Below, piece after piece: positions 1 through 64,000 of a stretch of 64,000 nt of DNA. The notes under the pieces are model-generated. The model did not search any database, was not told where the DNA came from, and saw only the letters and a program-made list of their open reading frames with translations. Position 1 is the first letter of the stretch; each line of letters starts with the position of its first letter. A program made the position numbers and the translations under genes. Source of the DNA: Pseudoalteromonas sp. EB27 (lineage in GTDB: Bacteria; Pseudomonadota; Gammaproteobacteria; Enterobacterales; Alteromonadaceae). The DNA is taken from positions 1-64,000 of the forward strand of contig NZ_MTQD01000005.1 in NCBI RefSeq assembly GCF_001974875.1, written 5' to 3'.

Positions 1-40
1 CGCCAGCGTTCAATCTGAGCCATGATCAAACTCTTCAATT
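1..40 (-). rRNA. rrs: 16S ribosomal RNA, 5' end only (gene runs off the left edge)
   Basis: Read on the minus strand, the first 40 bases are the conserved 5' end of bacterial 16S rRNA: AATTGAAGAGTTTGATC followed by ATGGCTCAGATTGAACGC. Only the first ~40 nt lie in the window. The upstream leader and promoters (to about 466) confirm that this is the start of an rRNA operon transcribed leftwards. Confidence 0.97.
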
Positions 41-255
41 AAAAAGTTTTATGTCTTTCGACAGCTCAATGAATTCTGAATTTATTTTAATATCTTTCGA
101 TATTGAATTGACTGTGCCGAATAATTACCGAAATAACTATTCTGTTGGTCACTCAGTTTTCAATTGAGACTCTAATTTGTTTGCCTCGCTACCTAAGTAG
201 CTTGGCTGTTAGAACTCAATCTGTACGAGTGCCCACACAGATGATTGCTTTATAT

Positions 256-267
256 TGTTAAAGAACG
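256..267 (-). promoter_or_regulatory. rrn leader boxA-like antitermination element
   Basis: The minus strand reads CGTTCTTTAACA, close to the E. coli rrn boxA (TGCTCTTTAACA). It is followed, as in E. coli, by a sequence containing CTGTGTGGGCACTCG. It lies between the P2 promoter and the 16S start, where the Nus antitermination complex is loaded. The rest of 41-290 is rRNA leader and contains no gene. Confidence 0.7.
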
Positions 268-300
268 TTTTGAGTCGCTTTAGCGCCTCAAGGGATGCGA

Positions 301-328
301 ATAATACACCCTTTATTTTTCGAGTCAA
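301..328 (-). promoter_or_regulatory. rrn P2-type promoter
   Basis: On the minus strand: -35 TTGACT (323-328), 16-bp spacer, -10 TATTAT (301-306), then CGCATCCC. This resembles the E. coli rrn P2 core. The sequence upstream of the -35 is A/T-tract rich, like an UP element. Confidence 0.85.
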
Positions 329-438
329 CACTTAGTTTTAAACTTTCTTTTGGAAGATTTAAAACCGAAGTTTTATTTAACTCTCTGAGTTGTTCCTGCC
401 TCGCTATGCGTTGGCGTTTCCCGTCTCAGTGGGGTCGC

Positions 439-466
439 ATTATAGGGAGCGGTGAATTTTACGCAA
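439..466 (-). promoter_or_regulatory. rrn P1-type promoter with GC-rich discriminator
   Basis: On the minus strand: -35 TTGCGT (461-466), 16-bp spacer ending CTCCC, -10 TATAAT (439-444), then the discriminator GCGACCCCACTGAGACGG. The stretch CTCCCTATAATGCG and the ACTGA(G/C)ACGG block match E. coli rrn P1 promoters. This suggests stringent, growth-rate-dependent control through the discriminator. Confidence 0.87.
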
Positions 467-644
467 GCGTTATTTACACAAAATAGTAATTAAAATTAAG
501 CCCCAAGCAAGCACACATGATAAGCACAAGTTACCCACAAAACCCTGTTGATAACTCTGCTTTTGAACTTTAAAACTAAACACTTTTATCCTGATGTGAT
601 AAGTTGCGGTCACTTTTTTTAACTCATGTATTTAGGCAGTATCC

Positions 645-2060
645 ATGACAGACATAATAAACAGTATAAGTGCCCTTCTATGGGGCCAAGTTCTCGTCTA
701 CTTATTAATAGCAGCAGGCCTCTTCTTTACTTTTCGACTAGGCTTTATTCAGTTTGTGCAATTCCCACATATGTTCAAAGTTATGTTTGGCTCTCGTAAA
801 TGTGCCGATAACGAAATTTCATCCTTTCAGGCTTTTTGTACTTCGTTAGCTGCCCGCGTTGGTACAGGCAATATGGCTGGTGTTGCTGTTGCCTTATACC
901 TAGGTGGTCCGGGTGCTATTTTTTGGATGTGGCTTATTGCATTAATAGGTATGGCTACAAGCTTTGCTGAAAGTACTTTAGCTCAGGCTTATAAAACAAA
1001 GGATGTTGAAGGCAATTTTAGAGGTGGCCCTGCTTATTATATGCAAAACGGTTTAGGTAAACGCTGGATGGGAACTTTATTCTCGCTATGCTTAATTTTA
1101 GCCTTTGGTTTGGTATTTAACGCCGTACAGTCAAACTCTATTGCTGCAGCATTTGAAGTAGCGTTTGATGTACCTAAGTATATAGTAGGCATTTGCTTGG
1201 TTATTGGCTCTGGTATTATTATTTTTGGTGGTTTGAAAACGATTTCTCGTTTTGCCGAAATGGTTGTGCCATTTATGGCATTAGCTTACTTGTTAGTGGC
1301 TCTTTATGTATGTGCTATTAACTTTACTGCACTCCCGGATGTACTCGCCCTTATTATAAAGAGTGCTTTTGGTATTGAACAAGCTGGTGCAGGTGCAATT
1401 GGTTATGGTGTTACACAAGCTATGATCCAAGGTATAAAGCGTGGCTTATTCTCAAACGAAGCAGGTATGGGTAGTGCAGCTAATGCCGCAGCTACTGCTA
1501 CACCTTACCCGCCTCATCCAGCATCACAAGGTTATGTGCAAATGCTAGGTGTATTTATTGATACTATTGTTATTTGTACAGCGACTGCTTCTCTTATTTT
1601 ACTATCGCAGCAATTAATACCTGAATCTGGTGTTATGGGGATTGAACTTACACAAGCAGCATTACAAGAACATGTCGGCGACTGGGGTACTTACTTTATT
1701 GCCATTGCTATATTGTTTTTTGCTTTTACTTCTATTGTGGCTAATTACTCTTACGCTGAAACAAATTTAATGTTTTTAGAGCACAACTCTAATAAAGGTA
1801 TGTTTATCTTTAGACTTGTTGTTTTAGGTATGGTGATGTTTGGCGCTGTTGGTGAGCTTGGTTTAATTTGGACGCTGGCAGATATATCAATGGGTTTGAT
1901 GGCTATTGTAAACGTTATAGCGTTATTTATGCTTTCAGGTGTTGTTGTATGGCTTTCTAAAGATTATAACGAGCAACGCAAGAGAGGCCTAATACCTACC
2001 TTTGATAAGAGTAAACATCCTAAACTTGCTAAAGAGGTCGATCCCGAGGCCTGGCAGTAA
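645..2060 (+). CDS. AGCS family sodium:alanine/glycine symporter
   Basis: 471-residue inner-membrane protein with about ten hydrophobic segments. It belongs to the alanine or glycine:cation symporter (AGCS, AlsT/DagA/YaaJ) family, which imports alanine or glycine with Na+. Family hallmarks are visible: GGPAYYM near residue 128, and the signature SNEAGMGSAANAAA near 270 in a loop implicated in substrate and Na+ binding. Length is typical. The ATG at 645 follows a weak ribosome site and gives a normal N-terminus (MTDIINSISALLWGQ). It is monocistronic, with a strong hairpin terminator right after the stop codon. Substrate specificity cannot be told from sequence. Confidence 0.93.
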   Translation: MTDIINSISALLWGQVLVYLLIAAGLFFTFRLGFIQFVQFPHMFKVMFGSRKCADNEISSFQAFCTSLAARVGTGNMAGVAVALYLGGPGAIFWMWLIALIGMATSFAESTLAQAYKTKDVEGNFRGGPAYYMQNGLGKRWMGTLFSLCLILAFGLVFNAVQSNSIAAAFEVAFDVPKYIVGICLVIGSGIIIFGGLKTISRFAEMVVPFMALAYLLVALYVCAINFTALPDVLALIIKSAFGIEQAGAGAIGYGVTQAMIQGIKRGLFSNEAGMGSAANAAATATPYPPHPASQGYVQMLGVFIDTIVICTATASLILLSQQLIPESGVMGIELTQAALQEHVGDWGTYFIAIAILFFAFTSIVANYSYAETNLMFLEHNSNKGMFIFRLVVLGMVMFGAVGELGLIWTLADISMGLMAIVNVIALFMLSGVVVWLSKDYNEQRKRGLIPTFDKSKHPKLAKEVDPEAWQ

Positions 2061-2069
2061 ATAATAAAC

Positions 2070-2092
2070 AGCGAGCTACGGCTCGCTTTTTT
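2070..2092 (+). terminator. Rho-independent terminator of the AGCS gene
   Basis: Perfect 7-bp stem AGCGAGC/GCTCGCT with a TACG tetraloop, followed by six T. Confidence 0.9.
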
Positions 2093-2225
2093 AGATCTAA
2101 AAATTACAAATATTACGCTTAAACATCTCATTTCTTATAAATAAAAAGTTATATTAATTTTAAAACTATTTTATATTTAATTACGTAGGATATATGAATT
2201 AAGTTATCTATAAAAAGGAGGTCCG

Positions 2226-3824
2226 ATGGATGACATAACAAAAAAATACAGTATAGACACTACTGATTACCAAGTTGGGCAAGATAATGTACAAAAGTGG
2301 GGATTTGATATCCATAACCCAGTATTTGGCATAAGCGCTTTCTTAGTTATTTTATTTGTAATACTTACCCTAGTTTTTGACCCTACCGTTACCCGTGATG
2401 CACTAACCTCGACTAAAGACGCCATAATTAATCAATTTGATAGTTACTTTATGTTACTAGCCAATGCCTTTGTGATATTTTGCGTTATTTTAGCATTTTC
2501 TCCTTTGGGTAAAATTCGTTTAGGTGGCGTAAAAGCTCGCCCAGAACATGGCTATATGTCGTGGCTTTCAATGCTGTTTGCAGCAGGAATGGGTATTGGC
2601 TTACTGTTTTGGGGGGTTGCTGAGCCAACTGCATATTATACTGGTTGGTATCATATGCCTATGGGCGTTGAGCCAAACTCACCGCAAGCACACTCATTAG
2701 CTTTGGGTGCAACCATGTACCACTGGGGTTTACATGGATGGGCGATTTACGCTGTTGTTGGATTAAGCTTGGCTTTTTTTGCATTTAACAAAGGCCTTCC
2801 TTTATCTATACGTTCTGTTTTTTATCCATTATTTGGTGATCGTGCCTGGGGATGGCTTGGTCATATAATCGATATACTCGCTGTACTGTCTACTTTATTT
2901 GGTTTAGCTACATCGCTAGGCCTCGGCGCTCAACAAGCTACCAGCGGGATAAATTATCTGTTAGGCACTGATTACGGGACTGCTTTTCAAATATCTGTTA
3001 TTGGTTTAGTAACGTGTATTGCAATTTTCTCTGTTATTAGAGGTATTGAGGGCGGTGTTAAAGTACTGAGCAATGTTAATTTAATTTGTGCATTTATTTT
3101 ATTATTAGTTGTTATTGCCCTTACTTTCTCTGATGCAATTACTGCTGTTTGGTTTACCCTTGGGGCGTACGTAGAACACTTTGTACCTTTAAGCAATCCT
3201 TTTAATAGACCCGATGAAGATTGGATGCACTCTTGGACTGTGTTTTATTGGGCATGGTGGATATCATGGTCGCCGTTTGTTGGGATGTTTATTGCTCGAG
3301 TTTCAAAGGGGCGCACTGTACGCGAGTTTTTACTCGTCGTCATTGGCCTACCAACGCTTCTTAGTTTGGTTTGGATGGGGGTATTCGGAAATATGGCAAT
3401 TACACAAGTTATAGATAAAGTTGGCCCACTTGGACAAAATGGTTTAACTGATATCTCAGTGACTTTATTTCAGGTATACGAGCAGTTACCACTTTCTAGT
3501 TTTATTTCTATTATTTCTATAGCACTCGTTTTGGTATTTTTTATAACGTCGTCTGATTCAGGATCGCTTGTAATAGATGGTATAACTGCGGGCGGTAAAA
3601 TAGATGCACCAGTGCCACAACGTATATTTTGGGCTACAGTCGAAGGCGTGATTGCAGCAGTATTGCTTTGGGTTGGTGGCTCGCAAGCATTGCAAGCGCT
3701 TCAGTCGGGCGTAGTTACTACAGCTTTGCCGTTTTCAATAGTACTTATTTTAATGTGTATTGCGCTTATTCAAGGCTTGTTGAGCGAGTATCCAATTTAC
3801 AAAGCTCAGAGTAAACTGCAATAA
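2226..3824 (+). CDS. BCCT family betaine/choline/carnitine-type transporter
   Basis: 532-residue membrane protein with about twelve transmembrane segments, member of the betaine-choline-carnitine transporter family. The family core is clear: GMGIGLLFWGVAEP near residue 120, and WTVFYWAWWISWSPFVGMF near 337, which carries the BCCT W-x-x-x-[FY]-W-x-W-W signature. The N-terminal ~35 residues are cytosolic and polar. No long C-terminal osmosensory tail is present, so Na+-driven uptake without BetP-like osmotic gating is the simplest guess. AAGGAGGT at 2215-2222 is an unusually complete Shine-Dalgarno sequence placed close to the ATG. In a marine organism the substrate is likely a quaternary amine or DMSP; the sequence does not decide which. 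Confidence 0.93.
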   Translation: MDDITKKYSIDTTDYQVGQDNVQKWGFDIHNPVFGISAFLVILFVILTLVFDPTVTRDALTSTKDAIINQFDSYFMLLANAFVIFCVILAFSPLGKIRLGGVKARPEHGYMSWLSMLFAAGMGIGLLFWGVAEPTAYYTGWYHMPMGVEPNSPQAHSLALGATMYHWGLHGWAIYAVVGLSLAFFAFNKGLPLSIRSVFYPLFGDRAWGWLGHIIDILAVLSTLFGLATSLGLGAQQATSGINYLLGTDYGTAFQISVIGLVTCIAIFSVIRGIEGGVKVLSNVNLICAFILLLVVIALTFSDAITAVWFTLGAYVEHFVPLSNPFNRPDEDWMHSWTVFYWAWWISWSPFVGMFIARVSKGRTVREFLLVVIGLPTLLSLVWMGVFGNMAITQVIDKVGPLGQNGLTDISVTLFQVYEQLPLSSFISIISIALVLVFFITSSDSGSLVIDGITAGGKIDAPVPQRIFWATVEGVIAAVLLWVGGSQALQALQSGVVTTALPFSIVLILMCIALIQGLLSEYPIYKAQSKLQ

Positions 3825-3834
3825 CAATTTATCC

Positions 3835-3866
3835 TTTATAAGCGATCCTCAAGGGTCGCTTATAAA
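3835..3866 (+). terminator. Hairpin after the BCCT gene
   Basis: Perfect 11-bp inverted repeat TTTATAAGCGA/TCGCTTATAAA around a TCCTCAAGGG loop just after the stop codon. A proper T-run is lacking, so it is a weaker terminator or an RNA-stabilising structure. Confidence 0.6.
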
Positions 3867-4351
3867 ACACTAGCAATTCGTATAACTAAGTACTAAACGC
3901 ATTTCTTATACTCCTATCTTAAATTTATTTTAGACACCGCACTTCTATTACATTCATTAATGCCACCCCTCGTTAAAACTTAACTATTTTTAGAGAGCAA
4001 ACCTTACGTTAGCAGAGTTAAAAGCATTTGATTTACTAAAACATAGGTGCAGGAGTAATTGCCAAGAAAATTGAATAGCCAGCGTTCTGATTTTTTCTTT
4101 GTTATTAACAGGTGCTCTTATTCACAACTAATTATACCAATTCAGTTAATTTAACCAGATTGGATAAAAGCATTAACGGTTAAATACAAACTGGCAGCTT
4201 TATAAATGTATGATGATGAAACTTTAAGATATTAAAGGTAAGTAGGTATTAAAAATAAGATTGGGAATCTAAATAAGGATAATTTTTGAATATTTTAAAA
4301 ATAGAGTGATTTAGAATTTAAATGAATTTTATCTGAGGATTTTAGTAAAAA
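3867..4351. other. Intergenic region between the BCCT gene and the tRNA array
   Basis: About 480 AT-rich bases with stops in all frames and no convincing gene. It holds one imperfect inverted repeat (listed separately) and the 3' flank of the minus-strand tRNA operon. I see no T-rich hairpin that would end that operon cleanly. Confidence 0.6.
4132..4167. repeat. Short imperfect inverted repeat, possible degenerate dispersed element
   Basis: TTAT-A-CCAAT and ATTGG-A-TAA form outer arms around a second small dyad (GTTAA-TT-TAAC variant). The ATACCAATT edge is reminiscent of the ends of the MITE-like element at 58430-58587, so this could be a relic of a similar repeat. Judged by eye only. Confidence 0.3.
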
Positions 4352-4438
4352 TGGTGCCCGAGGCCGGACTTGAACCGGCACGACTTGTTAGTCGAGGGAT
4401 TTTAAATCCCTTGTGTCTACCAATTCCACCACTCGGGC
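4352..4438 (-). tRNA. tRNA-Leu(UAA), copy 3 of the array
   Basis: 87 nt including encoded CCA. Acceptor GCCCGAG pairs with CTCGGGC. The anticodon stem-loop AGGGATTTAAAATCCCT has anticodon TAA. It has the long variable arm expected of class II tRNA-Leu. Identical to the copies at 4695 and 4961, and equivalent in position to E. coli leuZ. Confidence 0.97.
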
Positions 4439-4476
4439 ATCGAGTTTGCTAATTAAAGCGTGTGGAGTAAATTATA

Positions 4477-4550
4477 TGGAGGCGGAACCCGGAGTCGAAC
4501 CGAGGTAAACGGATTTGCAATCCGGTGCATGGCCACTCTGCCATTCCGCC
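4477..4550 (-). tRNA. tRNA-Cys(GCA), copy 2 of the array
   Basis: 74 nt with encoded CCA. Acceptor GGCGGAA/TTCCGCC, anticodon loop TTGCAAA (GCA), discriminator U. Same body as the copy at 5085. Equivalent to E. coli cysT. Confidence 0.97.
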
Positions 4551-4569
4551 TAAATGTATCCAAATAATT

Positions 4570-4645
4570 TGGAGCGGTACACGAGGCTCGAACTCGTGAC
4601 CTCGACCTTGGCAAGGTCGCGCTCTACCAACTGAGCTAGTACCGC
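4570..4645 (-). tRNA. tRNA-Gly(GCC), copy 3 of the array
   Basis: 76 nt with encoded CCA. Acceptor GCGGTAC/GTACCGC, anticodon loop TTGCCAA (GCC), T-arm GTTCGAG. Equivalent to E. coli glyW. Confidence 0.97.
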
Positions 4646-4694
4646 AAAATACTGTTTTATTAACTTTAAATTATCTTGGTAAAATAATTTAAAG

Positions 4695-4781
4695 TGGTGC
4701 CCGAGGCCGGACTTGAACCGGCACGACTTGTTAGTCGAGGGATTTTAAATCCCTTGTGTCTACCAATTCCACCACTCGGGC
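4695..4781 (-). tRNA. tRNA-Leu(UAA), copy 2 of the array
   Basis: 87 nt with encoded CCA, same sequence as the other two Leu copies. It directly follows a Gly gene: the middle unit has no Cys gene. Confidence 0.97.
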
Positions 4782-4820
4782 ATCGAGTTTGCTATTAAAA
4801 GCAAGTGGATAAAACTAATA

Positions 4821-4896
4821 TGGAGCGGTACACGAGGCTCGAACTCGTGACCTCGACCTTGGCAAGGTCGCGCTCTACCAACTGAGCTAGTACCGC
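4821..4896 (-). tRNA. tRNA-Gly(GCC), copy 2 of the array
   Basis: 76 nt with encoded CCA, same sequence as the Gly copies at 4570 and 5190. Confidence 0.97.
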
Positions 4897-4960
4897 ATCA
4901 TATTAATTCTAAATTAATCATTTTATAAATTACACTTGGTAATGTAATTAAACCACATAG

Positions 4961-5047
4961 TGGTGCCCGAGGCCGGACTTGAACCGGCACGACTTGTTAG
5001 TCGAGGGATTTTAAATCCCTTGTGTCTACCAATTCCACCACTCGGGC
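4961..5047 (-). tRNA. tRNA-Leu(UAA), copy 1 of the array
   Basis: 87 nt with encoded CCA, anticodon TAA. The flank before its 5' end (5048-5077) is nearly the same as that before the Leu copy at 4352-4438, as expected from tandem duplication. Confidence 0.97.
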
Positions 5048-5084
5048 ATCGAGTTTGCTAATTAAAGCGTGTGGAGTGTTGAAA

Positions 5085-5158
5085 TGGAGGCGGAACCCGG
5101 AGTCGAACCGAGGTAAACGGATTTGCAATCCGGTGCATGGCCACTCTGCCATTCCGCC
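5085..5158 (-). tRNA. tRNA-Cys(GCA), copy 1 of the array
   Basis: 74 nt with encoded CCA and anticodon GCA, same body as the copy at 4477. Confidence 0.97.
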
Positions 5159-5189
5159 CCAACATTGGGGTAATAACCTAAGATAAACT

Positions 5190-5265
5190 TGGAGCGGTAC
5201 ACGAGGCTCGAACTCGTGACCTCGACCTTGGCAAGGTCGCGCTCTACCAACTGAGCTAGTACCGC
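5190..5265 (-). tRNA. tRNA-Gly(GCC), copy 1, first gene of the array
   Basis: 76 nt with encoded CCA and anticodon GCC. It is the promoter-proximal gene of the eight-gene operon, about 110 bp downstream of the promoter at 5379-5406. Confidence 0.97.
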
Positions 5266-5378
5266 ATTTTATTTATCAGTTAGTTGAATTAACACATGAT
5301 GATTTATGTGAACATTCAGGTAACTGATTAATTACCGTTTTGTTTATCTCGGGGGCTATGCCCTCTCAACACGGACGC

Positions 5379-5406
5379 ATTCTACAGAGATTATTAAACG
5401 CGTCAA
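5379..5406 (-). promoter_or_regulatory. tRNA operon promoter (stable-RNA type)
   Basis: On the minus strand: -35 TTGACG (5401-5406), 16-bp spacer, -10 TAGAAT (5379-5384), followed by the GC-rich discriminator GCGTCCGTG. It lies between pgsA and the first tRNA-Gly, so the tRNAs need not depend on read-through from uvrC-pgsA. Confidence 0.85.
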
Positions 5407-5477
5407 TACAAAAAATGCTAGTTTTGAACTGTTTGCTTGTTTTTTATCTAAAACGGTGCGTTATTATACATTTAGAG

Positions 5478-6023
5478 TTAATTTTTAGTCAATTCACCCC
5501 ATGCTGCACGTAAATATTGCATCATAGAACTCAAGGTTAAAAAGGTCGCAATGTACAGTAATCCAAAACTTAAATAGTTCATCCACGTATCATATTGCCA
5601 AATCAAACCGATAATGGCTAACATTTGTGCAGCCGTCTTTATTTTACCCATGTTTGAAACAGCCACGTTACCGCGCTTGCCCTGCTCTGCCATCCATTCG
5701 CGAAGTGCAGATATAATAATTTCACGGCTTATAATAATAAGAGCAGGTATTGTCATATACATAGTTTGATACTGATCGGCTAATGCAACAAGAGCAGCAC
5801 ATACCATTACTTTATCAGCAACAGGATCTAGAAAAGCACCAAAAGGAGTTGATTGCTCAAGCTTTCTTGCTAAATAACCGTCTAGTATATCGGTAATCGA
5901 TGCAAGCCAAAAAATAAAGGCGGCAGCAAAAAATGCCCAGCTATAAGGCAAATAAAATATCACCAAAAAAACGGGGATAAGAAAAAGTCTAAATGTTGTA
6001 AGTGTGTTTGGAATATTCCACAT
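5478..6023 (-). CDS. pgsA: CDP-diacylglycerol--glycerol-3-phosphate 3-phosphatidyltransferase
   Basis: 181-residue inner-membrane enzyme. It makes phosphatidylglycerophosphate from CDP-diacylglycerol and sn-glycerol-3-phosphate, the committed step to phosphatidylglycerol and cardiolipin. The CDP-alcohol phosphotransferase motif D-G-x2-A-R-x8-G-x3-D-x3-D is complete (DGYLAR ... GAFLDPVAD, residues ~47-69), and several membrane helices follow. Length matches E. coli PgsA (182). It lies 42 nt downstream of uvrC on the same strand and just upstream of the Gly/Cys/Leu tRNA genes, as in E. coli. The start MWNIPNTLTTFRL is the family-typical N-terminus. Confidence 0.97.
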   Translation of the reverse strand: MWNIPNTLTTFRLFLIPVFLVIFYLPYSWAFFAAAFIFWLASITDILDGYLARKLEQSTPFGAFLDPVADKVMVCAALVALADQYQTMYMTIPALIIISREIIISALREWMAEQGKRGNVAVSNMGKIKTAAQMLAIIGLIWQYDTWMNYLSFGLLYIATFLTLSSMMQYLRAAWGELTKN

Positions 6024-6065
6024 AACTACTTGGATATGTCTTTTTGGCTATATTCGCATGAAGGG

Positions 6066-7889
6066 CTAGCCCTTGTCATGCAAATGGTTAAATATCTTCT
6101 CAGCCATGTCAGGGCTGATCCCAGGAACTTTCTTTAACTGTTCTATATTAGCAGCTTTTACACCTTGCATGCCCCCTAAATATTTTAATAATGTTTGGCG
6201 ACGCTTAGAACCTACTCCATTTATTTCTTCTAATAGTGATTGTGTTCGTTGTTTTTGTCGTTTATTACGATGCCCAGCAATTGCAAAACGGTGAGACTCA
6301 TCACGTATATGCTGAATCAAATGAAGCGCAGGTGCATCTGAATCCATCGGAATAGTTTTGCGTCCACCGTCAATCAATAATGTTTCAAGACCGGGTTTGC
6401 GACTCGTTCCTTTTGCAACACCTACTAATAAAGGCATTTTTGTGTGCGGCCAATTAGAAAAATACTGCTCAGCGCGCCCTAACTGCCCCTTACCACCATC
6501 AATAAAGATAACGTCTGGAATTTTGTCTTCGTCTACTAACTTGTTATAGCGTTTGTTAAGTGCAAATTCCATTGCAGCATAATCATCGCCACCAGTTATA
6601 CCTGTTACGTTATAGCGCCTATACTCTTTTGTATTTGGGCCTTGTGAGTCAAATACAACACAACTTGCAACGGTGTTCTCCCCCATGGTGTGGCTTATAT
6701 CAAAACACTCCATTCGGGTAATATCGTCAAGTCGCAGTGTTGCTTTTAATTGTGCATAACGTTTATTAATAGAGTCTTGGGTACTTTGTTTAACCGCAAT
6801 ACTGTTTAATGCATTTTTATTTGCGAGTTGTAGGTATTGCGCACGCTCACCCCGAGTGACAACTTTAAGAGTTACTTTACGTTCACTTATTTGTGAGAGT
6901 GCTTCGCCGAGCGCCGCGCTTTCTTCTATTTCAAACGGTAATATGATTTCTTTTGCAATACGCCCAGTTGCTCCTGGCGCTAAATAATATTGTCCTAAAA
7001 ATGAGGTCAATATTTCTTGTTCACTCGAATCTTTAGGTACTTTTGGAAAATAGGTTTTACTACCCAGCACTTTATGATCGCGGATCATTAATAAATGAAT
7101 ACCGTTTAACCCGTTTAAATGCGCAAAACCGACAACATCCATTTCTGCAAAGTTACCAGAAATAGACTGTTGCTCCTGCATTTTACGAAGTAGCATTATT
7201 TGGTCGCGAACTTTTGCCGCTAATTCAAAGTTTAGCTGCAGGCTGGCTGCTTCCATTTTTTTTATTAAATCAGCAATAACTTCGTGAGATTTACCTGTTA
7301 AAAATTTACGAACATAATCAACCTGCTCGCTGTAATCATCATCCGTTACTTTATTTACACATGGAGCTGAGCAACGTTTAAGTTGATATTGCAGACACGG
7401 GCGACTTCTTGCGCGGTAATAAGCATCTTCACATTGACGAACAGGAAATATTTTTTGCATTAAGCGCAAGCTTTCAGATACCGCTCCTGCGCTTGGGAAA
7501 GGCCCAAAGTACTCGCCTTTAATTTTACGACTGCCACGATGAAACGCTAAACGTGGGTGTTTATGGCTAGTTAGTAAAATATAGGGGTACGACTTATCGT
7601 CGCGCAATAATATGTTGTAGCGAGGCTGATATTTTTTTATTAGGTTATTTTCAAGCAGCAGCGCTTCGGTTTCAGTATTGGTGAGAGTGACTTCAATGTC
7701 ACTAATATTACTCACTAAAACGCGTGTTTTGCTATCGGTAATATTACTTCTAAAGTAACTGCTAACACGCTTTTTTAGATGCTTAGCTTTACCAACATAA
7801 ATAACTTGGCTGTCACTATCAAGCATTCGGTATACACCCGGCTCGCTTGATAGCGTTTTGAGAAAATGTACGTGATCAAATTCAGACAT
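6066..7889 (-). CDS. uvrC: UvrABC system protein C (excinuclease subunit)
   Basis: 607-residue nucleotide excision repair endonuclease that incises both sides of a lesion after UvrB loading. N-terminal GIY-YIG nuclease (GVYRMLD ... VIYVGKAK, residues ~18-36), a cysteine cluster (C-x8-C-x3-C, near residues 164-176), a UVR domain that binds UvrB (~205-240), an RNase H-like second nuclease domain (MECFDISHTMGENTVAS, ~393-409), and C-terminal helix-hairpin-helix repeats (INGVGSKRR, VPGISPDMAEKI). Length is normal (E. coli 610). It starts 9 nt after uvrY with no clear Shine-Dalgarno, which suggests translational coupling. Confidence 0.98.
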   Translation of the reverse strand: MSEFDHVHFLKTLSSEPGVYRMLDSDSQVIYVGKAKHLKKRVSSYFRSNITDSKTRVLVSNISDIEVTLTNTETEALLLENNLIKKYQPRYNILLRDDKSYPYILLTSHKHPRLAFHRGSRKIKGEYFGPFPSAGAVSESLRLMQKIFPVRQCEDAYYRARSRPCLQYQLKRCSAPCVNKVTDDDYSEQVDYVRKFLTGKSHEVIADLIKKMEAASLQLNFELAAKVRDQIMLLRKMQEQQSISGNFAEMDVVGFAHLNGLNGIHLLMIRDHKVLGSKTYFPKVPKDSSEQEILTSFLGQYYLAPGATGRIAKEIILPFEIEESAALGEALSQISERKVTLKVVTRGERAQYLQLANKNALNSIAVKQSTQDSINKRYAQLKATLRLDDITRMECFDISHTMGENTVASCVVFDSQGPNTKEYRRYNVTGITGGDDYAAMEFALNKRYNKLVDEDKIPDVIFIDGGKGQLGRAEQYFSNWPHTKMPLLVGVAKGTSRKPGLETLLIDGGRKTIPMDSDAPALHLIQHIRDESHRFAIAGHRNKRQKQRTQSLLEEINGVGSKRRQTLLKYLGGMQGVKAANIEQLKKVPGISPDMAEKIFNHLHDKG

Positions 7890-7898
7890 AAATTATAG

Positions 7899-8549
7899 TT
7901 AGTACGAAACGTCTATATCAATCATTTTATGACGAATAGCTAAATGGGTAAGCTCAACATCGCCACCTACATTTAACTTTTCAAACATACGGTAGCGATA
8001 GCTATTTACTGTTTTAGAGCTTAGATTTAAACGCTCTGCTATATCTTGTGCTTTTTCACCTTTGGTGATCATAAGCATAATTTGCAGCTCTCGCTCAGAT
8101 AAACTCTGAAAAGGGTTTTCATCTGTGCGGCCTGTTACTTGTGCAAGCGCTATCTGCTGTGCAATTTCAGGGGCAATATAACGCTGACCAGCATGAACGC
8201 AACGAATAGCACGAACCATTTCGTCAGAGCCTGCACCTTTAGTTAAAAAGCCATGAGCGCCAATTTGCATTACCTTGCTCGGAAACGGATCCTCACAATT
8301 AACAGTAAGCACAATAATTTTTACATCTGGGCAGTAACGACAAATCTTTTTAGTCGCTTCTAATCCGCCCATGCCTGGCATATTCATATCCATTAATACT
8401 ATGTTTGGCGCATGCTGACGACAAAACTGTACAGCCTCTTCGCCAGTTTTAGCTTCGCCAATTACTTTAAACCCTCGTACGTCATCAAGAATACGCTTGA
8501 TTCCTGTTCGTACAAGTTCATGGTCATCAACTAAAAGTACATTAATCAA
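7899..8549 (-). CDS. uvrY: Response regulator UvrY/GacA (LuxR-type)
   Basis: 216-residue regulator, ortholog-like to E. coli UvrY (218) and Pseudomonas GacA, phosphorylated by BarA/GacS. The receiver domain has acidic residues D8-D9, phospho-acceptor D54 (VLMDMNMPG) and a late conserved K. The C-terminal LuxR HTH (LSERELQIMLMITKG ... KTVNSYRYRMFEKL, ~147-195) binds DNA. In relatives it activates Csr/Rsm small RNAs. The start codon is TTG at 8549, preceded by GAGGAT; the N-terminus MINVLLVDDHELVR is family-typical. First gene of uvrY-uvrC-pgsA. No cognate BarA is in the window. Confidence 0.97.
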   Translation of the reverse strand: MINVLLVDDHELVRTGIKRILDDVRGFKVIGEAKTGEEAVQFCRQHAPNIVLMDMNMPGMGGLEATKKICRYCPDVKIIVLTVNCEDPFPSKVMQIGAHGFLTKGAGSDEMVRAIRCVHAGQRYIAPEIAQQIALAQVTGRTDENPFQSLSERELQIMLMITKGEKAQDIAERLNLSSKTVNSYRYRMFEKLNVGGDVELTHLAIRHKMIDIDVSY

Positions 8550-8657
8550 TGGAACATCCTCACTTACCTAACAACATGCAATTTAATTAAATTAATTTGC
8601 CACAGTAACATACATAAAGCGAAACAATAATTAATATTATTGCCTCACTCTAATAGT

Positions 8658-9809
8658 TTAAGCTGACGATTTTTCGCTAAATCTGTCAACCCATAACGCA
8701 ATGATACCATCACCCGTTACATTACACGCAGTACCAAAGCTATCTTGTGCTAAATAAAGTGCAATCATTAATGCTACAGCACCTTCATTAAACCCAAGCA
8801 TGCTTGTTAATAAACCAAGCGCCGACATGACTGCACCACCTGGAGCACCTGGAGCTGCAATCATTACTAAACCTAACATCATAATAAATGGCAGCATACC
8901 CATTAATGAAGGAACTTCCATGCTTGGCGATAAAAACATAACAGCCATTGCACAGGTTACTATTGTTATAGTTGAGCCAGATAAGTGAATAGTCGCGCAA
9001 AGCGGCACAGTAAAATTAGCTACATCTTCTTTAACATTATTTGCCTTACTTGATTGTAGCGATACTGGAATCGTTGCTGCACTCGACATAGTACCTAACG
9101 CAGTAAAGTAAGCTGGGAGCATATTTTTAACTAATTCGATTGGATTACGTTTTAACAATATACCTGTCGCTATATATAAAACGCTTAACCATAACCAATG
9201 CATAACAAGCGCAGCAACTAGTACTACACCAAATGTTTGCAATGTATCAACCACAGTGCCCGCTACCGTCATTTCGGCAAATACGCCAGCAATGTAAAAT
9301 GGTAAAGCAGGTATAATTACTTTTGATAATAACCCGTCAATTACATCTCGTCCCTGATCAGACACCTTTTTAAGTGTATCAAGTTCTAATTGGCTCATGC
9401 CTATACCAAATACAAAAGCAGTCACTAATGCGGTCATTACACCCATCAGAGGTGGAATTTCTAAATCAATAAAACTGCCAATTTCAGTTGCAACTTCAGC
9501 TTCAAAAGTAATGCCACCACTTAAAAAAGGTATAACAGCACTTACTAATAAAAATGCAAGCGTACCTGCAATAATGGTAGAGCTGTAAGCAAACCCGACT
9601 GTTTTACCAAGTAAGTGACCAGACCCTTTTGGTAGGCCAGCAATACCCGATGCAATAAAAAACAAAATGATAAGAGGGATGGTAAAGGAGATAATTTGAC
9701 CAATCAGCTCTTTTACTGTAAATAAAAGTTCAACACCAGTTATAGGTACATATAGTCCGACTAAGATACCGGCCACAATACCGGCAATTAATTTTAAGAT
9801 TAACTTCAT
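8658..9809 (-). CDS. Dicarboxylate/amino-acid:cation symporter (DAACS family)
   Basis: 383-residue inner-membrane carrier of the sodium:dicarboxylate symporter family (GltP/DctA/SstT fold). It has eight or so hydrophobic segments, a serine-rich hairpin (SSAATIPVSL, near residue 242), the HLSGSTI motif near 275 and the small-residue stretch APGAPGGAVMS near 315, matching the re-entrant loops that bind substrate and Na+. It is somewhat short for the family (~400-430) but looks complete. It is separated from uvrY by ~100 nt and probably has its own promoter. Substrate could be glutamate/aspartate, C4-dicarboxylates or serine/threonine; sequence alone does not decide. Confidence 0.92.
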   Translation of the reverse strand: MKLILKLIAGIVAGILVGLYVPITGVELLFTVKELIGQIISFTIPLIILFFIASGIAGLPKGSGHLLGKTVGFAYSSTIIAGTLAFLLVSAVIPFLSGGITFEAEVATEIGSFIDLEIPPLMGVMTALVTAFVFGIGMSQLELDTLKKVSDQGRDVIDGLLSKVIIPALPFYIAGVFAEMTVAGTVVDTLQTFGVVLVAALVMHWLWLSVLYIATGILLKRNPIELVKNMLPAYFTALGTMSSAATIPVSLQSSKANNVKEDVANFTVPLCATIHLSGSTITIVTCAMAVMFLSPSMEVPSLMGMLPFIMMLGLVMIAAPGAPGGAVMSALGLLTSMLGFNEGAVALMIALYLAQDSFGTACNVTGDGIIALWVDRFSEKSSA

Positions 9810-10171
9810 TGTGATTGCTTAATTGAATTTAGATACGTGTTTTTATCATGTTTTAGATGCATTGTGTGATAAAACTATTCAAGTTACATTTATATGCACA
9901 AATAACGAACAAATGCAGCTTGTTCTAGAGCTCGTTTGAACATTTTTTGACTAAACGAGTTTTTACTCTTTAAATCTCAAATTAAGCCCGCACCTACAAT
10001 AACTAAAGCACCGTTAATAATTGATTTTTATTTCGACTGGTTATAAGCCCAATAAATATATGTTATAGCCAAACTTTACTTTAGTTTTTTTAAACTCACA
10101 GTAAAGTGTGTATGTATAGTTAGTAGCAAAGGCTATTAGCACGTTGATCAGATTGTATCCAAAGGAACATT
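9810..10171. other. Divergent promoter region between the symporter and cysK
   Basis: No protein gene seen. It holds an inverted repeat TTTTATCA-N18-TGATAAAA (9841-9874), a possible short plus-strand transcript with two hairpins (listed separately), and the dyad ACTTTACT-N19-AGTAAAGT (10073-10107) about 65 bp before cysK. That dyad could be a regulator site, but I cannot name the protein. Confidence 0.5.
9891..9965 (+). ncRNA. Possible small RNA with a terminator-like 3' hairpin
   Basis: On the plus strand, TTGTGT (9862-9867), 17-bp spacer and TACATT (9885-9890) could form a sigma70 promoter. Downstream are hairpin GAACAA/TTGTTC (9907-9925) and hairpin CTCGTTT/AAACGAG (9931-9959) followed by TTTTT. 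No plus-strand gene precedes it that would need a terminator. By-eye prediction only. Confidence 0.25.
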
Positions 10172-11140
10172 ATGTCTACTATTTTTGAAGATAACTCACT
10201 AACTATTGGTAATACGCCGCTAGTAAAACTTAATCGTGTTACGGGTGGGAATGTATACGCTAAAGTTGAATCTCGTAATCCAAGCTTTAGTATCAAATGC
10301 CGCATTGGTGCATCAATGATTTGGGAAGCTGAAAAGTCAGGTCAGCTTGTTGAAGGTAAAGAACTTATTGAGCCAACATCAGGTAACACTGGTATTGCAC
10401 TTGCATTTGTTGCAGCTGCTCGTGGTTACAAGTTAACACTTACTATGCCAAACACTATGAGCCTAGAACGTCGCAAGCTATTAAAAGCACTAGGTGCAAA
10501 CCTAGTACTTACCGACGGTGCTAAAGGTATGAATGGCGCAATTGAAAAAGCAAAAGAAATTCAAGCAACCGCACCTGATAAATATATTTTATTACAACAA
10601 TTCGAAAACCCTGCAAATCCTAAAATTCACTTTGAAACAACAGGCCCAGAAATTTGCGATGCACTTGACGGCAAAGTAGACTTTTTTGTAGCCGGTGTAG
10701 GTACAGGCGGTACTATTACAGGTGTTAGCCGTTACCTTAAAACAGAAAAAGGTCTAAACGTTAAATCTATTGCTGTTGAACCAACTAACTCTCCAGTTAT
10801 TAGCCAAACGCTTGCCGGTGAAGAAATTAAACCAGGCCCTCATAAAATCCAAGGCATTGGTGCAGGCTTTATCCCAGGTAACTTAGATATGGACTTAATT
10901 GATGCAGCTGAGCTTGTATCTAACGAAGATGCAATTGCAATGGCGCATCAGTTAATGAAAAAAGAAGGTATTTTAGTCGGTATTTCGTCAGGTGCAGCGG
11001 TTGTTGCAGCTAAGCGAATTGCTGAAAAACCTGAAAACGCAGATAAAAATATTGTTGTTATCCTACCTAGTGCAACTGAGCGTTACTTATCAAGCCCAAT
11101 GTTTGATGAAGAGTTTAGTGAGCAAGAGCTAGTGCAATAA
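10172..11140 (+). CDS. cysK: Cysteine synthase A (O-acetylserine sulfhydrylase)
   Basis: 322-residue PLP enzyme making L-cysteine from O-acetylserine and sulfide, the last step of assimilatory sulfate reduction. The Schiff-base lysine is K42 in [11 protein letters not shown]. The substrate loop TSGNTGIA is near residue 69, the PLP-phosphate loop GTGGTITG is near 177, and the serine that contacts the PLP ring nitrogen lies in GISSGA near 270. Length matches E. coli CysK (323). The ATG follows AAAGGAAC. The C-terminal half is colinear with CysK rather than CysM. It is monocistronic and ends at a hairpin terminator. Confidence 0.97.
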
Positions 11141-11156
11141 GCAATTCTAAAATTTT

Positions 11157-11183
11157 AAAAGGATGCTTTAGGCATCCTTTTTT
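11157..11183 (+). terminator. Terminator of cysK
   Basis: Stem GGATGC/GCATCC (loop TTTAG) extended by A/T pairs and followed by T6. Confidence 0.9.
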
Positions 11184-11281
11184 ATTATTTATTATCCAAT
11201 TTTCTATTTATTGCCCGCCATACCTTTACATCTTCATAGATAAACCACACACTTTAAAAAAACTAATTAATAATAATTAAT

Positions 11282-11716
11282 ATGAAAAAAATCACGAGTT
11301 TATTAAGTTTGGTTCTCTGTTTATTTTTATCAGCCTGCGGTGACGATACCAAAACACTTGGCGACACTCCTGGCGATACAGCAACCGCTTATTTTGATGC
11401 GCTTTATAACCAGCAAGACCTTCAAAAAGCCAGCACCATGGCAACACCCAACCTTACACGCATAATGAAATCCTACGGTACTGCTAAACAGTTTTCCCGT
11501 AACTTAGTAAATATGCAATACGATGAAGTAACCATTGAAGTTGATATGACCAATATGAGCGTCCGTGAGCAATACGGTGATAATGCTAAAATAAACCTTA
11601 TTTTTACCGGCTATTTAAATGGTGATAAAATTGACGAAATGCGCAGCGTAAAAATGCTTCGTAAAAAGGGGAAATGGTACATAGATAAAATTGTTGCCGA
11701 CCCTTACGCTCGTTAA
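11282..11716 (+). CDS. Small lipoprotein, NTF2/DUF4878-like
   Basis: 144-residue predicted lipoprotein. It has a charged n-region (MKKI), a hydrophobic core and lipobox LSAC with the acylated cysteine at residue 19. The following residue is Gly, then Asp-Asp. The mature part is a single ~110-residue alpha+beta domain: helices around TATAYFDALYNQQDLQKAST, then strands ending in KGKWYIDKIVADPY. This layout looks like the DUF4878/NTF2-like lipoproteins. Function is unknown. It has its own terminator, and the weak ribosome site suggests low expression. The family call is an inference from pattern. Confidence 0.75.
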   Translation: MKKITSLLSLVLCLFLSACGDDTKTLGDTPGDTATAYFDALYNQQDLQKASTMATPNLTRIMKSYGTAKQFSRNLVNMQYDEVTIEVDMTNMSVREQYGDNAKINLIFTGYLNGDKIDEMRSVKMLRKKGKWYIDKIVADPYAR

Positions 11717-11734
11717 AAGAAATGAATTACACAT

Positions 11735-11764
11735 AAAAAGGCCTTACATTTGTAAGGCCTTTTT
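11735..11764. terminator. Bidirectional terminator between the lipoprotein and fadE-like genes
   Basis: Thirteen-bp stem AAAAAGGCCTTAC/GTAAGGCCTTTTT with an ATTT loop, giving T-runs on both strands for the convergent genes at 11282 and 11798. Confidence 0.92.
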
Positions 11765-11797
11765 GATCATGCTTGAGTTAGTATTTAAAGTAGTGCG

Positions 11798-14080
11798 CTA
11801 CAGCTCACCTGGTTGAAAATTATCAACTGCAATGGCTTTCTTTCGTAACTTATTAGCGTGATGCATTGCATCAGCATCCGTTTGCTCTAACAACTTATTT
11901 TCAAGTGCATAGTTAATAGCGCCTTCAATATCAAGCGTTGTAGGCACACTGCCCTTGCGCTGCCATTGTTTTAAATCTTTAAACTGCGCTTGCATGTCGT
12001 GCATTGCTAAAAATGCATTTTCCATTACGCCTGTACCTGCATTTTCATCTACATAACATAAGTGTGTTAAGCGGTTTCTAAATACACCCGGTTGAGTCAT
12101 ACGCTCACAAATACTTTGTGCTATTTCATCACTTGGTCTGTGGTAATGATTTCCAAGCGGGAACACGATACGTTTAAGGATAAAATTAACAACCGGATTT
12201 GAAAAGTTTTTAAAGAAGCCATTAAACGCTTGGCCAATTTCAAATAATGAGTTCTCAATTGCATATTTTACGAATGGTAAATCAGCTTGTTGGCGCCCTT
12301 CGTCTTCATAACGTTTTAAAACAGTTGATGCTAAGTACAAATGACTTAATACATCACCCAAACGTGCCGATATCATTTCTTTACGTTTAAGTTCACCGCC
12401 AAGCATTAACATAGCCACGTCTGTGCAAATAGCTAAGCCTCGGCTCATTCTACTCAATTGTTTATAATAAACAGCCGTTTCACCACCTACAGGGGCTTTA
12501 GCAAAGCAACTACGTGTCAAGCCATGCACAAATGCCATGCCTGCATTACTTGCTGCAAATATTATATGGTTCATTAATAAACCATCAAATTGTTCAAGTG
12601 CTGCGTCGTCATCTTCCATTGCAGCGGCTTCCATTTCTTTTAAAACAAATGGATGACAGCGTGTTGCACCTTGGCCAAATATCATTAAGTTACGCGTTAA
12701 AATATTTGCGCCTTCAACCGTAATTGATACTGGAATACCCATATAGCCATGCGCCAAATAGTTATTAGGCCCTACTTGAATTCCTTTACCTGAATGAATA
12801 TCCATTGCATCGTTCATTACCGTACGACCCATTTCAGTCATATGGTATTTAGCAATCGCTGTTACAACCGACGGGCTTAATTTTAAATCAATCGCACCTG
12901 CGGTCATTAATCGGCACGACTCAAGTGTGTAAGTTAAACCACCAATACGTGCAAGTGCCTCTTGCACTCCTTCAAACTGCCCTATAGATACACCAAACTG
13001 CTGGCGTACCATGGCGTATGCCGATGTCATTTTTGAAGCTAAATGTCCAGTTGCTGCACTTAATGCTGGTAGTGATATACCACGCCCTGCACTTAAACAC
13101 TCAACAAGCATTCTCCAGCCACGCCCTGCACACTCTTGTCCACCAATGATCCAATCCAGTGGTATAAATACATCTTTACCGTAAGTGGTACCATTCATGA
13201 AGGCCATATTAAGTGGATAATGACGCTCACCCGTTTCGACACCCGGATGATCGGTTGGTATAAGCGCACACGTTATGCCTAGCTCTTTTTTATCACCTAA
13301 TAAAGCGTCTGGATCATACATTTTAAATGCTAAGCCGAGTACAGTAGCAACGGGTGCAAGCGTAATGTAACGCTTTGACCAATTTAAACGCAAACCCATT
13401 ACTTGCTCGCCATTGTGCTCACCCATACACACCACACCGGAATCAGGAATGCTGCCAGCATCAGAGCCCGCCTCTGGTCCCGTTAATGCAAAACAAGGAA
13501 CATCTGTACCATTAGCTAAACTTGGCAGCCAACGATCTTGCTGTTCTTTAGTACCATAGTGAAGAAGTAACTCACCTGGACCTAAACTATTAGGCACCAT
13601 AACAGTGACCGCGGCTGTTAAGCTTTTAGTCGAAATTTTTGACACTATCGTTGAATTAGCAATTGCCGAGAACTCACGACCGCCAAATTTTTCAGGAATG
13701 ATCAGCGCAAAAAAACCTTCTGTTTTTAGGTAATCCCACACTTCTTTTGGTAAGTCTTTGTCTTTTTGTACAATTTGATAATCATCAAGCATCGCCAATA
13801 AGGTTTCTACTTGGTTAGCCATAAATGCGTTTTCTTTATCGCTAAGCTCTGGTTTAGGAAAGCGGTGCAGTTTTTGCCAATCTGGGTTACCACTAAATAA
13901 CTCTCCATCCCACCAAACATCACCTGCTTCCATTGCCTCTCGCTCTGTTTGCGATAATGGCGGAAGCACCTTTTTGAACATTTTAAACGTAGGACGACTA
14001 ATCAAGTTTAGGCGAATATCTTTAACCGCAAAAATAACCACCACCACGACCAGCAATATTATAAATATTAACATGCGCAC
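11798..14080 (-). CDS. FadE-type acyl-CoA dehydrogenase (first of two paralogs)
   Basis: 760-residue FAD-dependent enzyme catalysing the first oxidation of fatty-acid beta-oxidation, acyl-CoA to trans-2-enoyl-CoA. An N-terminal membrane anchor (residues ~3-20, almost all V/I/L) precedes the dehydrogenase domains. Recognisable are FALTGPEAGSDAG (FAD-binding loop, ~200) and [13 protein letters not shown] (catalytic Glu region, ~450). The C-terminal ~280 residues are the FadE-specific extension (DUF1974-like). It is shorter than the protein at 46631 (818) because it has one membrane segment instead of the longer two-helix N-terminus. It is monocistronic, and its start region has no FadR-like site as clear as that of the second copy. 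It may have a different chain-length range (inference). Confidence 0.93.
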   Translation of the reverse strand: MRMLIFIILLVVVVVIFAVKDIRLNLISRPTFKMFKKVLPPLSQTEREAMEAGDVWWDGELFSGNPDWQKLHRFPKPELSDKENAFMANQVETLLAMLDDYQIVQKDKDLPKEVWDYLKTEGFFALIIPEKFGGREFSAIANSTIVSKISTKSLTAAVTVMVPNSLGPGELLLHYGTKEQQDRWLPSLANGTDVPCFALTGPEAGSDAGSIPDSGVVCMGEHNGEQVMGLRLNWSKRYITLAPVATVLGLAFKMYDPDALLGDKKELGITCALIPTDHPGVETGERHYPLNMAFMNGTTYGKDVFIPLDWIIGGQECAGRGWRMLVECLSAGRGISLPALSAATGHLASKMTSAYAMVRQQFGVSIGQFEGVQEALARIGGLTYTLESCRLMTAGAIDLKLSPSVVTAIAKYHMTEMGRTVMNDAMDIHSGKGIQVGPNNYLAHGYMGIPVSITVEGANILTRNLMIFGQGATRCHPFVLKEMEAAAMEDDDAALEQFDGLLMNHIIFAASNAGMAFVHGLTRSCFAKAPVGGETAVYYKQLSRMSRGLAICTDVAMLMLGGELKRKEMISARLGDVLSHLYLASTVLKRYEDEGRQQADLPFVKYAIENSLFEIGQAFNGFFKNFSNPVVNFILKRIVFPLGNHYHRPSDEIAQSICERMTQPGVFRNRLTHLCYVDENAGTGVMENAFLAMHDMQAQFKDLKQWQRKGSVPTTLDIEGAINYALENKLLEQTDADAMHHANKLRKKAIAVDNFQPGEL

Positions 14081-14148
14081 ATTCCTTACACATTGAATGA
14101 AAATAGTAACTTAATTATGACCCATCTTAATTTAAATACAATCATTGC

Positions 14149-14162
14149 ACGACGAGTCGTGA
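14149..14162. promoter_or_regulatory. Short operator-like dyad between the fadE-like and M2 peptidase genes
   Basis: CACGAC-GA-GTCGTG, six-bp arms with a two-base centre, lying ~70 bp from the fadE-like start and ~80 bp from the peptidase start. It is GC-rich against an AT-rich background. No known consensus recognised. Confidence 0.3.
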
Positions 14163-14241
14163 GCCTTAACGCATCCATTTTATTGTTTTAAACATCACTG
14201 CTATTATCAACGTTTTAATAACAATAAATTAAAGGAATAGC

Positions 14242-16089
14242 ATGACCCCCTTTCGATTTAAACTAAGTATGAGCGCCTTAATGGTAGCAAGTACTCTTGC
14301 TTTAACGGCCTGCGATGCAGAAGTAACGATAGACACTACCGATTCAGCACACACTAAAAAAGCTGTAACAGCTAAAGGTGCAAAAACATTTATAACAAAC
14401 ACAGAAAAAGAACTAAGTGCACTTTATTTAGAATCGAGCCGTGCAGAATGGATTTACGCAAACTTTATTACTCATGATACGTCGGCTCTATCGGCTGAAG
14501 TTAACCGTAAAATGACCGAAACAGTCGTGCGTTTAGCAAATGAAGCTGCAAAATACGACGAACTAGAGCTTGATTACGATGCTCGCCGTAAGCTTGATAA
14601 ACTAAAACTCGCACTTACACTTCCTGCCCCACAAGACGCTGATAAAACAGCACGACTTTCACAAATTGTCGCAGAGCTTGGCGGCCTATACGGTAAAGGT
14701 AAATACTGTAAAGAAGACGGCAGCTGTTTAAGCCTTGGCGACATGACTTCAAAAATGGCCACCAGCCGAGATTACAACGAACTACTTGATTTATGGCAAG
14801 GCTGGCGTCAAATATCAAAACCTATGCGCTCACTTTACGAGCAACAAGTAGTACTAACCAACGAAGGTGCAAAAGAGCTTGGTTATGCCGATACGGGCGC
14901 TATGTGGCGCAGTAAATACGATATGCCTGCTGATGACTTCACCACCGAGCTTGACCGTATTTGGGGCCAAGTTAAACCGCTGTATAACTCGCTACACTGC
15001 CATGTTCGCGCAAAGTTAGGTGAAAAGTACGGCACCGACAAAGTACCGCAAGACCAACCTATTCCAGCGCACTTACTTGGTAATATGTGGGCGCAAGCAT
15101 GGGGTAATATTTACGATGTAGTTGCACCAGAAAACGCCGATCCGGGTTACGACGTAACCGAGTTATTAGCTCAAAATAATTACGACGAACTTAAAATGGT
15201 AAAAGGGGCTGAAAACTTTTTTACCTCAATGGGTTTTGACGCACTACCAGAGACATTTTACGAGCGTTCACTGTTTGTTAAACCAAAAGACAGAGATGTG
15301 CAGTGTCATGCATCAGCATGGAATATCGATAGCAAAGACGATTTACGCATTAAAATGTGTATTCAGCGCACAGGCGAAGAGTTTTCAGTTATTCATCATG
15401 AACTAGGTCATAACTTTTATCAACGCGCATACAACAAGCAGCCTTTATTTTATCAAGAAAGTGCAAACGATGGTTTTCATGAAGCCATTGGAGACACCAT
15501 TGCCTTATCGGTTACACCGGGTTACTTAAAAGAAATCGGCTTACTTGAACAAGTTCCTGATGAATCTAAAGATATTGGTTTATTAATGAAAATGGCACTT
15601 GATAAAGTCGCCTTTGTGCCGTTTAGCTTAATGGTTGATCAGTGGCGCTGGCAGGTATTTTCAGGGGAAGTAGCACCAGAAAATTACAATAAAGCATGGT
15701 GGGAACTACGTGAAAAGTACCAAGGAGTGCAAGCTCCTATCGCACGTAGCGAAAATGATTTTGATCCGGGTGCTAAGTACCACGTTCCGGGTAACACGCC
15801 TTATACACGTTACTTTTTAGCGCATATTTTACAATTTGAGTTTCATCGCAGCTTATGTGAAATTGCCGGTAACGATAAAGCCATTCATCGCTGCTCTATT
15901 TATAACTCAAAAGAAGCAGGGGATAAGCTAAACGCTATGCTTGAAATGGGTTCGTCTCGCCCTTGGCAAGAAGCGCTTGAAACTGTAACAGGTAAGCCGC
16001 AAATGGATGCAACAGCAATGCTCGATTACTTTGCACCATTACAAACTTATTTAGATAAACAAAACGAAGGCCGCAACTGCGGCTGGTAA
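14242..16089 (+). CDS. M2 family peptidyl-dipeptidase (ACE-like), lipoprotein
   Basis: 615-residue zinc metallopeptidase of family M2 (angiotensin-converting-enzyme fold), which removes C-terminal dipeptides from peptides. A type II signal peptide ends with lipobox LTAC (Cys at 24), so it is probably anchored in the periplasm. The zinc site HHELGH is near residue 387, with the third ligand in NDGFHEAIGDT about 24 residues later. Paired cysteines (for example KYCKEDGSC) suggest disulfides. The single catalytic domain and length fit bacterial ACE homologs. The ATG follows AAAGGAAT. Likely role: nutrient peptide breakdown. Confidence 0.95.
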   Translation: MTPFRFKLSMSALMVASTLALTACDAEVTIDTTDSAHTKKAVTAKGAKTFITNTEKELSALYLESSRAEWIYANFITHDTSALSAEVNRKMTETVVRLANEAAKYDELELDYDARRKLDKLKLALTLPAPQDADKTARLSQIVAELGGLYGKGKYCKEDGSCLSLGDMTSKMATSRDYNELLDLWQGWRQISKPMRSLYEQQVVLTNEGAKELGYADTGAMWRSKYDMPADDFTTELDRIWGQVKPLYNSLHCHVRAKLGEKYGTDKVPQDQPIPAHLLGNMWAQAWGNIYDVVAPENADPGYDVTELLAQNNYDELKMVKGAENFFTSMGFDALPETFYERSLFVKPKDRDVQCHASAWNIDSKDDLRIKMCIQRTGEEFSVIHHELGHNFYQRAYNKQPLFYQESANDGFHEAIGDTIALSVTPGYLKEIGLLEQVPDESKDIGLLMKMALDKVAFVPFSLMVDQWRWQVFSGEVAPENYNKAWWELREKYQGVQAPIARSENDFDPGAKYHVPGNTPYTRYFLAHILQFEFHRSLCEIAGNDKAIHRCSIYNSKEAGDKLNAMLEMGSSRPWQEALETVTGKPQMDATAMLDYFAPLQTYLDKQNEGRNCGW

Positions 16090-16101
16090 ATAGCGCTGAA
16101 C

Positions 16102-16131
16102 AAAAAGCCCGCTCAAATGAGCGGGCTTTTT
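16102..16131. terminator. Bidirectional terminator between the M2 peptidase and porin genes
   Basis: AAAAAGCCCGCTC/GAGCGGGCTTTTT stem with an AAAT loop, placed between convergent genes. Confidence 0.93.
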
Positions 16132-16156
16132 ATTCATATTCTAATTTTCTGTTAAA

Positions 16157-16960
16157 TTAGAACTGTAAGCTTACATTTGCAAAGTAGGCATCATAATCAG
16201 AATCATCCCAGTTATTGCCGTAACCTGCTTCTAAACCAACATTGTTGTTGAAAAAGTGTTGAGCACCAAGAGTGTAATCATCATTTTTATTAACTGTAAC
16301 AAAAACTGATGTTGCTTTGCTGAAATAGTAGTTAGATGCTAATTCCCAGTTACTTGAATCGCCATCAACATCTTCAAATTTACCTTCAACAGTCAAGTAG
16401 TTACCTTGCTGTAAATCAACAAAGTACTTAGCTGCTACTGCACGGTAATCAAACTCATCATCTGCTGTTACTGTAAAGCCGATATAATCAGTGCTGTTTA
16501 ACTGGTGGTTATACGCTAAGTCAAACACAAATTGATTGTCAGCATCTTCTACATCAACAAACGTTGCTTTTAATACAAGGTTTGGGTTAAAGAAGTAACC
16601 AGCTGAAAGTTCAATTACATCCGTGCTTGAGCCAAAATCACTATCGAAATTATTGTACTGTGCACCTAATACAAAATCTTCTACAAAATACTCACCGCCA
16701 ACGCTAGTAACATCTACAAAATCATTATCACTGTATGCACCATAAACATTTGTTTGCTTATTGATGTATTCAAATTGATCGTAAGGACCTAAAGTCGCTT
16801 TTGGAGAAAAATAATACGTTGAGTCAACACTTAATGTGTCATCACCATCTACGTCCACATATCCTACATGGCTAATTGATTGGTAAGTATCTGCGGCTAT
16901 TGCAGTGGTTGCAGCGCTTGATAATAAAATGCTCGAAATGATAACGGCTAATTTTTTCAT
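16157..16960 (-). CDS. Putative outer-membrane beta-barrel porin, copy A
   Basis: 267-residue exported protein with a Sec signal peptide (cleavage likely after AIAA, ~22) and alternating hydrophobic/polar strands rich in Tyr, Phe, Asp and Asn. It ends in Phe (VSLQF), the C-terminal signal for BAM assembly. It fits the 'putative porin' families common in Alteromonadales. The acidic loops (DVDGDDT, DNDD) suggest Ca2+ or cation interaction (inference). It is about half-identical by eye to the protein at 17625; the GPYDQFEYINKQTNVYG block is shared exactly. No substrate can be assigned. Confidence 0.85.
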   Translation of the reverse strand: MKKLAVIISSILLSSAATTAIAADTYQSISHVGYVDVDGDDTLSVDSTYYFSPKATLGPYDQFEYINKQTNVYGAYSDNDFVDVTSVGGEYFVEDFVLGAQYNNFDSDFGSSTDVIELSAGYFFNPNLVLKATFVDVEDADNQFVFDLAYNHQLNSTDYIGFTVTADDEFDYRAVAAKYFVDLQQGNYLTVEGKFEDVDGDSSNWELASNYYFSKATSVFVTVNKNDDYTLGAQHFFNNNVGLEAGYGNNWDDSDYDAYFANVSLQF

Positions 16961-17488
16961 TTTAAATTCCCTATAAATATTACTTTAATGCCTCAGCTGT
17001 CTAGCCAAAGTCGGGGCGCATCCTAACGCCAGAAAAATGAACAAAAACTGAACGAAAGGTCAAATTAAAACCAATGGAGTTGTAATAATTTACATGCAAA
17101 TGTAAATACAAAGTATCCATTAAATCTACAAGACAATATCATGTCATCATTTAAATTCAAAAAGTAACAAATACGGTACAAACTGTCGCTAAATCGAACA
17201 CAACTGAATTATTCGATAAACCTCATCAATATAATTTCCTCTCACTAATTTTTTTTAATTTCTCAAAAAAATTACTCTGTTTAATTCATTTTTTCTGTAT
17301 TTATAATGAAAAATAGGTTTGTATCAGTGCATATTTTTATCTGTTTTTTCCAATAACTATTGTTTACTAGCAAAAACAACTCCAATTCTTACTATTTTAT
17401 AGCTATTATCATCGACTGCACTTAATGGCTTTAATAACAATTTAGCCATTCATGGCGACTCTATTTATAACTTAAAGGAGTTATTTAG
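16961..17488. other. Intergenic region upstream of porin copy A
   Basis: AT-rich sequence holding the minus-strand porin leader (first ~80 nt, similar to the leader of copy B) and the possible plus-strand promoter of the short ORF at 17489. No longer gene is seen. Confidence 0.5.
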
Positions 17489-17533
17489 ATGAGCATGATA
17501 AAGGCCGTAATTATGGCTGGTAAAAGTTTATAG
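17489..17533 (+). CDS. Possible 14-residue peptide or small-RNA gene between the porins
   Basis: AAAGGAG at 17474-17480 sits 8 nt before an ATG that opens a 14-codon frame (MSMIKAVIMAGKSL, stop TAG). About 30 nt later comes a strong palindromic terminator with a T-run on this strand. The combination of a near-ideal ribosome site, tiny frame and terminator looks like an expressed small peptide, a leader peptide, or the translated part of a regulatory RNA. There is no following gene on this strand to attenuate, so a free-standing transcript is more likely. Unproven. Confidence 0.35.
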   Translation: MSMIKAVIMAGKSL

Positions 17534-17560
17534 TTGAAAGCTCAAACGTTTAAAAACGAC

Positions 17561-17588
17561 AAAGCCCGCTAAATTTAGCGGGCTTTTT
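17561..17588. terminator. Palindromic terminator between the small ORF and porin copy B
   Basis: Perfect 26-bp palindrome with arms AAAGCCCGCTAAA/TTTAGCGGGCTTT followed by TT. It serves the plus-strand small transcript best, and can also stop the minus-strand porin at 17625. Confidence 0.88.
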
Positions 17589-17624
17589 AATATTACTTTT
17601 GTATTAACTAAGTACGGGACTTAA

Positions 17625-18419
17625 TTAAAACTGAAAACGCATGTTAGCAAAGTACGCATCGTTGTCAGAATCATCAGCGTTGTTTTCGTAACCCACCTTT
17701 ACACCAATATTTTTATTGATGAAGTGTTGAGCACCAAAGCTATAAGTATCTTGCTTATTGTAGTTAGCAAATACAGATGTTGCTTTTGAGAAGTAGTAGT
17801 TAGTTTCTGCTACCCATTGGTTTTCTGCATCATCAATACTTTCGTATTTACCTTCAAATGTTAGGTAGTTACCTTGCTGCAAATCAATAAAGTATTTAGC
17901 AGCCACTGCACGGTAATCAAAATCGTCGTCTGATGTAAGTGTAACACCTACGTAATCAGTGCTGTTTAGCATGTAGTTGTAAGCTAAATCAAATAATGCG
18001 TAATCATCGCCGTCTTTATTTTCAACTAGTGTTACTTTTGCAAGTAAATCAGGGTTGAAAAAGTAACCACCCGTCAGTTTATAAAGCTCACTGTTAGAAC
18101 CTGAATCTGGGTCTAGGTTTTCGTAAGATGCGCCAACAACAAATTCATTAATGAAGTATTCACCACCAACTGATGTTAAATCGCCAAAGTCGTCATCAGC
18201 GTAGCCACCATATACGTTAGTTTGTTTATTGATGTATTCAAACTGATCGTACGGGCCTAAAGTTTTTTTAGGAGATAAATAGTAAATAGAATCTACAGCA
18301 ACAGTATCGTTGTTATCGCTATTTTTGTAGCTTAGGTTACTAATTGAATTATAGCTGTCTGCAGCAGCCGCAGTGCTAGATAATAAAATGCTCGAAATAA
18401 TAACTGCTAATTTTTTCAT
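17625..18419 (-). CDS. Putative outer-membrane beta-barrel porin, copy B
   Basis: 264-residue paralog of the protein at 16157: same signal peptide core (MKKLAVIISSILLSS), same strand pattern and C-terminal Phe (MRFQF). It differs mainly in the exposed acidic loops. The DNA upstream of the two starts is also similar (AAAGTCG-GGC-CAT-CTAACG core), so the duplication included the leader or promoter. Arrangement is head to tail with ~660 bp between, each with its own terminator, so differential expression is possible. Function is inferred only from barrel features. Confidence 0.85.
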   Translation of the reverse strand: MKKLAVIISSILLSSTAAAADSYNSISNLSYKNSDNNDTVAVDSIYYLSPKKTLGPYDQFEYINKQTNVYGGYADDDFGDLTSVGGEYFINEFVVGASYENLDPDSGSNSELYKLTGGYFFNPDLLAKVTLVENKDGDDYALFDLAYNYMLNSTDYVGVTLTSDDDFDYRAVAAKYFIDLQQGNYLTFEGKYESIDDAENQWVAETNYYFSKATSVFANYNKQDTYSFGAQHFINKNIGVKVGYENNADDSDNDAYFANMRFQF

Positions 18420-18618
18420 TGTAAGACTTCCCTATGTACATTGCTTTTTATGCTCTAGCTGTATTGCTAAAGTCGAGGCACATGCTAACGTTAGGAAACT
18501 GAATGAAAACTTAACTAACCAGTTGTATTTATTAAGTTAATTGTAAGGAAGTGTTGTAAACTGTAAAATTAAAGTAGTTGCAACATCTAGTCAACAACTA
18601 CTTAAAACATGTACCGTA

Positions 18619-18993
18619 TTAAAGCGCGTGTTGGCTAATAATACGGTAAACATCGTTAATATTATCGCCAGACTTAAACTCTTTACTAATTGGTGTTGGA
18701 TCTGAGCCAACCCATATTTTTAGCTCGGCATCTAAGTCAAAATGACCTGCGCTTTCTTTACTAAACTTGGTAATTTTAGAGTAAGCAACACTCACCATTT
18801 CCATTTTAGAACCGGTCATACCTTGCTTATCAATTAAGATTAAACGCTTATTAGTAAAAATAAACATATCACGTACTACTTTATATGCCTTTTCTACTTG
18901 CTCGCCGTCAATTAATGTATTGGCGAGGATTTTCTCTAAATCAGAATCGTCAACTTCGCTTGCATTACCCATAAGTCCGCTAAGTAAACCCAT
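18619..18993 (-). CDS. Bacterial PH-domain protein (bPH_1 type)
   Basis: 124-residue soluble protein. Residues ~25-120 match the bacterial pleckstrin-homology family (YokE-like): KAYKVVRDMFIFTNKRLILIDKQG, then strands and a final helix (INDVYRIISQHAL). Family members are found in several bacteria, with mostly unknown roles. It overlaps the ABC ATPase stop by one base (TAATG), so it is translationally coupled to the transporter. That suggests a role in transporter assembly or envelope stress (inference). No signal peptide. Confidence 0.85.
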   Translation of the reverse strand: MGLLSGLMGNASEVDDSDLEKILANTLIDGEQVEKAYKVVRDMFIFTNKRLILIDKQGMTGSKMEMVSVAYSKITKFSKESAGHFDLDAELKIWVGSDPTPISKEFKSGDNINDVYRIISQHAL

Positions 18994-19901
18994 TATACTT
19001 TCTCCTGTTTAAATATTTGATTCTCTAATGTGTGACCATTAACTAACTGCCTGTACTTCCAATTGTGCTGATGACAAAAACTCAGCAGTGCAATATCAAG
19101 TGGATCGCTCGTTGGCTGATACTCAACTACATATTCTTTATGTTGGCTCATATACACCCGACTCACCCCTGCAATTGCTTGAAGCTGTTGCTCAACATTT
19201 TGATAAGCCTCGCTTAGCATTAATGTATAAAAGTGTTTATCGGTATTATTAGTTTTTGTTTGGTGCTCGCTTAGTACGCCTTTATCTAAATGAAGTACCT
19301 GTGAGCATAGTCGCTCAAGCTCAGTTAAATCGTGAGAGCTTAAAATAAATGTAGCCTGCTCACTTAATTCAGATACTAGCTCACGTACTTCTCTGGCATG
19401 AATCGGATCAAGCCCTGCGGTTGCTTCATCAAGCATTACAATTTGTGGCGCGCCAATAAGTGCTTGCGCTATCGTAACGCGCTTGCGCATACCGTGCGAT
19501 AAGTCCCCTGCACGCTGCTTTGCAATTTCTTTTAAGCCAACTAAATCAAGTACACGTAGCGCCTCAGTTTGACTTTGCTTTGCCCCCATACCTTGTAGTT
19601 TTGCATAAAAGGCGAGTTGCTTATCTATATTAAAACGAGGGTCAAGTTGTGCATCTTGCGGTAATGCACTTACTTTATTAAATAAAGCAGCACTACCAGG
19701 TTTATGCTCTAATATTTCAAGGCTGCCTTTACTTGGCGCTATATAACCGCACAACAAACTAAATAAGGTAGTTTTACCCGCACCATTTGGCCCAACAAGC
19801 GCCACTGGCGCGCCTTTGTTAATTTCAAAGTCCACATTATTAAGCGCAAGTTTTGCACCATACGATTTACTCAAACCGCTAGCTGTAATTAATGGTCTCA
19901 T
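18993..19901 (-). CDS. ABC transporter ATP-binding protein (NosF/CcmA-like)
   Basis: 302-residue ATPase. Walker A GPNGAGKTT (~38-46), Q-loop at ALPQDAQ, signature LSHGMRKRVT (~139), Walker B IVMLDEATAGLDP (~159) and the switch H in LSSHDLTELE. The C-terminal ~80 residues are a divergent accessory domain. It overlaps the permease upstream by ATGA and the PH-domain gene downstream by one base, a tightly coupled three-gene operon. The closest class is the drug/Cu-processing (NosF-type) exporters. The substrate is unknown. Confidence 0.93.
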   Translation of the reverse strand: MRPLITASGLSKSYGAKLALNNVDFEINKGAPVALVGPNGAGKTTLFSLLCGYIAPSKGSLEILEHKPGSAALFNKVSALPQDAQLDPRFNIDKQLAFYAKLQGMGAKQSQTEALRVLDLVGLKEIAKQRAGDLSHGMRKRVTIAQALIGAPQIVMLDEATAGLDPIHAREVRELVSELSEQATFILSSHDLTELERLCSQVLHLDKGVLSEHQTKTNNTDKHFYTLMLSEAYQNVEQQLQAIAGVSRVYMSQHKEYVVEYQPTSDPLDIALLSFCHQHNWKYRQLVNGHTLENQIFKQEKV

Positions 19902-20725
19902 AGTGAGCTCCTTGCAAAAATACGTTGAGCAACACTTAGTAGCACCGCTGTTTGTACAAGGGGAATAGCAACAGCGCTTAATAATGGTAAATTTTGCCCC
20001 GCTAATAACTCTATTTGCACACCCGGAAATAAATAATCAAGCAAGCCTAATGCGGGTATTTGCCATTGCAATATACCAACTACAATACCGCCTGCTGCAA
20101 AATATAAAATTGCCAATACAATAGATAAGCGCGATGAGCGAGCAAAAGTATTTATTAACGTCATAAGTGCTACAAATGGGCACAGAGTAATCACTAATAT
20201 TAAAAATATAGAAAGTGCACGGGCAAAACCACCAGCCAGTAAACTTGGCTCTCTAAACCCTACTACAGCGAGCGTAGCCACAAGAGTAATGCCCACTAAG
20301 CAGGCTAATACCGCTAGCTGCCCTAAAAAACGGCCAAACAGTATTTCAAAGCGAGTGGAGCGCAGTGATAAAAACCTCAGTGTGCCACGCTCTCTGTCGC
20401 CTACTGTTTGATCGCTACAAATAAATAAACCAAAAACGGGAAAGCTATACAGGGCTATTAACCAGTACATAGCAAATTCGGCCTCAGGCCAATCTAATAA
20501 CTTACTTAAACCAATAGAACCTGATATATCACGGGCTATTTGCTCAAAATCGGGCGCACTTACAATACCTACTGCTTGTCCTATTGGGTAGCGCAGTATG
20601 ATTAGCCACACCAATGCAAAGGCAGCTAATGCAATAAGTCCACGTTTAGTTAAAAACATACGTACAAGCTCAAATCCCGCTATTTGCGTTAATCGCCCTA
20701 CGTTTATCGGTAATGGTGTTGCCAT
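19898..20725 (-). CDS. ABC transporter permease (NosY-like)
   Basis: 275-residue membrane protein with six predicted helices. It is first in the operon with the ATPase and the PH-domain protein. The layout (an N-terminal helix after FELVRMFLTKRG, a large extracytoplasmic loop with FEQIARDISG, then CSDQTVGDRERGTLRFLSLRSTR) is that of ABC-2 type permeases in the NosY group. The D-R-x-x-G-T-L-x-F-L motif is the usual coupling helix. No nosD or nosZ is present nearby, so nitrous-oxide reduction is not implied. Confidence 0.9.
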   Translation of the reverse strand: MATPLPINVGRLTQIAGFELVRMFLTKRGLIALAAFALVWLIILRYPIGQAVGIVSAPDFEQIARDISGSIGLSKLLDWPEAEFAMYWLIALYSFPVFGLFICSDQTVGDRERGTLRFLSLRSTRFEILFGRFLGQLAVLACLVGITLVATLAVVGFREPSLLAGGFARALSIFLILVITLCPFVALMTLINTFARSSRLSIVLAILYFAAGGIVVGILQWQIPALGLLDYLFPGVQIELLAGQNLPLLSAVAIPLVQTAVLLSVAQRIFARSSL

Positions 20726-20797
20726 TGACTATCCTTAATGACTTTTTATTTTCTGTGTATTTATCCACACTAAGTGTAAACACCTTGAATTACCAGC

Positions 20798-20822
20798 AAA
20801 AAAAAGCCCACCTATGGTGAGC
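20798..20822 (-). terminator. Terminator of metC
   Basis: On the minus strand, stem GCTCACC/GGTGGGC with an ATA loop (one mismatch), followed by T8. Confidence 0.88.
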
Positions 20823-20868
20823 TTTGTAACAATACATTTAAATGTAACAGCATAAATTGCGATATAAA

Positions 20869-22050
20869 TTATAAATGCTGCTTATAAACCTCAAGTGCTT
20901 GGCTTAAATCGCTAATTAAATCTTCAACATCTTCAAGGCCAATATGCAGGCGAATAACCGGGCCTAAATCCCAACCTGTATTTGAACGTAGCCCTTTCAT
21001 AGTTAAATTAGCGGTTACTAAACTTTCAAAACCGCCCCACGAAAAGCCCATTTTAATATGCTCAAGGTTATCTAAAAATGCATCAATCGCTTTTTGATTA
21101 CCGGTTTTCATCACAAATGAAAACAACCCATTACTGCCATCAAAATCACGTTTAAAAAACTCATGCCCTGGGCAGGTTTCAAATGCAGGGTGGCGAATAT
21201 GATCAACAAGCTCATGTTGTTCAAGCCATTTAGCTACTTCTATTGCTGCTTTTTCATGTTGATTTAAACGCACACCCATTGTACGCAGGCCTCTAAGCGC
21301 TAAATACGCATCATCGGCACTGGTACATTGCCCTAGTAAGTACGAGTTTTCGCGCAAGGTTGGCCAGTACTTTTTATTAGCAACAGCCACACCCATCATT
21401 ACGTCTGAATGGCCAACAATGTACTTTGTTGCAGCCTGAATACTAATATCAACACCGTGCTCTAGCGGGCGATAATGCAAGCCGTTACCGTAGGTATTAT
21501 CAAGCATGGTCATTACGTTGTGCTCATTGGCTACTTTTACCATAGCGGGCACATCTTGCACTTCCATCGTAATAGAACCTGGAGACTCTAAAAACAACAC
21601 TTTAGTATTTGGCTGAATGTAATCTTTAATACCTGCGCCAATGGTTGGCGGGTAATAGGTTGTTGTAATGCCCAGCCCCACTAAAATTTTATCGCAAAAA
21701 TCGCGAGTTGGTTCGTACACGTTATCAACCATTAAAATATGATCACCGGTTTTTAAAAACGATAAAAATACTTGGCTGATCGCCGCCGCGCCACAAGGGT
21801 ATAATGCACACCCTTCGCCGCCCTCAAGTTCTGTAATCGCTTCTTGCAGCGCAAAGTGTGTTGTTGTTCCCCGGCGCCCATAAAATAACGTTTTATCGCC
21901 ACGGGTTTTAGCCGCTTCTTTTAAATCGGCTACAGTATCAAATACAATGGTAGATGCCCGTTGTACAACGGGGTTTACTACGCCATGTGTATAGGCTTTT
22001 TTGCGCCCTGATGATACCAGCTGAGTGTTTTTATTACTTTTACTCGACAT
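20869..22050 (-). CDS. metC: Cystathionine beta-lyase
   Basis: 393-residue PLP enzyme of the Cys/Met metabolism family. It cleaves cystathionine to homocysteine, pyruvate and ammonia in methionine synthesis. The PLP-lysine lies in the block AATKYIVGHSD near residue 210. YGRRGTTTH (~57) and the PLP-stacking motif MLDNTYGNG (~185) are those of MetC rather than MetB or MGL. The length matches E. coli MetC (395), and the C-terminal VIRLHIGLEDVEDL is typical. The ATG follows AAGGATTAAC. It stands 9 nt before nudC's stop and may be co-transcribed with nudC upstream. Confidence 0.95.
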   Translation of the reverse strand: MSSKSNKNTQLVSSGRKKAYTHGVVNPVVQRASTIVFDTVADLKEAAKTRGDKTLFYGRRGTTTHFALQEAITELEGGEGCALYPCGAAAISQVFLSFLKTGDHILMVDNVYEPTRDFCDKILVGLGITTTYYPPTIGAGIKDYIQPNTKVLFLESPGSITMEVQDVPAMVKVANEHNVMTMLDNTYGNGLHYRPLEHGVDISIQAATKYIVGHSDVMMGVAVANKKYWPTLRENSYLLGQCTSADDAYLALRGLRTMGVRLNQHEKAAIEVAKWLEQHELVDHIRHPAFETCPGHEFFKRDFDGSNGLFSFVMKTGNQKAIDAFLDNLEHIKMGFSWGGFESLVTANLTMKGLRSNTGWDLGPVIRLHIGLEDVEDLISDLSQALEVYKQHL

Positions 22051-22059
22051 TGTTAATCC

Positions 22060-22980
22060 TTAAGGGTTTGTGCGCCAATGCTCAATTAAATAACGAGAGA
22101 TAGAGTCGGTTCTAGGCAGCTTTAAATGCTCCCCTTCTTCGTGCCAATTACCAAATTGCTCTAAGTCTTCACGACTAAACCATTTTGCATCGTCTAGCTC
22201 TTCTTTATCTACGTTAATTTCCTCAGATGTCGCCTCTGCAAAAAAACCAAGCATAATTGACGATGGGAACGGCCAAGGCTGAGATGCTACATAACGTACA
22301 TTATCAACCTCTATACCTGCCTCTTCTTTAACTTCACGTGCAACAGCTTGTTCTAGTGTCTCCCCTGGGTCTACAAATCCAGCAAGCGACGAATACATAC
22401 CGATAGGCCACGCAGCTTGGCGACCTAACAAGCAGCGTTCTACTCCATCAGCAAAGACTTTAGTAACCACCATAATTACCGCAGGATCGGTGCGTGGGAA
22501 TGTAGGATGCTTACAGTTTTCGTTTTCACATACACGAGAATGCCCGGCTTCCACTGAACGATTTTTACTACCACAGCGCCCACAAAAACGGTGCGTGGCA
22601 TGCCAATAACATAACCCTCTCGCAAGGGCCGCTATTGAGGCATATTTAATGGTTACTTGAGGCCCATATTGGCGAATATCAAAAAACTGAGCGCCCTCTA
22701 TTAAAGGCGAAAGTACGCTTTCATCCAGATCAGAAACATCCAATGCAAACACACCATGTTTAGCATTATTTAAACCAACAAAAATAGCACTCGTTAAATC
22801 TAAATGTGCCACTTGTTGATACGTTAAATAGCTTACTTTAGGGGTATCTTTAATAAATAAGGTTTGATTATTTTTAACTAAAACCCATTTACTTTGCGCC
22901 GACATTTGCGCTTTAAGCCACGATGGGTCTTTACGAAAATTTGAGCCTCTATCTAGTGGCATGTTGCTGTAATGAAGCAT
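22060..22980 (-). CDS. nudC: NAD(+)/NADH diphosphatase and RNA deNADding enzyme
   Basis: 306-residue Nudix hydrolase that hydrolyses NAD(H) to NMN and AMP and removes NAD caps from RNA in relatives. Four-cysteine zinc ribbon (CGRCGS ... C-x5-C), Nudix box GFVDPGETLEQAVAREV-KEEAGI and the NudC-specific SQPWPFPSS are all present. I chose ATG 22980 (MLHYSNMPLD) because AAGGA sits 5 nt upstream; an in-frame ATG 45 nt earlier lacks a ribosome site. E. coli NudC has 257 residues, so the N-terminal domain here is longer, as in many marine relatives. Confidence 0.95.
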   Translation of the reverse strand: MLHYSNMPLDRGSNFRKDPSWLKAQMSAQSKWVLVKNNQTLFIKDTPKVSYLTYQQVAHLDLTSAIFVGLNNAKHGVFALDVSDLDESVLSPLIEGAQFFDIRQYGPQVTIKYASIAALARGLCYWHATHRFCGRCGSKNRSVEAGHSRVCENENCKHPTFPRTDPAVIMVVTKVFADGVERCLLGRQAAWPIGMYSSLAGFVDPGETLEQAVAREVKEEAGIEVDNVRYVASQPWPFPSSIMLGFFAEATSEEINVDKEELDDAKWFSREDLEQFGNWHEEGEHLKLPRTDSISRYLIEHWRTNP

Positions 22981-23052
22981 GTAAGTCCTTGGTAACTCGT
23001 TATGCTTTAAAATTACCATAATCATTTAGCAAACCCAATTGATTACAGTAAT

Positions 23053-23074
23053 AAAAAAAGCCTATATAAGGCTT
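23053..23074 (-). terminator. Terminator of the NYN-domain gene
   Basis: On the minus strand AAGCCT-TATAT-AGGCTT followed by T-rich sequence, ~80 nt after the stop at 23154. Confidence 0.8.
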
Positions 23075-23153
23075 AATTCATCTATTACGGCTTTGTATTA
23101 AAATCTCTCATGTTGCAGGCACTTAGCTTGCATTTTTTTAACTATTTTTTCTA

Positions 23154-23657
23154 TTAAAGTAGCAAAGTATTATCAATTAAATGAAATTGCTCAGCGCTTT
23201 GTTTTAATACCTCAGCGGTTAACCGATCAGCACCGTAAACATCGCACGGTACATTATATTGATTTTTTAAATGCCCAAGTAACAAGGCAAAGTCACCATC
23301 GCCAGAGAGCAAAATAACCTTATCAAGATTTTTACCCTGCTCTAACATGTCTATTGTTATGCCTACATCCCAATCGCCTTTAGCACTTCCATCACGACGT
23401 TGAATAAATGGCTTTAGCTTTACGTCAAAACCAATCGCACGCAAAATATTCTGAAACTGATTTTGCTTTTCATCCCCTCGATAAATAGCATACGCAAAAG
23501 CACATTCAATATTGTATTGCGCTTGCATTACCCGCCAAAACGCATTGTAGTCAAAGTTTTTTCCGTAACTCTCGCGGCACGTGTAATAAATATTTTGCAC
23601 ATCAACAAAAATACCGACTCGTGGTTTCGTGCTTTGCTGCTCGTTTTGTAAAGTCAT
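23154..23657 (-). CDS. NYN-domain (LabA/DUF88) protein, predicted nuclease
   Basis: 167-residue single-domain protein of the NYN/PIN-like superfamily. Conserved acidic positions are visible: VGIFVDVQNIYY (D19, N22), KGDWDVGITIDML (D116-D118 region) and LLSGDGDFALLL (D140, D142), consistent with a metal-dependent RNase active site. It has no fused OST-HTH domain. It is divergent from satD, with 137 bp between containing two palindromes. In other bacteria such proteins degrade or process RNA, but a specific target here is unknown. AGGA precedes the ATG. Confidence 0.9.
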   Translation of the reverse strand: MTLQNEQQSTKPRVGIFVDVQNIYYTCRESYGKNFDYNAFWRVMQAQYNIECAFAYAIYRGDEKQNQFQNILRAIGFDVKLKPFIQRRDGSAKGDWDVGITIDMLEQGKNLDKVILLSGDGDFALLLGHLKNQYNVPCDVYGADRLTAEVLKQSAEQFHLIDNTLLL

Positions 23658-23716
23658 TTAGTGTCCTAATGAGGATTAATAGCAATTAAAATAAGTGTAC
23701 CTTGCAATTTATATTT

Positions 23717-23738
23717 AAGTAACCTAAATTAGTTACTT
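23717..23738. promoter_or_regulatory. Operator-like dyad, GTAACC type, site 1
   Basis: Imperfect 22-bp palindrome AAGTAACC-TAAATTA-GTTACTT. It shares the GTAACC/GGTTAC half-site with the perfect palindrome 6 bp downstream. Confidence 0.55.
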
Positions 23739-23744
23739 ACCCTT

Positions 23745-23766
23745 ATGTAACCAATATTGGTTACAT
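23745..23766. promoter_or_regulatory. Operator-like perfect palindrome, GTAACC type, site 2
   Basis: Perfect 22-bp palindrome, arms ATGTAACCAAT/ATTGGTTACAT. A further half-site AAGTAACC follows at ~23773. It sits 28 bp before satD and about 90 bp before the divergent NYN gene. Best guess: binding site of a dimeric regulator for one or both genes. Confidence 0.65.
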
Positions 23767-23794
23767 ATTAAAAAGTAACCATTTTGAGATTTTT

Positions 23795-24418
23795 ATGATT
23801 GGTGTGATCAGCGGCGATATTATTAAATCGCAAACCATCCCTAAGCAGCAATACGATGCCATGCTTTACCAACTAGAGCAAAGTTTGCGAAATATTTCGG
23901 GTGAGCAAACCCTTTGGAATATATACCGAGGCGATGCCTTTCAGTTACAAGTTAATAACCCTGAGTATCTTTTTAAAAACGCTATACTAGTGTATTTACA
24001 CCTTAAATCATCAGGTTATGAGCTACGCCAAAGCCTAGCGCTTGGGCAAATAGATAACCCACGCAGCGATATAAAAACAGCAACCGGCTCTGCTTTTACC
24101 CTTTCGGGGCAAGCCCTTGATAAAATAAGCAATCAACGCTTTGTTTTTAATATTAATGAGCAGCAGCTCGATGAAAGCTTAAATCTTAATTTAGCCTTTG
24201 CTGACGTATTGCTCACTAAAATCACACAAAAACAAGCAAATGCCCTGTATGTCTATTTAACATCATCAGACAACAGCCATGCGGCACTAGCTAAAGAGCT
24301 TAAAACAAGTCGCGAAAATGTAACAAAACTACTAAATTTAGCGCATTACCAACTTATAGAGCGCTTCATTAAGCACACACAGCACGTTATAAAAAATATA
24401 ATTAAAGGAGGTGAATAA
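23795..24418 (+). CDS. SatD family protein with C-terminal HTH
   Basis: 207-residue protein. The N-terminal 150 residues resemble the SatD family (MIGVISGDIIKSQTI; IYRGDAFQLQV; LALGQID near 92), a family of uncertain function. The C-terminal ~50 residues (SHAALAKELKTSRENVTKLLN) look like a winged or sigma-4-like helix-turn-helix. That makes it a candidate regulator of its own operon through the upstream GTAACC palindromes. Its stop overlaps the next ATG (TAATG), so it is coupled to the DUF3307 gene. SatD family assignment is fairly firm; the DNA-binding role is inferred. Confidence 0.8.
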   Translation: MIGVISGDIIKSQTIPKQQYDAMLYQLEQSLRNISGEQTLWNIYRGDAFQLQVNNPEYLFKNAILVYLHLKSSGYELRQSLALGQIDNPRSDIKTATGSAFTLSGQALDKISNQRFVFNINEQQLDESLNLNLAFADVLLTKITQKQANALYVYLTSSDNSHAALAKELKTSRENVTKLLNLAHYQLIERFIKHTQHVIKNIIKGGE

Positions 24419-25161
24419 TGGCGTTTTCACTTTTACTGGTCGCACTTATTATTGGCCACTTACTCGCTGACTTTTACTGGCAACCTATGAGTTGGGTAAA
24501 CGAGAGAAACACTCGTCACTTTAAAGCCACTAAGCTTTATTTTCATGTACTCGTGCATGGTGTAACAAGTGCACTCATCGTTACCGTGTGGGAATACACA
24601 TTTGGCTGGCAGCAACTAAGCAGTGTTTTAATTGCAACGGCAAGCATTATGGTGAGCCATTATCTTATTGATATAGCTAAATCGTATTCTAATAAAGGCG
24701 TGGTACCTTTTTTACTTGATCAAATAGCGCACATACTCGTTATTATTGCGCTCAGTATTTGGCTAACTGATAACAGTAGCTTTATGGCTGCAATTAATAA
24801 TATGCTCACTGATCCCAAAATACTGTGGGTGGTATGCGGTTATTTAATTATTTTGAGTCCTAGCGCCGTATTTATAAGAATGATGTTAGAGCGTTTAACA
24901 AGTAACTTTTCAAGTACTGGTAGCTTAGTGCTTGCAGGGCAAAGCATTGGTATGTTGGAGCGCGTACTTATGCTGAGCTTTATATTGCTTGACCAATTTG
25001 CAGGGCTCGGCTTTTTACTTGCCGCAAAATCGGTATTTAGGTTTGGCGATTTAAGTGCCAGTAAAGATAAAAAACTTACCGAGTACGTTATGCTCGGTAC
25101 ACTACTTAGCGTAAGTGTGACTTTATTTGTAGGTTTAGGTGTTAACTATTTAATCAGCTAA
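24418..25161 (+). CDS. DUF3307 membrane protein
   Basis: 247-residue inner-membrane protein with about seven hydrophobic segments. The N-terminal ~120 residues fit DUF3307 (LIIGHLLADFYWQP, HVLVHGVTSALIV, SHYLIDIAKS), recognised by the histidine/aspartate-bearing membrane motifs. Function unknown. Excellent ribosome site AAAGGAGGTGAATA overlapping the satD end. SatD plus DUF3307 is a recurrent gene pair, so they probably act together. The conserved H and D residues inside membrane segments hint at a metal-binding or hydrolytic membrane protein (inference). Confidence 0.85.
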   Translation: MAFSLLLVALIIGHLLADFYWQPMSWVNERNTRHFKATKLYFHVLVHGVTSALIVTVWEYTFGWQQLSSVLIATASIMVSHYLIDIAKSYSNKGVVPFLLDQIAHILVIIALSIWLTDNSSFMAAINNMLTDPKILWVVCGYLIILSPSAVFIRMMLERLTSNFSSTGSLVLAGQSIGMLERVLMLSFILLDQFAGLGFLLAAKSVFRFGDLSASKDKKLTEYVMLGTLLSVSVTLFVGLGVNYLIS

Positions 25162-25179
25162 TAACACATTACAGGCAAT

Positions 25180-25228
25180 AAAAAACGCGCTACTTCTATT
25201 TATTCAAAAGAAGGGAGCGCGTTTTTTT
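25180..25228. terminator. Bidirectional terminator between the DUF3307 gene and rhlE
   Basis: Long imperfect stem AAAAAACGCGCT...AGCGCGTTTTTTT with inner ACTTCT/AGAAG pairing. T-runs occur in both orientations between convergent genes. Confidence 0.92.
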
Positions 25229-25287
25229 GTATCAGCACTTAACTAAATTCTAAATTAATTAAACGCCAATATAATCTTTAATAATGA

Positions 25288-26682
25288 TTAATCGTTATTT
25301 GTGCGACGGCGGCGTTGGCCATTACCGCCAACAGATTCACGCTTTGCCCATGGGTTTTGCGCGCTGTCATCTGTTTTAGCTGCTGGCTTTTTAGAACCAC
25401 CTCGGCGTGGGCCGGTACCATTACCACCATTGTTCGGCTTTTTACTGTTAGGCTTGCTGCTATCAGATTTAGGCTTATTAAAAGGCTGCTTTTTCTTAGG
25501 TTTTTTAGCTGGCAGTGGGCGAGCATCTAATGCGCGCTCTGCTACTGGGTTAATAGGCTCAAAACCGTCCTCTTCAGCACGCGGTATAAGCTCACCAATA
25601 AAGCGTTCAATACCGTATAAATCAACAGCATCTTCTGTTGTTACAAACGAAATTGCATGACCCGATGCACCAGCACGGCCTGTACGGCCAATACGGTGAA
25701 CGTAATCTTCATATACGTTTGGTAAGTCGTAGTTAACAACATGCGGTAATTCAACAATGTCTAAACCACGTGCAACAATGTCTGTTGCTACTAGTACGCG
25801 TACTTCACCACTTTTAAAACCATCAAGTGCTTTAACACGTGCGCCTTGTGATTTATTACCGTGAATAGCCGCGCCTACAATATCATCGCGCTCTAGTTGT
25901 TTAACTAAACGGTTAGCACCGTGCTTTGTACGGCTAAACACTAATACTTGTTGCCAATCGTTAGTGCGAATCAAGTGGCTTAGCAATGCTGTTTTACGTG
26001 TTTTATCTACCGCGTAAACGCACTGAGTAACACTCTTAGCTGTGGTATTTTTTGCAGCAACTGAAATTTCAACTGGGTCATTAATTAACCCTTTTGCTAA
26101 TGCGCGAATTTCATCTGAAAATGTAGCTGAAAACATCAAGTTTTGACGTTTAGCAGGCATTTTAGCAATTAAGCGTTTAATGTCGTGAATAAAGCCCATG
26201 TCTAACATGCGGTCAGCTTCATCGAGTACAAGCACTTCAACGCTATCAAATTTAACGGCATTTTGATTATGTAAATCAATTAAACGACCCGGCGTTGCTA
26301 CTAAAATATCAACACCTTTACGAAGGCGCTGCATTTGTGGGTTAATTTTAACGCCACCGTAAACTACAAACGAGCTCACATCCGAATGCTTAGCGTACTC
26401 TTCAACGTTTTCGCTTACTTGCAAAGCAAGCTCACGTGTAGGCGTTAAAATAAGTGCACGTACGTGGTTACTTTTAGCTTTAGGGCCAGAAGACAAACGT
26501 TCAATAAGTGGTAATGTAAAACCTGCTGTTTTACCAGTACCCGTTTGCGCTGCCGCCATAACATCACGGCGTTCAATAATTGCAGGAATTGCTTGAGCCT
26601 GAATCGGCGTTGGCGTTTCATAGCCCTTTTCTAAAACCGCATTAACCAAAGACTGTGATAAACCTAAACCTTCAAAACTCAT
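25288..26682 (-). CDS. rhlE: DEAD-box RNA helicase RhlE
   Basis: 464-residue ATP-dependent RNA helicase, involved in ribosome maturation and RNA turnover. All DEAD motifs are present: Q motif near residue 22 ([10 protein letters not shown]), [52 protein letters not shown]. The C-terminal ~90 residues are a low-complexity Lys/Pro/Asn/Ser/Gly/Arg tail ([13 protein letters not shown] and RRRR near the end) that binds RNA nonspecifically. N-terminus MSFEGLGLS is the RhlE type. It is monocistronic, and SD AAGAGAG precedes the ATG. Confidence 0.95.
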
Positions 26683-26827
26683 ATAAACTCTCTTTTAAAT
26701 TAGGCTACATTAGCCAGTTGCGCGCATTATACCTGTAGTAGCTAAGAATGCATGCCATTATTTACGTTGCGAGCAATTGAGCATAGCTTAATAAAATTAA
26801 ACCTGTGACCAAGTTGCTTAAAAATGC

Positions 26828-26850
26828 AAAAAACGGCCATAAGCCGTTTT
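26828..26850. terminator. Terminator between rhlE and the 2OG-Fe(II) oxygenase gene
   Basis: AAAAAACGGC/GCCGTTTT stem, T-run on the minus strand after the oxygenase stop. Confidence 0.85.
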
Positions 26851-26882
26851 ATATTTATACTTAATTACTCTAAGTATAAGAG

Positions 26883-27722
26883 TTACTTAACACCTAACTC
26901 GCGCAGGCGTTCTTGCAAGTAGCTATCTGCCGTGTAGCGCTCTGAAAGCACAACATCTGGATGCGGGTGTAAAAATAACGGCAGTGATATACGCGATTTA
27001 GTAGATGCTTTGCCCGTTGGGTTAATTACACGGTGAATTGTCGATGGGAAATACCCGCCCGACGCTTCTTGTAGCATGTCGCCAATATTAATAATTAAGC
27101 TGCCAAAATCACATGGCACGTCTAACCAACCGCCATCTGTTTTTTGAACTTGTAAACCAGGCTCATTAGAAGCTGGCAATACAGTCAATAAATTAATATC
27201 GCCGTGAGCTGCTGCGCGAATAGCACCTGGCTCTTCATCACCTGTCATTGGCGGATAATGTAAAATACGTAACAATGTTTGCTCAGAACCGGCAATCATG
27301 TCTTTTAAATCAATCGAAAACTTAGCACGTACATCAGCTGGAGATTCAGCCTGCACCCAGCTTAGTAAAGTACCAGCAAATTCACTTGCTAAACGGTAGT
27401 ATTCACGTACATCAGCTTCAAGCTCTGCAGGAACGCGACCTTTAGGGTACACATGGAAGTACTCTTTAATGTCTTTTATTGTAAAGCCTTTCGCTACTTC
27501 AGATACTGAAGGCGGAAAGTAACCGTCTTGAGTTTCTTTAGAGAATAAAAAGTCCTGCTTTTGCTCTGAGTTAAAAAAGTCTTGCCAATTTTTGTAAATA
27601 GACTCAACTAAAGACTGTGGGATTGGGTGGTTTTTTAAAACGCCAAATCCAGTATTTCTTAATGATTCAACAAATTGTGCAGCCGCATCGGGAGCTTTAT
27701 AATCAACAGTAGGTAATTGCAT
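26883..27722 (-). CDS. 2-oxoglutarate/Fe(II)-dependent dioxygenase (IPNS-like)
   Basis: 279-residue enzyme of the isopenicillin-N-synthase-like branch of non-haem iron dioxygenases. The DIOX_N segment (residues ~1-90, with GFGVLKNHPIP) leads into the 2OG-FeII domain. Iron ligands are H and D in AAHGDINLLTVL (~175) and H in STIHRVINP (~232), with the 2OG-binding R-x-S in KSRISLPLF (~246). The substrate is unknown; close bacterial homologs are usually unannotated. It is divergent from the hydrolase-OsmC gene with an FNR-type site between them. SD GGAAC precedes the ATG. Confidence 0.88.
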   Translation of the reverse strand: MQLPTVDYKAPDAAAQFVESLRNTGFGVLKNHPIPQSLVESIYKNWQDFFNSEQKQDFLFSKETQDGYFPPSVSEVAKGFTIKDIKEYFHVYPKGRVPAELEADVREYYRLASEFAGTLLSWVQAESPADVRAKFSIDLKDMIAGSEQTLLRILHYPPMTGDEEPGAIRAAAHGDINLLTVLPASNEPGLQVQKTDGGWLDVPCDFGSLIINIGDMLQEASGGYFPSTIHRVINPTGKASTKSRISLPLFLHPHPDVVLSERYTADSYLQERLRELGVK

Positions 27723-27802
27723 TGTACGTTCCAGTGAATAGGTTGTGAGAAGTGAACTGCTTCAATAGTAGCAAATAGCTAAGATAAAGTAGCAAAGCCT
27801 TC

Positions 27803-27808
27803 ATTATA
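27803..27808 (-). promoter_or_regulatory. Probable -10 box of the oxygenase promoter
   Basis: On the minus strand TATAAT with a G/C-rich upstream flank (AGCGC), 81 nt before the oxygenase ATG. The -35 is not obvious. Confidence 0.45.
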
Positions 27809-27885
27809 GCGCTATGCGAGGATAGACAAATGACCTTAAAAACATAAGGACATATGTCCGCAAAGCATAGCCGCCGCCACTTAGC

Positions 27886-27899
27886 TTGATCAAAATCAA
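27886..27899. promoter_or_regulatory. FNR/CRP-family binding site
   Basis: TTGAT-CAAA-ATCAA is a perfect FNR (ANR/EtrA) consensus TTGATNNNNATCAA. It lies in the 266-bp divergent region, 61 bp upstream of a TATAAT (27954-27959) that probably serves the plus-strand gene. The GGACATATGTCC palindrome at 27848-27859 is nearby. Binding by FNR would link the flanking genes to oxygen supply. Confidence 0.7.
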
Positions 27900-27988
27900 C
27901 TTATAAAAAAACGTTGAATTTGCAAGGTTTAGTAACAATCTCTGGTCTACTACTATAATGTATTTTATTTGTGTAAATAAGGCTCCCC

Positions 27989-29191
27989 ATGCGACAAAAA
28001 GTATCTTTTAAAAGCGGCGATTTAGAACTTGCCGGCCAACTTGAACTTCCCTCTGGTGACGTTAAGTTTTACGCGCTATTTGCACACTGCTTCACATGCG
28101 GAAAAGACATAGCAGCAGCTACACGTATAAGCCGTGCACTTACGCAACAAGGCATAGCTGTACTGCGTTTTGACTTTACCGGTTTAGGCAATAGCGATGG
28201 CGACTTTGCTAACAGTAACTTTTCATCGAACATTCAAGATTTAGTTTCAGCGGCTGATCATCTGCGTAAGCACTTTGCAGCGCCGCAATTACTCATTGGC
28301 CACAGTTTAGGCGGCGCTGCGGTACTGGCTGCTGCTGAGCACATTCCTGAAGTATCGGCCATTACAACTATTGGTGCACCGTCAGATGCGCAGCACGTAG
28401 CGCATAATTTTAAAGCACATCTCGATGAAATTAACGCAGCCGGCGAAGCAAAAGTAAGCCTAGCAGGCCGCGAATTTACCATTAAAAAACAGTTTATAGA
28501 CGATATAGCCAAGTACGATAAAAGCCACATTAGTAAGCTTAAGCGCGCATTATTAGTAATGCACTCCCCTATTGATGCAACTGTAAATATTAACGAAGCC
28601 GAAAAAATTTACGCATCAGCTAAGCATCCTAAAAGTTTTATTAGCCTAGATAACGCCGATCACTTACTTACTAATAAAAACGATGCCGACTACGCTGCAG
28701 AAATTATTGCAACGTGGGCTAATCGCTACGTTAAATATGACAAAACAAAATACGCCGCAAGCCTAACGGGTGGCAATGTACTTGTTGAAGAAAAAGATCA
28801 TATATTTACTCAGCACGTAAGCACCAAAGATCATACTTGGCTTGCCGATGAGCCAATAAAGGTAGGCGGTAAAAACTTAGGCCCCGATCCGTATCATCAC
28901 TTATTGGCGGGGCTTGGTGCCTGTACAGCAATGACACTGCGCATGTACGCTACACGTAAAAACTTAGCGCTAGAGCATGTCAAAGTAGAACTTGATCACA
29001 CTCGAGATTACAACAAAGATTGCGACGATTGTGAGCAAACCGGTAACCTAGAAGCCATTACCCGTAAAATCACTTTAATCGGTGATTTAACACAAGAGCA
29101 GCGCCAGCGTTTACTCGAAATAGCCGACAAATGCCCTGTGCATAAAACACTACATAACAATCCTGTTATTGTAAGTGAATTGGTAGAGTAA
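27989..29191 (+). CDS. Bifunctional alpha/beta-hydrolase and OsmC-type peroxiredoxin fusion
   Basis: 400-residue two-domain protein. Residues ~1-250 form an alpha/beta hydrolase with oxyanion region AHCFTCGKD (~31), nucleophile elbow GHSLGG (~104) and the catalytic His in NADHLL (~225). Residues ~265-400 are an OsmC/Ohr-like domain with the redox-active cysteine pair: [11 protein letters not shown] (~311) and CPVHKTLH (~385). OsmC proteins reduce organic hydroperoxides. The pairing may couple ester hydrolysis with peroxide detoxification (inference). A TATAAT box and FNR site lie upstream, and the gene is monocistronic. Confidence 0.9.
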
Positions 29192-29207
29192 CTACCATAA
29201 AAGTAAT

Positions 29208-29231
29208 ATAGCGCAGCTAACACTGCGCTAT
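29208..29231. terminator. Hairpin between convergent hydrolase genes
   Basis: Nine-bp stem ATAGCGCAG/CTGCGCTAT with a CTAACA loop. Flanking A/T tracts are modest. Confidence 0.75.
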
Positions 29232-29249
29232 GATTTAACTTTTATAAAC

Positions 29250-30002
29250 CTAATTTTTACTAGCTAAAAATCCCTCTACTTCTTTACTCATTCTATCCAC
29301 CAGCCATATTGGTCCGCCATCGTACATATCGTTATGGCGTGATTTTTCTATCATTATTTGTGTAACAGGAAACTTATCCAGCTCTGAATCGTTTAACAAC
29401 ACATTCGCATCAGCGGGGTAATCACTACCACGAAGCGTAAGTACGCGAATGTTTTTATTGCGTGGGATCAACATGCGGCGATGATCGAGAGTAATAATTT
29501 GGCTTACTTCATTAGGGTAAATAGAGCCGTATAACGCCGAAATATCCCCGCCATTAGAATGCCCAAATAAGGCGAGCTTTGTAAAGTCGTACGCTGGGTA
29601 TTTACTCGATAGCTCATTAACTAAAAACTTAAGCGTTACTACGCCACGGTGCCAGTTTTCCATGCGAGTGGTTAAGTAAGGTTGCTCACGATTAAGGTAA
29701 GGGTCACTTTTTAATTCATGTGCAACGGCTACTGTTAAGTATCCGCGCTGATTAAACACATTACTAGCAAACGTGTATTCGTTATGGCTAATACCGTAGC
29801 CCCCATTAATAAACGCCACAGGGCATTTTGCTTGCGCTGTACACTTAGCATTATTAGCTGGCAATGTAATATTGATAGGAATATCGCGATTACGGCTTTT
29901 ATCAGTCATAACGTTGTCATTTGCATAGCTTGTTGTGCTCATAACTAATGTGCTTAGAGCTAGTGCGCTTAATATAAAAAGCTTTTTAAGTGTTTTTTGC
30001 AT
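29250..30002 (-). CDS. Secreted alpha/beta hydrolase
   Basis: 250-residue exported protein. The signal peptide (KKLFILSALALSTLVM ... SYAND) is cut near residue 28. The mature domain is an alpha/beta hydrolase: oxyanion HGG-like INGGYG (~68), nucleophile in FGHSNGG (~146) and a late histidine in EKSRHNDM (~223). An Asp in the TLRGSDYP region could complete the triad. It resembles lipase/esterase-type or dienelactone-hydrolase-like secreted enzymes. No lid or cap is evident, and the substrate is unknown. No clear Shine-Dalgarno is seen before the ATG, so expression may be low. Confidence 0.85.
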   Translation of the reverse strand: MQKTLKKLFILSALALSTLVMSTTSYANDNVMTDKSRNRDIPINITLPANNAKCTAQAKCPVAFINGGYGISHNEYTFASNVFNQRGYLTVAVAHELKSDPYLNREQPYLTTRMENWHRGVVTLKFLVNELSSKYPAYDFTKLALFGHSNGGDISALYGSIYPNEVSQIITLDHRRMLIPRNKNIRVLTLRGSDYPADANVLLNDSELDKFPVTQIMIEKSRHNDMYDGGPIWLVDRMSKEVEGFLASKN

Positions 30003-30131
30003 ATTTAAATTTATATAAATTATTGTTTTTAATTAAAAATAACTTTTACTTTATAGCTTTGCATTCTCTATTGTCAAACTATGCGATAATAGCCGCCATT
30101 GTTTAAATATATTTAGTAAAAGATCCAATAA

Positions 30132-30455
30132 ATGAAATCATACAATAGCATTCAAGAACGTATAGAAATTTTAGAAGACAAACTAACTGCAATACATGAC
30201 GAAATCGAAACACTAAAAGCACCTGCTAAAAACAACAATGAACGTATTATTTTTAAGTTTATTGAAACAGGCAGCACAGGTAAAACGAAGGATTTTGTTC
30301 GTGAGTTAGGTATTAAATCACCGCGTGACGGTTTGTTTTCGTCAGGTGATGTTACAAAACTAATTAAAGATGGCGCTGAAGATATTTCACCAGCGTTATT
30401 AGAAATCGCAAGACAGCTTGCCAGTGCACGTAATAAAAATGGCCCAAGCCGTTAA
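30132..30455 (+). CDS. Conserved hypothetical protein with N-terminal coiled coil
   Basis: 107-residue soluble protein not recognised as a named family. Residues ~5-29 form a predicted coiled coil (heptads in IQERIEILEDKLTAIHDEIETL). The rest is a compact alpha/beta part with the motif GKTKDFVRELGIKSP and a C-terminal helix (LLEIARQLASARNK). It has no signal or membrane segment. It stands alone, followed by a hairpin repeat. It could be a small DNA- or RNA-binding adaptor (Lys/Arg-rich C-terminus), but this is a guess. Confidence 0.65.
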   Translation: MKSYNSIQERIEILEDKLTAIHDEIETLKAPAKNNNERIIFKFIETGSTGKTKDFVRELGIKSPRDGLFSSGDVTKLIKDGAEDISPALLEIARQLASARNKNGPSR

Positions 30456-30471
30456 TTACGCAGTCACGCAG

Positions 30472-30508
30472 TATCTAGAAGCCCAGCTAAGCTGTCGCTT
30501 CTAGGTAT
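30472..30508. repeat. Nested inverted repeat (REP-like hairpin)
   Basis: Outer arms CTAGAAGC/GCTTCTAG (extended by A/T pairs to about 12 bp) enclose a second dyad CAGCT-A-AGCTG. It lies between convergent genes (30132 and 30528), so it can act as a bidirectional terminator despite no T-run. The shape is typical of a dispersed REP-type element. Confidence 0.55.
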
Positions 30509-30527
30509 GTAACCATATTAAACTAAA

Positions 30528-31124
30528 TTAATCACAAAGCTCTATATCAAGGCTGGTAAGCAGATTAAGTGCTTCGAAGCGATCAAACTTAGCATTCGCT
30601 AACATATTATTATTCAAATCTATATTAAACGCTGTAGCACCTACAAAGTCACATTTTGTTAAGTTAGTTTGAAAAAACTCACTATCGCGAAAATCTGTTC
30701 CTGTAAATTCACTACCGCTTAAATCAGCGTGTCTAAAATCAACATTTTTGGCAAAGCAGTGTGTTAGTTTGAGGGCTTTGAGAGTTAATTCAAAAAAAGA
30801 ACTATTACTGAGCTCGCAATAATTAAAACTCACCGGTGCGTTAATACTAAGCGCTGGCCAATCTACATCAGCCCATTGCAAACTATTTAATTTACAGTGG
30901 CTAAAACTTACATTTTCAAGCGAACTGTAGTTCCATTTAAGTGACGATAAATTACAGTTTTTAAAACTACATTCTATAAATCGGCAATTTTTAAACTGCC
31001 CATCTGAAAAGTCGCAATCGATAAATATACACTCTTCAAACTCAGAGTTTTCAGTTAATTGCTCTGCGTACTGTAAAGCATTAAATTGTTCATCAAAATA
31101 CTGGTTATTATTACTTAACAACAC
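30528..31124 (-). CDS. Pentapeptide-repeat protein
   Basis: 198-residue protein dominated by A(D/N)LXX-type pentapeptide repeats (consecutive F/L centres every five residues, e.g. FEECIFIDCDFSDGQF, CRFIECSFKNCNL). It forms a right-handed quadrilateral beta-helix. Cysteines occupy many i-2 positions, as in Qnr proteins. It lacks an obvious membrane or signal segment. It may bind DNA gyrase or topoisomerase IV, as Qnr/MfpA do, but a Gly-rich loop interrupting the helix is not apparent, so I only call it pentapeptide-repeat. The start is GTG at 31124, with AGGTG upstream. Confidence 0.85.
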   Translation of the reverse strand: MLLSNNNQYFDEQFNALQYAEQLTENSEFEECIFIDCDFSDGQFKNCRFIECSFKNCNLSSLKWNYSSLENVSFSHCKLNSLQWADVDWPALSINAPVSFNYCELSNSSFFELTLKALKLTHCFAKNVDFRHADLSGSEFTGTDFRDSEFFQTNLTKCDFVGATAFNIDLNNNMLANAKFDRFEALNLLTSLDIELCD

Positions 31125-31140
31125 AATTCACCTATTAAAT

Positions 31141-31371
31141 TTAACCCGTGTAGCCATTACTTTTAGGTAAATCTTTTTTAAGCGCAAGCACTGCAATAAA
31201 AATCAAAGCAAGTAGTGGAAATAGCGCTAAACAGCCACCCACAAAAGCTAAAACACCCGGCATAGTACTTTTACGCTTACCTATTTTGTAGCTAATTACA
31301 GCAAAAATAGGAATACACAGCACAATAATAAAAACTAAAAACTCACCAAATAAGGTTGCATTGATCGACAT
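31141..31371 (-). CDS. Small membrane protein
   Basis: 76-residue protein with two hydrophobic segments (about residues 5-28 and 38-65), a short basic loop (KIGKRKST) between them and a polar C-terminus. I start at ATG 31371 because AAAGGAAT sits 5 nt upstream; a longer in-frame start upstream lacks this. It is 16 nt upstream of the pentapeptide-repeat gene, so the two may be co-transcribed. No family recognised. Confidence 0.65.
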   Translation of the reverse strand: MSINATLFGEFLVFIIVLCIPIFAVISYKIGKRKSTMPGVLAFVGGCLALFPLLALIFIAVLALKKDLPKSNGYTG

Positions 31372-31427
31372 AATAATTCCTTTTTCGTCTGTTCGTTTAA
31401 AACACACTCCGCTATAAATTTAACCAT

Positions 31428-31462
31428 AAAAAAACCCTTAAGCATATAACTTAAGGGTTTTT
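31428..31462. terminator. Terminator between aspS and the small membrane protein gene
   Basis: Stem AAAAACCCTTAAG/CTTAAGGGTTTTT around a 7-nt loop. On the minus strand it ends aspS with a T-run of seven. Confidence 0.9.
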
Positions 31463-31489
31463 AAATTCAGCTCAAAAGCTAAGTAATAA

Positions 31490-33268
31490 TTACTCTTCGC
31501 TTGATACTTCTTTTTCTACAACACTAATTGCAAGCTCAGCTAACGAATCAAGGTTAGGTTTACTTGGCGCGTTGGTTAATAAACACGACGCTTGTGTTGT
31601 TTTAGGGAAAGCAATAACGTCACGAATGTTATCGGTACCACATAAAAGCATTGCTAAACGGTCAAGGCCAAATGCTAAACCAGCATGTGGTGGTGTGCCG
31701 TATTTAAGTGCATCAAGTAAAAAACCAAACTTGTCTTGTTGCTCTTGCTCGTTAATACCTAAAATTCTAAATGCGGTTTCTTGCATATCTGCATTATGAA
31801 TACGTACCGAACCACCACCTACTTCGTAGCCGTTTAATACCATATCGTAGGCGTCTGAAATAGCAGCGGCTGGGTTTGCTTCAAGCTCACTTGCAGTAAT
31901 ATCTTTTGGTGCAGTGAATGGATGATGTACAGCATGTAATGTGCCTTCGTCATCTTCTTCAAACATTGGGAAATCTACAACCCAAAGTGGTGCCCAGCTA
32001 TTAAGGTTAGTGATTTCTAAATCAACACCAATCTTAACGCGTAGCGCGCCCATTGCTTCATTTACTGTGTTGCGCTTATCGGCACCGAATAAAATAATAT
32101 CGCCAGACTGTGCATTAGTACGCTCAAGTAATTTTGTGATTACGTCTTCGCTTAAAAACTTAGCCACTGGCGATTGAACACCTTCAGCGCCTGCAGTGTG
32201 GTCGTTTACTTTCATCCACGCCATGCCTTTAGCGCCGTAAATACCAATAAACTTAGTGTAATCGTCAAGTTGTTTACGAGAAAGCTTAGCGCCACCCGGT
32301 ACAGTTAACACAGCAACGCGACCTTTTTCGTCGTTAGCCGGACCTGAGAAAACATTAAACTCTACGTCTTTAACTAAATCTGCAACATCAACTAATTTCA
32401 TCGGGTTACGTAAATCTGGCTTATCAGAACCGTAAAGGCTCATTGCCTCGCTGTAAGGCATGATTGGAAAATCGCCTAAATCAACGTTTAGCAATGTTTG
32501 CCACATTTCGCGGATCATTTTTTCAGTCATACCACGTACTTGATCAGAGCTCATGAACGAGGTTTCTATATCTATTTGGGTAAATTCTGGTTGGCGATCG
32601 GCGCGTAAATCTTCATCACGGAAACATTTAACAATTTGGTAGTAACGGTCAAAACCCGACATCATCAACAATTGCTTAAACAACTGTGGAGACTGTGGTA
32701 AAGCGTAAAAGCTACCTTTATGAACACGACTCGGTACTAAGTAATCGCGCGCGCCTTCAGGTGTTGCTTTAGTAAGTACAGGTGTTTCGATGTCTAAAAA
32801 GCCGTTTTCATCTAAAAAGCGACGAACAAAGCTGCTTGCTTTAGCACGTAATTTAATACGGTCACTCATTTCTAGACGACGTAGGTCTAGGTAACGGTAT
32901 TTTAAACGACGCTCTTCTGAGTTTACTTGGTTAAAATCAAGTGGTAATGGCTCTGAGCGGTTAATAATATTAAGCTCTTTACCTAAAATTTCAATTTCAC
33001 CTGTTGCCATGTCTTTATTTACTTGGCTGTCTGGGCGTGCGCGAACAACACCTTTTAACTGAACACAAAATTCTTGGCGAAGTGTGTTAGCCGAACTCAT
33101 TAACTCTTCAATATCAGAATCGAATACAACTTGTACTAAACCTTCTCTATCGCGTAAATCGACAAAGATAAGTCCACCAAGGTCACGTCGTTTGTTGATC
33201 CAGCCACATAGTTCTACTTCTTGATCTACGTGAGTTTTATTTAGCTGTCCGCAATATATAGAGCGCAT
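31490..33268 (-). CDS. aspS: Aspartyl-tRNA synthetase
   Basis: 592-residue class II aminoacyl-tRNA synthetase that charges tRNA-Asp. The N-terminal OB-fold anticodon-binding domain ([20 protein letters not shown], ~21-40) precedes the catalytic core with motif 2 [16 protein letters not shown] (~217) and motif 3 [11 protein letters not shown] (~532). A bacterial GAD insertion domain lies between ~300 and 420. The length is near E. coli's 590. The start is firmly defined by AGGAAAACT before the ATG. It is a monocistronic essential gene. Note the seven-copy tRNA-Asp array elsewhere in the same window (54925-55691). Confidence 0.98.
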
Positions 33269-33515
33269 AGTTTTCCTGTCAGATAAAAGGCTTAAACGGT
33301 TAAAGTTATTTGTTTTAAGGCGTGTGATTTAAAAAACAGGTCACCACAATACAAATAAAGCCGCTAGCAATCTAAAAATAATCAAATTAAGCCCTGCATT
33401 ATACCCAAGTAGTATCAAGATGCTAGGGCGTGTGCCGCTTTTGCCCCTGAATTTACAGCAGCTCGTTTTGTTATTTGCTACACTATCGCCACTTTATAAT
33501 AAGGCGCTAGTTTGT

Positions 33516-34364
33516 ATGTTATATATTGGATGCCCGCAGTGGTCGAGCAATGCATGGAAAGGCAATTTATTTTCAAGCCAATGTAAAAACGCCGATATGC
33601 TTAGCCAATACGCTCAGCATTTTAATTCAGTCGAAGGCAATACCAGCTTTTACGCCGATCCATCGCCAAGCACCGTGTTGCGCTGGGCAAATAGCGTTCC
33701 CGACGATTTTAAATTTACTTTTAAGTTTAATCGTCGCTTTAGCCACGAGCTGCACCTAACTAATGTTCAAACCGAGCTTACTGATTGGCTTAACTTGTTC
33801 TCCCCTATTTTAGAAAAAACTGGGCAGATCATGCTGCAATTACCTAAAGCATTTGGTCCTGGTGACTTACCCAAACTCGCCCAATTTATTAGCCTATTAC
33901 CAAAAGAGGTTAATTACGGTGTAGAAGTACGTCATACTGCATTTTTTCAAAAGGGTGAAGCCGAAATAGCACTTAATCAGTTATTAATGGTAAACAACAT
34001 AAATCGCATATCGATGGATACTCGCGCCCTATTTGCCGTAAAACCAACAACCGAAGCGCTAATAGATGCACAGCAAAAAAAGCCCCACTTACCGGTACAT
34101 GCAATAGCTACTGGCTCAGAGCCTATGGCGCGCTTTGTAATAGCCGATTTACAAAATGACTTTAAACCCTTTTATAAACCGTGGCTAAGTAAAGTAAAAC
34201 AATGGCTTGATGAAGGAAAAACGCCTTATGTGTTTTTTCATACAGCAGATAACCGAGAAGCGCCGTTATTAGCTCGCCAGTTTTGTAAGGACCTTGGTTA
34301 TGATCACAAAGCATTAAACCTATTTACTGGCGAAAAAGAAGCCCACCAGCAAGCACTTTTTTAA
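33516..34364 (+). CDS. DUF72 family protein (YecE-like)
   Basis: 282-residue TIM-barrel-like protein of the DUF72 family (E. coli YecE, 272). Family motifs: LYIGCPQWSSNAWKG at the N-terminus, HFNSVEGNTSFYADPS (~36), and FKFTFKFNRRFSH. The final aromatic/His-rich region (YVFFHTADN) is also typical. A longer in-frame extension to 33420 would add an unrelated hydrophobic tail and overlap the aspS promoter region, so I use ATG 33516. Function unknown. Probably transcribed with the YgjP-like gene 24 nt downstream. Confidence 0.9.
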   Translation: MLYIGCPQWSSNAWKGNLFSSQCKNADMLSQYAQHFNSVEGNTSFYADPSPSTVLRWANSVPDDFKFTFKFNRRFSHELHLTNVQTELTDWLNLFSPILEKTGQIMLQLPKAFGPGDLPKLAQFISLLPKEVNYGVEVRHTAFFQKGEAEIALNQLLMVNNINRISMDTRALFAVKPTTEALIDAQQKKPHLPVHAIATGSEPMARFVIADLQNDFKPFYKPWLSKVKQWLDEGKTPYVFFHTADNREAPLLARQFCKDLGYDHKALNLFTGEKEAHQQALF

Positions 34365-34388
34365 AAGTAAAACGACAGAGAAATAATA

Positions 34389-34889
34389 ATGAGTGAATAC
34401 GCACGTTACTTTACCGGCTACCCAGCTAACATTGTTGAGCAAGTATTAAGCCTTATAAATAACAAAAAGGTATGTGACTACTTACTTAAAAAGTACCCGC
34501 AAGCACATACCATTACTAGCGATAAACTACTTTATAGCTATGCAACCGAGCTTAAAAAACAGTATTTAAAAAATGCGCCACCATTTGGTCGTGCAGCATT
34601 TAAAAAGCAAGGTGACATGGTTACTAATGCACTTGGTACACATACTTATCGAATGCAAGGTAAAACCCGCAAACACGATTTAGCGATAAACAGCGACTTA
34701 CTCCGCGCTCCCGAGCCATTATTAAAAGCGTTAGTGGTACATGAGCTCGCCCACTTTAAAGAAAAAGATCACAACAAAGGCTTTTATCAACTTTGCTGCC
34801 ATATGGAGCCGAGTTATCACCAGCTAGAGTTAGATTTAAGAATTTTTTGTGTGGTCGTCGCAATGGGAGAAAATCCTTATTTAAAATAA
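34389..34889 (+). CDS. YgjP-like metallopeptidase-domain protein (DUF45)
   Basis: 166-residue protein with the zinc motif HELAH at residue ~119 followed by FKEKDHNKGFY, the pattern of the YgjP/DUF45 (M48-like, WLM-related) family. The third ligand is a downstream histidine (DHNKGFY). E. coli YgjP has 167 residues, so it is full-length. N-terminal half (GRAAFKKQ, KTRKHDLAINSDLLRAP) carries the basic patch typical of the family. Substrate unknown. Follows the YecE-like gene and likely shares its promoter. Confidence 0.85.
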   Translation: MSEYARYFTGYPANIVEQVLSLINNKKVCDYLLKKYPQAHTITSDKLLYSYATELKKQYLKNAPPFGRAAFKKQGDMVTNALGTHTYRMQGKTRKHDLAINSDLLRAPEPLLKALVVHELAHFKEKDHNKGFYQLCCHMEPSYHQLELDLRIFCVVVAMGENPYLK

Positions 34890-35119
34890 GGATTTTACCG
34901 TTGTTTAACTGAGTGAAAATAACGCCCATGCTTAAGTTAATATTTCCTTCCATAACCAAGCGTTCATACCCAGTCTTTTATCCCCGTAAGCAACTCACAA
35001 CTTAACGCCTGTCCTTAATAAAAACAAAAAGTTTAAAACTACATAATTGCCCTACATTTGAGAACTACACTCTGTAATAGCTAATTCTTTCTATGTACTC
35101 TTAATCTTTGGAGTTTTAA

Positions 35120-37303
35120 ATGATGAAAAATACCTATGCCTTTTTACTCAGTGCACTGTGCTGTGTAACCTTAAGTGCCTGCAACGAGCAAAACAGCCAA
35201 TCACTTCAACAATCAAACCTCAATGATTTTACTCTAACAAGCTCAAAGGTAAGCGGTGGCGGTAACTTGCCTATTACTTATACGTGCGATGGGCAAAGCA
35301 TTAGCCCTCCACTTAACTGGAGCGGTGCACCTGACACAACCAAATATTATGCATTAATTATGGATCATAAAGCGCCAGAGGGAATGCATTGGTATTGGAC
35401 CATGTATAATATTACCGCCGATAAAACACAAATTAAAGCGGGCGAAACTCTCGGTGAAGTAGGCTCTAATAGCGTAAACGATTTAAACCAATACGCACCG
35501 CCTTGCTCTAAAGGTCCGGGTGAAAAAAGCTATACTTATACTGTGTACGCGTTATCTGCACCGGTTACCTTTAATAGCGATACAAAAGTAGATCGCTCAG
35601 CATTACTCGCTGCTGTAAAAGATATTACGCTCGATACTGCAAGTATGACGGTTAAATACTCGCGAAGCGCCAATAGCGCCGAGCACAAACCTAATGCAAG
35701 ACCAAAACCAAATGAGCAACCAAAGCCTGATAAATCATATTTAACCGCTAACGTAAAATCACCTCGTTGCGATGCTATTACACAATCAGTGAGTAATGCA
35801 GGGTTTGATAAAAGCGTATCTGTTACGTGCGATGAACAATATGCTTATATTGCCTCATCTACTTATCCTGATCATGAAGTAATGACTGGTATTACAGGTA
35901 CTAACGAGCAAATACCCGTTCCAGCTAAAGACTACGCCGCACCTATAAAACTAAATCCTAAAAAAGCGAAAGCAATTACTACAATTGATGCAGCCGTAGG
36001 TGTTGCCGTTAATGGCGTACCAATATACGACTATTCTTCGCAAGGCGAACTAGACGTAAATAGCTACGATGAGAAACACGACACTTTAGCACTCGGACAG
36101 TTAGATATATGCGGCGGACACGCAGGACGAGGTGATGACTACCATTACCACGTATCGCCAACGTGTATGATTGACACAATGAAAAACCAATCAAGCGATG
36201 CCATTATTGGTTGGGCTTACGATGGTTACCCGCTCTATGGTAGTAAAAACCCAGACGGCAGTGCAATTGCCAAAGGTGACCTTGATGTATGTAATGGGCA
36301 AGCCGACGACACATTTGGCTACCGCTATCAAACATCAGCTACGCCGCCGTATATTATTCAGTGCTTAGTAGGTGAAGTAGATACCGCAAAATTACCAAGA
36401 GTGTCACCATTGAATGGCGATACTCAAGGTATAAGAGCCGACTTGCGCCCGCCACAAGGAGGCGTTAAAAACCTAACGCACACAATCTCTGAAAACGGCA
36501 GCCGTACAATGAGCTATTCATACAAAGGCGAAAACTACTTTACTACGTACAGCCCTGCATCAGAGGGAAAAGACTGTTATAACTTTAAACAAAAAACTAT
36601 CAGTAATGGTGGCAAGGTTCAAACAGGTACATTTTGTAGAGGTCCGCAACCAAATCACCTTACTCCTACAGTCACTAAGCAAAATACAAATCCTGCCATT
36701 ACAGGCAAGCATAACTTAAAGCTAGAAGCATGGGCTGATAACTGGTTTACAGCCTACATAGGCGAGCAGTTACTTGTTGAAGATTCTGTGCCTATAACCA
36801 CAGAGCGTTCATTTAATGCACAAAGCATTACGTTTTCTGCAAACTACCCTATTGAGCTTAATTTAATAATTAAAGACTTTAAGCAAAACGACACTGGGCT
36901 TGAATACATCGGCGCTAAAAATCAGCAAATGGGTGATGGCGGTTTTATTATGCAACTTACCGACACCAATACAAATAAAGTGGTTGCGGTAAGCAATAAA
37001 AGCTTTAAATGCGAAATACTTCACAAAGCGCCGCTTAACAAATTATGCGAAAGCGAAACAAACCCTGTTGCGGGCGAAGGCGCTTGTACGTTTATGTCAA
37101 AAGAAGCACCAACTAACTGGCTGCAAAGTAACTTTGACGATACGAATTGGGCTAATGCAGTAGAGCACAACTTTGCCGATGTAGGACCAAAAGACGGTTA
37201 CGACGATATTAACTGGGATGAAAACGCAAAATTCATATGGGGCGAAGACTTAGAAACCGACAACACCCTTATTTGTAAAGTAACTATTGAGCAACCGCTA
37301 TAA
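35120..37303 (+). CDS. PEBP-YHYH fusion lipoprotein
   Basis: 727-residue predicted lipoprotein (lipobox LSAC, Cys ~21). Residues ~35-182 are a YbhB/YbcL-type phosphatidylethanolamine-binding (Raf kinase inhibitor-like) domain: TYTCDGQSISPPLNWSG, APEGMHWYWTMYNI. Residues ~205-500 carry a YHYH domain, with DDYHYHVSPTCM (~335) and nearby IGWAYDGYPLYGS. The C-terminal ~200 residues form a jelly-roll-like region with YDDINWDENAKFIWG. Cysteines are frequent and probably paired. Function unknown; the His cluster may bind a metal (inference). It begins a four-gene run with an exported protein and a BaeSR-like pair. SD TTGGAGT before the ATG. Confidence 0.85.
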   Translation: MMKNTYAFLLSALCCVTLSACNEQNSQSLQQSNLNDFTLTSSKVSGGGNLPITYTCDGQSISPPLNWSGAPDTTKYYALIMDHKAPEGMHWYWTMYNITADKTQIKAGETLGEVGSNSVNDLNQYAPPCSKGPGEKSYTYTVYALSAPVTFNSDTKVDRSALLAAVKDITLDTASMTVKYSRSANSAEHKPNARPKPNEQPKPDKSYLTANVKSPRCDAITQSVSNAGFDKSVSVTCDEQYAYIASSTYPDHEVMTGITGTNEQIPVPAKDYAAPIKLNPKKAKAITTIDAAVGVAVNGVPIYDYSSQGELDVNSYDEKHDTLALGQLDICGGHAGRGDDYHYHVSPTCMIDTMKNQSSDAIIGWAYDGYPLYGSKNPDGSAIAKGDLDVCNGQADDTFGYRYQTSATPPYIIQCLVGEVDTAKLPRVSPLNGDTQGIRADLRPPQGGVKNLTHTISENGSRTMSYSYKGENYFTTYSPASEGKDCYNFKQKTISNGGKVQTGTFCRGPQPNHLTPTVTKQNTNPAITGKHNLKLEAWADNWFTAYIGEQLLVEDSVPITTERSFNAQSITFSANYPIELNLIIKDFKQNDTGLEYIGAKNQQMGDGGFIMQLTDTNTNKVVAVSNKSFKCEILHKAPLNKLCESETNPVAGEGACTFMSKEAPTNWLQSNFDDTNWANAVEHNFADVGPKDGYDDINWDENAKFIWGEDLETDNTLICKVTIEQPL

Positions 37304-37339
37304 ACAAAAAGGTCTCCGCTTCAATAAAAGGTAATGATT

Positions 37340-37846
37340 ATGTATTTTTTTAAAAAATTAAAATGGCTAATGCTAGCGTGTATTTTAACAAGTATGTGCG
37401 CTCAAGTGAGCGCACATGTATTAAAAAACACAACAGCCCAAGTAATTTTAAGAGATGGACAAGTTGAAGTAAAAGTATTAACTAATGCTGAGCATTTAAT
37501 CTCAGCGCTGCAAAGCGAGCAAGCATGGCTTATGGGCGATATTGATAAGCTTATGCCTACAAACTTAAGTGCAGAGCAACAAGAAGAGTTTGTAAAAAAT
37601 GCACTTAAACAAAAAACGAGCTTACGTGTAAATCAGCAAGTTATCGTGTTTGAACGCGTCGTTTTTACCACCAGCAACAACGAAGCGCACGACCTAGAAA
37701 TTGTTTTTCAAGCGAAGCACTCATTTACAACAGTAGATGAACTTGCCATATCGTTCCCTAAAAGTTTAGGTGCAGTACACGCAAGCTTTGTAAAACCACA
37801 ATATAAGTTACTGGGTGCTGGCGATACCGCAAAAATAAAGTTCTAG
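37340..37846 (+). CDS. Exported protein of unknown function, next to the PEBP-YHYH gene
   Basis: 168-residue protein with a Sec signal peptide (KKLKWLMLACILTSMC ... SAHV, cut near AQVSA|H). The mature part begins with H and is a beta-rich domain (AQVILRDGQVEVKVL ... HASFVKPQYKLL). That layout is reminiscent of periplasmic domains beginning with an N-terminal His, but I cannot assign a family. The ATG at 37340 is preferred because AAAAGG lies 8 nt upstream; the ATG 6 nt earlier is too close to it. It is 36 nt after the YHYH gene, in the same transcription unit. Confidence 0.7.
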   Translation: MYFFKKLKWLMLACILTSMCAQVSAHVLKNTTAQVILRDGQVEVKVLTNAEHLISALQSEQAWLMGDIDKLMPTNLSAEQQEEFVKNALKQKTSLRVNQQVIVFERVVFTTSNNEAHDLEIVFQAKHSFTTVDELAISFPKSLGAVHASFVKPQYKLLGAGDTAKIKF

Positions 37847-37869
37847 CCCAAGAATCAACATACCTAAAA

Positions 37870-37896
37870 GCTTACTTAAAAAGGATTTTAGTAAGC
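37870..37896 (+). terminator. Weak hairpin between the exported-protein gene and baeS
   Basis: GCTTACT/AGTAAGC arms with a 13-nt A/T-rich loop and no T-run. It may attenuate rather than stop transcription into baeS. Confidence 0.4.
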
Positions 37897-37962
37897 AACT
37901 CCCTAAATACGCTAATTGTAGGCACATAATCAATATGCAATACTGCTTGGTACGTTAACGTC

Positions 37963-39426
37963 ATGATCTTTACTATTTGCCAATCAGTGAAATTAATACA
38001 TAAATTCTTTTTAGCTTTTTTTATCACTAATATCGCCCTTGTTGGGCTTATGTTTGTGTTTATATACATGACCTTTTCGTCAGGTTTTAACGGCTTTATT
38101 GAACAAGAAGAAACAAAACATGTAGCAATGGTTAAGCATCAACTTATTGAGCTTTATAGCGGATTAGGCAGTTGGCAACCCATTACACAAAGCACGCAAT
38201 TATGGCGCTCTATTGTAGAGCCGCAAAAAAAGCCAGGCGAGCCCAAAGCGAATAAACACACAAGCACCCCACCCAAACCAAATAACAGCAATGCAACGCC
38301 TTCTTTATTGTGGGTACACTTACCTGCAGGTTCCCTTAAAACAGGGCAACGTATAAGTTTATATGATCAAAATAAAAAGGTTGTTATTGGTAGGGCTAAT
38401 TTAAACGACAACCCACATATAGAACCTATTTTATTAAACAATAACGTTATAGGCTGGATAGGTTTAGTACCTTCAAAACTTGTGCAAAGTAGCCCAACAA
38501 AAGCATTTTTAGCAGCGCAATTTCATAACTATTTTATGATCACATTACTCGTTATTGTGCTCGCATTTATTATGGCTATTGTGTTATCTCGCCATTTAAT
38601 AAAACCAATAAAGCAAATAGTGACTGGCACCGATGAGTTAACAAAAGGAAATTTTGCCAGCAGAATCATCCCCTCTAGTAAAGATGAGCTAGGTACCCTA
38701 TCCAACAACTTTAACGCCTTAGCCCACACGCTTGAGCAAAACCAACAAATGCGATTCCAATGGGTGTCAGACACATCCCACGAATTAAGAACCCCACTTA
38801 CTGTACTACGCTCGCATTTACTAGCCGTGCAAGATGGCGTATTTACAGCCGACACAAAGCGTATTAATTTACTCATAAACCAAGTAGATAACTTAAGTCA
38901 CATTGTTGACGACCTAGCTCAACTAGCACAAACAGATAGCGTTAATTTAACCTATGACAATGCGCGCATTGATTTAATCACTATTTTTGAGCAATCAATT
39001 GAAAACTACACCGCTCGCTTTAAAGAGCGTGAATTAAATGTAGACAGCAAAAGCTTAACCAAAGCCGGCAAATGTACAATAAATGGCGATAAAGAACGCC
39101 TTGTACAATTATTTTCAAACCTGTTAGAAAACACCTGCAGATACACGCATAAAGGTGGGCAAGTAATAATACTTGCCAACAAAACACACAATAATATTGA
39201 GCTTATTTTACAAGACTCAGCACCAAGTGTTTTATCAAACGACTTACAAAAATTGTTTGAGCGTTTTTATCGCGTTGAAAAATCTCGAAGCCGAGAGCAC
39301 GGCGGCTCGGGCTTAGGGCTTGCACTTTGCAAACAAATAGTAGAAGCACATGGTGGTCAAATATCGTTGCACAACTCACCACTTGGTGGGCTAGAAGTTA
39401 AAATAACGCTGGCACTTTTAGGTTAA
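37963..39426 (+). CDS. baeS: Envelope-stress sensor histidine kinase BaeS
   Basis: 487-residue membrane kinase. Two transmembrane helices (~15-35 and ~190-210) flank a periplasmic sensor. That domain includes a Lys/Pro/Asn-rich stretch (~85-110) not expected in E. coli BaeS. Then HAMP, the phosphoacceptor H in SHELRTPLTV (~274), N-box NLLENTCRYT, the diverged G1 box LQDSAPSVL and G2 GGSGLGLALC. The DSAP variant of G1 and the C-terminal IVEAHGG match E. coli BaeS closely. BaeSR responds to envelope stress and toxic compounds or metals in E. coli. It is 4 nt before baeR. The exact start could also be the GTG 24 nt later. Confidence 0.88.
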   Translation: MIFTICQSVKLIHKFFLAFFITNIALVGLMFVFIYMTFSSGFNGFIEQEETKHVAMVKHQLIELYSGLGSWQPITQSTQLWRSIVEPQKKPGEPKANKHTSTPPKPNNSNATPSLLWVHLPAGSLKTGQRISLYDQNKKVVIGRANLNDNPHIEPILLNNNVIGWIGLVPSKLVQSSPTKAFLAAQFHNYFMITLLVIVLAFIMAIVLSRHLIKPIKQIVTGTDELTKGNFASRIIPSSKDELGTLSNNFNALAHTLEQNQQMRFQWVSDTSHELRTPLTVLRSHLLAVQDGVFTADTKRINLLINQVDNLSHIVDDLAQLAQTDSVNLTYDNARIDLITIFEQSIENYTARFKERELNVDSKSLTKAGKCTINGDKERLVQLFSNLLENTCRYTHKGGQVIILANKTHNNIELILQDSAPSVLSNDLQKLFERFYRVEKSRSREHGGSGLGLALCKQIVEAHGGQISLHNSPLGGLEVKITLALLG

Positions 39427-39430
39427 AATA

Positions 39431-40108
39431 ATGGCATCACAAAAAATACTTATCGTTGAAGACGAAGAAAACATTGCAGAGGTACTTATTGCCTACGCTA
39501 AGCAACAAGATTACGAAACTGAGCACTTTAATAGCGGCAAAGGTGTAGTTAGTTTTGTAAAACAAAACGCAGTAGATTTAATACTTCTTGATTTAATGTT
39601 GCCAGATGTTGATGGCATAGAGCTATGTAAGCAAATTAGAGCCTTTTCAAGTGTGCCTATTATTATGCTTACCGCAAAAAGTGAAGAAATAGAACGCTTA
39701 CTGGGTTTAGAGCTCGGCGCCGATGACTACATATGCAAACCTTTCAGCCCTAAAGAAGTTATAGCGCGCATACAGGCAGTACTAAGAAGGACCAGCCAGC
39801 CTAAAACCAACATCATCAATCATAATAATTTTCAATTACACAAAGACGATTACGAAGCGCGCCTAAACGGCAAAAGTATTGGCTTTACCGCCGTCGAGTT
39901 TAAAATATTTTTACTATTTATAAGCCACGTAGGTCGTGTTTTTACCCGCGAAGATATTATTAATAACGTATACAGCGACACAACCGACATATACGATCGC
40001 AACATTGATACACACATTAAAAATATACGAAAAAAGATTAACGACGTTCAAGCAGGACTAAACCCAATAGCGGCAGTTTATAGCGTAGGTTATAAGTTTA
40101 AAGAGTAG
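39431..40108 (+). CDS. baeR: OmpR-family response regulator BaeR
   Basis: 225-residue regulator. Receiver with acidic E10-D11, phosphosite D54 (LILLDLMLPDVDG), T and K at conserved positions. The C-terminal winged helix has FTREDIINNVY ... DRNIDTHIKNIRKKI. The block MLTAKSEEIERLLGLELGADDYICKPFSP is nearly the E. coli BaeR sequence, which is why I name it. Partner of the adjacent kinase. Its likely targets are the upstream lipoprotein and exported-protein genes plus efflux genes outside the window (inference). Confidence 0.9.
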   Translation: MASQKILIVEDEENIAEVLIAYAKQQDYETEHFNSGKGVVSFVKQNAVDLILLDLMLPDVDGIELCKQIRAFSSVPIIMLTAKSEEIERLLGLELGADDYICKPFSPKEVIARIQAVLRRTSQPKTNIINHNNFQLHKDDYEARLNGKSIGFTAVEFKIFLLFISHVGRVFTREDIINNVYSDTTDIYDRNIDTHIKNIRKKINDVQAGLNPIAAVYSVGYKFKE

Positions 40109-40140
40109 GTTTACTTATTCAAATAAAGCTAACATGACGA

Positions 40141-40172
40141 AAAAGCGCGATATAAATCGCACTTTTATTTTA
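40141..40172 (+). terminator. Terminator of the baeSR transcription unit
   Basis: Stem GCGAT/ATCGC extended by AAAAG/CTTTT, followed by ATTTT. Confidence 0.82.
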
Positions 40173-40291
40173 ATCACTAATCTGATCGCTAACAGCTAAA
40201 GATTAATAGCTGAGCAGTCGTTAGGTATCGTTTCACTCAACCCAAAGCTGACACATATCTGTTTTGGTGTTGTGAAGAATCAAACTGAATA

Positions 40292-40327
40292 TCAGCCCCA
40301 AGCTATTTAAAGAAAGCTTGAGGCTGA
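40292..40327. terminator. Hairpin downstream of the DUF3334 gene
   Basis: TCAGCC-CAAGCT/AGCTTG-GGCTGA with one bulge, between convergent genes and without a clear T-run. The remaining 40173-40357 holds no gene I can see. Confidence 0.5.
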
Positions 40328-40357
40328 TTAGAAGAGATGGTATCTACGTAAATAAAC

Positions 40358-41044
40358 TTAAAGCCCCAGGCCTGCCATAAAATCATCATCACCATCATCT
40401 TGCTCTACTGCTTTAGATGATTTTTCTTTGTCCGCTTTTTTACGAGCTTCGTTTTCAATTATGTCATCTGGGTCTAGTGCTTCTGCTATATCAAAGTCGT
40501 GTAATTTAATAAACTCTGTTTTATCCATCGCTAATTCCAAGTAAAAAATATTTTGTTTACTTGTGGTGAATGTTACGCGGCGGGCCTGCGGGCGATCCAT
40601 TGTGGTATCTACCGATATTTGCACTTGCTTATTTATTGCCATCATTTTTGGCTGATTTTGTGTAATAGACGTATGTAATTGCTCGCGTACTTTAGACGTA
40701 AAGTCGCCAACAATTTGGTTCATTAACTCGCCTAATACGTTTGATACGTCGTCTGATAAATGGCTATGCGCTATTTCATCTTCTGGCATCCCCATGTTGC
40801 GCATGTAATCGCCATAAATTTCCATCGCCGCTTGCGAAGTAAAGTTGGTAATTACAAGCCCGGTAAAACCGCCGTCAAATAAAACAAAGCAGCCAATATC
40901 TGGTCGCATGCATGTACGCGTTATTTTTTGCACCATGGCTGAGTAGCTAATACCATTACCGCTGGCTGATGTGAGTACGCCTGTCACTGAATGACAAAGG
41001 GTTGCTAATATATCGTCTGTGCTAATGACCTTACTTTTGCTCAT
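40358..41044 (-). CDS. DUF3334 family protein, CheC/CheX-like fold
   Basis: 228-residue cytoplasmic protein. It matches the DUF3334 family by overall pattern. The segment NVLGELMNQIVGDF (~101) carries the E-x2-N-x3-G motif of the CheC/CheX phosphatase fold, and YSAMVQKITRTCMRPDIG is a family-typical block. A charged C-terminal tail (KKADKEKSSKAVEQDDGDDD) ends in FMAGLGL. Role uncertain; a signalling phosphatase related to chemotaxis is possible, but no che genes are here. SD AAGAGAAG before the ATG. Confidence 0.8.
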   Translation of the reverse strand: MSKSKVISTDDILATLCHSVTGVLTSASGNGISYSAMVQKITRTCMRPDIGCFVLFDGGFTGLVITNFTSQAAMEIYGDYMRNMGMPEDEIAHSHLSDDVSNVLGELMNQIVGDFTSKVREQLHTSITQNQPKMMAINKQVQISVDTTMDRPQARRVTFTTSKQNIFYLELAMDKTEFIKLHDFDIAEALDPDDIIENEARKKADKEKSSKAVEQDDGDDDFMAGLGL

Positions 41045-41160
41045 TTAATCTTCTCTTTTATACTTATTATTCATAATTCTAGTCAAGCTACTGAATTTAT
41101 CACTGACTATCCAGTATAAAATGTTAAAATAGCGCCATTATTTACAAAGAGACTGCCTTC

Positions 41161-41886
41161 GTGACCATAAAAGACAGTATTTATGCCTCTGAGCAACAAG
41201 TAAAAGATTTTAGCTTTGACCAAAATGTAGTCGAAGTTTTTCCAGATATGATCCAGCGCTCTGTGCCTGGCTACGCAACTATTGTCAGTACAATGGGTAA
41301 ACTTGCGGGTGAATACGCGCAAAGTAACTCAAATCTTTATGATTTAGGCTGCTCTTTGGGCGCAGTAACACTTAGCATGCGACGAAATATTCGCACCGAT
41401 AACTGCCATATAATAGCGGTAGATAACTCTCAAGCTATGGTTGAGCGTTGTAAGGTACATTTACAAGGTTTTAAATCAGATGTGCCTGTTACTGTTACTT
41501 TAGGCGATATTAACGAGCTTGAGATTCAAAACGCCTCAGTAGTAGCAATGAACTTTACGCTGCAGTTTATTCCGCATGCTCAGCGCCAAGCCGTGCTTGA
41601 AAAAATATACGCTAATTTAAAACCAGGTGGTGTATTGCTGCTAAGCGAAAAAATTAAAGCGCAAAACGAGCAATGCGACAATTTATTGATTGATTTGCAC
41701 CACGACTTTAAACGACACAATGGTTACTCTGAGCTTGAAATAAGCCAAAAGCGTACCGCCATCGAAAACGTTATGCGCCCAGATACACTAAGCGCTCACT
41801 TTACTCGCTTAAAAGATATTGGTTTTAGCCAAACTCAAGTGTGGTATCAATGTTTTAATTTTTGCTCAATGGTAGCAATTAAATAA
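41161..41886 (+). CDS. cmoA: Carboxy-S-adenosyl-L-methionine synthase
   Basis: 241-residue class I methyltransferase fold. It converts SAM and prephenate into carboxy-SAM for the tRNA wobble modification cmo5U34. SAM-binding motif DLGCSLGAVTLSMRR is near residue 60, then AVDNSQAMVERC (~82) and LNFTLQFIP-like MNFTLQFIPHAQR (~123) are CmoA hallmarks. Length is near E. coli's 247. GTG start at 41161, with AAAGAGA upstream. cmoB follows after 12 nt. Confidence 0.96.
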   Translation: MTIKDSIYASEQQVKDFSFDQNVVEVFPDMIQRSVPGYATIVSTMGKLAGEYAQSNSNLYDLGCSLGAVTLSMRRNIRTDNCHIIAVDNSQAMVERCKVHLQGFKSDVPVTVTLGDINELEIQNASVVAMNFTLQFIPHAQRQAVLEKIYANLKPGGVLLLSEKIKAQNEQCDNLLIDLHHDFKRHNGYSELEISQKRTAIENVMRPDTLSAHFTRLKDIGFSQTQVWYQCFNFCSMVAIK

Positions 41887-41898
41887 AGAGAGTCATCC

Positions 41899-42867
41899 AT
41901 GTCTCAATGGTTTAACCAATTTTACGCATCTATCGCACAAAGCCCACTTAGTCATTGGCTAGAAACCCTACCTGCACAATTAAAACATTGGCAGTTAGAG
42001 GCAAGCCATGGTGATTTACCTAAATGGCAAAAAGTACTTAAAAACTTACCAGAGGTGGCTACAACACATGTTGATATCTCTACTAAGGTAGAAATTGGCG
42101 CCTCAGGGGAGATGAGTGATGGCGAGCAAAAGCAAGCCATGCATTTATTAAAACGCATGATGCCATGGCGCAAAGGCCCATTTAGTGTGCACGGTATTGA
42201 AATAGACACAGAGTGGCGCAGTGATTGGAAGTGGGACCGCCTGCTGCCTCATATTGAGCCATTAAAAGGCCGCACCGTTTTAGATATTGGTTGTGGCTCT
42301 GGCTATCATTTATGGCGTATGCGTGGTGAAGGCGCAGAGTTTGTGGTGGGTATTGATCCGTCTGATTTATTTTTATGTCAGTTTCAGGCAATTAAACACT
42401 ACAACCCAGACGAAAATGTGCATTTACTGCCACTAGGCGTTGAAGCATTACCCGAGCTTAAAGCGTTTGATACGGTTTTTTCGATGGGCGTACTTTATCA
42501 TCGTCGCTCACCTATCGACTTTTTAGCGCAGTTAAAAGCGCAGCTTCGCCCAGGCGGCGAACTCGTACTTGAAACGCTAGTAATTGAAGGTGACGAAAAC
42601 ACAGTATTAGTCCCTACTGATCGCTACGCTAAAATGCGCAACGTTTGGTTTATTCCAAGTACTGCAGCATTAAAGCTTTGGATGGAACGCGTTGGCTTTA
42701 AAGATGTGCAAATAAAAGATTGCGCTATAACCACGCTTGAAGAACAACGCAAAACCGACTGGATGGAAAACGAATCGTTAATCGACTTTTTAGATCCAAA
42801 CGATACAAGTAAAACAATTGAAGGCTACCCTGCTCCACTTCGAGCCATATTAACTGCAAAAGCATAG
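41899..42867 (+). CDS. cmoB: tRNA U34 carboxymethyltransferase
   Basis: 322-residue enzyme that transfers the carboxymethyl group from carboxy-SAM to 5-hydroxyuridine-34, giving cmo5U in several tRNAs. The characteristic block [26 protein letters not shown] (~88) precedes the SAM fold [13 protein letters not shown] (~127) and GVLYHRRSP (~196). Length equals E. coli CmoB (323). It is in an operon with cmoA and terminated by the hairpin at 42894. Confidence 0.97.
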
Positions 42868-42893
42868 CTGTTAATTTAACGCCTTTAATTACT

Positions 42894-42919
42894 AAAAAAA
42901 CGCCTATGGGCGTTTTTTT
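42894..42919 (+). terminator. Terminator of cmoAB
   Basis: AAAAAACGCC/GGCGTTTTTT stem with a TATG loop, T7 tail. Confidence 0.92.
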
Positions 42920-43058
42920 GTTTATTTAAACAACAGACAGCGGACAAGTGTCCTTGTTAATTATTTCAAAATTACATTTGAGCTAGCCGCGACCCTGCAA
43001 TTGTTGTAAAATACGCGCGTTTCTAAGCAACCCAAAACAACTATTTTGAGGAAAACCT

Positions 43059-44111
43059 GTGAGCGAACAAAAACAGTCTCTAAGCTATAAAGACGCGGGC
43101 GTAGATATCGACGCTGGTAATGCACTTGTTGAGCGTATTAAAGGCGTAGTTAAAAAAACTCGTCGTCCTGAAGTAATGGGCGGAATTGGTGGTTTTGGCG
43201 CACTTTGCGAAATTCCTGAAGGCTACAAGCAACCAGTATTAGTTGCAGGCACAGATGGCGTTGGTACTAAACTACGTTTAGCAATCGACTTAAAAAAACA
43301 CGATACTGTTGGTATTGATTTAGTTGCAATGTGTGTAAACGACTTAATTGTTCAAGGTGCTGAACCCCTGTTTTTCCTAGATTACTATGCAACTGGTAAG
43401 CTAGATGTAGACACAGCAGCTGACGTAGTTACAGGTATTGGCAAAGGTTGTGAAATTTCAGGTTGTGCCCTAATTGGTGGCGAAACAGCTGAAATGCCAG
43501 GTATGTATGATGGTGAAGACTACGACATGGCAGGCTTTTGTACAGGCGTTGTAGAAAAATCAAAAATTATTGATGGAACAAAAGTAGCGGCAGGCGATCA
43601 GCTTATTGCACTTGCTTCAAGCGGTCCTCATTCAAATGGCTTCTCTTTAATTCGTAAAGTACTTGAAGTGTCAAAAGCTGATACCAGCGCTGACTTTGAA
43701 GGTAAAACATTAGGCGAAACCTTACTTGAGCCTACGCGTATTTACGTAAAACCTTTACTTGAGTTATTCAAAAACGTTGACGTACATGCGCTTTCGCATA
43801 TTACTGGCGGCGGTTTTTGGGAAAACATTCCACGCGTATTACCCGCTTCAGCAAAAGCTGTAGTTAAAGGTGATAGCTGGCAGTGGCCACCTATTTTTAA
43901 CTGGTTACAAGAAAACGGTAATATTACTACACACGAAATGTACCGTACATTTAACTGTGGTGTAGGTATGGTTTTAGTAGTCCCTGCAGACAAACTTGAG
44001 CAAAGCTTAACAATGCTAAAAGACTTGGGCGAAAATGCATGGCACCTTGGTGAAATTCAAGATGCAGCAGCTGGCGAAGAGCAAGTTGAAATTGTAGGTG
44101 GTGCTAAGTAA
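43059..44111 (+). CDS. purM: Phosphoribosylformylglycinamidine cyclo-ligase (AIR synthetase)
   Basis: 350-residue purine biosynthesis enzyme. It cyclises FGAM to AIR with ATP. Signature stretches are GGIGGFGAL (~41), TDGVGTKLR (~63), [10 protein letters not shown] (~85) and [11 protein letters not shown] (~139). Length matches E. coli PurM (345). GTG start preceded by GAGGAAAA. It overlaps purN (TAATG), giving the classic purMN operon. I see no convincing PurR box upstream. Confidence 0.97.
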
Positions 44112-44758
44112 TGGCACCGACTCGTCTGGTAGTTTTAATCTCAGGTAGTGGCTCTAATTTACAAGCCATCATAGATGCCTGCGAACGTGGCGAGATAAAC
44201 GGACATATAGCGGCTGTTATTAGTAATAAAGCTGACGCTTATGGCCTAGAGCGTGCAAAACAAGCAGGTATTGCTACAAAAGTGCTCAGTCATAAAGATT
44301 TTGACTCGCGCGAAGCGTACGATGCGCAATTAATGAACGTTATCGATTCTTTTATGCCAAATCTAGTTGTATTAGCTGGGTTTATGCGTATTCTTACTCC
44401 TGGCTTAGTGCAAAAATATGTTGGAAAAATGTTGAACATTCATCCATCTTTGTTGCCTAAGTATCAGGGGCTGAATACCCACCAAAGAGCAATTGATGCA
44501 AAAGACGATGTTCATGGCGTAAGTGTTCACTTTGTTACTGAAGAATTAGACGGCGGTCCCGTTATCCTTCAGGCGCAAATACCTGTACTCAAGGATGATA
44601 CAGCAGAAACATTAGCAAAACGCGTGCATGAGCAAGAGCATATAATTTATCCTTTGGTGGTCAAGTGGTTCAGTGAACACAGACTTACTATGGAAGCAGA
44701 TTATGCAGTTCTTGACAAAAAACAACTTCCTGCACACGGCGCGCACTACCCACAATAA
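44111..44758 (+). CDS. purN: Phosphoribosylglycinamide formyltransferase 1
   Basis: 215-residue folate-dependent GAR transformylase. N-terminal VLISGSGSNLQAIID, the catalytic triad regions N-x-H in MLNIHPSLLP (~108) and D in DGGPVILQ (~144), plus HGVSVHFVTEELD. E. coli PurN has 212. Translationally coupled to purM. The last ~56 nt overlap the start of the next gene in another frame. Confidence 0.97.
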   Translation: MAPTRLVVLISGSGSNLQAIIDACERGEINGHIAAVISNKADAYGLERAKQAGIATKVLSHKDFDSREAYDAQLMNVIDSFMPNLVVLAGFMRILTPGLVQKYVGKMLNIHPSLLPKYQGLNTHQRAIDAKDDVHGVSVHFVTEELDGGPVILQAQIPVLKDDTAETLAKRVHEQEHIIYPLVVKWFSEHRLTMEADYAVLDKKQLPAHGAHYPQ

Positions 44759-45509
44759 AAAAATAAGTGCCCTGTTGTTATGTGCGGGCGCTTTACTTCC
44801 AACTAGCCTAATTGCAGGCGAATTGACCCAGTATCAAGCTAATTACGATATTTTACGCAAAGGTAAAAATCATGGTGAGGCTGTTCGTGAGCTCAAAAAA
44901 ACGGGCGATGATACTTATGAACTAACATACCACAGCAATATTGAGTGGATGATCTTTTCTGATTCTCGTGAAGAAACATCAGAGTTTACCTTTAAAGATG
45001 GTAAGGTTACCCCGCATCATTACAATATGATCCGCACCGGTACAGGCCCAGATAAAGATTATAAGATTGATTTTGATACGACAAATAAGGTAGTGACTAG
45101 CAGCGCTAGCGAATACCCACTAAAATGCGAATGGACTGATGAATTTCAGGATGCTATTTCGTACCAAGTGCAAGTCCGCGAAGGATTGAAAAAAGGTGAA
45201 ACGAGCTTTTCATTTCCGCTTATAGACAAAAAAGGTAATCGCCGCGACTACAACTTTGAAGTATCTGGCACCGAGATGATTTCGTTGCCTATTGGTAATG
45301 TAGAAGCCATTAAAGTAAAACGTTTATACGATAACGATAAACGCCAAGCGATTGCGTGGTTTGCGCCAGAAATGGATTACATGCTGGTACGTATGTGGAA
45401 AGGCGAAAAAGGTATGGAGCAGTTTGAAGTTCAAATGAATTCATTTACTGTTACTGCACCTACAGCTGTTGCGCCTGCTACAGCACAACAACCTCAAGAA
45501 GCTAACTAG
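44703..45509 (+). CDS. DUF3108 domain periplasmic protein
   Basis: 268-residue protein. A signal peptide core (KKISALLLCAGALLPTSLIAG) is preceded by an unusually long n-region of ~18 residues. The mature part fits DUF3108 (YQANYDILRKGKNHGEAVREL; YEYHSN-like YELTYHSNIEWMIFSD; DYML ending with a Lys/Glu-rich strand). The family is exported and of unknown function, often next to purN in gammaproteobacteria. ATG 44703 overlaps purN by 56 nt; an upstream ATG at 44673 is also possible. If the true start is a non-ATG codon nearer the signal core (for example TTG at ~44712), the n-region would be more normal. Confidence 0.83.
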   Translation: MQFLTKNNFLHTARTTHNKKISALLLCAGALLPTSLIAGELTQYQANYDILRKGKNHGEAVRELKKTGDDTYELTYHSNIEWMIFSDSREETSEFTFKDGKVTPHHYNMIRTGTGPDKDYKIDFDTTNKVVTSSASEYPLKCEWTDEFQDAISYQVQVREGLKKGETSFSFPLIDKKGNRRDYNFEVSGTEMISLPIGNVEAIKVKRLYDNDKRQAIAWFAPEMDYMLVRMWKGEKGMEQFEVQMNSFTVTAPTAVAPATAQQPQEAN

Positions 45510-45541
45510 CTTTTAAATAAATCAGTAATAAAATAGGTGGG

Positions 45542-46306
45542 CTAAATTAGCTCACCCATCTTAAACAATGCAAATTCTCCCGGCTCCATTTTTTGCCAAC
45601 GCTCATCGTTAGTTAATGGCCTTGTTGTTATTACCGTCACTACATCGTTTGGTGTGGTCTCTTGTTGAAAATCAACCACCATGTCGGCATCAATCAACGT
45701 TGCTTTACCAAATGGCGCACGGCGCGTTATGTAATGTAAGTTATTAGTGCAATACGCTAAAACAAACACCCCGTCGGTCAATAACATATTAAACACCCCT
45801 TTTTCACGCAACGTATGCGACAACTTAGCAGCGTATCTAAAAACCGACGCCATATTACTTGGACGCTTTGGGTATTTTTCGCGAATTTTATCAAGTAACC
45901 AACAAAAAGCGAGTTCACTATCGGTGTTACCCACTGGGCGATAGTACTCTGTTTTTAAATCATGATAATTAGATAACTGCCCGTTATGAGCGTAAGTGAT
46001 TTCACGCCCCCATAACTCTCGCGTAAAAGGATGAGTATTTTCAAGACATACTCGCCCACGGTTACCTTGGCGAATATGGCTAATAACCGAGACACTTTTA
46101 ATTGGGTATGCTTTAACGAGCTTTGCAATTTCAGATTGATAACTCGGCTCAGGATCTTTAAAGGTTCTACAACCTTTACCTTCGTAAAACGTAATGCCCC
46201 ACCCGTCTTTATGTGGTCCCGTGTTTCCGCCACGCTCTAAAAGGCCTGAAAAACTAAAACAAATATCGGTAGGCACATTGGCTGACATGCCAAGTAATTC
46301 ACACAT
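45542..46306 (-). CDS. yafJ: Class II glutamine amidotransferase (YafJ-like)
   Basis: 254-residue protein with an N-terminal Cys2 nucleophile (MCELLGMSANVP), oxyanion/Asn residues in THPFTRELWG and AHNGQL (~98), and GNTDSE (~120), all from the class II (Ntn) glutaminase fold. Closest to E. coli YafJ (255). No synthase domain is attached, so its acceptor is unknown. It is divergent from fadE, the neighbour of yafJ in E. coli (there gmhA lies between). SD AAAGGTT precedes the ATG. Confidence 0.9.
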   Translation of the reverse strand: MCELLGMSANVPTDICFSFSGLLERGGNTGPHKDGWGITFYEGKGCRTFKDPEPSYQSEIAKLVKAYPIKSVSVISHIRQGNRGRVCLENTHPFTRELWGREITYAHNGQLSNYHDLKTEYYRPVGNTDSELAFCWLLDKIREKYPKRPSNMASVFRYAAKLSHTLREKGVFNMLLTDGVFVLAYCTNNLHYITRRAPFGKATLIDADMVVDFQQETTPNDVVTVITTRPLTNDERWQKMEPGEFALFKMGELI

Positions 46307-46566
46307 TAATAAAATAACCTTTAAAAACCATACATTAAAATAAATAGCGTTATATTTGTGTATTAAGCGTACACTAATTTGCAGCCCGCTATAACGGCTA
46401 TACTTACTTAAAAAATGTCATTTTGCTATTAGATTTATTTATTTTTACGTTAACACTACTTACGGTTAATGCTTTGACTATACGATAGTTATTGTGCGTT
46501 CCTCTGTCGGGTAATTAAATATCGTATTTAAGTTACTTTCTACTACAATTTAACATCGTTATGTAC
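46307..46566. other. Divergent region upstream of yafJ and fadE
   Basis: About 260 bp with no gene seen. The fadE promoter and FadR-like operator follow and are listed separately. The yafJ promoter must lie here, but no clear boxes stand out. Confidence 0.5.
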
Positions 46567-46595
46567 TTGAAAATTACTCTTACTAGCGCTACTCT
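46567..46595 (+). promoter_or_regulatory. fadE promoter
   Basis: -35 TTGAAA (46567-46572), 17-bp spacer, -10 TACTCT (46590-46595), 36 nt before the ATG. Transcription would start near 46602, inside the FadR-like operator. Confidence 0.65.
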
Positions 46596-46600
46596 AAGTG

Positions 46601-46617
46601 AGGTGGTCTGACCTCTA
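46601..46617 (+). promoter_or_regulatory. FadR-type operator over the fadE start site
   Basis: AGGTGGTCTGACCTCTA shares 14 of 17 positions, by eye, with the E. coli fadL FadR site and contains the TGGTC-n-GACC core. Its position over the transcription start fits repression that long-chain acyl-CoA would relieve. Confidence 0.7.
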
Positions 46618-46630
46618 TTAAGGAATAAAA

Positions 46631-49087
46631 ATGACACTCATATTTACACTGGTTCTAATCGCGTTGCTTTGCACTGCGGTTTACCACAGAGCAAGTTGGA
46701 ACACAGCACTTGGTGTTTCGGCTATAACTTTATTAATTGGTACCTTTGCGGGTGCTTTTGGTTTAATTAGCTGGTTGATCTTTTTGATCATCGCGGTTCC
46801 TCTTTCTGTTACTGGCATTCGTCAGCAATATATCATCAAGCCAATTTTTGCTACGTTTAAAAAAGTAACGCCAAGCATGTCTGATACTGAAAAATCAGCT
46901 ATTGATGCCGGTACGACGTGGTGGGAAGCTGACTTATTTTGCGGTAACCCTGATTGGAAAAAACTTCACCAATATCCAGTTCCTAAACTTACTATTGAAG
47001 AGCAAGCCTTTGTAGATGGCCCTGTTGAAGTAGTATGCAGCATGTTGGACGATTGGGAAGCAACGCATGAACTAACCGACCTTCCTCAAGATGTATGGCA
47101 ATATCTAAAAGATAATAAATTCTTTGCCATGATCATCAAAAAAGAATACGGCGGTTTAGAGTTTTCTGCATTTGCACAGTCATGTGTACTTCAAAAGCTA
47201 ACAAGTAAATCAACATTGCTTTCGTCAATTGTTGGTGTACCAAACTCTTTAGGCCCTGGTGAATTATTACAGCACTATGGTACGAAAGAGCAAAAAGATC
47301 ATTACTTACCGCGCTTAGCGAGCGGTCAAGAAATTCCATGTTTTGCATTAACGTCGCCAGAAGCGGGTTCTGATGCAAGCTCAATTCCAGACTACGGTGT
47401 AGTGTGTAAAGGGCAATGGAATGGCGAAGAGGTTGTGGGTGTTAGTTTAACGTGGAATAAGCGTTACATTACACTTGCCCCAGTTGCTACGGTACTTGGA
47501 CTTGCGTTTAAATTACAAGATCCAGATGGCTTAATTGGCGACAATAAAGAGCCAGGCATTACCTGTGCACTTATTCCAACGGATACTCCTGGAGTTGAAA
47601 TTGGTCGTCGACATTTCCCGCTTAACGTACCATTTCAAAATGGTCCTACTCGCGGTAAAGACATTTTTGTACCACTTGATTACATTATTGGTGGTCCAGA
47701 TATGGCTGGTCAAGGCTGGCGCATGTTGGTTGAATGTTTATCGGTTGGTCGTGCAATTACGTTACCGTCAAACTCTGCCGGTGGCATTAAAATGATTGCT
47801 ATTGCGACAGGTGCTTATAGCCGAATTCGTCGTCAGTTCCGTTTACCTATTGGTAAAATGGAAGGTGTTGAAGAGTCACTAGCAAAACTTGCTGGTTACG
47901 CTTACAGCTCTGATGCTGCGGTTAGTATGTCTACAGGTGCGGTTGATTTAGGCGAAAAGCCATCGGTTGTTTCTGCCATTATTAAATACCACCTGACAGA
48001 GCAAATGCGTGATGCAACTATTCATGCAATGGATGTACTTGGCGGTAAGGGCATCATGCTTGGGCCAAATAACTATTTAGGTCGTGGCTATCAAGGTGCA
48101 CCTATTGCCATTACCGTTGAAGGTGCAAACATCTTGACCCGTAATATGATTATTTATGGTCAGGGTGCGATTCGCTGTCATCCATTTGTACTTACCGAGC
48201 TTGGTGCGTGCGAAATTGAAGACCGCGAAGAGGCGCTTAACGTATTTGATAAAGCGCTAATGGGTCACATTGGTTTTACTATGTCGAACCTTGTACGTAC
48301 TAAGTGGCTTGCTCTTACCGGCGCTCGTTTTACAAGTGTGCCGTACAACGACGAAACCGCTGAATTTTACCGTATAGCGTCACGCTTTAGTGCATCACTT
48401 GCACTTATGTCTGACATTAGCATGGCAGTATTTGGTGGCTCACTAAAACGTAAAGAACGTATTTCAGCACGTTTAGGTGATTTACTTAGTTACCTATACT
48501 TAGTATCTGCAACGCTTAAGCGTTACAACGATGAAGGCCGTAAAAAAGAAGATTTTGCTCTAGTAAAATGGAGTTGCCAAGATCACCTTTACCATTGCCA
48601 ACGTGCACTTGCTGATTTAATTAATAACATGCCTTCGGCTCCACTACGCGCCGTGTTAAAAGTATTGTTATTCCCGTTTGGTCGCCCGGTTCGTAAGCCA
48701 ACTGACCAACTTGAGCATAAACTTGCACAGCTACTACAAGTACCTAGTGAAACGCGTAACCGTTTAGCAAGCTATGTATACTTAACAAATGAGCCGCTTA
48801 ACCTTGTAGGTCGTCAAGAGCAAACGCTTAAAGACGTCCTTGATGTTGAGCCATTATTTGAAAGAGTATGTAAAGAAAAAGGCCTTAAACTGCCATTCTT
48901 CCAGCTTGATAAAGTAGCGCAAATGGGGCTTGAAGCAGGCATTTTAAGCCAAGCAGAGGCTGACAAGCTAGCTGCTGTTGAGCAATCTCGTTTAGATGTT
49001 ATTAACGTTGATGACTTTGACCCGGCTGATTTACTTGCAGGCAAAGCCGCGCGTAATAGCGTTAAAAAAGAAGCTAATGCCGCTTAA
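46631..49087 (+). CDS. fadE: Acyl-CoA dehydrogenase FadE
   Basis: 818-residue FAD enzyme (E. coli FadE 814) for the first step of beta-oxidation. A long hydrophobic N-terminus (two or three helices, ~1-75) anchors it to the membrane. [13 protein letters not shown] (~240) is the FAD/substrate loop, and [13 protein letters not shown] (~490) holds the catalytic Glu. The C-terminal extension (~560-800) is the DUF1974-type FadE domain. It is divergent from yafJ, as in the E. coli yafJ-gmhA-fadE arrangement, which supports orthology to fadE. The second copy at 11798 is the more divergent paralog. SD TTAAGGAAT before the ATG. Confidence 0.96.
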
Positions 49088-49112
49088 TTAACTAAGTAAG
49101 CATTTGAATACT

Positions 49113-49143
49113 AAAAGCCAGCGCCTAATGCGCTGGCTTTTTT
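49113..49143 (+). terminator. Terminator of fadE
   Basis: AAAAGCCAGCG/CGCTGGCTTTT stem with T6. Confidence 0.92.
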
Positions 49144-49212
49144 GTGTAAAATAAATTTTTATATATCAAATCGCACATATCAAGCAATCAAATACTCGAC
49201 GATAAGTGTAAA

Positions 49213-50334
49213 TTAGCGCTTAGTTATCAATCGCTTCCATGCTAAAACTATGCCTGTATACACTAAAAAACATGCGAGCAATGATGCCAAACCAGCTAAT
49301 GTTTGCCCTAAAAAACCAAAGTATTCACCGGTATGTAAAAATCGAGATGTTCCCCATGCTTGATCGCCTCGCGTCCAATCCGATTTTTTTAACATTTTAA
49401 TTGCATCACCAGTGCGAGTATCTAAAAATAATGAATACGCATATTCTTGGCGATTCCCGATACTGGTATCAATATAAAAACGTGCTTCGTGTTTTTTGTC
49501 ACCTAATTCTAACCACATTGAATACCAATCAGCAGCACCATTATTAATTGCATGTACTTTAGCTTGTTGAAATAAAGTATCGTACAGTACTTCATCAGCC
49601 GATAAATCTAATACTGGTAGATGTTTTTCACGCTCCGGTACACTTTGTCCAAATGCGCCGTACAGTGCTTTATTTGCCCAATCAAAATGAAACAAAGTAG
49701 CCGTTAATGACAAAACGAGTAAAACCGGTAAACACCAAATTCCAAAAACTAAATGCCACTGCCTATTTCGATGATGTGATGATTTGTAACTCTTTGCTAG
49801 TAATAAATATCCTTTTAATGCAGAGCGGTTAAATCGCTTTGGTAACCACAGATAAGCACCCGATAGTAATAAAAAGATAAAAAATAGATTAGCGTAGCCA
49901 TTTATATTTTTACCAATCACCTGCGAAGCGCCATGCAGTAATAAATAACGATGTATATCAGTTACAACGTGAAAAAAGTCAGCCGCTAACCCCTCTCCTT
50001 CACGAAGCACGTCTCCTGTATAAGGGTGTAATAAGTAGCTATGCTTTCCAGCCCAGGCAGGAATGGCAGCCCCTTCTCGATTAACCCAACGAATATAAAT
50101 ATGTGATTGACTCGGATGCGATTTTCGCAAAATATCCACAACATCATCAGTCGATAGTCGCTGTTGAACATAGGTGTTATTTACAGTAAATCGCATTTCA
50201 TCTAGCTCAACAATCTGTCGTTCATAGGTTAATAGAAAACCCGTGAACGACATGCTAAAAATAAATAAACCGGCGATTAGACCTATAATTAAGTGGACCC
50301 AAAAGACCCACTTTTTAAACAATTTTAAGAACAT
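49213..50334 (-). CDS. PepSY-associated membrane protein
   Basis: 373-residue inner-membrane protein with four transmembrane helices (about 15-35, 145-165, 195-215, 335-355) and periplasmic PepSY-type segments (YVQQRLSTDDVVDIL, and SLFLDTRTGDAIKM). This is the PepSY_TM (PiuB/FsrB-like) class found next to siderophore receptors. It may reduce or process the imported iron chelate. Histidines in the helices (HLIIGLIAG, HRYLLLHG, HLVFGIW, HTGEYFG) could bind haem. It starts 18 nt after the TonB receptor gene, same operon. No cytoplasmic domain. Confidence 0.88.
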   Translation of the reverse strand: MFLKLFKKWVFWVHLIIGLIAGLFIFSMSFTGFLLTYERQIVELDEMRFTVNNTYVQQRLSTDDVVDILRKSHPSQSHIYIRWVNREGAAIPAWAGKHSYLLHPYTGDVLREGEGLAADFFHVVTDIHRYLLLHGASQVIGKNINGYANLFFIFLLLSGAYLWLPKRFNRSALKGYLLLAKSYKSSHHRNRQWHLVFGIWCLPVLLVLSLTATLFHFDWANKALYGAFGQSVPEREKHLPVLDLSADEVLYDTLFQQAKVHAINNGAADWYSMWLELGDKKHEARFYIDTSIGNRQEYAYSLFLDTRTGDAIKMLKKSDWTRGDQAWGTSRFLHTGEYFGFLGQTLAGLASLLACFLVYTGIVLAWKRLITKR

Positions 50335-50352
50335 AAAATAAGTTACTTATTC

Positions 50353-52398
50353 TTAAAACTGGTAGGAAATCGATAAGCGAATATCGCGCCCAGATTCGTA
50401 TGGACCAACAACAGTGCCAAATACTTCACTGTAATCACCCACACTTGAATGATCGATATATAACTCATTAAATAAATTAGTAACAGCAACATTAAATAAT
50501 AATGCATTCGTCACATTCCACTGCCCATATAAATCAACAGTGGTATAGCTTGGTTTATTTAGGGTATATAAAGAATCGGTCCAACCAAGGTCAACAGCTT
50601 GATGAAGAGTATCAATATCAAGCGAATCGACTTTAGTTACACTAAAACCAACCTTTGCATCAGTGTTAATGTCGTAATCAACGCCAGCAACCCATGTATT
50701 GCCTCTGCTATTCCCTAAACCGACAAACTCATAGCCATTAATATCAATTGCATCATAACTTACACTGTACAACCCATCACGTGGGTCAAGCTCTGTATCA
50801 GTAGCTGAAAATCCAATGAAGAAATCAAATGAATTTAAACGATATGCTAGGTCAAACTCAAATCCTTTAGTCTCTAACGTGCCTATATTGTTATAAACCG
50901 AGTTTCCTTCATACCCTTCAAATATCACATCATCTAAAGACGAATTATAAATACTTGCCTTAGCGGATAAATTTTCATTAGTGTACGTTATGGATGCTTC
51001 AATATTAGCTACGGTCTCAGGTACTAAACTTTCATCTGCTACTGGAATATCTGAACCGTCATATAAATATCCATCAATGGTAAAGCCATCACCTATTTGC
51101 TTACCACGCGCGGCTTCAGCATACCCAAGCCCTACTGTCCAAGCATCATTAATGTCGTATGCTAAACCGATATTAAAACTCAGTTCATTGTCATCTAAAC
51201 TCGATGCGCTTTCTGTAATTGCAGTGCCGTAATATTCATCTAATAAGATGTCTTGTTTAAACTTATAACTATCAAAACGCACCCCATAACTCAGTAAAAG
51301 TTGTGGAGTAATATCACTATAACCTTGTGCATAAACACCCAGTACACTGCCTTGTTCTGAATTTTCTTTTGCACCTGCTGCAGACCCACTCGATACTTCA
51401 TCATTTCTATAATCAACGCCATAAACAAATTTATGTTCATCAATAATACTTGTATTACGAATATCTAAGCCATATGTGTCAATGTCAGCAAGCCAAGCAA
51501 ATCGGCCGCCATTAAAAGATGATTCGGTTTTGTATGCTGTCGCCTCTAAATACAATAAGTTATTGTGAGAAAATATATAATTAGCAACGTAAGTCTCTCG
51601 CTCTGCTTCACTTGGATACAAAGCATCACCTTCTTGTACCGCCCAGTTAGGGCGTGCTGAAAAATCCCCTTCTTCGTCGCGTTTTTCAATACTTACCGAC
51701 AAATGATGATTATCTGCTAACTCACCACTGGCTTTAATAAACATCATATCTTGATCGGCGGCCGTACCATAAATAGTATCGCCATCACCATCTTCCATGT
51801 TCTCGCGATCCACAGTACTGAAATACCCTAGTACGCCCCATGTATCACTTAATTTACCGTATACACTGGTGCTTAAACGCGTACCGTCATTTGAAAAGTA
51901 ACTTGCTTTAACACGTCCACCAAATTGTTCACCTTGATTAAGTAAGTCTTGCGCGTCTTTAGTTTTAAAGCGGATAGAGCCGCCAATCGCACCAGGACCA
52001 CTTGTTGCTTCGCCGGCACCTGCTTGCACATCGATTTGTTGCAGTAGGTCTGGATCTATTGTTACACGACCAATATGATGAAATAACGTTGATGTTTGCT
52101 GTGCACCATCAACCGTTATATTTAATAAAGAATCTTCAACACCACGAATATAGATCTTTTGTGCAACGCCTACCGAGCCACCCACACTAACAGAAGGTGA
52201 ATGTCGAAAAATGTCAGCCAGATCACTTGCTTGATATTGTTCTATTTCTTCAGCTGTAATACTCAAATTAGTTGCAGAACCAACTACAGATATTTTTTCA
52301 ACAGACGCTGTATTTTTAGCAAGTTCTTGCGCGTATATAGGTGAACTAAATGATGCACAAATGGCACTCATTAGGGCTAATTTTTTCAAGGGGGACAT
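50353..52398 (-). CDS. TonB-dependent outer-membrane receptor, likely iron chelate uptake
   Basis: 681-residue outer-membrane protein. Signal peptide (cut near YAQ|E), TonB-box-like VEKISVVGS, then the plug domain (AEEIEQYQASDLADIFRH; IRGVEDSLLNITVDG; GPGAIGGSIRF) and a 22-strand barrel ending in Phe (RLSISYQF). The SPR-N-P-N-L-like block is diverged (AARGKQIG ... ESLVPETVAN). It belongs with siderophore/haem receptors rather than sugar receptors. A Fur-like box lies just upstream, and a PepSY protein follows. ATG 52398 sits almost on top of the ribosome site (AAGGA-ATG), so an in-frame TTG at 52389 could be the real start. Confidence 0.9.
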   Translation of the reverse strand: MSPLKKLALMSAICASFSSPIYAQELAKNTASVEKISVVGSATNLSITAEEIEQYQASDLADIFRHSPSVSVGGSVGVAQKIYIRGVEDSLLNITVDGAQQTSTLFHHIGRVTIDPDLLQQIDVQAGAGEATSGPGAIGGSIRFKTKDAQDLLNQGEQFGGRVKASYFSNDGTRLSTSVYGKLSDTWGVLGYFSTVDRENMEDGDGDTIYGTAADQDMMFIKASGELADNHHLSVSIEKRDEEGDFSARPNWAVQEGDALYPSEAERETYVANYIFSHNNLLYLEATAYKTESSFNGGRFAWLADIDTYGLDIRNTSIIDEHKFVYGVDYRNDEVSSGSAAGAKENSEQGSVLGVYAQGYSDITPQLLLSYGVRFDSYKFKQDILLDEYYGTAITESASSLDDNELSFNIGLAYDINDAWTVGLGYAEAARGKQIGDGFTIDGYLYDGSDIPVADESLVPETVANIEASITYTNENLSAKASIYNSSLDDVIFEGYEGNSVYNNIGTLETKGFEFDLAYRLNSFDFFIGFSATDTELDPRDGLYSVSYDAIDINGYEFVGLGNSRGNTWVAGVDYDINTDAKVGFSVTKVDSLDIDTLHQAVDLGWTDSLYTLNKPSYTTVDLYGQWNVTNALLFNVAVTNLFNELYIDHSSVGDYSEVFGTVVGPYESGRDIRLSISYQF

Positions 52399-52416
52399 TC
52401 CTTCTCAATTACAAAT

Positions 52417-52435
52417 AAGAAGAATTATCATTTTC
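52417..52435 (-). promoter_or_regulatory. Fur box before the TonB receptor gene
   Basis: The minus strand reads GAAAATGATAATTCTTCTT, matching 14 of 19 positions of the Fur consensus GATAATGATAATCATTATC. It is 18 bp upstream of the receptor ATG. Confidence 0.7.
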
Positions 52436-52542
52436 TTTTAATGAAAAGTATAGCAACTTTACATTTGTTACATTTAGGAAATATACAAAGACGCGTTAGG
52501 TGCAATCTACTTTAGTTGCCTAAAAACATGTAAGTAAAGGCG

Positions 52543-52568
52543 TGAGCAAGACGAGAAAGCGTTGCTCA
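52543..52568. terminator. Hairpin after the kinase gene
   Basis: TGAGCAA/TTGCTCA arms around a 12-nt loop, located ~30 nt after the kinase stop on the minus strand. The T-run occurs only on the plus strand, so read-through into the receptor gene is possible. Confidence 0.45.
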
Positions 52569-52599
52569 GTTTTTACAAGCACACAATATGAAATGTAAT

Positions 52600-53958
52600 T
52601 TATACACCTTTAGGAACCGTTACAGTCATTACTAAACCACCTGCAGTATCATTTTTAGCAAATACTGTTGCAGCAATCGCATGTAATTGCCTTTGTGCTA
52701 AAGCAAGCCCTAAACCAAAGCTATCACTGTTGCATGAGCGAGCTGAATCAATCCGGAAAAAAGGTCTAAAAATAGTATTTAAATGCTCTTTAGGTACTCC
52801 TGGACCTTGATCTGCAATAATAATTTGATATTCATGTTTATAATCAATGAGGCTAATCCGTACTTTTTTATTAATGGGTGTGTAACGTAGTGCATTTCTA
52901 AGTATATTCTCCAGTGCTTGACCTAATGCTCTGTGATTACTGTTTTCAATATGGGCTTGATTAGGTAAGTCAGCAGAAATCAGTTTATCTGGATATTCAA
53001 AACGCCCATCTTCAATGAGGATTTCGAGTAAATCGACTAAATCCAAAGATTCAATGCGCAACTGAGGTGACTCGTTATCTAACCAAGATAAAGTAAGCGT
53101 GTCATCTACTAACTTACGGATGTGCTGTGACTCTTTGTGAATACGCTCTAATTTGATTTGCGTGTCTTCTACACCCTTTTCTCTGTGAGTGAGTAAATTG
53201 TCAGTTGCTATATCTAAGCGTGTTAAAGGTGTTCTCAACTCGTGAGACAGATCAGTTAGTAATACACGTTGATGCATAATCTGATCACTGATCCGCTCTG
53301 CCATTAAATCAAATGTTTCAGCTAACTGGGATAGTTCATCATTGCGTGAGCCCAGCTGCTCTCGAACTCTGACACTAAAGTCTCCTTTGCTAAATGCCCT
53401 ACTTGCTAAGTCGAGTTCTTTAATAGGATGCATAATATGGCGATATAACACAATAGATAAACACACCAATATCAGCATTGGCAATAAAACTTGTAACGAC
53501 AAACGTGTTAAATTCCAAAGTGATCCTGGGCGCATTCTTTGCGGCAACTGCACAACAAGGCTAGTTGCACCATCTTTAAAGGGTAATTGCATAACGGGGG
53601 CATGCTCAAAATACAGATGGATTTTCCAATCAATACTTCGCCCCAAGTTATACCCTGTATACTCATGACGATGAGAGCGATTACCTGCTAACTCAACCAC
53701 ATTGGCTTTAGCAATTACAGCCCAAATATTTTCTTGTTGTTGTAAATCATCAACCCAACGCTCAAGTTCGCTCATATCACCTTGATCAAATACAACCTCA
53801 GCCTTTTTTTGCCAATTAATTAACTCTTCTCGGCTTGAGTCACTTAGCATGCTCATATCATTTTCAAAATGATTAACCGCGACATTAATTAAATAAAACA
53901 TCGCAACAACACCAGTACCAATAATTAAGCACAGCTTCCAAAATAAACGTCGTGTCAT
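52600..53958 (-). CDS. Sensor histidine kinase next to the iron receptor
   Basis: 452-residue membrane kinase. Helices at ~9-27 and ~155-178 enclose a periplasmic domain (~130 residues, with ENIWAVIAK and DWKIHLYFEH). HAMP, H-box SHELRTPLTR (~242), N-box NILRNALRYT (~350), G1 ADQGPGVP and G2 FGLGLALAQ. The order and genomic pairing recall PfeS/PirS, which sense ferric-enterobactin-type ligands next to their receptor gene; this is an inference, as the sensor domain is not conserved. It overlaps the regulator by ATGA. Confidence 0.85.
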   Translation of the reverse strand: MTRRLFWKLCLIIGTGVVAMFYLINVAVNHFENDMSMLSDSSREELINWQKKAEVVFDQGDMSELERWVDDLQQQENIWAVIAKANVVELAGNRSHRHEYTGYNLGRSIDWKIHLYFEHAPVMQLPFKDGATSLVVQLPQRMRPGSLWNLTRLSLQVLLPMLILVCLSIVLYRHIMHPIKELDLASRAFSKGDFSVRVREQLGSRNDELSQLAETFDLMAERISDQIMHQRVLLTDLSHELRTPLTRLDIATDNLLTHREKGVEDTQIKLERIHKESQHIRKLVDDTLTLSWLDNESPQLRIESLDLVDLLEILIEDGRFEYPDKLISADLPNQAHIENSNHRALGQALENILRNALRYTPINKKVRISLIDYKHEYQIIIADQGPGVPKEHLNTIFRPFFRIDSARSCNSDSFGLGLALAQRQLHAIAATVFAKNDTAGGLVMTVTVPKGV

Positions 53959-54668
53959 TTAATACAGTACCCTTGCCCATGCACAGTGTGTAAACGGCTG
54001 CCATCCCAGCCGGCGTTATTTAATTTTTTTCGTATACGACTCATATGCATATCTAAACTACGATCGTACTGACTGAAACGCTTGTTAAGCGCCGCTTGAT
54101 ATAAAAAAGGTTTTAACAGTATTTGTTCTTGGTTTTTCACTAAAATTTGCAGCAAGGCAAACTCAATAGGCGTAAAAGCTAATAGCTCACAATGCAGAAA
54201 AACCTGCTGGCGTAGGCTATCTATTTCAAGTCCATCAATATTAGCAATGTAAGGGGTATTTGTGTCTTGTTTAAAAACGCGCCTTAGTACTGAATCTACG
54301 CGTAGTAATAATTCTTGGCCATTAAACGGTTTTGCTAAATAATCATCTGCACCGGCTGATAAACCTAAAATACGCTCTTCTTCAGCATGTTTTGCCGATA
54401 CAATTATTACAGGGGTGTTATTACAACTACGTAAAATATTAAGTACTGCTAAACCGTCTTTTCCCGGCAACATAACATCTAATAAAATAAGACTAAAACG
54501 TTGAGCAACCGCTAAATCAAGCGCTTGATCACCATCAAAACACTGTGTAACAGAGTACCCTTGGTTAGCTAGTAATTCAGTAATTTGATCATTAAGTAAT
54601 GTATCGTCTTCAACAACTAAAATATCAAAATCAAATTTGTTGCGTTGATAGCCCTGTGGTGCAGACAT
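53955..54668 (-). CDS. OmpR-family response regulator next to the iron receptor
   Basis: 237-residue regulator with an extra ~10 N-terminal residues. The receiver has acidic residues in VVEDD (~19-22) and phosphosite D64 (LILLDVMLPGKDG). The winged helix (FTPIEFALLQILVKN ... RSLDMHMSRIRKKL) is OmpR/PhoB type. First gene of the regulator-kinase operon; the TonB receptor and PepSY genes follow on the same strand. A Fur-like box lies in its promoter. Iron-starvation control plus ligand-specific activation would be a PfeR-like scheme (inference). Confidence 0.88.
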   Translation of the reverse strand: MSAPQGYQRNKFDFDILVVEDDTLLNDQITELLANQGYSVTQCFDGDQALDLAVAQRFSLILLDVMLPGKDGLAVLNILRSCNNTPVIIVSAKHAEEERILGLSAGADDYLAKPFNGQELLLRVDSVLRRVFKQDTNTPYIANIDGLEIDSLRQQVFLHCELLAFTPIEFALLQILVKNQEQILLKPFLYQAALNKRFSQYDRSLDMHMSRIRKKLNNAGWDGSRLHTVHGQGYCIK

Positions 54669-54706
54669 AGAAAACCATAATTTTTATAGTATTAAAACAA
54701 ATTAAA

Positions 54707-54725
54707 GCAAATGATAATACAAATC
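54707..54725 (-). promoter_or_regulatory. Fur-like box before the regulator gene
   Basis: GCAAATGATAATACAAATC (read on the plus strand) matches about 13 of 19 positions of the Fur consensus, keeping the AATGATAAT core. It is ~40 bp upstream of the regulator ATG. Confidence 0.55.
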
Positions 54726-54762
54726 AATATCAAAAACGGTGCGCAGGAAAAAAGTTAACTAT

Positions 54763-54888
54763 TTGAGTGTTTTGAGTGTTTTGAGTGTTTTGAGTGTTTT
54801 GAGTGTTTTGAGTGTTTTGAGTGTTTTGAGTGTTTTGAGTGTTTTGAGTGTTTTGAGTGTTTTGAGTGTTTTGAGTGTTTTGAGTGTT
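54763..54888. repeat. 14 perfect tandem copies of a 9-bp unit
   Basis: TTGAGTGTT repeated 14 times without a single error over 126 bp. It lies between the response-regulator promoter (starting ~95 bp upstream of its ATG) and the end of the tRNA-Asp array. The perfect identity suggests recent slippage. Confidence 0.97.
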
Positions 54889-54900
54889 TTTCAAGTATAA

Positions 54901-54925
54901 ACTTGTTATTGAGGAAATAACAAGT
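54901..54925. terminator. Inverted repeat at the end of the tRNA-Asp operon
   Basis: ACTTGTTATT/AATAACAAGT arms with a 5-nt loop, directly abutting the CCA end of the last tRNA-Asp. The following minus-strand sequence is only modestly T-rich. Confidence 0.5.
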
Positions 54926-55001
54926 GGCGGAGTGGACGGGACTCGAACCCGCGACCCCCGGCGTGACAGGCCGGTATTCTAACCAACTGAACTACCACTC
55001 C
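54925..55001 (-). tRNA. tRNA-Asp(GUC), copy 7 (last)
   Basis: 77 nt with encoded CCA. Acceptor GGAGTGG/CCACTCC, anticodon loop CTGTCAC (GTC), discriminator G. Equivalent to E. coli aspV. Confidence 0.97.
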
Positions 55002-55055
55002 GCAGTGGTATGTGCATGGGGTAATGCACTTACTAATTTTAATCATGATATCAAA

Positions 55056-55132
55056 TGGCGGAGTGGACGGGACTCGAACCCGCGACCCCCGGCGTGACAG
55101 GCCGGTATTCTAACCAACTGAACTACCACTCC
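55056..55132 (-). tRNA. tRNA-Asp(GUC), copy 6
   Basis: 77 nt with encoded CCA, same sequence as the other copies. Confidence 0.97.
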
Positions 55133-55169
55133 GCAGAGATATCATTATACTTGTTATTACTTAATTTGT

Positions 55170-55246
55170 TGGCGGAGTGGACGGGACTCGAACCCGCGAC
55201 CCCCGGCGTGACAGGCCGGTATTCTAACCAACTGAACTACCACTCC
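55170..55246 (-). tRNA. tRNA-Asp(GUC), copy 5
   Basis: 77 nt with encoded CCA, same sequence as the other copies. Confidence 0.97.
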
Positions 55247-55284
55247 AGCATACAAATTTTGTAATATAACATTGTTTAAATAGT

Positions 55285-55361
55285 TGGCGGAGTGGACGGG
55301 ACTCGAACCCGCGACCCCCGGCGTGACAGGCCGGTATTCTAACCAACTGAACTACCACTCC
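55285..55361 (-). tRNA. tRNA-Asp(GUC), copy 4
   Basis: 77 nt with encoded CCA, same sequence as the other copies. Confidence 0.97.
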
Positions 55362-55392
55362 AGCGCATATTTAAACTGTTATTTTTTCTTAT

Positions 55393-55469
55393 TGGCGGAG
55401 TGGACGGGACTCGAACCCGCGACCCCCGGCGTGACAGGCCGGTATTCTAACCAACTGAACTACCACTCC
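55393..55469 (-). tRNA. tRNA-Asp(GUC), copy 3
   Basis: 77 nt with encoded CCA, same sequence as the other copies. Confidence 0.97.
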
Positions 55470-55510
55470 ATAATAAGAATATGTTTTACAACCATACGTT
55501 GTGTAAGTGT

Positions 55511-55587
55511 TGGCGGAGTGGACGGGACTCGAACCCGCGACCCCCGGCGTGACAGGCCGGTATTCTAACCAACTGAACTACCACTCC
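55511..55587 (-). tRNA. tRNA-Asp(GUC), copy 2
   Basis: 77 nt with encoded CCA, same sequence as the other copies. Confidence 0.97.
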
Positions 55588-55614
55588 AGCTTTTACTTAC
55601 AAGTTTTACGAAAA

Positions 55615-55691
55615 TGGCGGAGTGGACGGGACTCGAACCCGCGACCCCCGGCGTGACAGGCCGGTATTCTAACCAACTGAACTACCACTCC
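55615..55691 (-). tRNA. tRNA-Asp(GUC), copy 1, first gene of the array
   Basis: 77 nt with encoded CCA. Promoter-proximal copy, ~40 bp after the -10 box at 55733. Confidence 0.97.
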
Positions 55692-55732
55692 ATATTTTCG
55701 TTGCTGTTTAGGTCTCCCTGACAGCGGCGTGA

Positions 55733-55761
55733 ATAATACGAACCAACCCCTATTTCGTCAA
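55733..55761 (-). promoter_or_regulatory. tRNA-Asp operon promoter
   Basis: Minus strand: -35 TTGACG (55756-55761), 17-bp spacer, -10 TATTAT (55733-55738), then TCACGCCGC as a GC-rich discriminator. A strong stable-RNA promoter located between the TIGR03503-type gene and the first tRNA. Confidence 0.9.
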
Positions 55762-55788
55762 GGGCTTTTTTGTTTTTTTATAGGTTTT

Positions 55789-57159
55789 TTAGTCATCTGT
55801 CATCGAAAGGTTTAAAATTTCACCTGATCTGTCATTTTTTGAGCCGTTTTTACCAACTTGATTTTTTTCTGTGTCGGCAACATCACCTTCACTTGTTTTC
55901 TTTTTCTTTAAAAAAGGCAGCTTCACTTTAAATTTAATCGGTTTTTTCTGAACAAATATACGAATTAACAACCAACCGAGTAATAAAATGAGCGTATTGC
56001 AGCCTACAATTAAGCTAATAATTGTAGACGTGGCCATTTTTTCTTCAACAGGTTCATTCTCAATCATTTCATCTGGGGTAATAATCGTTGCAGGATCAAT
56101 TTCGGGCACCGCTTCTATAGGTCGTTCTATCTCAAATTTGTACGTTGGTAGCGTTGCCATAAATTCGCGGCCATTAATATTAGTCCCAAAAACTGACAGC
56201 TCAACGCTATACCTACCCCAATCATAATTTTTAACACTCAGTTGGCGTAAGTCTTTAGCTGCAGCATCTATGGTAAACATTTGCTCTTCGTTATTGGGAT
56301 AGTAGATTTTTCCCTGGATGATGACTGTTTCTGGCTTAACAATACTTGAGTCTATATTTATAGTTAACAGATGCTCGTCTGTGTCTTGCTCTGCTAACGC
56401 GATTTCGGTTACAAAAGGCGGCTCGTGCACTTCTATTGTATTTTGCACAATGCGGCGCTGCAGCAGAGGTGTTGCAACGTAAAGCTCTGGTGTCCATTCA
56501 CCCGCAGGGAAATCTAAAGTAAACTCGCCAGTAAACACACCATCTTTAGGGCGCTCATCAAATCCACGTCCATCGTCTTTAAATTCAGCGACTTCTTGAA
56601 TGCCTGCGCCAAAGTTAGCAAAGTTTTCATTGTTAGTACTTACAAAGTCGACATTAAGGCTCACAACATCTCTAAATAGGTTTGTATTAATTGGCTCACC
56701 GTCATTTAGTATTTTGCCAGTGATTTTTATTGTCTCCCCTCTAAACAACATTGAAGGAAGAGGCTCTGCCTCAAGAGATATCTCGCCTAATACGACTATT
56801 CGGCTGTCGGGCAAAATACTGCCTATGACTTGCCAAGGACCTGCCATAGGTTTTTTTATGGTTACTAAATCGTAGCTGAGTTCGTCAAACCATTCTAAGT
56901 TAGGGTTTTTAACAGAGTCAGCAGCAAAGTACTTACTGCCATCGGGCCTCACTAAAATAACAGCAGGTGCACCTGATTTTCTAAAAAAAAGCAGTGTTAT
57001 TTCATCTATTTTGCTATCTATGCGAAAACGATTATCAAGTAAAGGGATCTCATTTTGATGCCCATCGCGCTTGAGCACTTCTACTTGTTTTACGCCATAT
57101 GCATTGCCAGTAAATAAACTAGCTGCACATAACGCTGTTAAAAAATACATCGTTTTCAT
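55789..57159 (-). CDS. TIGR03503-type membrane-anchored protein
   Basis: 456-residue protein. Signal peptide (cut near YGV, ~22), a long periplasmic beta-rich part (residues ~25-375, several Ig-like segments, e.g. EPLPSMLFRGETIKITGKI; DDGRGFDERPKDGVFTGEF), one transmembrane helix (~388-410) and a basic cytosolic tail (KKPIKFKVKLPFLKKKK). The D-x-G-x2-G-D-E-x2-K-D-G block may bind calcium. Overall pattern fits TIGR03503 of Vibrio, Shewanella and Alteromonas; function unknown. It is 9 nt downstream of dnaQ, so it is likely co-transcribed. Confidence 0.8.
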   Translation of the reverse strand: MKTMYFLTALCAASLFTGNAYGVKQVEVLKRDGHQNEIPLLDNRFRIDSKIDEITLLFFRKSGAPAVILVRPDGSKYFAADSVKNPNLEWFDELSYDLVTIKKPMAGPWQVIGSILPDSRIVVLGEISLEAEPLPSMLFRGETIKITGKILNDGEPINTNLFRDVVSLNVDFVSTNNENFANFGAGIQEVAEFKDDGRGFDERPKDGVFTGEFTLDFPAGEWTPELYVATPLLQRRIVQNTIEVHEPPFVTEIALAEQDTDEHLLTINIDSSIVKPETVIIQGKIYYPNNEEQMFTIDAAAKDLRQLSVKNYDWGRYSVELSVFGTNINGREFMATLPTYKFEIERPIEAVPEIDPATIITPDEMIENEPVEEKMATSTIISLIVGCNTLILLLGWLLIRIFVQKKPIKFKVKLPFLKKKKTSEGDVADTEKNQVGKNGSKNDRSGEILNLSMTDD

Positions 57160-57168
57160 TAAATCGCC

Positions 57169-57882
57169 TTATTCAGCGCGCCAGATACATTGGCCGCCTT
57201 CTTTATTTACAAGATCCAATCGTGCCTCGTGTGCGCTTTGCTCAGCGTCACTTGCTCGCAGAACAACTAATGGGGCTCTATCACTATTTAAACGCTTTAT
57301 ACCGCCCTTCTGTTGCTCGCTGCCGTCATCTTTGTTTTGATTCAAATTCAACTTTGTTTGACCGCCCGTCATGGCAAGGTAAACATCGGCTAAAATCTCA
57401 GAATCCAGTAGCGCGCCGTGAAGCGTTCGTTTACCGTTATCTACATCGTAACGACGACATAATGCATCAAGGTTGTTCTTTTGACCTGGATGCAAGTCAC
57501 GCGCCATTTTAAGCGTGTCGAGAACTTGACAAAAAGTATCTGTTTTAGGATAACCCTGATTAAGCAACGCAAATTCGTTATCCATGTGGCCAATATCGAA
57601 CGGCGCGTTATGAATAACTAACTCAGCCCCTTCAATATAGTCGAAAAACTCTTGGGCAATTTGATGAAACAACGGTTTATCACGTAAAAATTCGTTAGTG
57701 ATACCGTGAACGTCTATCGCTTCTTCTTCACTTGGCCGTTGTGGATTTATATAAACGTGAAAGTTATTGCCTGTTAAACGGCGATTTACTAACTCCACAC
57801 ACCCAATTTCTATAATACGGTGCCCTTGTTTAGGGTCTATGCCGGTGGTTTCTGTATCTAAAACTATTTGTCTACGTGCCAT
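57169..57882 (-). CDS. dnaQ: DNA polymerase III epsilon subunit (3'-5' proofreading exonuclease)
   Basis: 237-residue DnaQ. Exo I motif VLDTETTG (D9/E11), Exo II HNAPFDIGHMDNEF (~97) and Exo III HGALLDSEILADVY (~155, with the D162-type residue). The C-terminal ~60 residues bind the alpha subunit. ATG 57882 (MARRQIVLDTETTG) is chosen because it aligns with E. coli DnaQ; a longer upstream frame would overlap the divergent rnhA start. Divergent from rnhA, and on the same strand as, and upstream of, the tRNA-Asp array, just as E. coli dnaQ precedes aspV. Confidence 0.97.
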   Translation of the reverse strand: MARRQIVLDTETTGIDPKQGHRIIEIGCVELVNRRLTGNNFHVYINPQRPSEEEAIDVHGITNEFLRDKPLFHQIAQEFFDYIEGAELVIHNAPFDIGHMDNEFALLNQGYPKTDTFCQVLDTLKMARDLHPGQKNNLDALCRRYDVDNGKRTLHGALLDSEILADVYLAMTGGQTKLNLNQNKDDGSEQQKGGIKRLNSDRAPLVVLRASDAEQSAHEARLDLVNKEGGQCIWRAE

Positions 57883-57950
57883 ATCGAATTTAGCCTGATT
57901 CTGGTATCTTTCTATAATCACTTTATTGTACATAAGATCAAGGTAAAACA

Positions 57951-58415
57951 GTGCAAAAAACCGTAGAGATTTACACCGATGGCTCATGTTTAGGTAATCC
58001 AGGCCCCGGCGGTTATGGTATTTTTATGATTTATAACGGCCACGAAAAAGAAATGAGCCAAGGTTATAAACTCACAACAAATAACCGAATGGAAATGCTC
58101 GCGGCTATTGTAGCCCTAGAATCACTCACTCGAGAATGCGAAGTAAATCTAACAACCGATAGCCAATATGTTAAGCAAGGTATTGAATCGTGGATCACTA
58201 ACTGGAAAAAACGTGGCTGGTTAACATCAGCTAAAAAGCCGGTTAAAAACGTCGATTTATGGAAACGCCTAGATAAAGCCTGTAGCGAGCACAATGTAAC
58301 CTGGAAATGGGTTAAAGGGCATAGCGGCCATAAGTACAACGAAATAGTTGACGATTTGGCGCGCGATGCAGCTGGCAGCAAAGATTTACTAGAAGATGTA
58401 GGCTACCAGCCTTAA
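57951..58415 (+). CDS. rnhA: Ribonuclease HI
   Basis: 154-residue RNase H type I that degrades the RNA strand of RNA-DNA hybrids. Catalytic D10 ([15 protein letters not shown]), E48 (NRMEMLAAI), D70 (TTDSQYV) and a late D (ARDAAG) are all in place. E. coli RnhA has 155. GTG start with AAGG 6 nt upstream. Divergent from dnaQ with ~70 bp between, the conserved enteric arrangement. Confidence 0.98.
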
Positions 58416-58429
58416 TTAGCTGTTGTTAC

Positions 58430-58587
58430 ACCAATTTTATTAAAAACAAGTTCATTCTATCGCATTAAATAACTCACTAACTGCGTTAAAAATGATTCAT
58501 ATAGAACAACTATATGTCACAATTTTCGTCTTGTTAATGTGCTATTTTCTTAGCGCTATAATAGATCACTTATTTAATGCAATTGGT
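58430..58587. mobile_element. MITE-like repeat with terminal inverted repeats
   Basis: 158-bp AT-rich element with ~15-bp imperfect ends: ACCAATTTTATTAAA (left) and the complement of ACCAATTGCATTAAA (right). An internal hairpin CATATAG-AACAA-CTATATG lies at 58498-58516. No coding capacity. I see only one full copy in this window, but similar ends and middle are typical of dispersed elements in Alteromonadales. Its right end overlaps the last 18 nt of the methyltransferase gene at 58570. Confidence 0.65.
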
Positions 58588-59355
58588 ATTATTTTCTTGG
58601 TCGCACGTTTTGTAATGCTGCTTTGACGTTTGTCTAAGCCCTGCCCCTTTTACTGGTGCAAACTGCGGCCTTGCATGCCACTTAGGTTTTATTGGCGTAA
58701 GTGGCGCAACTCTTTTTCGTGCCACCAGCATATAAACACTGCCCATTGGTTTTAAATACTGTTTTGCAAAAGTACGCCAAAACTCAAACCTTGATAGCCT
58801 ATTACCTCTTGCCAGTGATGAATAAATAAAACGTTCATCACTTACAATTTCAAAACCAAGTAAGTTTAGCCAATCTTTAACCCGTGCGGGTGTAAAAAAG
58901 CGCCCCGTCCATGGTAATTTCTGACCACTAAAAGGCAGCATTTGTGCAAGTCCGCATAAACTAAATGGATTAAAGCCAGTCACTACTATATAACCACCCG
59001 GAATAAGCGTGCGATGTGCTTCTCGTAAAATGTGATGTGGGTCTGAATGATACTCTAAGCAATGGCTTAGTATGCAGGCATCAATACTGTGCTCGTAAAA
59101 TGGTAATTCGTCTATGTCAGCGACTACCCCGGTGTAAGGCCCAGGCTCTGCAACACACACTTGGTGTTTAATCGTACTTATACTTGTGTTTAATTCGCCA
59201 CTTAAATTACCTAGCTTAAGCATATGATAGCCAAACATACGCGGCAGCCACTGCTCCATCTTACGTTCAATATCTGCACGCAAATAATCCCCATGAGGAA
59301 ACTGCTGCCACGACAGTGGTTTGGGTCCTTCTTGAAAACTAAGGGCTGGTTTCAT
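58570..59355 (-). CDS. yafS: Class I SAM-dependent methyltransferase (YafS-like)
   Basis: 261-residue protein. The SAM-binding motif I is degenerate here (VVADIDELPFYEHSIDACILSHCLEY), typical of YafS-like proteins. Then HHILREAHRTLIPGGYIVVTGFNP is motif II/III. Basic C-terminus (HARPQFAPVKGAGLRQTSKQHYK). Position matches E. coli yafS between gloB and rnhA. The last five codons (TNCIK) and the stop belong to the MITE-like element, so the original C-terminus has been changed. The yafS name rests mainly on synteny. Its function is unknown. Confidence 0.82.
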   Translation of the reverse strand: MKPALSFQEGPKPLSWQQFPHGDYLRADIERKMEQWLPRMFGYHMLKLGNLSGELNTSISTIKHQVCVAEPGPYTGVVADIDELPFYEHSIDACILSHCLEYHSDPHHILREAHRTLIPGGYIVVTGFNPFSLCGLAQMLPFSGQKLPWTGRFFTPARVKDWLNLLGFEIVSDERFIYSSLARGNRLSRFEFWRTFAKQYLKPMGSVYMLVARKRVAPLTPIKPKWHARPQFAPVKGAGLRQTSKQHYKTCDQENNTNCIK

Positions 59356-59408
59356 TTTTTGAGCTCGTTATACTATGCGATAAATGTCACTTTATAGAGC
59401 AATTTACC

Positions 59409-60182
59409 ATGGTGCAAGTCAAAGCAATTAAAGCCTTTTCTGATAATTACATTTGGTGTTTAACTACCGATAACAGTAACCAAGCATGGGTAGTCGATCC
59501 TGGCCAAGCACAGCCCGTATTAGCGTATCTAGCTGAGCACGAACTTACGCTTGGTGGGATTTTAATTACGCATCATCACTACGACCACACTGATGGCGTA
59601 GCTGCATTAGTTGGCGCCTATCCAAATATATCGGTTTATGGCCCCGCGAATAGTCCATTTAAAGGCATTACTCACTCACTTACTGATGGTCAAAGCATTA
59701 GCGTACTTAATATTAACTTTACTATTTTAGCGACGCCTGGGCATACACTTGATCATATTTGCTATACAAATGATGAACTTGCTTTTACAGGCGATACATT
59801 GTTTAGCGGTGGATGTGGGCGCCTATTTGAAGGCACGCCAAAGGAAATGTGGGAATCGTTTAATAAACTAAGAGAGTTGCCTGCAAGCTGTAGTGTGTAT
59901 TGCACGCACGAATACACGCAAGCTAATCTTGCCTTTGCCAAAGCGGTTGAACCACGCAACCCGGAACTCCTTGCGTACAGTAAAAAAGTAAATGAGTTAC
60001 GCAGTAATAACCAAATTTCCCTACCAACTTCTATTGGACAGGAGCTAAAAATAAATCCATTTATGCGTAGCGATTTGCCAACCATTACAGAGTTAGTGCC
60101 AGGAAAATTCATCTCGGTTACAAAAAACAATGAACCTTGGGGAAACTTTGCTAGTCTGAGACAGTTCAAAGACAATTTTTAA
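59409..60182 (+). CDS. gloB: Hydroxyacylglutathione hydrolase (glyoxalase II)
   Basis: 257-residue metallo-beta-lactamase-fold enzyme that hydrolyses S-lactoylglutathione to D-lactate and glutathione. Metal motif THHHYDHTDG (T54-G63) and downstream H in PGHTLDHI (~111), D in AFTGDTLFSGGCGR (~130) and H in CTHEY (~168). E. coli GloB has 251. Divergent from the yafS-like gene with 53 bp between; mltD follows. Confidence 0.96.
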   Translation: MVQVKAIKAFSDNYIWCLTTDNSNQAWVVDPGQAQPVLAYLAEHELTLGGILITHHHYDHTDGVAALVGAYPNISVYGPANSPFKGITHSLTDGQSISVLNINFTILATPGHTLDHICYTNDELAFTGDTLFSGGCGRLFEGTPKEMWESFNKLRELPASCSVYCTHEYTQANLAFAKAVEPRNPELLAYSKKVNELRSNNQISLPTSIGQELKINPFMRSDLPTITELVPGKFISVTKNNEPWGNFASLRQFKDNF

Positions 60183-60337
60183 TGCACAAACTAATACTTT
60201 AATATTTATTTTATTAGAATCATTAACTTAAGATATAGTGATGATTCTATTTCTGCGTTTTAAAAAGTCATTAAGTGGCAATGTTAACTCATAACAGGTA
60301 GTATTCGCCGAGTTTTTTACCCGATGTATTGGTATTT

Positions 60338-61918
60338 ATGAATAAATCTCCCCTATTAATAGCCTTGGCGTTAGCGCTAAGTGGTTGTCAAACTGTGGCA
60401 ACTCTAGACTCAGACTCTCAAGTCGCCACGCAAGCAAACCAACAACTCGAAGGCGCAAGTCCTAACGACATTAACAATGCATTGATGGTAAACGCACAAT
60501 ATCAGCAAGTTGACCCTGATGAGCAAGAAGCTCCCGTATTTGATGATGTATGGGAGCGAATTCGCTACCAACTTTCTATCGAAATACCGCAAAACCGCCC
60601 TGTTGTTACTGAACGTAATTATTACGCTCGCCACCAAGCCTATTTAGATCGTATTTCTAAACGTGCAGAACCTTACTTACACTTTATTGTTGAGGAAGTA
60701 GAAAAGCGCGAAATGCCAATCGAGATTGCACTACTTCCTATTGTAGAAAGCGCATTTGACCCATTTGGATACTCTAATCGCAGTGCGTCGGGCATTTGGC
60801 AGTTTATGCCTGCAACTGGTGAGCGATTCGATTTAAAACAAAACTGGTGGTACGACGGTCGTCGCGACATCGTGCAATCGACTCGCGCAGCACTTGACTA
60901 CTTATCGTATTTACACAAAACCCTTGAAGGCGATTGGCTAAATGCGATTGCTGCTTACAACTCGGGTGAAGGGCGCTTGATGCGCGCTATTAAAAAGAAT
61001 CGTAAAAAGCATTTACCTACCGATTTTTGGTCTCTTGATTTACCAAGTGAAACAACAGCCTACGTACCAAAGTTATTAGCACTTGCCGATTTATTAAAAC
61101 GCTCAGATGATTTTAACGTTACATGGCAACCAGTAATTAATGCACAAGTGGTTGAAGTGGTTGATGTTGGCTCGCAAATAGATTTAGCGCTTGCTGCTGA
61201 TATGGCTGATATGACGCTTACTGAGCTATACAGATTAAACCCTGGTTTTAATCGCTGGGCAACTGATCCTAATGGCCCTCATTCTTTATTATTGCCTGTT
61301 GATAAATCAGAGGAATTTAGTCAAAAACTAGCAAACACTGATGTTAAAAACAGATTACGCTGGCAGCGTTATATTGTGGCTCGAGGCGACAGCTTATCGG
61401 TAATTGCCAAAAAGTTTACAACAAGCTCAAGTGCAATCCGATCGCTTAATAAACTCAAATCAAATACGATTAAAGTAGGCCAAGAGTTATTAGTCCCCCT
61501 TACTGATGGCGCTATAAATAGCGAACATTTACCAAAGCAGATGCGTTTAGCTGCTAATAAAGCAACTCGCACAAAGCTTTCGCACACAGTTAAAAGTGGC
61601 GACACATTATGGGACATTAGCCGCGAATATGACGTAACTATGGATGAGCTGGCTAAATGGAATAAGCTAAAGAAAAACTCTGTATTGCGCCTAAATCAAA
61701 AACTAACTGTTTATAAATCAGCTAATAAACCACAAGCAACGGCAAGTACCAACCGTACTATTACATACAAAGTACGCCGTGGTGATTCACTGGCACGTAT
61801 TGCGTCTAAATTTAATCTCAGCGTTAACGAAATTATTAAGTGGAATAACTTAGCCGGTCAAAAATACTTACAACCTGGCCAAAAGCTAAAACTTAAAGTA
61901 GATGTCAGAAGTAGTTAA
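60338..61918 (+). CDS. mltD: Membrane-bound lytic murein transglycosylase D
   Basis: 526-residue lipoprotein (lipobox LSGC, Cys17) that cleaves peptidoglycan. The SLT domain (~95-260) has the catalytic Glu in PIVESAFDP and GIWQFMPATG, plus AYNSGEGR. Three LysM domains follow (around residues 340-390, 413-460, 472-520; e.g. YIVARGDSLSVIAKKF, HTVKSGDTLWDISREY, YKVRRGDSLARIASKF). E. coli MltD has 452 with two LysM. I use ATG 60338 for the signal peptide; a TTG three codons earlier is possible. Ends at a palindromic terminator. Confidence 0.96.
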   Translation: MNKSPLLIALALALSGCQTVATLDSDSQVATQANQQLEGASPNDINNALMVNAQYQQVDPDEQEAPVFDDVWERIRYQLSIEIPQNRPVVTERNYYARHQAYLDRISKRAEPYLHFIVEEVEKREMPIEIALLPIVESAFDPFGYSNRSASGIWQFMPATGERFDLKQNWWYDGRRDIVQSTRAALDYLSYLHKTLEGDWLNAIAAYNSGEGRLMRAIKKNRKKHLPTDFWSLDLPSETTAYVPKLLALADLLKRSDDFNVTWQPVINAQVVEVVDVGSQIDLALAADMADMTLTELYRLNPGFNRWATDPNGPHSLLLPVDKSEEFSQKLANTDVKNRLRWQRYIVARGDSLSVIAKKFTTSSSAIRSLNKLKSNTIKVGQELLVPLTDGAINSEHLPKQMRLAANKATRTKLSHTVKSGDTLWDISREYDVTMDELAKWNKLKKNSVLRLNQKLTVYKSANKPQATASTNRTITYKVRRGDSLARIASKFNLSVNEIIKWNNLAGQKYLQPGQKLKLKVDVRSS

Positions 61919-61940
61919 TTTATAAAACTATATTAAAAGT

Positions 61941-61966
61941 AAAAAGGAGCGCATGCGCTCCTTTTT
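61941..61966. terminator. Bidirectional terminator between mltD and yqcA
   Basis: Perfect 26-bp palindrome AAAAAGGAGCGC-ATGCGC-TCCTTTTT type, serving convergent genes. Confidence 0.93.
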
Positions 61967-61986
61967 CAATACTTTAACGTTAAGGA

Positions 61987-62436
61987 TTAAGCAGGTAGTT
62001 TCTCCAGCCATGCTTTTAACCAAGGCTCGGCTACCGGCCATGGTTCAAAATCTTCACATGCATCTATTTCTAGGCGGTTGCCCACAGGCTTTGCTTGTAA
62101 ATCGCGTAGTAACTCGTCAAAGCTACGTCCTGCGCCACAAAATGTATCGCCGTAACATCTGTCACCCATTGCAATTACACCAAACGGTTTATCGGTAAGC
62201 ATTGGGAAAGTGCTATTCATTGCAAAGTACAATCCTGCCAAATTACTCGGTACATCACCTTGGCCTGTTGTGGAGGTAACAATTAAAATATGCGATGCAT
62301 TTTTTATATCATCAAGTGATGCTTCAGTAATTAGCGTTGCAGTATGACCCGCTTGCTCAATTGTGGCTGCAACTTCATCGCTTAAACGCTCTGCACCGCC
62401 ATTAACGCTGCCTACAAAAATACTAATATGTGCCAT
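61987..62436 (-). CDS. yqcA: Flavodoxin-like protein YqcA
   Basis: 149-residue single-domain flavodoxin. FMN phosphate loop ISIFVGSVNGGAERLSDEV (~4-22), and FMN ring loops VTSTTGQGDVPSNL (~60) and MGDRCYGDTFCGA (~92). E. coli YqcA has 149. ATG 62436 is chosen because AAGGA precedes it and its A overlaps the truC stop (TAATG). Last gene of yqcC-truC-yqcA, the E. coli order. Redox partner unknown. Confidence 0.9.
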   Translation of the reverse strand: MAHISIFVGSVNGGAERLSDEVAATIEQAGHTATLITEASLDDIKNASHILIVTSTTGQGDVPSNLAGLYFAMNSTFPMLTDKPFGVIAMGDRCYGDTFCGAGRSFDELLRDLQAKPVGNRLEIDACEDFEPWPVAEPWLKAWLEKLPA

Positions 62437-63200
62437 TAATAATCCTTTTCTTGCTTTGGCCAACCTAGCTGCTTACATATTTCAAGCATGTCTTCACCTA
62501 GTGGCGCTTTAATTGTTATTGATTCATTACTATAAGGGTGCAAAAAACTAAGCTCTGTTGCAAATAACATTAAGCGTCTTAGTTCAAAATGCTCTCTAAA
62601 AAATTGATTATGCTGATTATCACCGTGATTTACATCACCAATAATAGGCAGTGATAAGTGCTTTAAGTGTCTGCGAATTTGATGCTTGCGCCCTGTTTTT
62701 GGAAAACACTCAACTAACGAGTAACGCACTGTTGGGTACTTACCAATAGGAATAGGCAGTGCAGCTTGGTGCAGACAATTAAACTGGGTTTGCGCTTCTT
62801 GCGGTGCTTTATCTTGATCTGCAAACTTATCGGCTATTTTATCAAGTTCTTCTTTAAGTGGTTTATCTAAAAATACTGACTCTGGTGCAAAACCGCGCAC
62901 TAAGGCCAAATAGCGCTTAGCAATGGTACCTTCAATAAATAGCTGGTTCATATCGCGAGCTGCTTCAGAGCTCAGTGCAAACAGCAATACGCCCGACGTA
63001 GGTCTATCGAGCCTATGTACTGGAAATACATGTTGCCCTAGCTGGTCACGCAACATTTGCATAGCAAACTGGGTTTCGTGTTTATCTAAAAACGAGCGAT
63101 GCACTAATAAACCTGAAGGCTTATTTATAGCCACATAATTTTCATCTTGATACAAAATAGTCAGCTCGCCATATTCAATAGGCGCTGGACGCTCACTCAT
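62436..63200 (-). CDS. truC: tRNA pseudouridine(65) synthase
   Basis: 254-residue RluA-family pseudouridine synthase, modifying U65 in tRNA-Ile and tRNA-Asp in E. coli. The catalytic Asp lies in HRLDRPTSGVLLF (~65); KRYLALVRG, and KTGRKHQIRRHLKHL (~170) are family motifs. E. coli TruC has 260. The N-terminal stub lacks an S4 domain, as expected. It overlaps yqcC upstream by 8 nt and yqcA downstream by 1. Confidence 0.95.
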   Translation of the reverse strand: MSERPAPIEYGELTILYQDENYVAINKPSGLLVHRSFLDKHETQFAMQMLRDQLGQHVFPVHRLDRPTSGVLLFALSSEAARDMNQLFIEGTIAKRYLALVRGFAPESVFLDKPLKEELDKIADKFADQDKAPQEAQTQFNCLHQAALPIPIGKYPTVRYSLVECFPKTGRKHQIRRHLKHLSLPIIGDVNHGDNQHNQFFREHFELRRLMLFATELSFLHPYSNESITIKAPLGEDMLEICKQLGWPKQEKDY

Positions 63201-63513
63201 TTGGTTCTCCTAAAAAGGTATCAAGGGCTGTTAGTAATTCAATTATTTCATCACTCCCTGCTTTATTCACAAGTGTCATTTGCGCCATAGGCGCAATAGC
63301 AAAGTTACGTGGCAGTGGTTGCTTGTGCGTTATTAATTTTTGTATTTTATCAATAAATACAAATTGTAACCACTGCTCAAATGCCATTGTATCGTGACAA
63401 AAAGGAGTATTTGAAAGCAGTGCATCAGCGTCTATTGGCTCACTTTGCCAAAGCTGATGCTTTTTTAAAAGTGCCGTTAACTGCACTAAATAAGTTTGGG
63501 TTTGCTGGTACAT
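63193..63513 (-). CDS. yqcC: YqcC family protein (DUF446)
   Basis: 106-residue protein of the YqcC/DUF446 family, all-helical: TYLVQLTALLKKHQLW, then FCHDTMAFEQWLQFVFI-DKIQKLI and LPRNFAIAPMA. Function unknown. The start is ATG 63513; an in-frame GTG two codons earlier is less likely. SD GAGGGTGG. First gene of the yqcC-truC-yqcA operon. Confidence 0.88.
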   Translation of the reverse strand: MYQQTQTYLVQLTALLKKHQLWQSEPIDADALLSNTPFCHDTMAFEQWLQFVFIDKIQKLITHKQPLPRNFAIAPMAQMTLVNKAGSDEIIELLTALDTFLGEPNE

Positions 63514-63618
63514 AACCACCCTCTTTTATATATGTAATGCAATTATACCCTGTTCCCTCATAGGCGGCTATGGCGTATAATTGATGTAATTTTGCAGTAA
63601 AAACAGTTGAGAAAACAA

Positions 63619-64000
63619 TGAGTGATCAAATAGCTACATTAGGTCAGCTTTTAGATGGTGCGGGTACTCAGTGGCGTGCTTTTGATATTGGCAGGCATAT
63701 TACTAAGCTTGATAAAAAACAATTTTTAGCTATTGAACAAGCTCAAGTGCCTTACCCTTATCCTCTTGCTGGTCATGCTTGGCTAGCTATTCAATTTTGG
63801 GATACTAAAGCCAGTAAAGAACCTTATGTATGGTTTTTAAAGTTTCCACTAGACGAGCAAAGTATACTTGTAAGTGCTAGTCGCGATCATTTTGCTGATA
63901 TGATTATTCAAGCCCTAGGCACTGAAATTACAGGTGAGCAAGCCGATGGAAAGCTTGATAATAACCCTTATGTTTTTACGCCAAACGCAAATAAATTAGC
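63619..64000 (+). CDS. DUF3549-type protein, N-terminal part (runs off the right edge)
   Basis: Open frame from ATG 63619 to the window end with no stop (127 codons seen). It begins MSDQIATLGQLLDGAGTQWR and continues through FDIGRHITKLDKKQF and VWFLKFPLDEQS. This matches the DUF3549 family of Vibrio/Shewanella/Alteromonas, usually ~340 residues. It is divergent from yqcC. Function unknown. Confidence 0.8.

Follow-up and report, generated by a model that had tools for sequence, protein, structure and literature searches.

A mobile cassette joining a PEBP–YHYH lipoprotein to an anglerase-like exported protein and a BaeSR-related two-component system

The Ang-1 domain of HupE/UreJ-2 permeases binds copper through its N-terminal histidine (PDB 9GCE; PMC12537917); the main text of that article makes no mention of YHYH, PEBP or BaeS. 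The YHYH domain is called 'enigmatic' in PMC7824862, which also gives a prediction that its phage-tail form is a Zn hydrolase with three histidines and an aspartate. In the open full-text literature we found the term 'YHYH domain' in phage papers only, the other papers containing the word YHYH being unrelated by title, and no functional study of YHYH was found there. Nor did any open full-text paper join a YHYH domain to phosphatidylethanolamine-binding (preprints and most subscription papers fall outside this scope), and a search for Pseudoalteromonas BaeS gave no relevant paper by title among the matches listed. Here we analyse a locus in a 64,000-nucleotide stretch of Pseudoalteromonas sp. 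EB27 DNA (the window) that brings these elements together.

Gene content and recurrence of the cassette

Four ORFs are present between positions 35,120 and 40,172 of the window, all on the forward strand, in the order PEBP–YHYH lipoprotein, 170-residue exported protein (P170), BaeS-like kinase and BaeR-like regulator. This order is kept in Pseudoalteromonas, Pseudocolwellia, Aliiglaciecola, Leucothrix and Psychromonas, with changed flanking genes and a variable chromosomal site. The four genes are a mobile cassette. The original prediction of a co-directional, conserved module is borne out by this recurrence with altered flanks and by a conserved operator at the likely promoter; its stake on a conserved neighbourhood in relatives is answered by the four-gene order found in several genera. 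The window's genome holds a second, paralogous cassette of YHYH, exported-protein, kinase and regulator genes (L098). YHYH and P170 genes also occur at eight loci with no kinase orthologue adjacent (L050, L052, L054–L056, L063, L083 and L087), and a strong P170 homologue in G235 has no YHYH neighbour. L010 and L011, a single genome split over contigs, were omitted from alignments. On plasmids, P170 had no match at 1e-5 among 72,556 sequences, and YHYH, PEBP and C-terminal-domain genes were found on those of Loktanella. Upstream of the Loktanella operon are genes for a PAS-domain and a GEVED protein.

The lipoprotein gene (35,120–37,303, + strand) encodes 727 residues with the lipobox LSAC. The predicted combination of PEBP and YHYH domains is real, both lying well above their Pfam cut-offs and neither match being spurious: PF01161 scores 71.4 bits against a cut-off of 24 (1.3e-19; residues 50–180, 35,267–35,659, + strand), and PF14240 scores 77.9 bits against a cut-off of 25 (1.3e-21; residues 276–376). 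The full YHYH region, defined by what is common to PEBP-less homologues, covers residues ~209–515 (35,744–36,664, + strand), includes the histidine triad H334/H342/H344 and is highly conserved over ~300 residues in the alignment of relatives. The H-x(n)-YH[YFH]H motif occurs in all 59 representative YHYH proteins. Comparison of homologues delimits a third, C-terminal domain with no Pfam match (residues ~537–726; 36,728–37,297, + strand), which was absent from the earlier description of the lipoprotein. Elsewhere it is a gene of its own (Loktanella), or sits N-terminal to YHYH (L131) or to PEBP–YHYH (L058–L060). The PEBP domain, the genome's sole PF01161 match at E≤1e-3, has profile matches to 3N08, YbcL and YbhB chains. 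In alignments it departs from the canonical anion pocket, which we take to be marked by the motifs DPDxP and GxPHxY: an invariant Lys136 replaces the histidine of GxPHxY, and DHKAP, HHNAP or similar sequences replace DPDAP. The predicted structure of the whole lipoprotein has a pLDDT of 45.

The recurrence of the cassette in several genera, its variable chromosomal site and its control by a two-component system resemble resistance cassettes, so that its proteins might merely sequester toxic periplasmic metal. We consider this unlikely, because a Pfam scan of the seven ORFs at the cassette assigned none of its genes to a pump, an oxidase or a reductase family, and because the strong conservation across ~300 residues of YHYH suggests more than binding. 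The same seven ORFs (33.4–41.0 kb) include no copper-homeostasis gene.

P170 and the N-terminal-histidine partners of YHYH genes

The small exported protein that had been proposed to follow the lipoprotein is confirmed as a 170-residue ORF (37,334–37,846, + strand) with an N-terminus resembling a signal peptide, the cleavage site being judged by pattern rather than by a trained signal-peptide predictor. No Pfam family matches P170 at E≤1, which sets it outside the CpxP/Spy (LTXXQ) family; it likewise has no match to DUF6702 (PF20420) or to PF13795 and, at 170 residues, no HupE/UreJ-2 membrane permease part. PDB sequence searches with it returned nothing credible. Its structural model (pLDDT 68, from a shallow alignment of 9 sequences) is an Ig-like beta-sandwich in which helices lie between the second and third strands, as in Ang-1; its best fold match is the Ang-1 domain of HupE/UreJ-2 with bound Cu (9GCE; Foldseek E 4.9e-8; VIA Z 10.3, rmsd 3.7, 127 aligned). 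ZrgA and PA4063, whose structures were solved with Zn, come second (Z 7.8–9.3), ahead of other folds (Z≤6.4). The metal site is not visible in the model because the first 30 residues, including His28, mostly have pLDDT <50.

Profile–profile comparison of P170 with HupE/UreJ-2 N-terminal domains aligned 138 columns (E 5.5e-6, probability 86), a score that the retained signal peptides can inflate and that refers to a profile of five domains picked for an N-terminal histidine. Four of these came from nine domains extracted by a motif rule, another four of which lack the histidine and begin ADE or ADD; the fifth was L110. His28 (codon 37,415–37,417), the predicted mature residue +1, is present in all 19 aligned homologues, where Ala, Gly or Ser precedes it in a sequence resembling a cleavage site. 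A regular expression for an N-terminal histidine fits 30 of 31 P170-like ORFs, and the other (L062) also has a histidine, beyond the range of the expression. The original prediction of a metal- or lipid-related stressor module thus stands in its metal part, which is now the best-supported reading because of the P170 evidence and not because of the PEBP domain or the kinase. Comparison of P170 with the lipoprotein by profile–profile alignment found nothing. Weak P170 matches turned up in G575 and in G320, the latter dismissed because the ORF resembles an acetyltransferase by eye.

The same data could be read as a Zn-dependent hydrolase acting through YHYH on an envelope or external substrate, with P170 supplying its metal and PEBP serving either to inhibit it or to bind lipid. 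The histidine triad in 59 of 59 representatives, the published prediction introduced above and the resemblance of P170 to the Zn-solved ZrgA and PA4063 fit such an enzyme. However, the closest fold to P170 is that of a copper protein, and none of the seven ORFs scanned at the window locus, the only one scanned for this, is a peptidoglycan gene; we regard the hydrolase as improbable.

The pairing of YHYH with an N-terminal-histidine protein extends beyond the cassette. In a survey of 39 YHYH genes, from which window-class genes were excluded and to which no identity reduction was applied, 20 are closely followed by a small gene; each of these 20 partners is exported by rule, and 15 have a predicted N-terminal histidine. 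Among 257 other nearby genes used as a control, 38 have a small close downstream gene, with 8 exported and none with an N-terminal histidine (15/39 versus 0/257; Fisher test, 4e-15 per gene and 4e-4 when only exported partners are compared). When all loci are used, 84 YHYH genes reduce to 59 representatives at 75% identity, a set in which the window's relatives are over-represented because many loci were chosen by the analyst; here 38 have a small close downstream gene, all 38 exported and 32 with a predicted N-terminal histidine, against 174, 52 and 4, respectively, for 912 control genes. The other 21 of the 59 have no small close downstream gene.

The partners are of several types. One class (p174) matches HupE/UreJ-2 N-termini (profile–profile E 5e-8, probability 95); against the PDB it matched EF-hand calcium loops only, none significant per domain in the two alignments shown, and its match to P170 is weak (probability 23), the aligned part being confined to the signal-peptide region. 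Another class (p176) has no N-terminal histidine by the survey rule, the partner at L140 is a DUF6702 protein (PF20420, 28.4 bits against a cut-off of 24), and a complete HupE/UreJ-2 gene lies 51 bp downstream of one YHYH gene.

The operator and the two-component system

Upstream of the lipoprotein gene lies an operator-like box, CTACATAATTGCCCTACATTTG (35,039–35,060, + strand), found with ≤3 mismatches in 10 of 12 class-1 cassettes; the best matches elsewhere in those 12 loci have 5–8 mismatches, and L002, nearly identical to the window, was excluded from the count. No second site in the 4.5-Mb genome has ≤3 mismatches, and the reversed control gives 0. The box is lacking in L004, a full cassette, and in L049, which has a diverged kinase, and the L006 copy has 5 mismatches. 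It is missing from eight of nine cassette versions with no adjacent kinase, L083 being the exception. The box is the probable binding site of the cassette's own response regulator. A putative −10 element, TACACT (35,066–35,071, + strand), lies 5 bp past it, with similar elements in aligned relatives by eye. Comparison of P170–kinase intergenic regions by eye suggests that the regulators may have a second promoter, TTGTAG-N17-AATACT (37,916–37,944, + strand): TATGCAATACTG is present in 7 of 8 (absent in L006), and 5 of those 7 keep the 17-bp spacing to the TTGT element.

Pfam, NCBI models and alignments define a sensor kinase with HAMP, HisKA and HATPase domains (37,963–39,426, + strand), whose start may instead be the GTG at 37,987, as suggested by those relatives that begin at MKLIHKFF, and an OmpR-family regulator (39,431–40,108, + strand). 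BaeS and BaeR are the best-scoring NCBI models, yet both scores fall under the cut-offs (415 of 500 bits and 262 of 380 bits). The 'near-identical key blocks' to E. coli attributed to the pair hold for short blocks but not overall, identity to MG1655 being 38% for BaeS and 44% for BaeR. The assignment as BaeSR is not supported: the equivalog cut-offs are missed, neither an RND or other efflux family nor mdtABCD linkage is seen in the seven ORFs scanned (33.4–41.0 kb), and the genome has a single operator. In the E. coli comparison locus, mdtC and mdtD lie upstream of baeS. The Lys/Pro/Asn-rich periplasmic insert of the kinase exists (38,224–38,301, + strand) but carries little weight; we discarded it as a sensor element because its length and sequence vary among orthologues and it is missing in L085. 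The orthologue alignment shows no conserved His/Met/Cys cluster in the sensor domain.

NlpE and CpxP act as signal-input proteins for CpxA. The lipoprotein and P170 could serve the cassette kinase likewise, making the whole an envelope-stress sensor, as the gene order, co-inheritance with the kinase and the envelope-stress type of BaeS-like kinases would allow. However, the eight loci with YHYH and P170 have no kinase orthologue adjacent, and in two such genomes (G009 and G027) the best match to the cassette kinase (36–38%, partial length) is no better than in two of five cassette-free genomes (36–38%, partial; in the remaining three, no match reaches 1e-60). The figure for G445 is 32%; G245, the genome of L083, does however encode a 47% kinase away from the locus. 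A kinase and regulator lie within three genes of only 4 of 37 survey YHYH representatives (control, 0 of 254 genes when loci whose YHYH has such a pair are excluded and 6 of 276 without that exclusion), and P170, with no Pfam match, has none to CpxP/Spy. A sensor of this kind seems doubtful to us. In L131, a C-terminal-domain/YHYH protein adjoins a kinase and regulator that score best as the CopS/CzcS heavy-metal type, under cut-offs, in keeping with a metal link.

A proposed metalloprotein module and its relation to known systems

We somewhat favour the cassette being a self-regulated envelope metalloprotein module, with copper the likeliest metal. The kinase would sense a periplasmic condition, most likely transition-metal excess or availability and copper first, and phosphorylate the regulator, which would bind the CTACATAATTGCCCTACATTTG box and activate the lipoprotein–P170 operon. 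P170 would be exported and cleaved so that His28 becomes residue 1, hold metal by a mono-histidine brace like that of Ang-1, and pass the metal to, or share it with, the YHYH domain with its conserved histidine triad. The YHYH domain, which the lipid anchor would hold at a membrane, probably the outer one, may be an enzyme or a sequestering protein, with the PEBP and C-terminal domains as accessory ligand-binding or scaffold domains. More tentatively, YHYH proteins may be widespread envelope metalloproteins. Many would then have a neighbouring gene for an N-terminal-histidine metallochaperone of their own, whether anglerase, DUF6702 or another type, some would have a two-component switch to themselves, and the PEBP–YHYH cassette would be one mobile form. 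The recurring operon association of YHYH with metal-binding types that carry an N-terminal histidine provides a testable role for it and suggests that anglerase-type domains work independently of a permease, as parts of regulated and mobile modules in marine bacteria.

Among described systems, E. coli BaeSR is the best-matching family for the kinase and regulator, but the cassette's lone operator lies at its own operon and the mdtABCD linkage is absent. The PEBP domain resembles YbhB and YbcL in exceeding the PF01161 cut-off but falls under that of TIGR00481 (50.5 versus 57.75). The lipoprotein shares its Pfam match and histidine triad with YHYH proteins (PF14240), including phage-tail forms; it differs from them as a bacterial lipoprotein fused to PEBP and C-terminal domains and paired with an N-terminal-histidine protein. 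ZrgA and PA4063, which we group with DUF6702 as periplasmic metal binders, rank second to Ang-1 in structural matches to P170, although P170 itself matches no Pfam family. The closest described counterparts are Ang-1 and Ang-2 of HupE/UreJ-2, which P170 resembles in predicted fold, export, a conserved histidine after a likely signal peptide and occurrence in Pseudomonadota; P170, however, is free-standing, without a permease, and its operon partners are a YHYH lipoprotein and a two-component system.

Organization and chromosomal setting of the cassette

Calling genes as longest open reading frames recovers the four co-directional ORFs of the original prediction: a 727-residue lipoprotein (35120-37303), the 170-residue exported protein P170 (37334-37846), a histidine kinase (37963-39426) and an OmpR-type regulator (39431-40108). 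The PEBP (residues 50-180) and YHYH (276-376) domains assigned to the lipoprotein are genuine, with Pfam scores far over the cut-offs, and they are followed by a third, C-terminal domain (about 537-726) that has no Pfam match. Lys136 replaces what we take to be the motif His of the PEBP pocket, which, judged from sequence, makes canonical PEBP ligands doubtful.

An orthologue from P. distincta is 96% identical. Conservation of the neighbourhood in relatives was also confirmed, the full set occurring in the same order in 8 (L002-L009) of the 12 loci found by homologue search; L010 and L011 are a single genome divided by a contig end. Host genera include Pseudocolwellia, Aliiglaciecola, Psychromonas and Leucothrix. 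Leucothrix belongs to another order, although its lipoprotein (68.5% identity) and kinase (68.6%) are as near to those of the window as are the Pseudoalteromonas MMG007 proteins (65.5% and 64.7%).

Genes for DUF72, YgjP and DUF3334 flank the cassette in only some Pseudoalteromonas loci, and in G013 and G090 it is located elsewhere. The interval from YgjP to DUF3334 (34886-40361) is a variable site that is near-empty, holds the cassette or holds other genes. Among 40 sampled congeners, the hand-computed YgjP-DUF3334 gap is 79-274 bp in eight without the cassette there (G001, G009, G013, G043, G064, G065, G096 and G105) and about 5.4 kb in the genome of the window (G000) and G008. Other genes, by eye including purA-like and LysR-like ones, occupy the site in most of nine congener regions inspected. 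DUF3334 itself (40358-41044) is CheX-like (PF13690, 4.6e-8) and present in 40/40 sampled congeners.

Two Psychrobacter loci retain the PEBP part alone (L012:8001-8767 and L013:8001-8639; about 90% identical) and share with the cassette the upstream box described below. A short tail match in a different frame in L012 suggests that this locus is a decayed cassette copy.

A candidate regulatory site

A 22-base box (35039-35060), 44-78 bp upstream of the lipoprotein start, recurs with at most three mismatches in 10 of 12 window-type cassettes, among which the sequence further upstream has diverged; L006 has five mismatches, and the box was not found in L004. Among the more diverged cassettes, a related box sits at the same position in L051 and L053 and further upstream in L057; none was found in L049. 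Where no kinase adjoins, the box is missing (8-10 mismatches) from eight of nine versions. The ninth, L083, has the box, and its genome (G245) encodes a 47% identical kinase elsewhere. Both Psychrobacter remnants keep it with 1-2 mismatches. The window's genome contains the box once. These patterns support a dedicated local regulator, with the box as its putative site, rather than a wide BaeR-like regulon. A TATGCAATACTG motif ahead of the kinase gene (37916-37944), kept in 7/8 loci, is perhaps a second promoter.

The YHYH-partner core

Lipoprotein matches of some kind, mostly single-domain, occur in 80 of 108 genus genomes, and the long form in eight (one divided over contigs). P170 matches are rare (E<=1e-3; 11/394 order and 5/398 phylum genomes, the sets sharing some genomes), and YHYH adjoins seven of the eight strong ones in the order, the exception being G235. 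Across 20 mapped regions, the pairing of YHYH with P170 is the most constant. Some versions lack the PEBP part (L056 has a weak Ig-like match there, under the Pfam cut-off), the C-terminal domain is absent in L009 and placed in front in L058-L060, the kinase/regulator pair is absent from some versions, and a different exported partner substitutes for P170 in the L058-L061 type. On Loktanella plasmids, three separate adjoining genes encode YHYH, PEBP and the C-terminal domain, in that order. The window lipoprotein thus unites in one protein domains that share an operon elsewhere. L049:7721-14897 has one kinase/regulator/P170 set between two PEBP-YHYH lipoprotein genes, one of them split between two overlapping ORFs.

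A PF14240 scan found YHYH in 29/197 order genomes, and we surveyed 40 regions fetched around part of these matches. Classes other than that of the window come with small exported partners of their own. Among 39 such YHYH genes, partly related to one another, 20 have a small close downstream gene, all 20 judged exported by simple rules and 15 with a predicted N-terminal His; 257 control genes gave 38, 8 and 0, respectively. Over all loci, no such gene follows 21 of 59 YHYH representatives (including L110-L118 and L120-L122). By this gene-order survey, the link of YHYH to small, predicted exported partners extends past the window class. The p174 partners have an N-terminal AH (7/7 aligned) and an EF-hand-like loop under the Pfam cut-off, and their profile matches HupE/UreJ-2 N-termini (E 5e-8). 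The p106 partner has an N-terminal AH and a Cys; p176, His/Met-rich in L098, lacks an N-terminal His by the rule used. Another partner is DUF6702, a family for which PMC12537917 reports Ni, Co and Cu binding. In a single case (G246), a complete HupE/UreJ-2 with N-terminal His lies 51 bp downstream of YHYH. A HalD-type halogenase gene (L132:4733-5602; PF23169, 73.8 bits) directly follows a class-c YHYH gene.

A kinase and regulator lie within three genes of YHYH in 4/37 survey representatives and near 0/254 control genes outside those loci. The best-scoring models, all under cut-offs, are BaeS/BaeR for three pairs (L098, L104 and L135) and the CopS/CzcS heavy-metal type for L131. L098 (5661-10060; G000:C5) is a paralogous cassette in the window's own genome, encoding a 566-residue YHYH protein, the 176-residue exported partner, a BaeS-like kinase (30% identity) and a BaeR-like regulator.

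P170 and a putative metalloprotein pair

P170 is the key member of the cassette. Its model (pLDDT 68) best matches copper-bound Ang-1 (9GCE), the anglerase domain of HupE/UreJ-2 permeases, followed by ZrgA and PA4063, with other folds clearly behind. Profile comparison with HupE/UreJ-2 N-terminal domains of the same order (E 5.5e-6, probability 86; five sequences picked for N-terminal His, signal peptides included) supports homology. The N-terminal His is absent from 4/9 extracted domains.

We are committed to P170 and the YHYH lipoprotein as a putative metalloprotein pair, in which P170 would bind or chaperone metal in the periplasm and the lipoprotein would be its metal-dependent partner, both induced by the cassette kinase. 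Since the structure nearest to modelled P170 is that of a copper protein, copper is the favoured metal, with Zn or Ni as possible alternatives. In L050:6519-13135, a 1013-residue Big_2-PEBP-YHYH protein and P170 precede a TonB-dependent receptor, which would fit metal uptake.

According to PMC12537917, Ang-1 binds copper through an N-terminal His that is 100% conserved, and its second ligand, Asn41, is not conserved. An invariant His directly follows a cleavage-like site in 19/19 aligned P170 homologues (His28 of P170, in a low-confidence portion of the model), with export and signal cleavage assigned by simple rules. Ang-1 and P170 are alike in this conserved His, which in P170 follows the predicted cleavage site.
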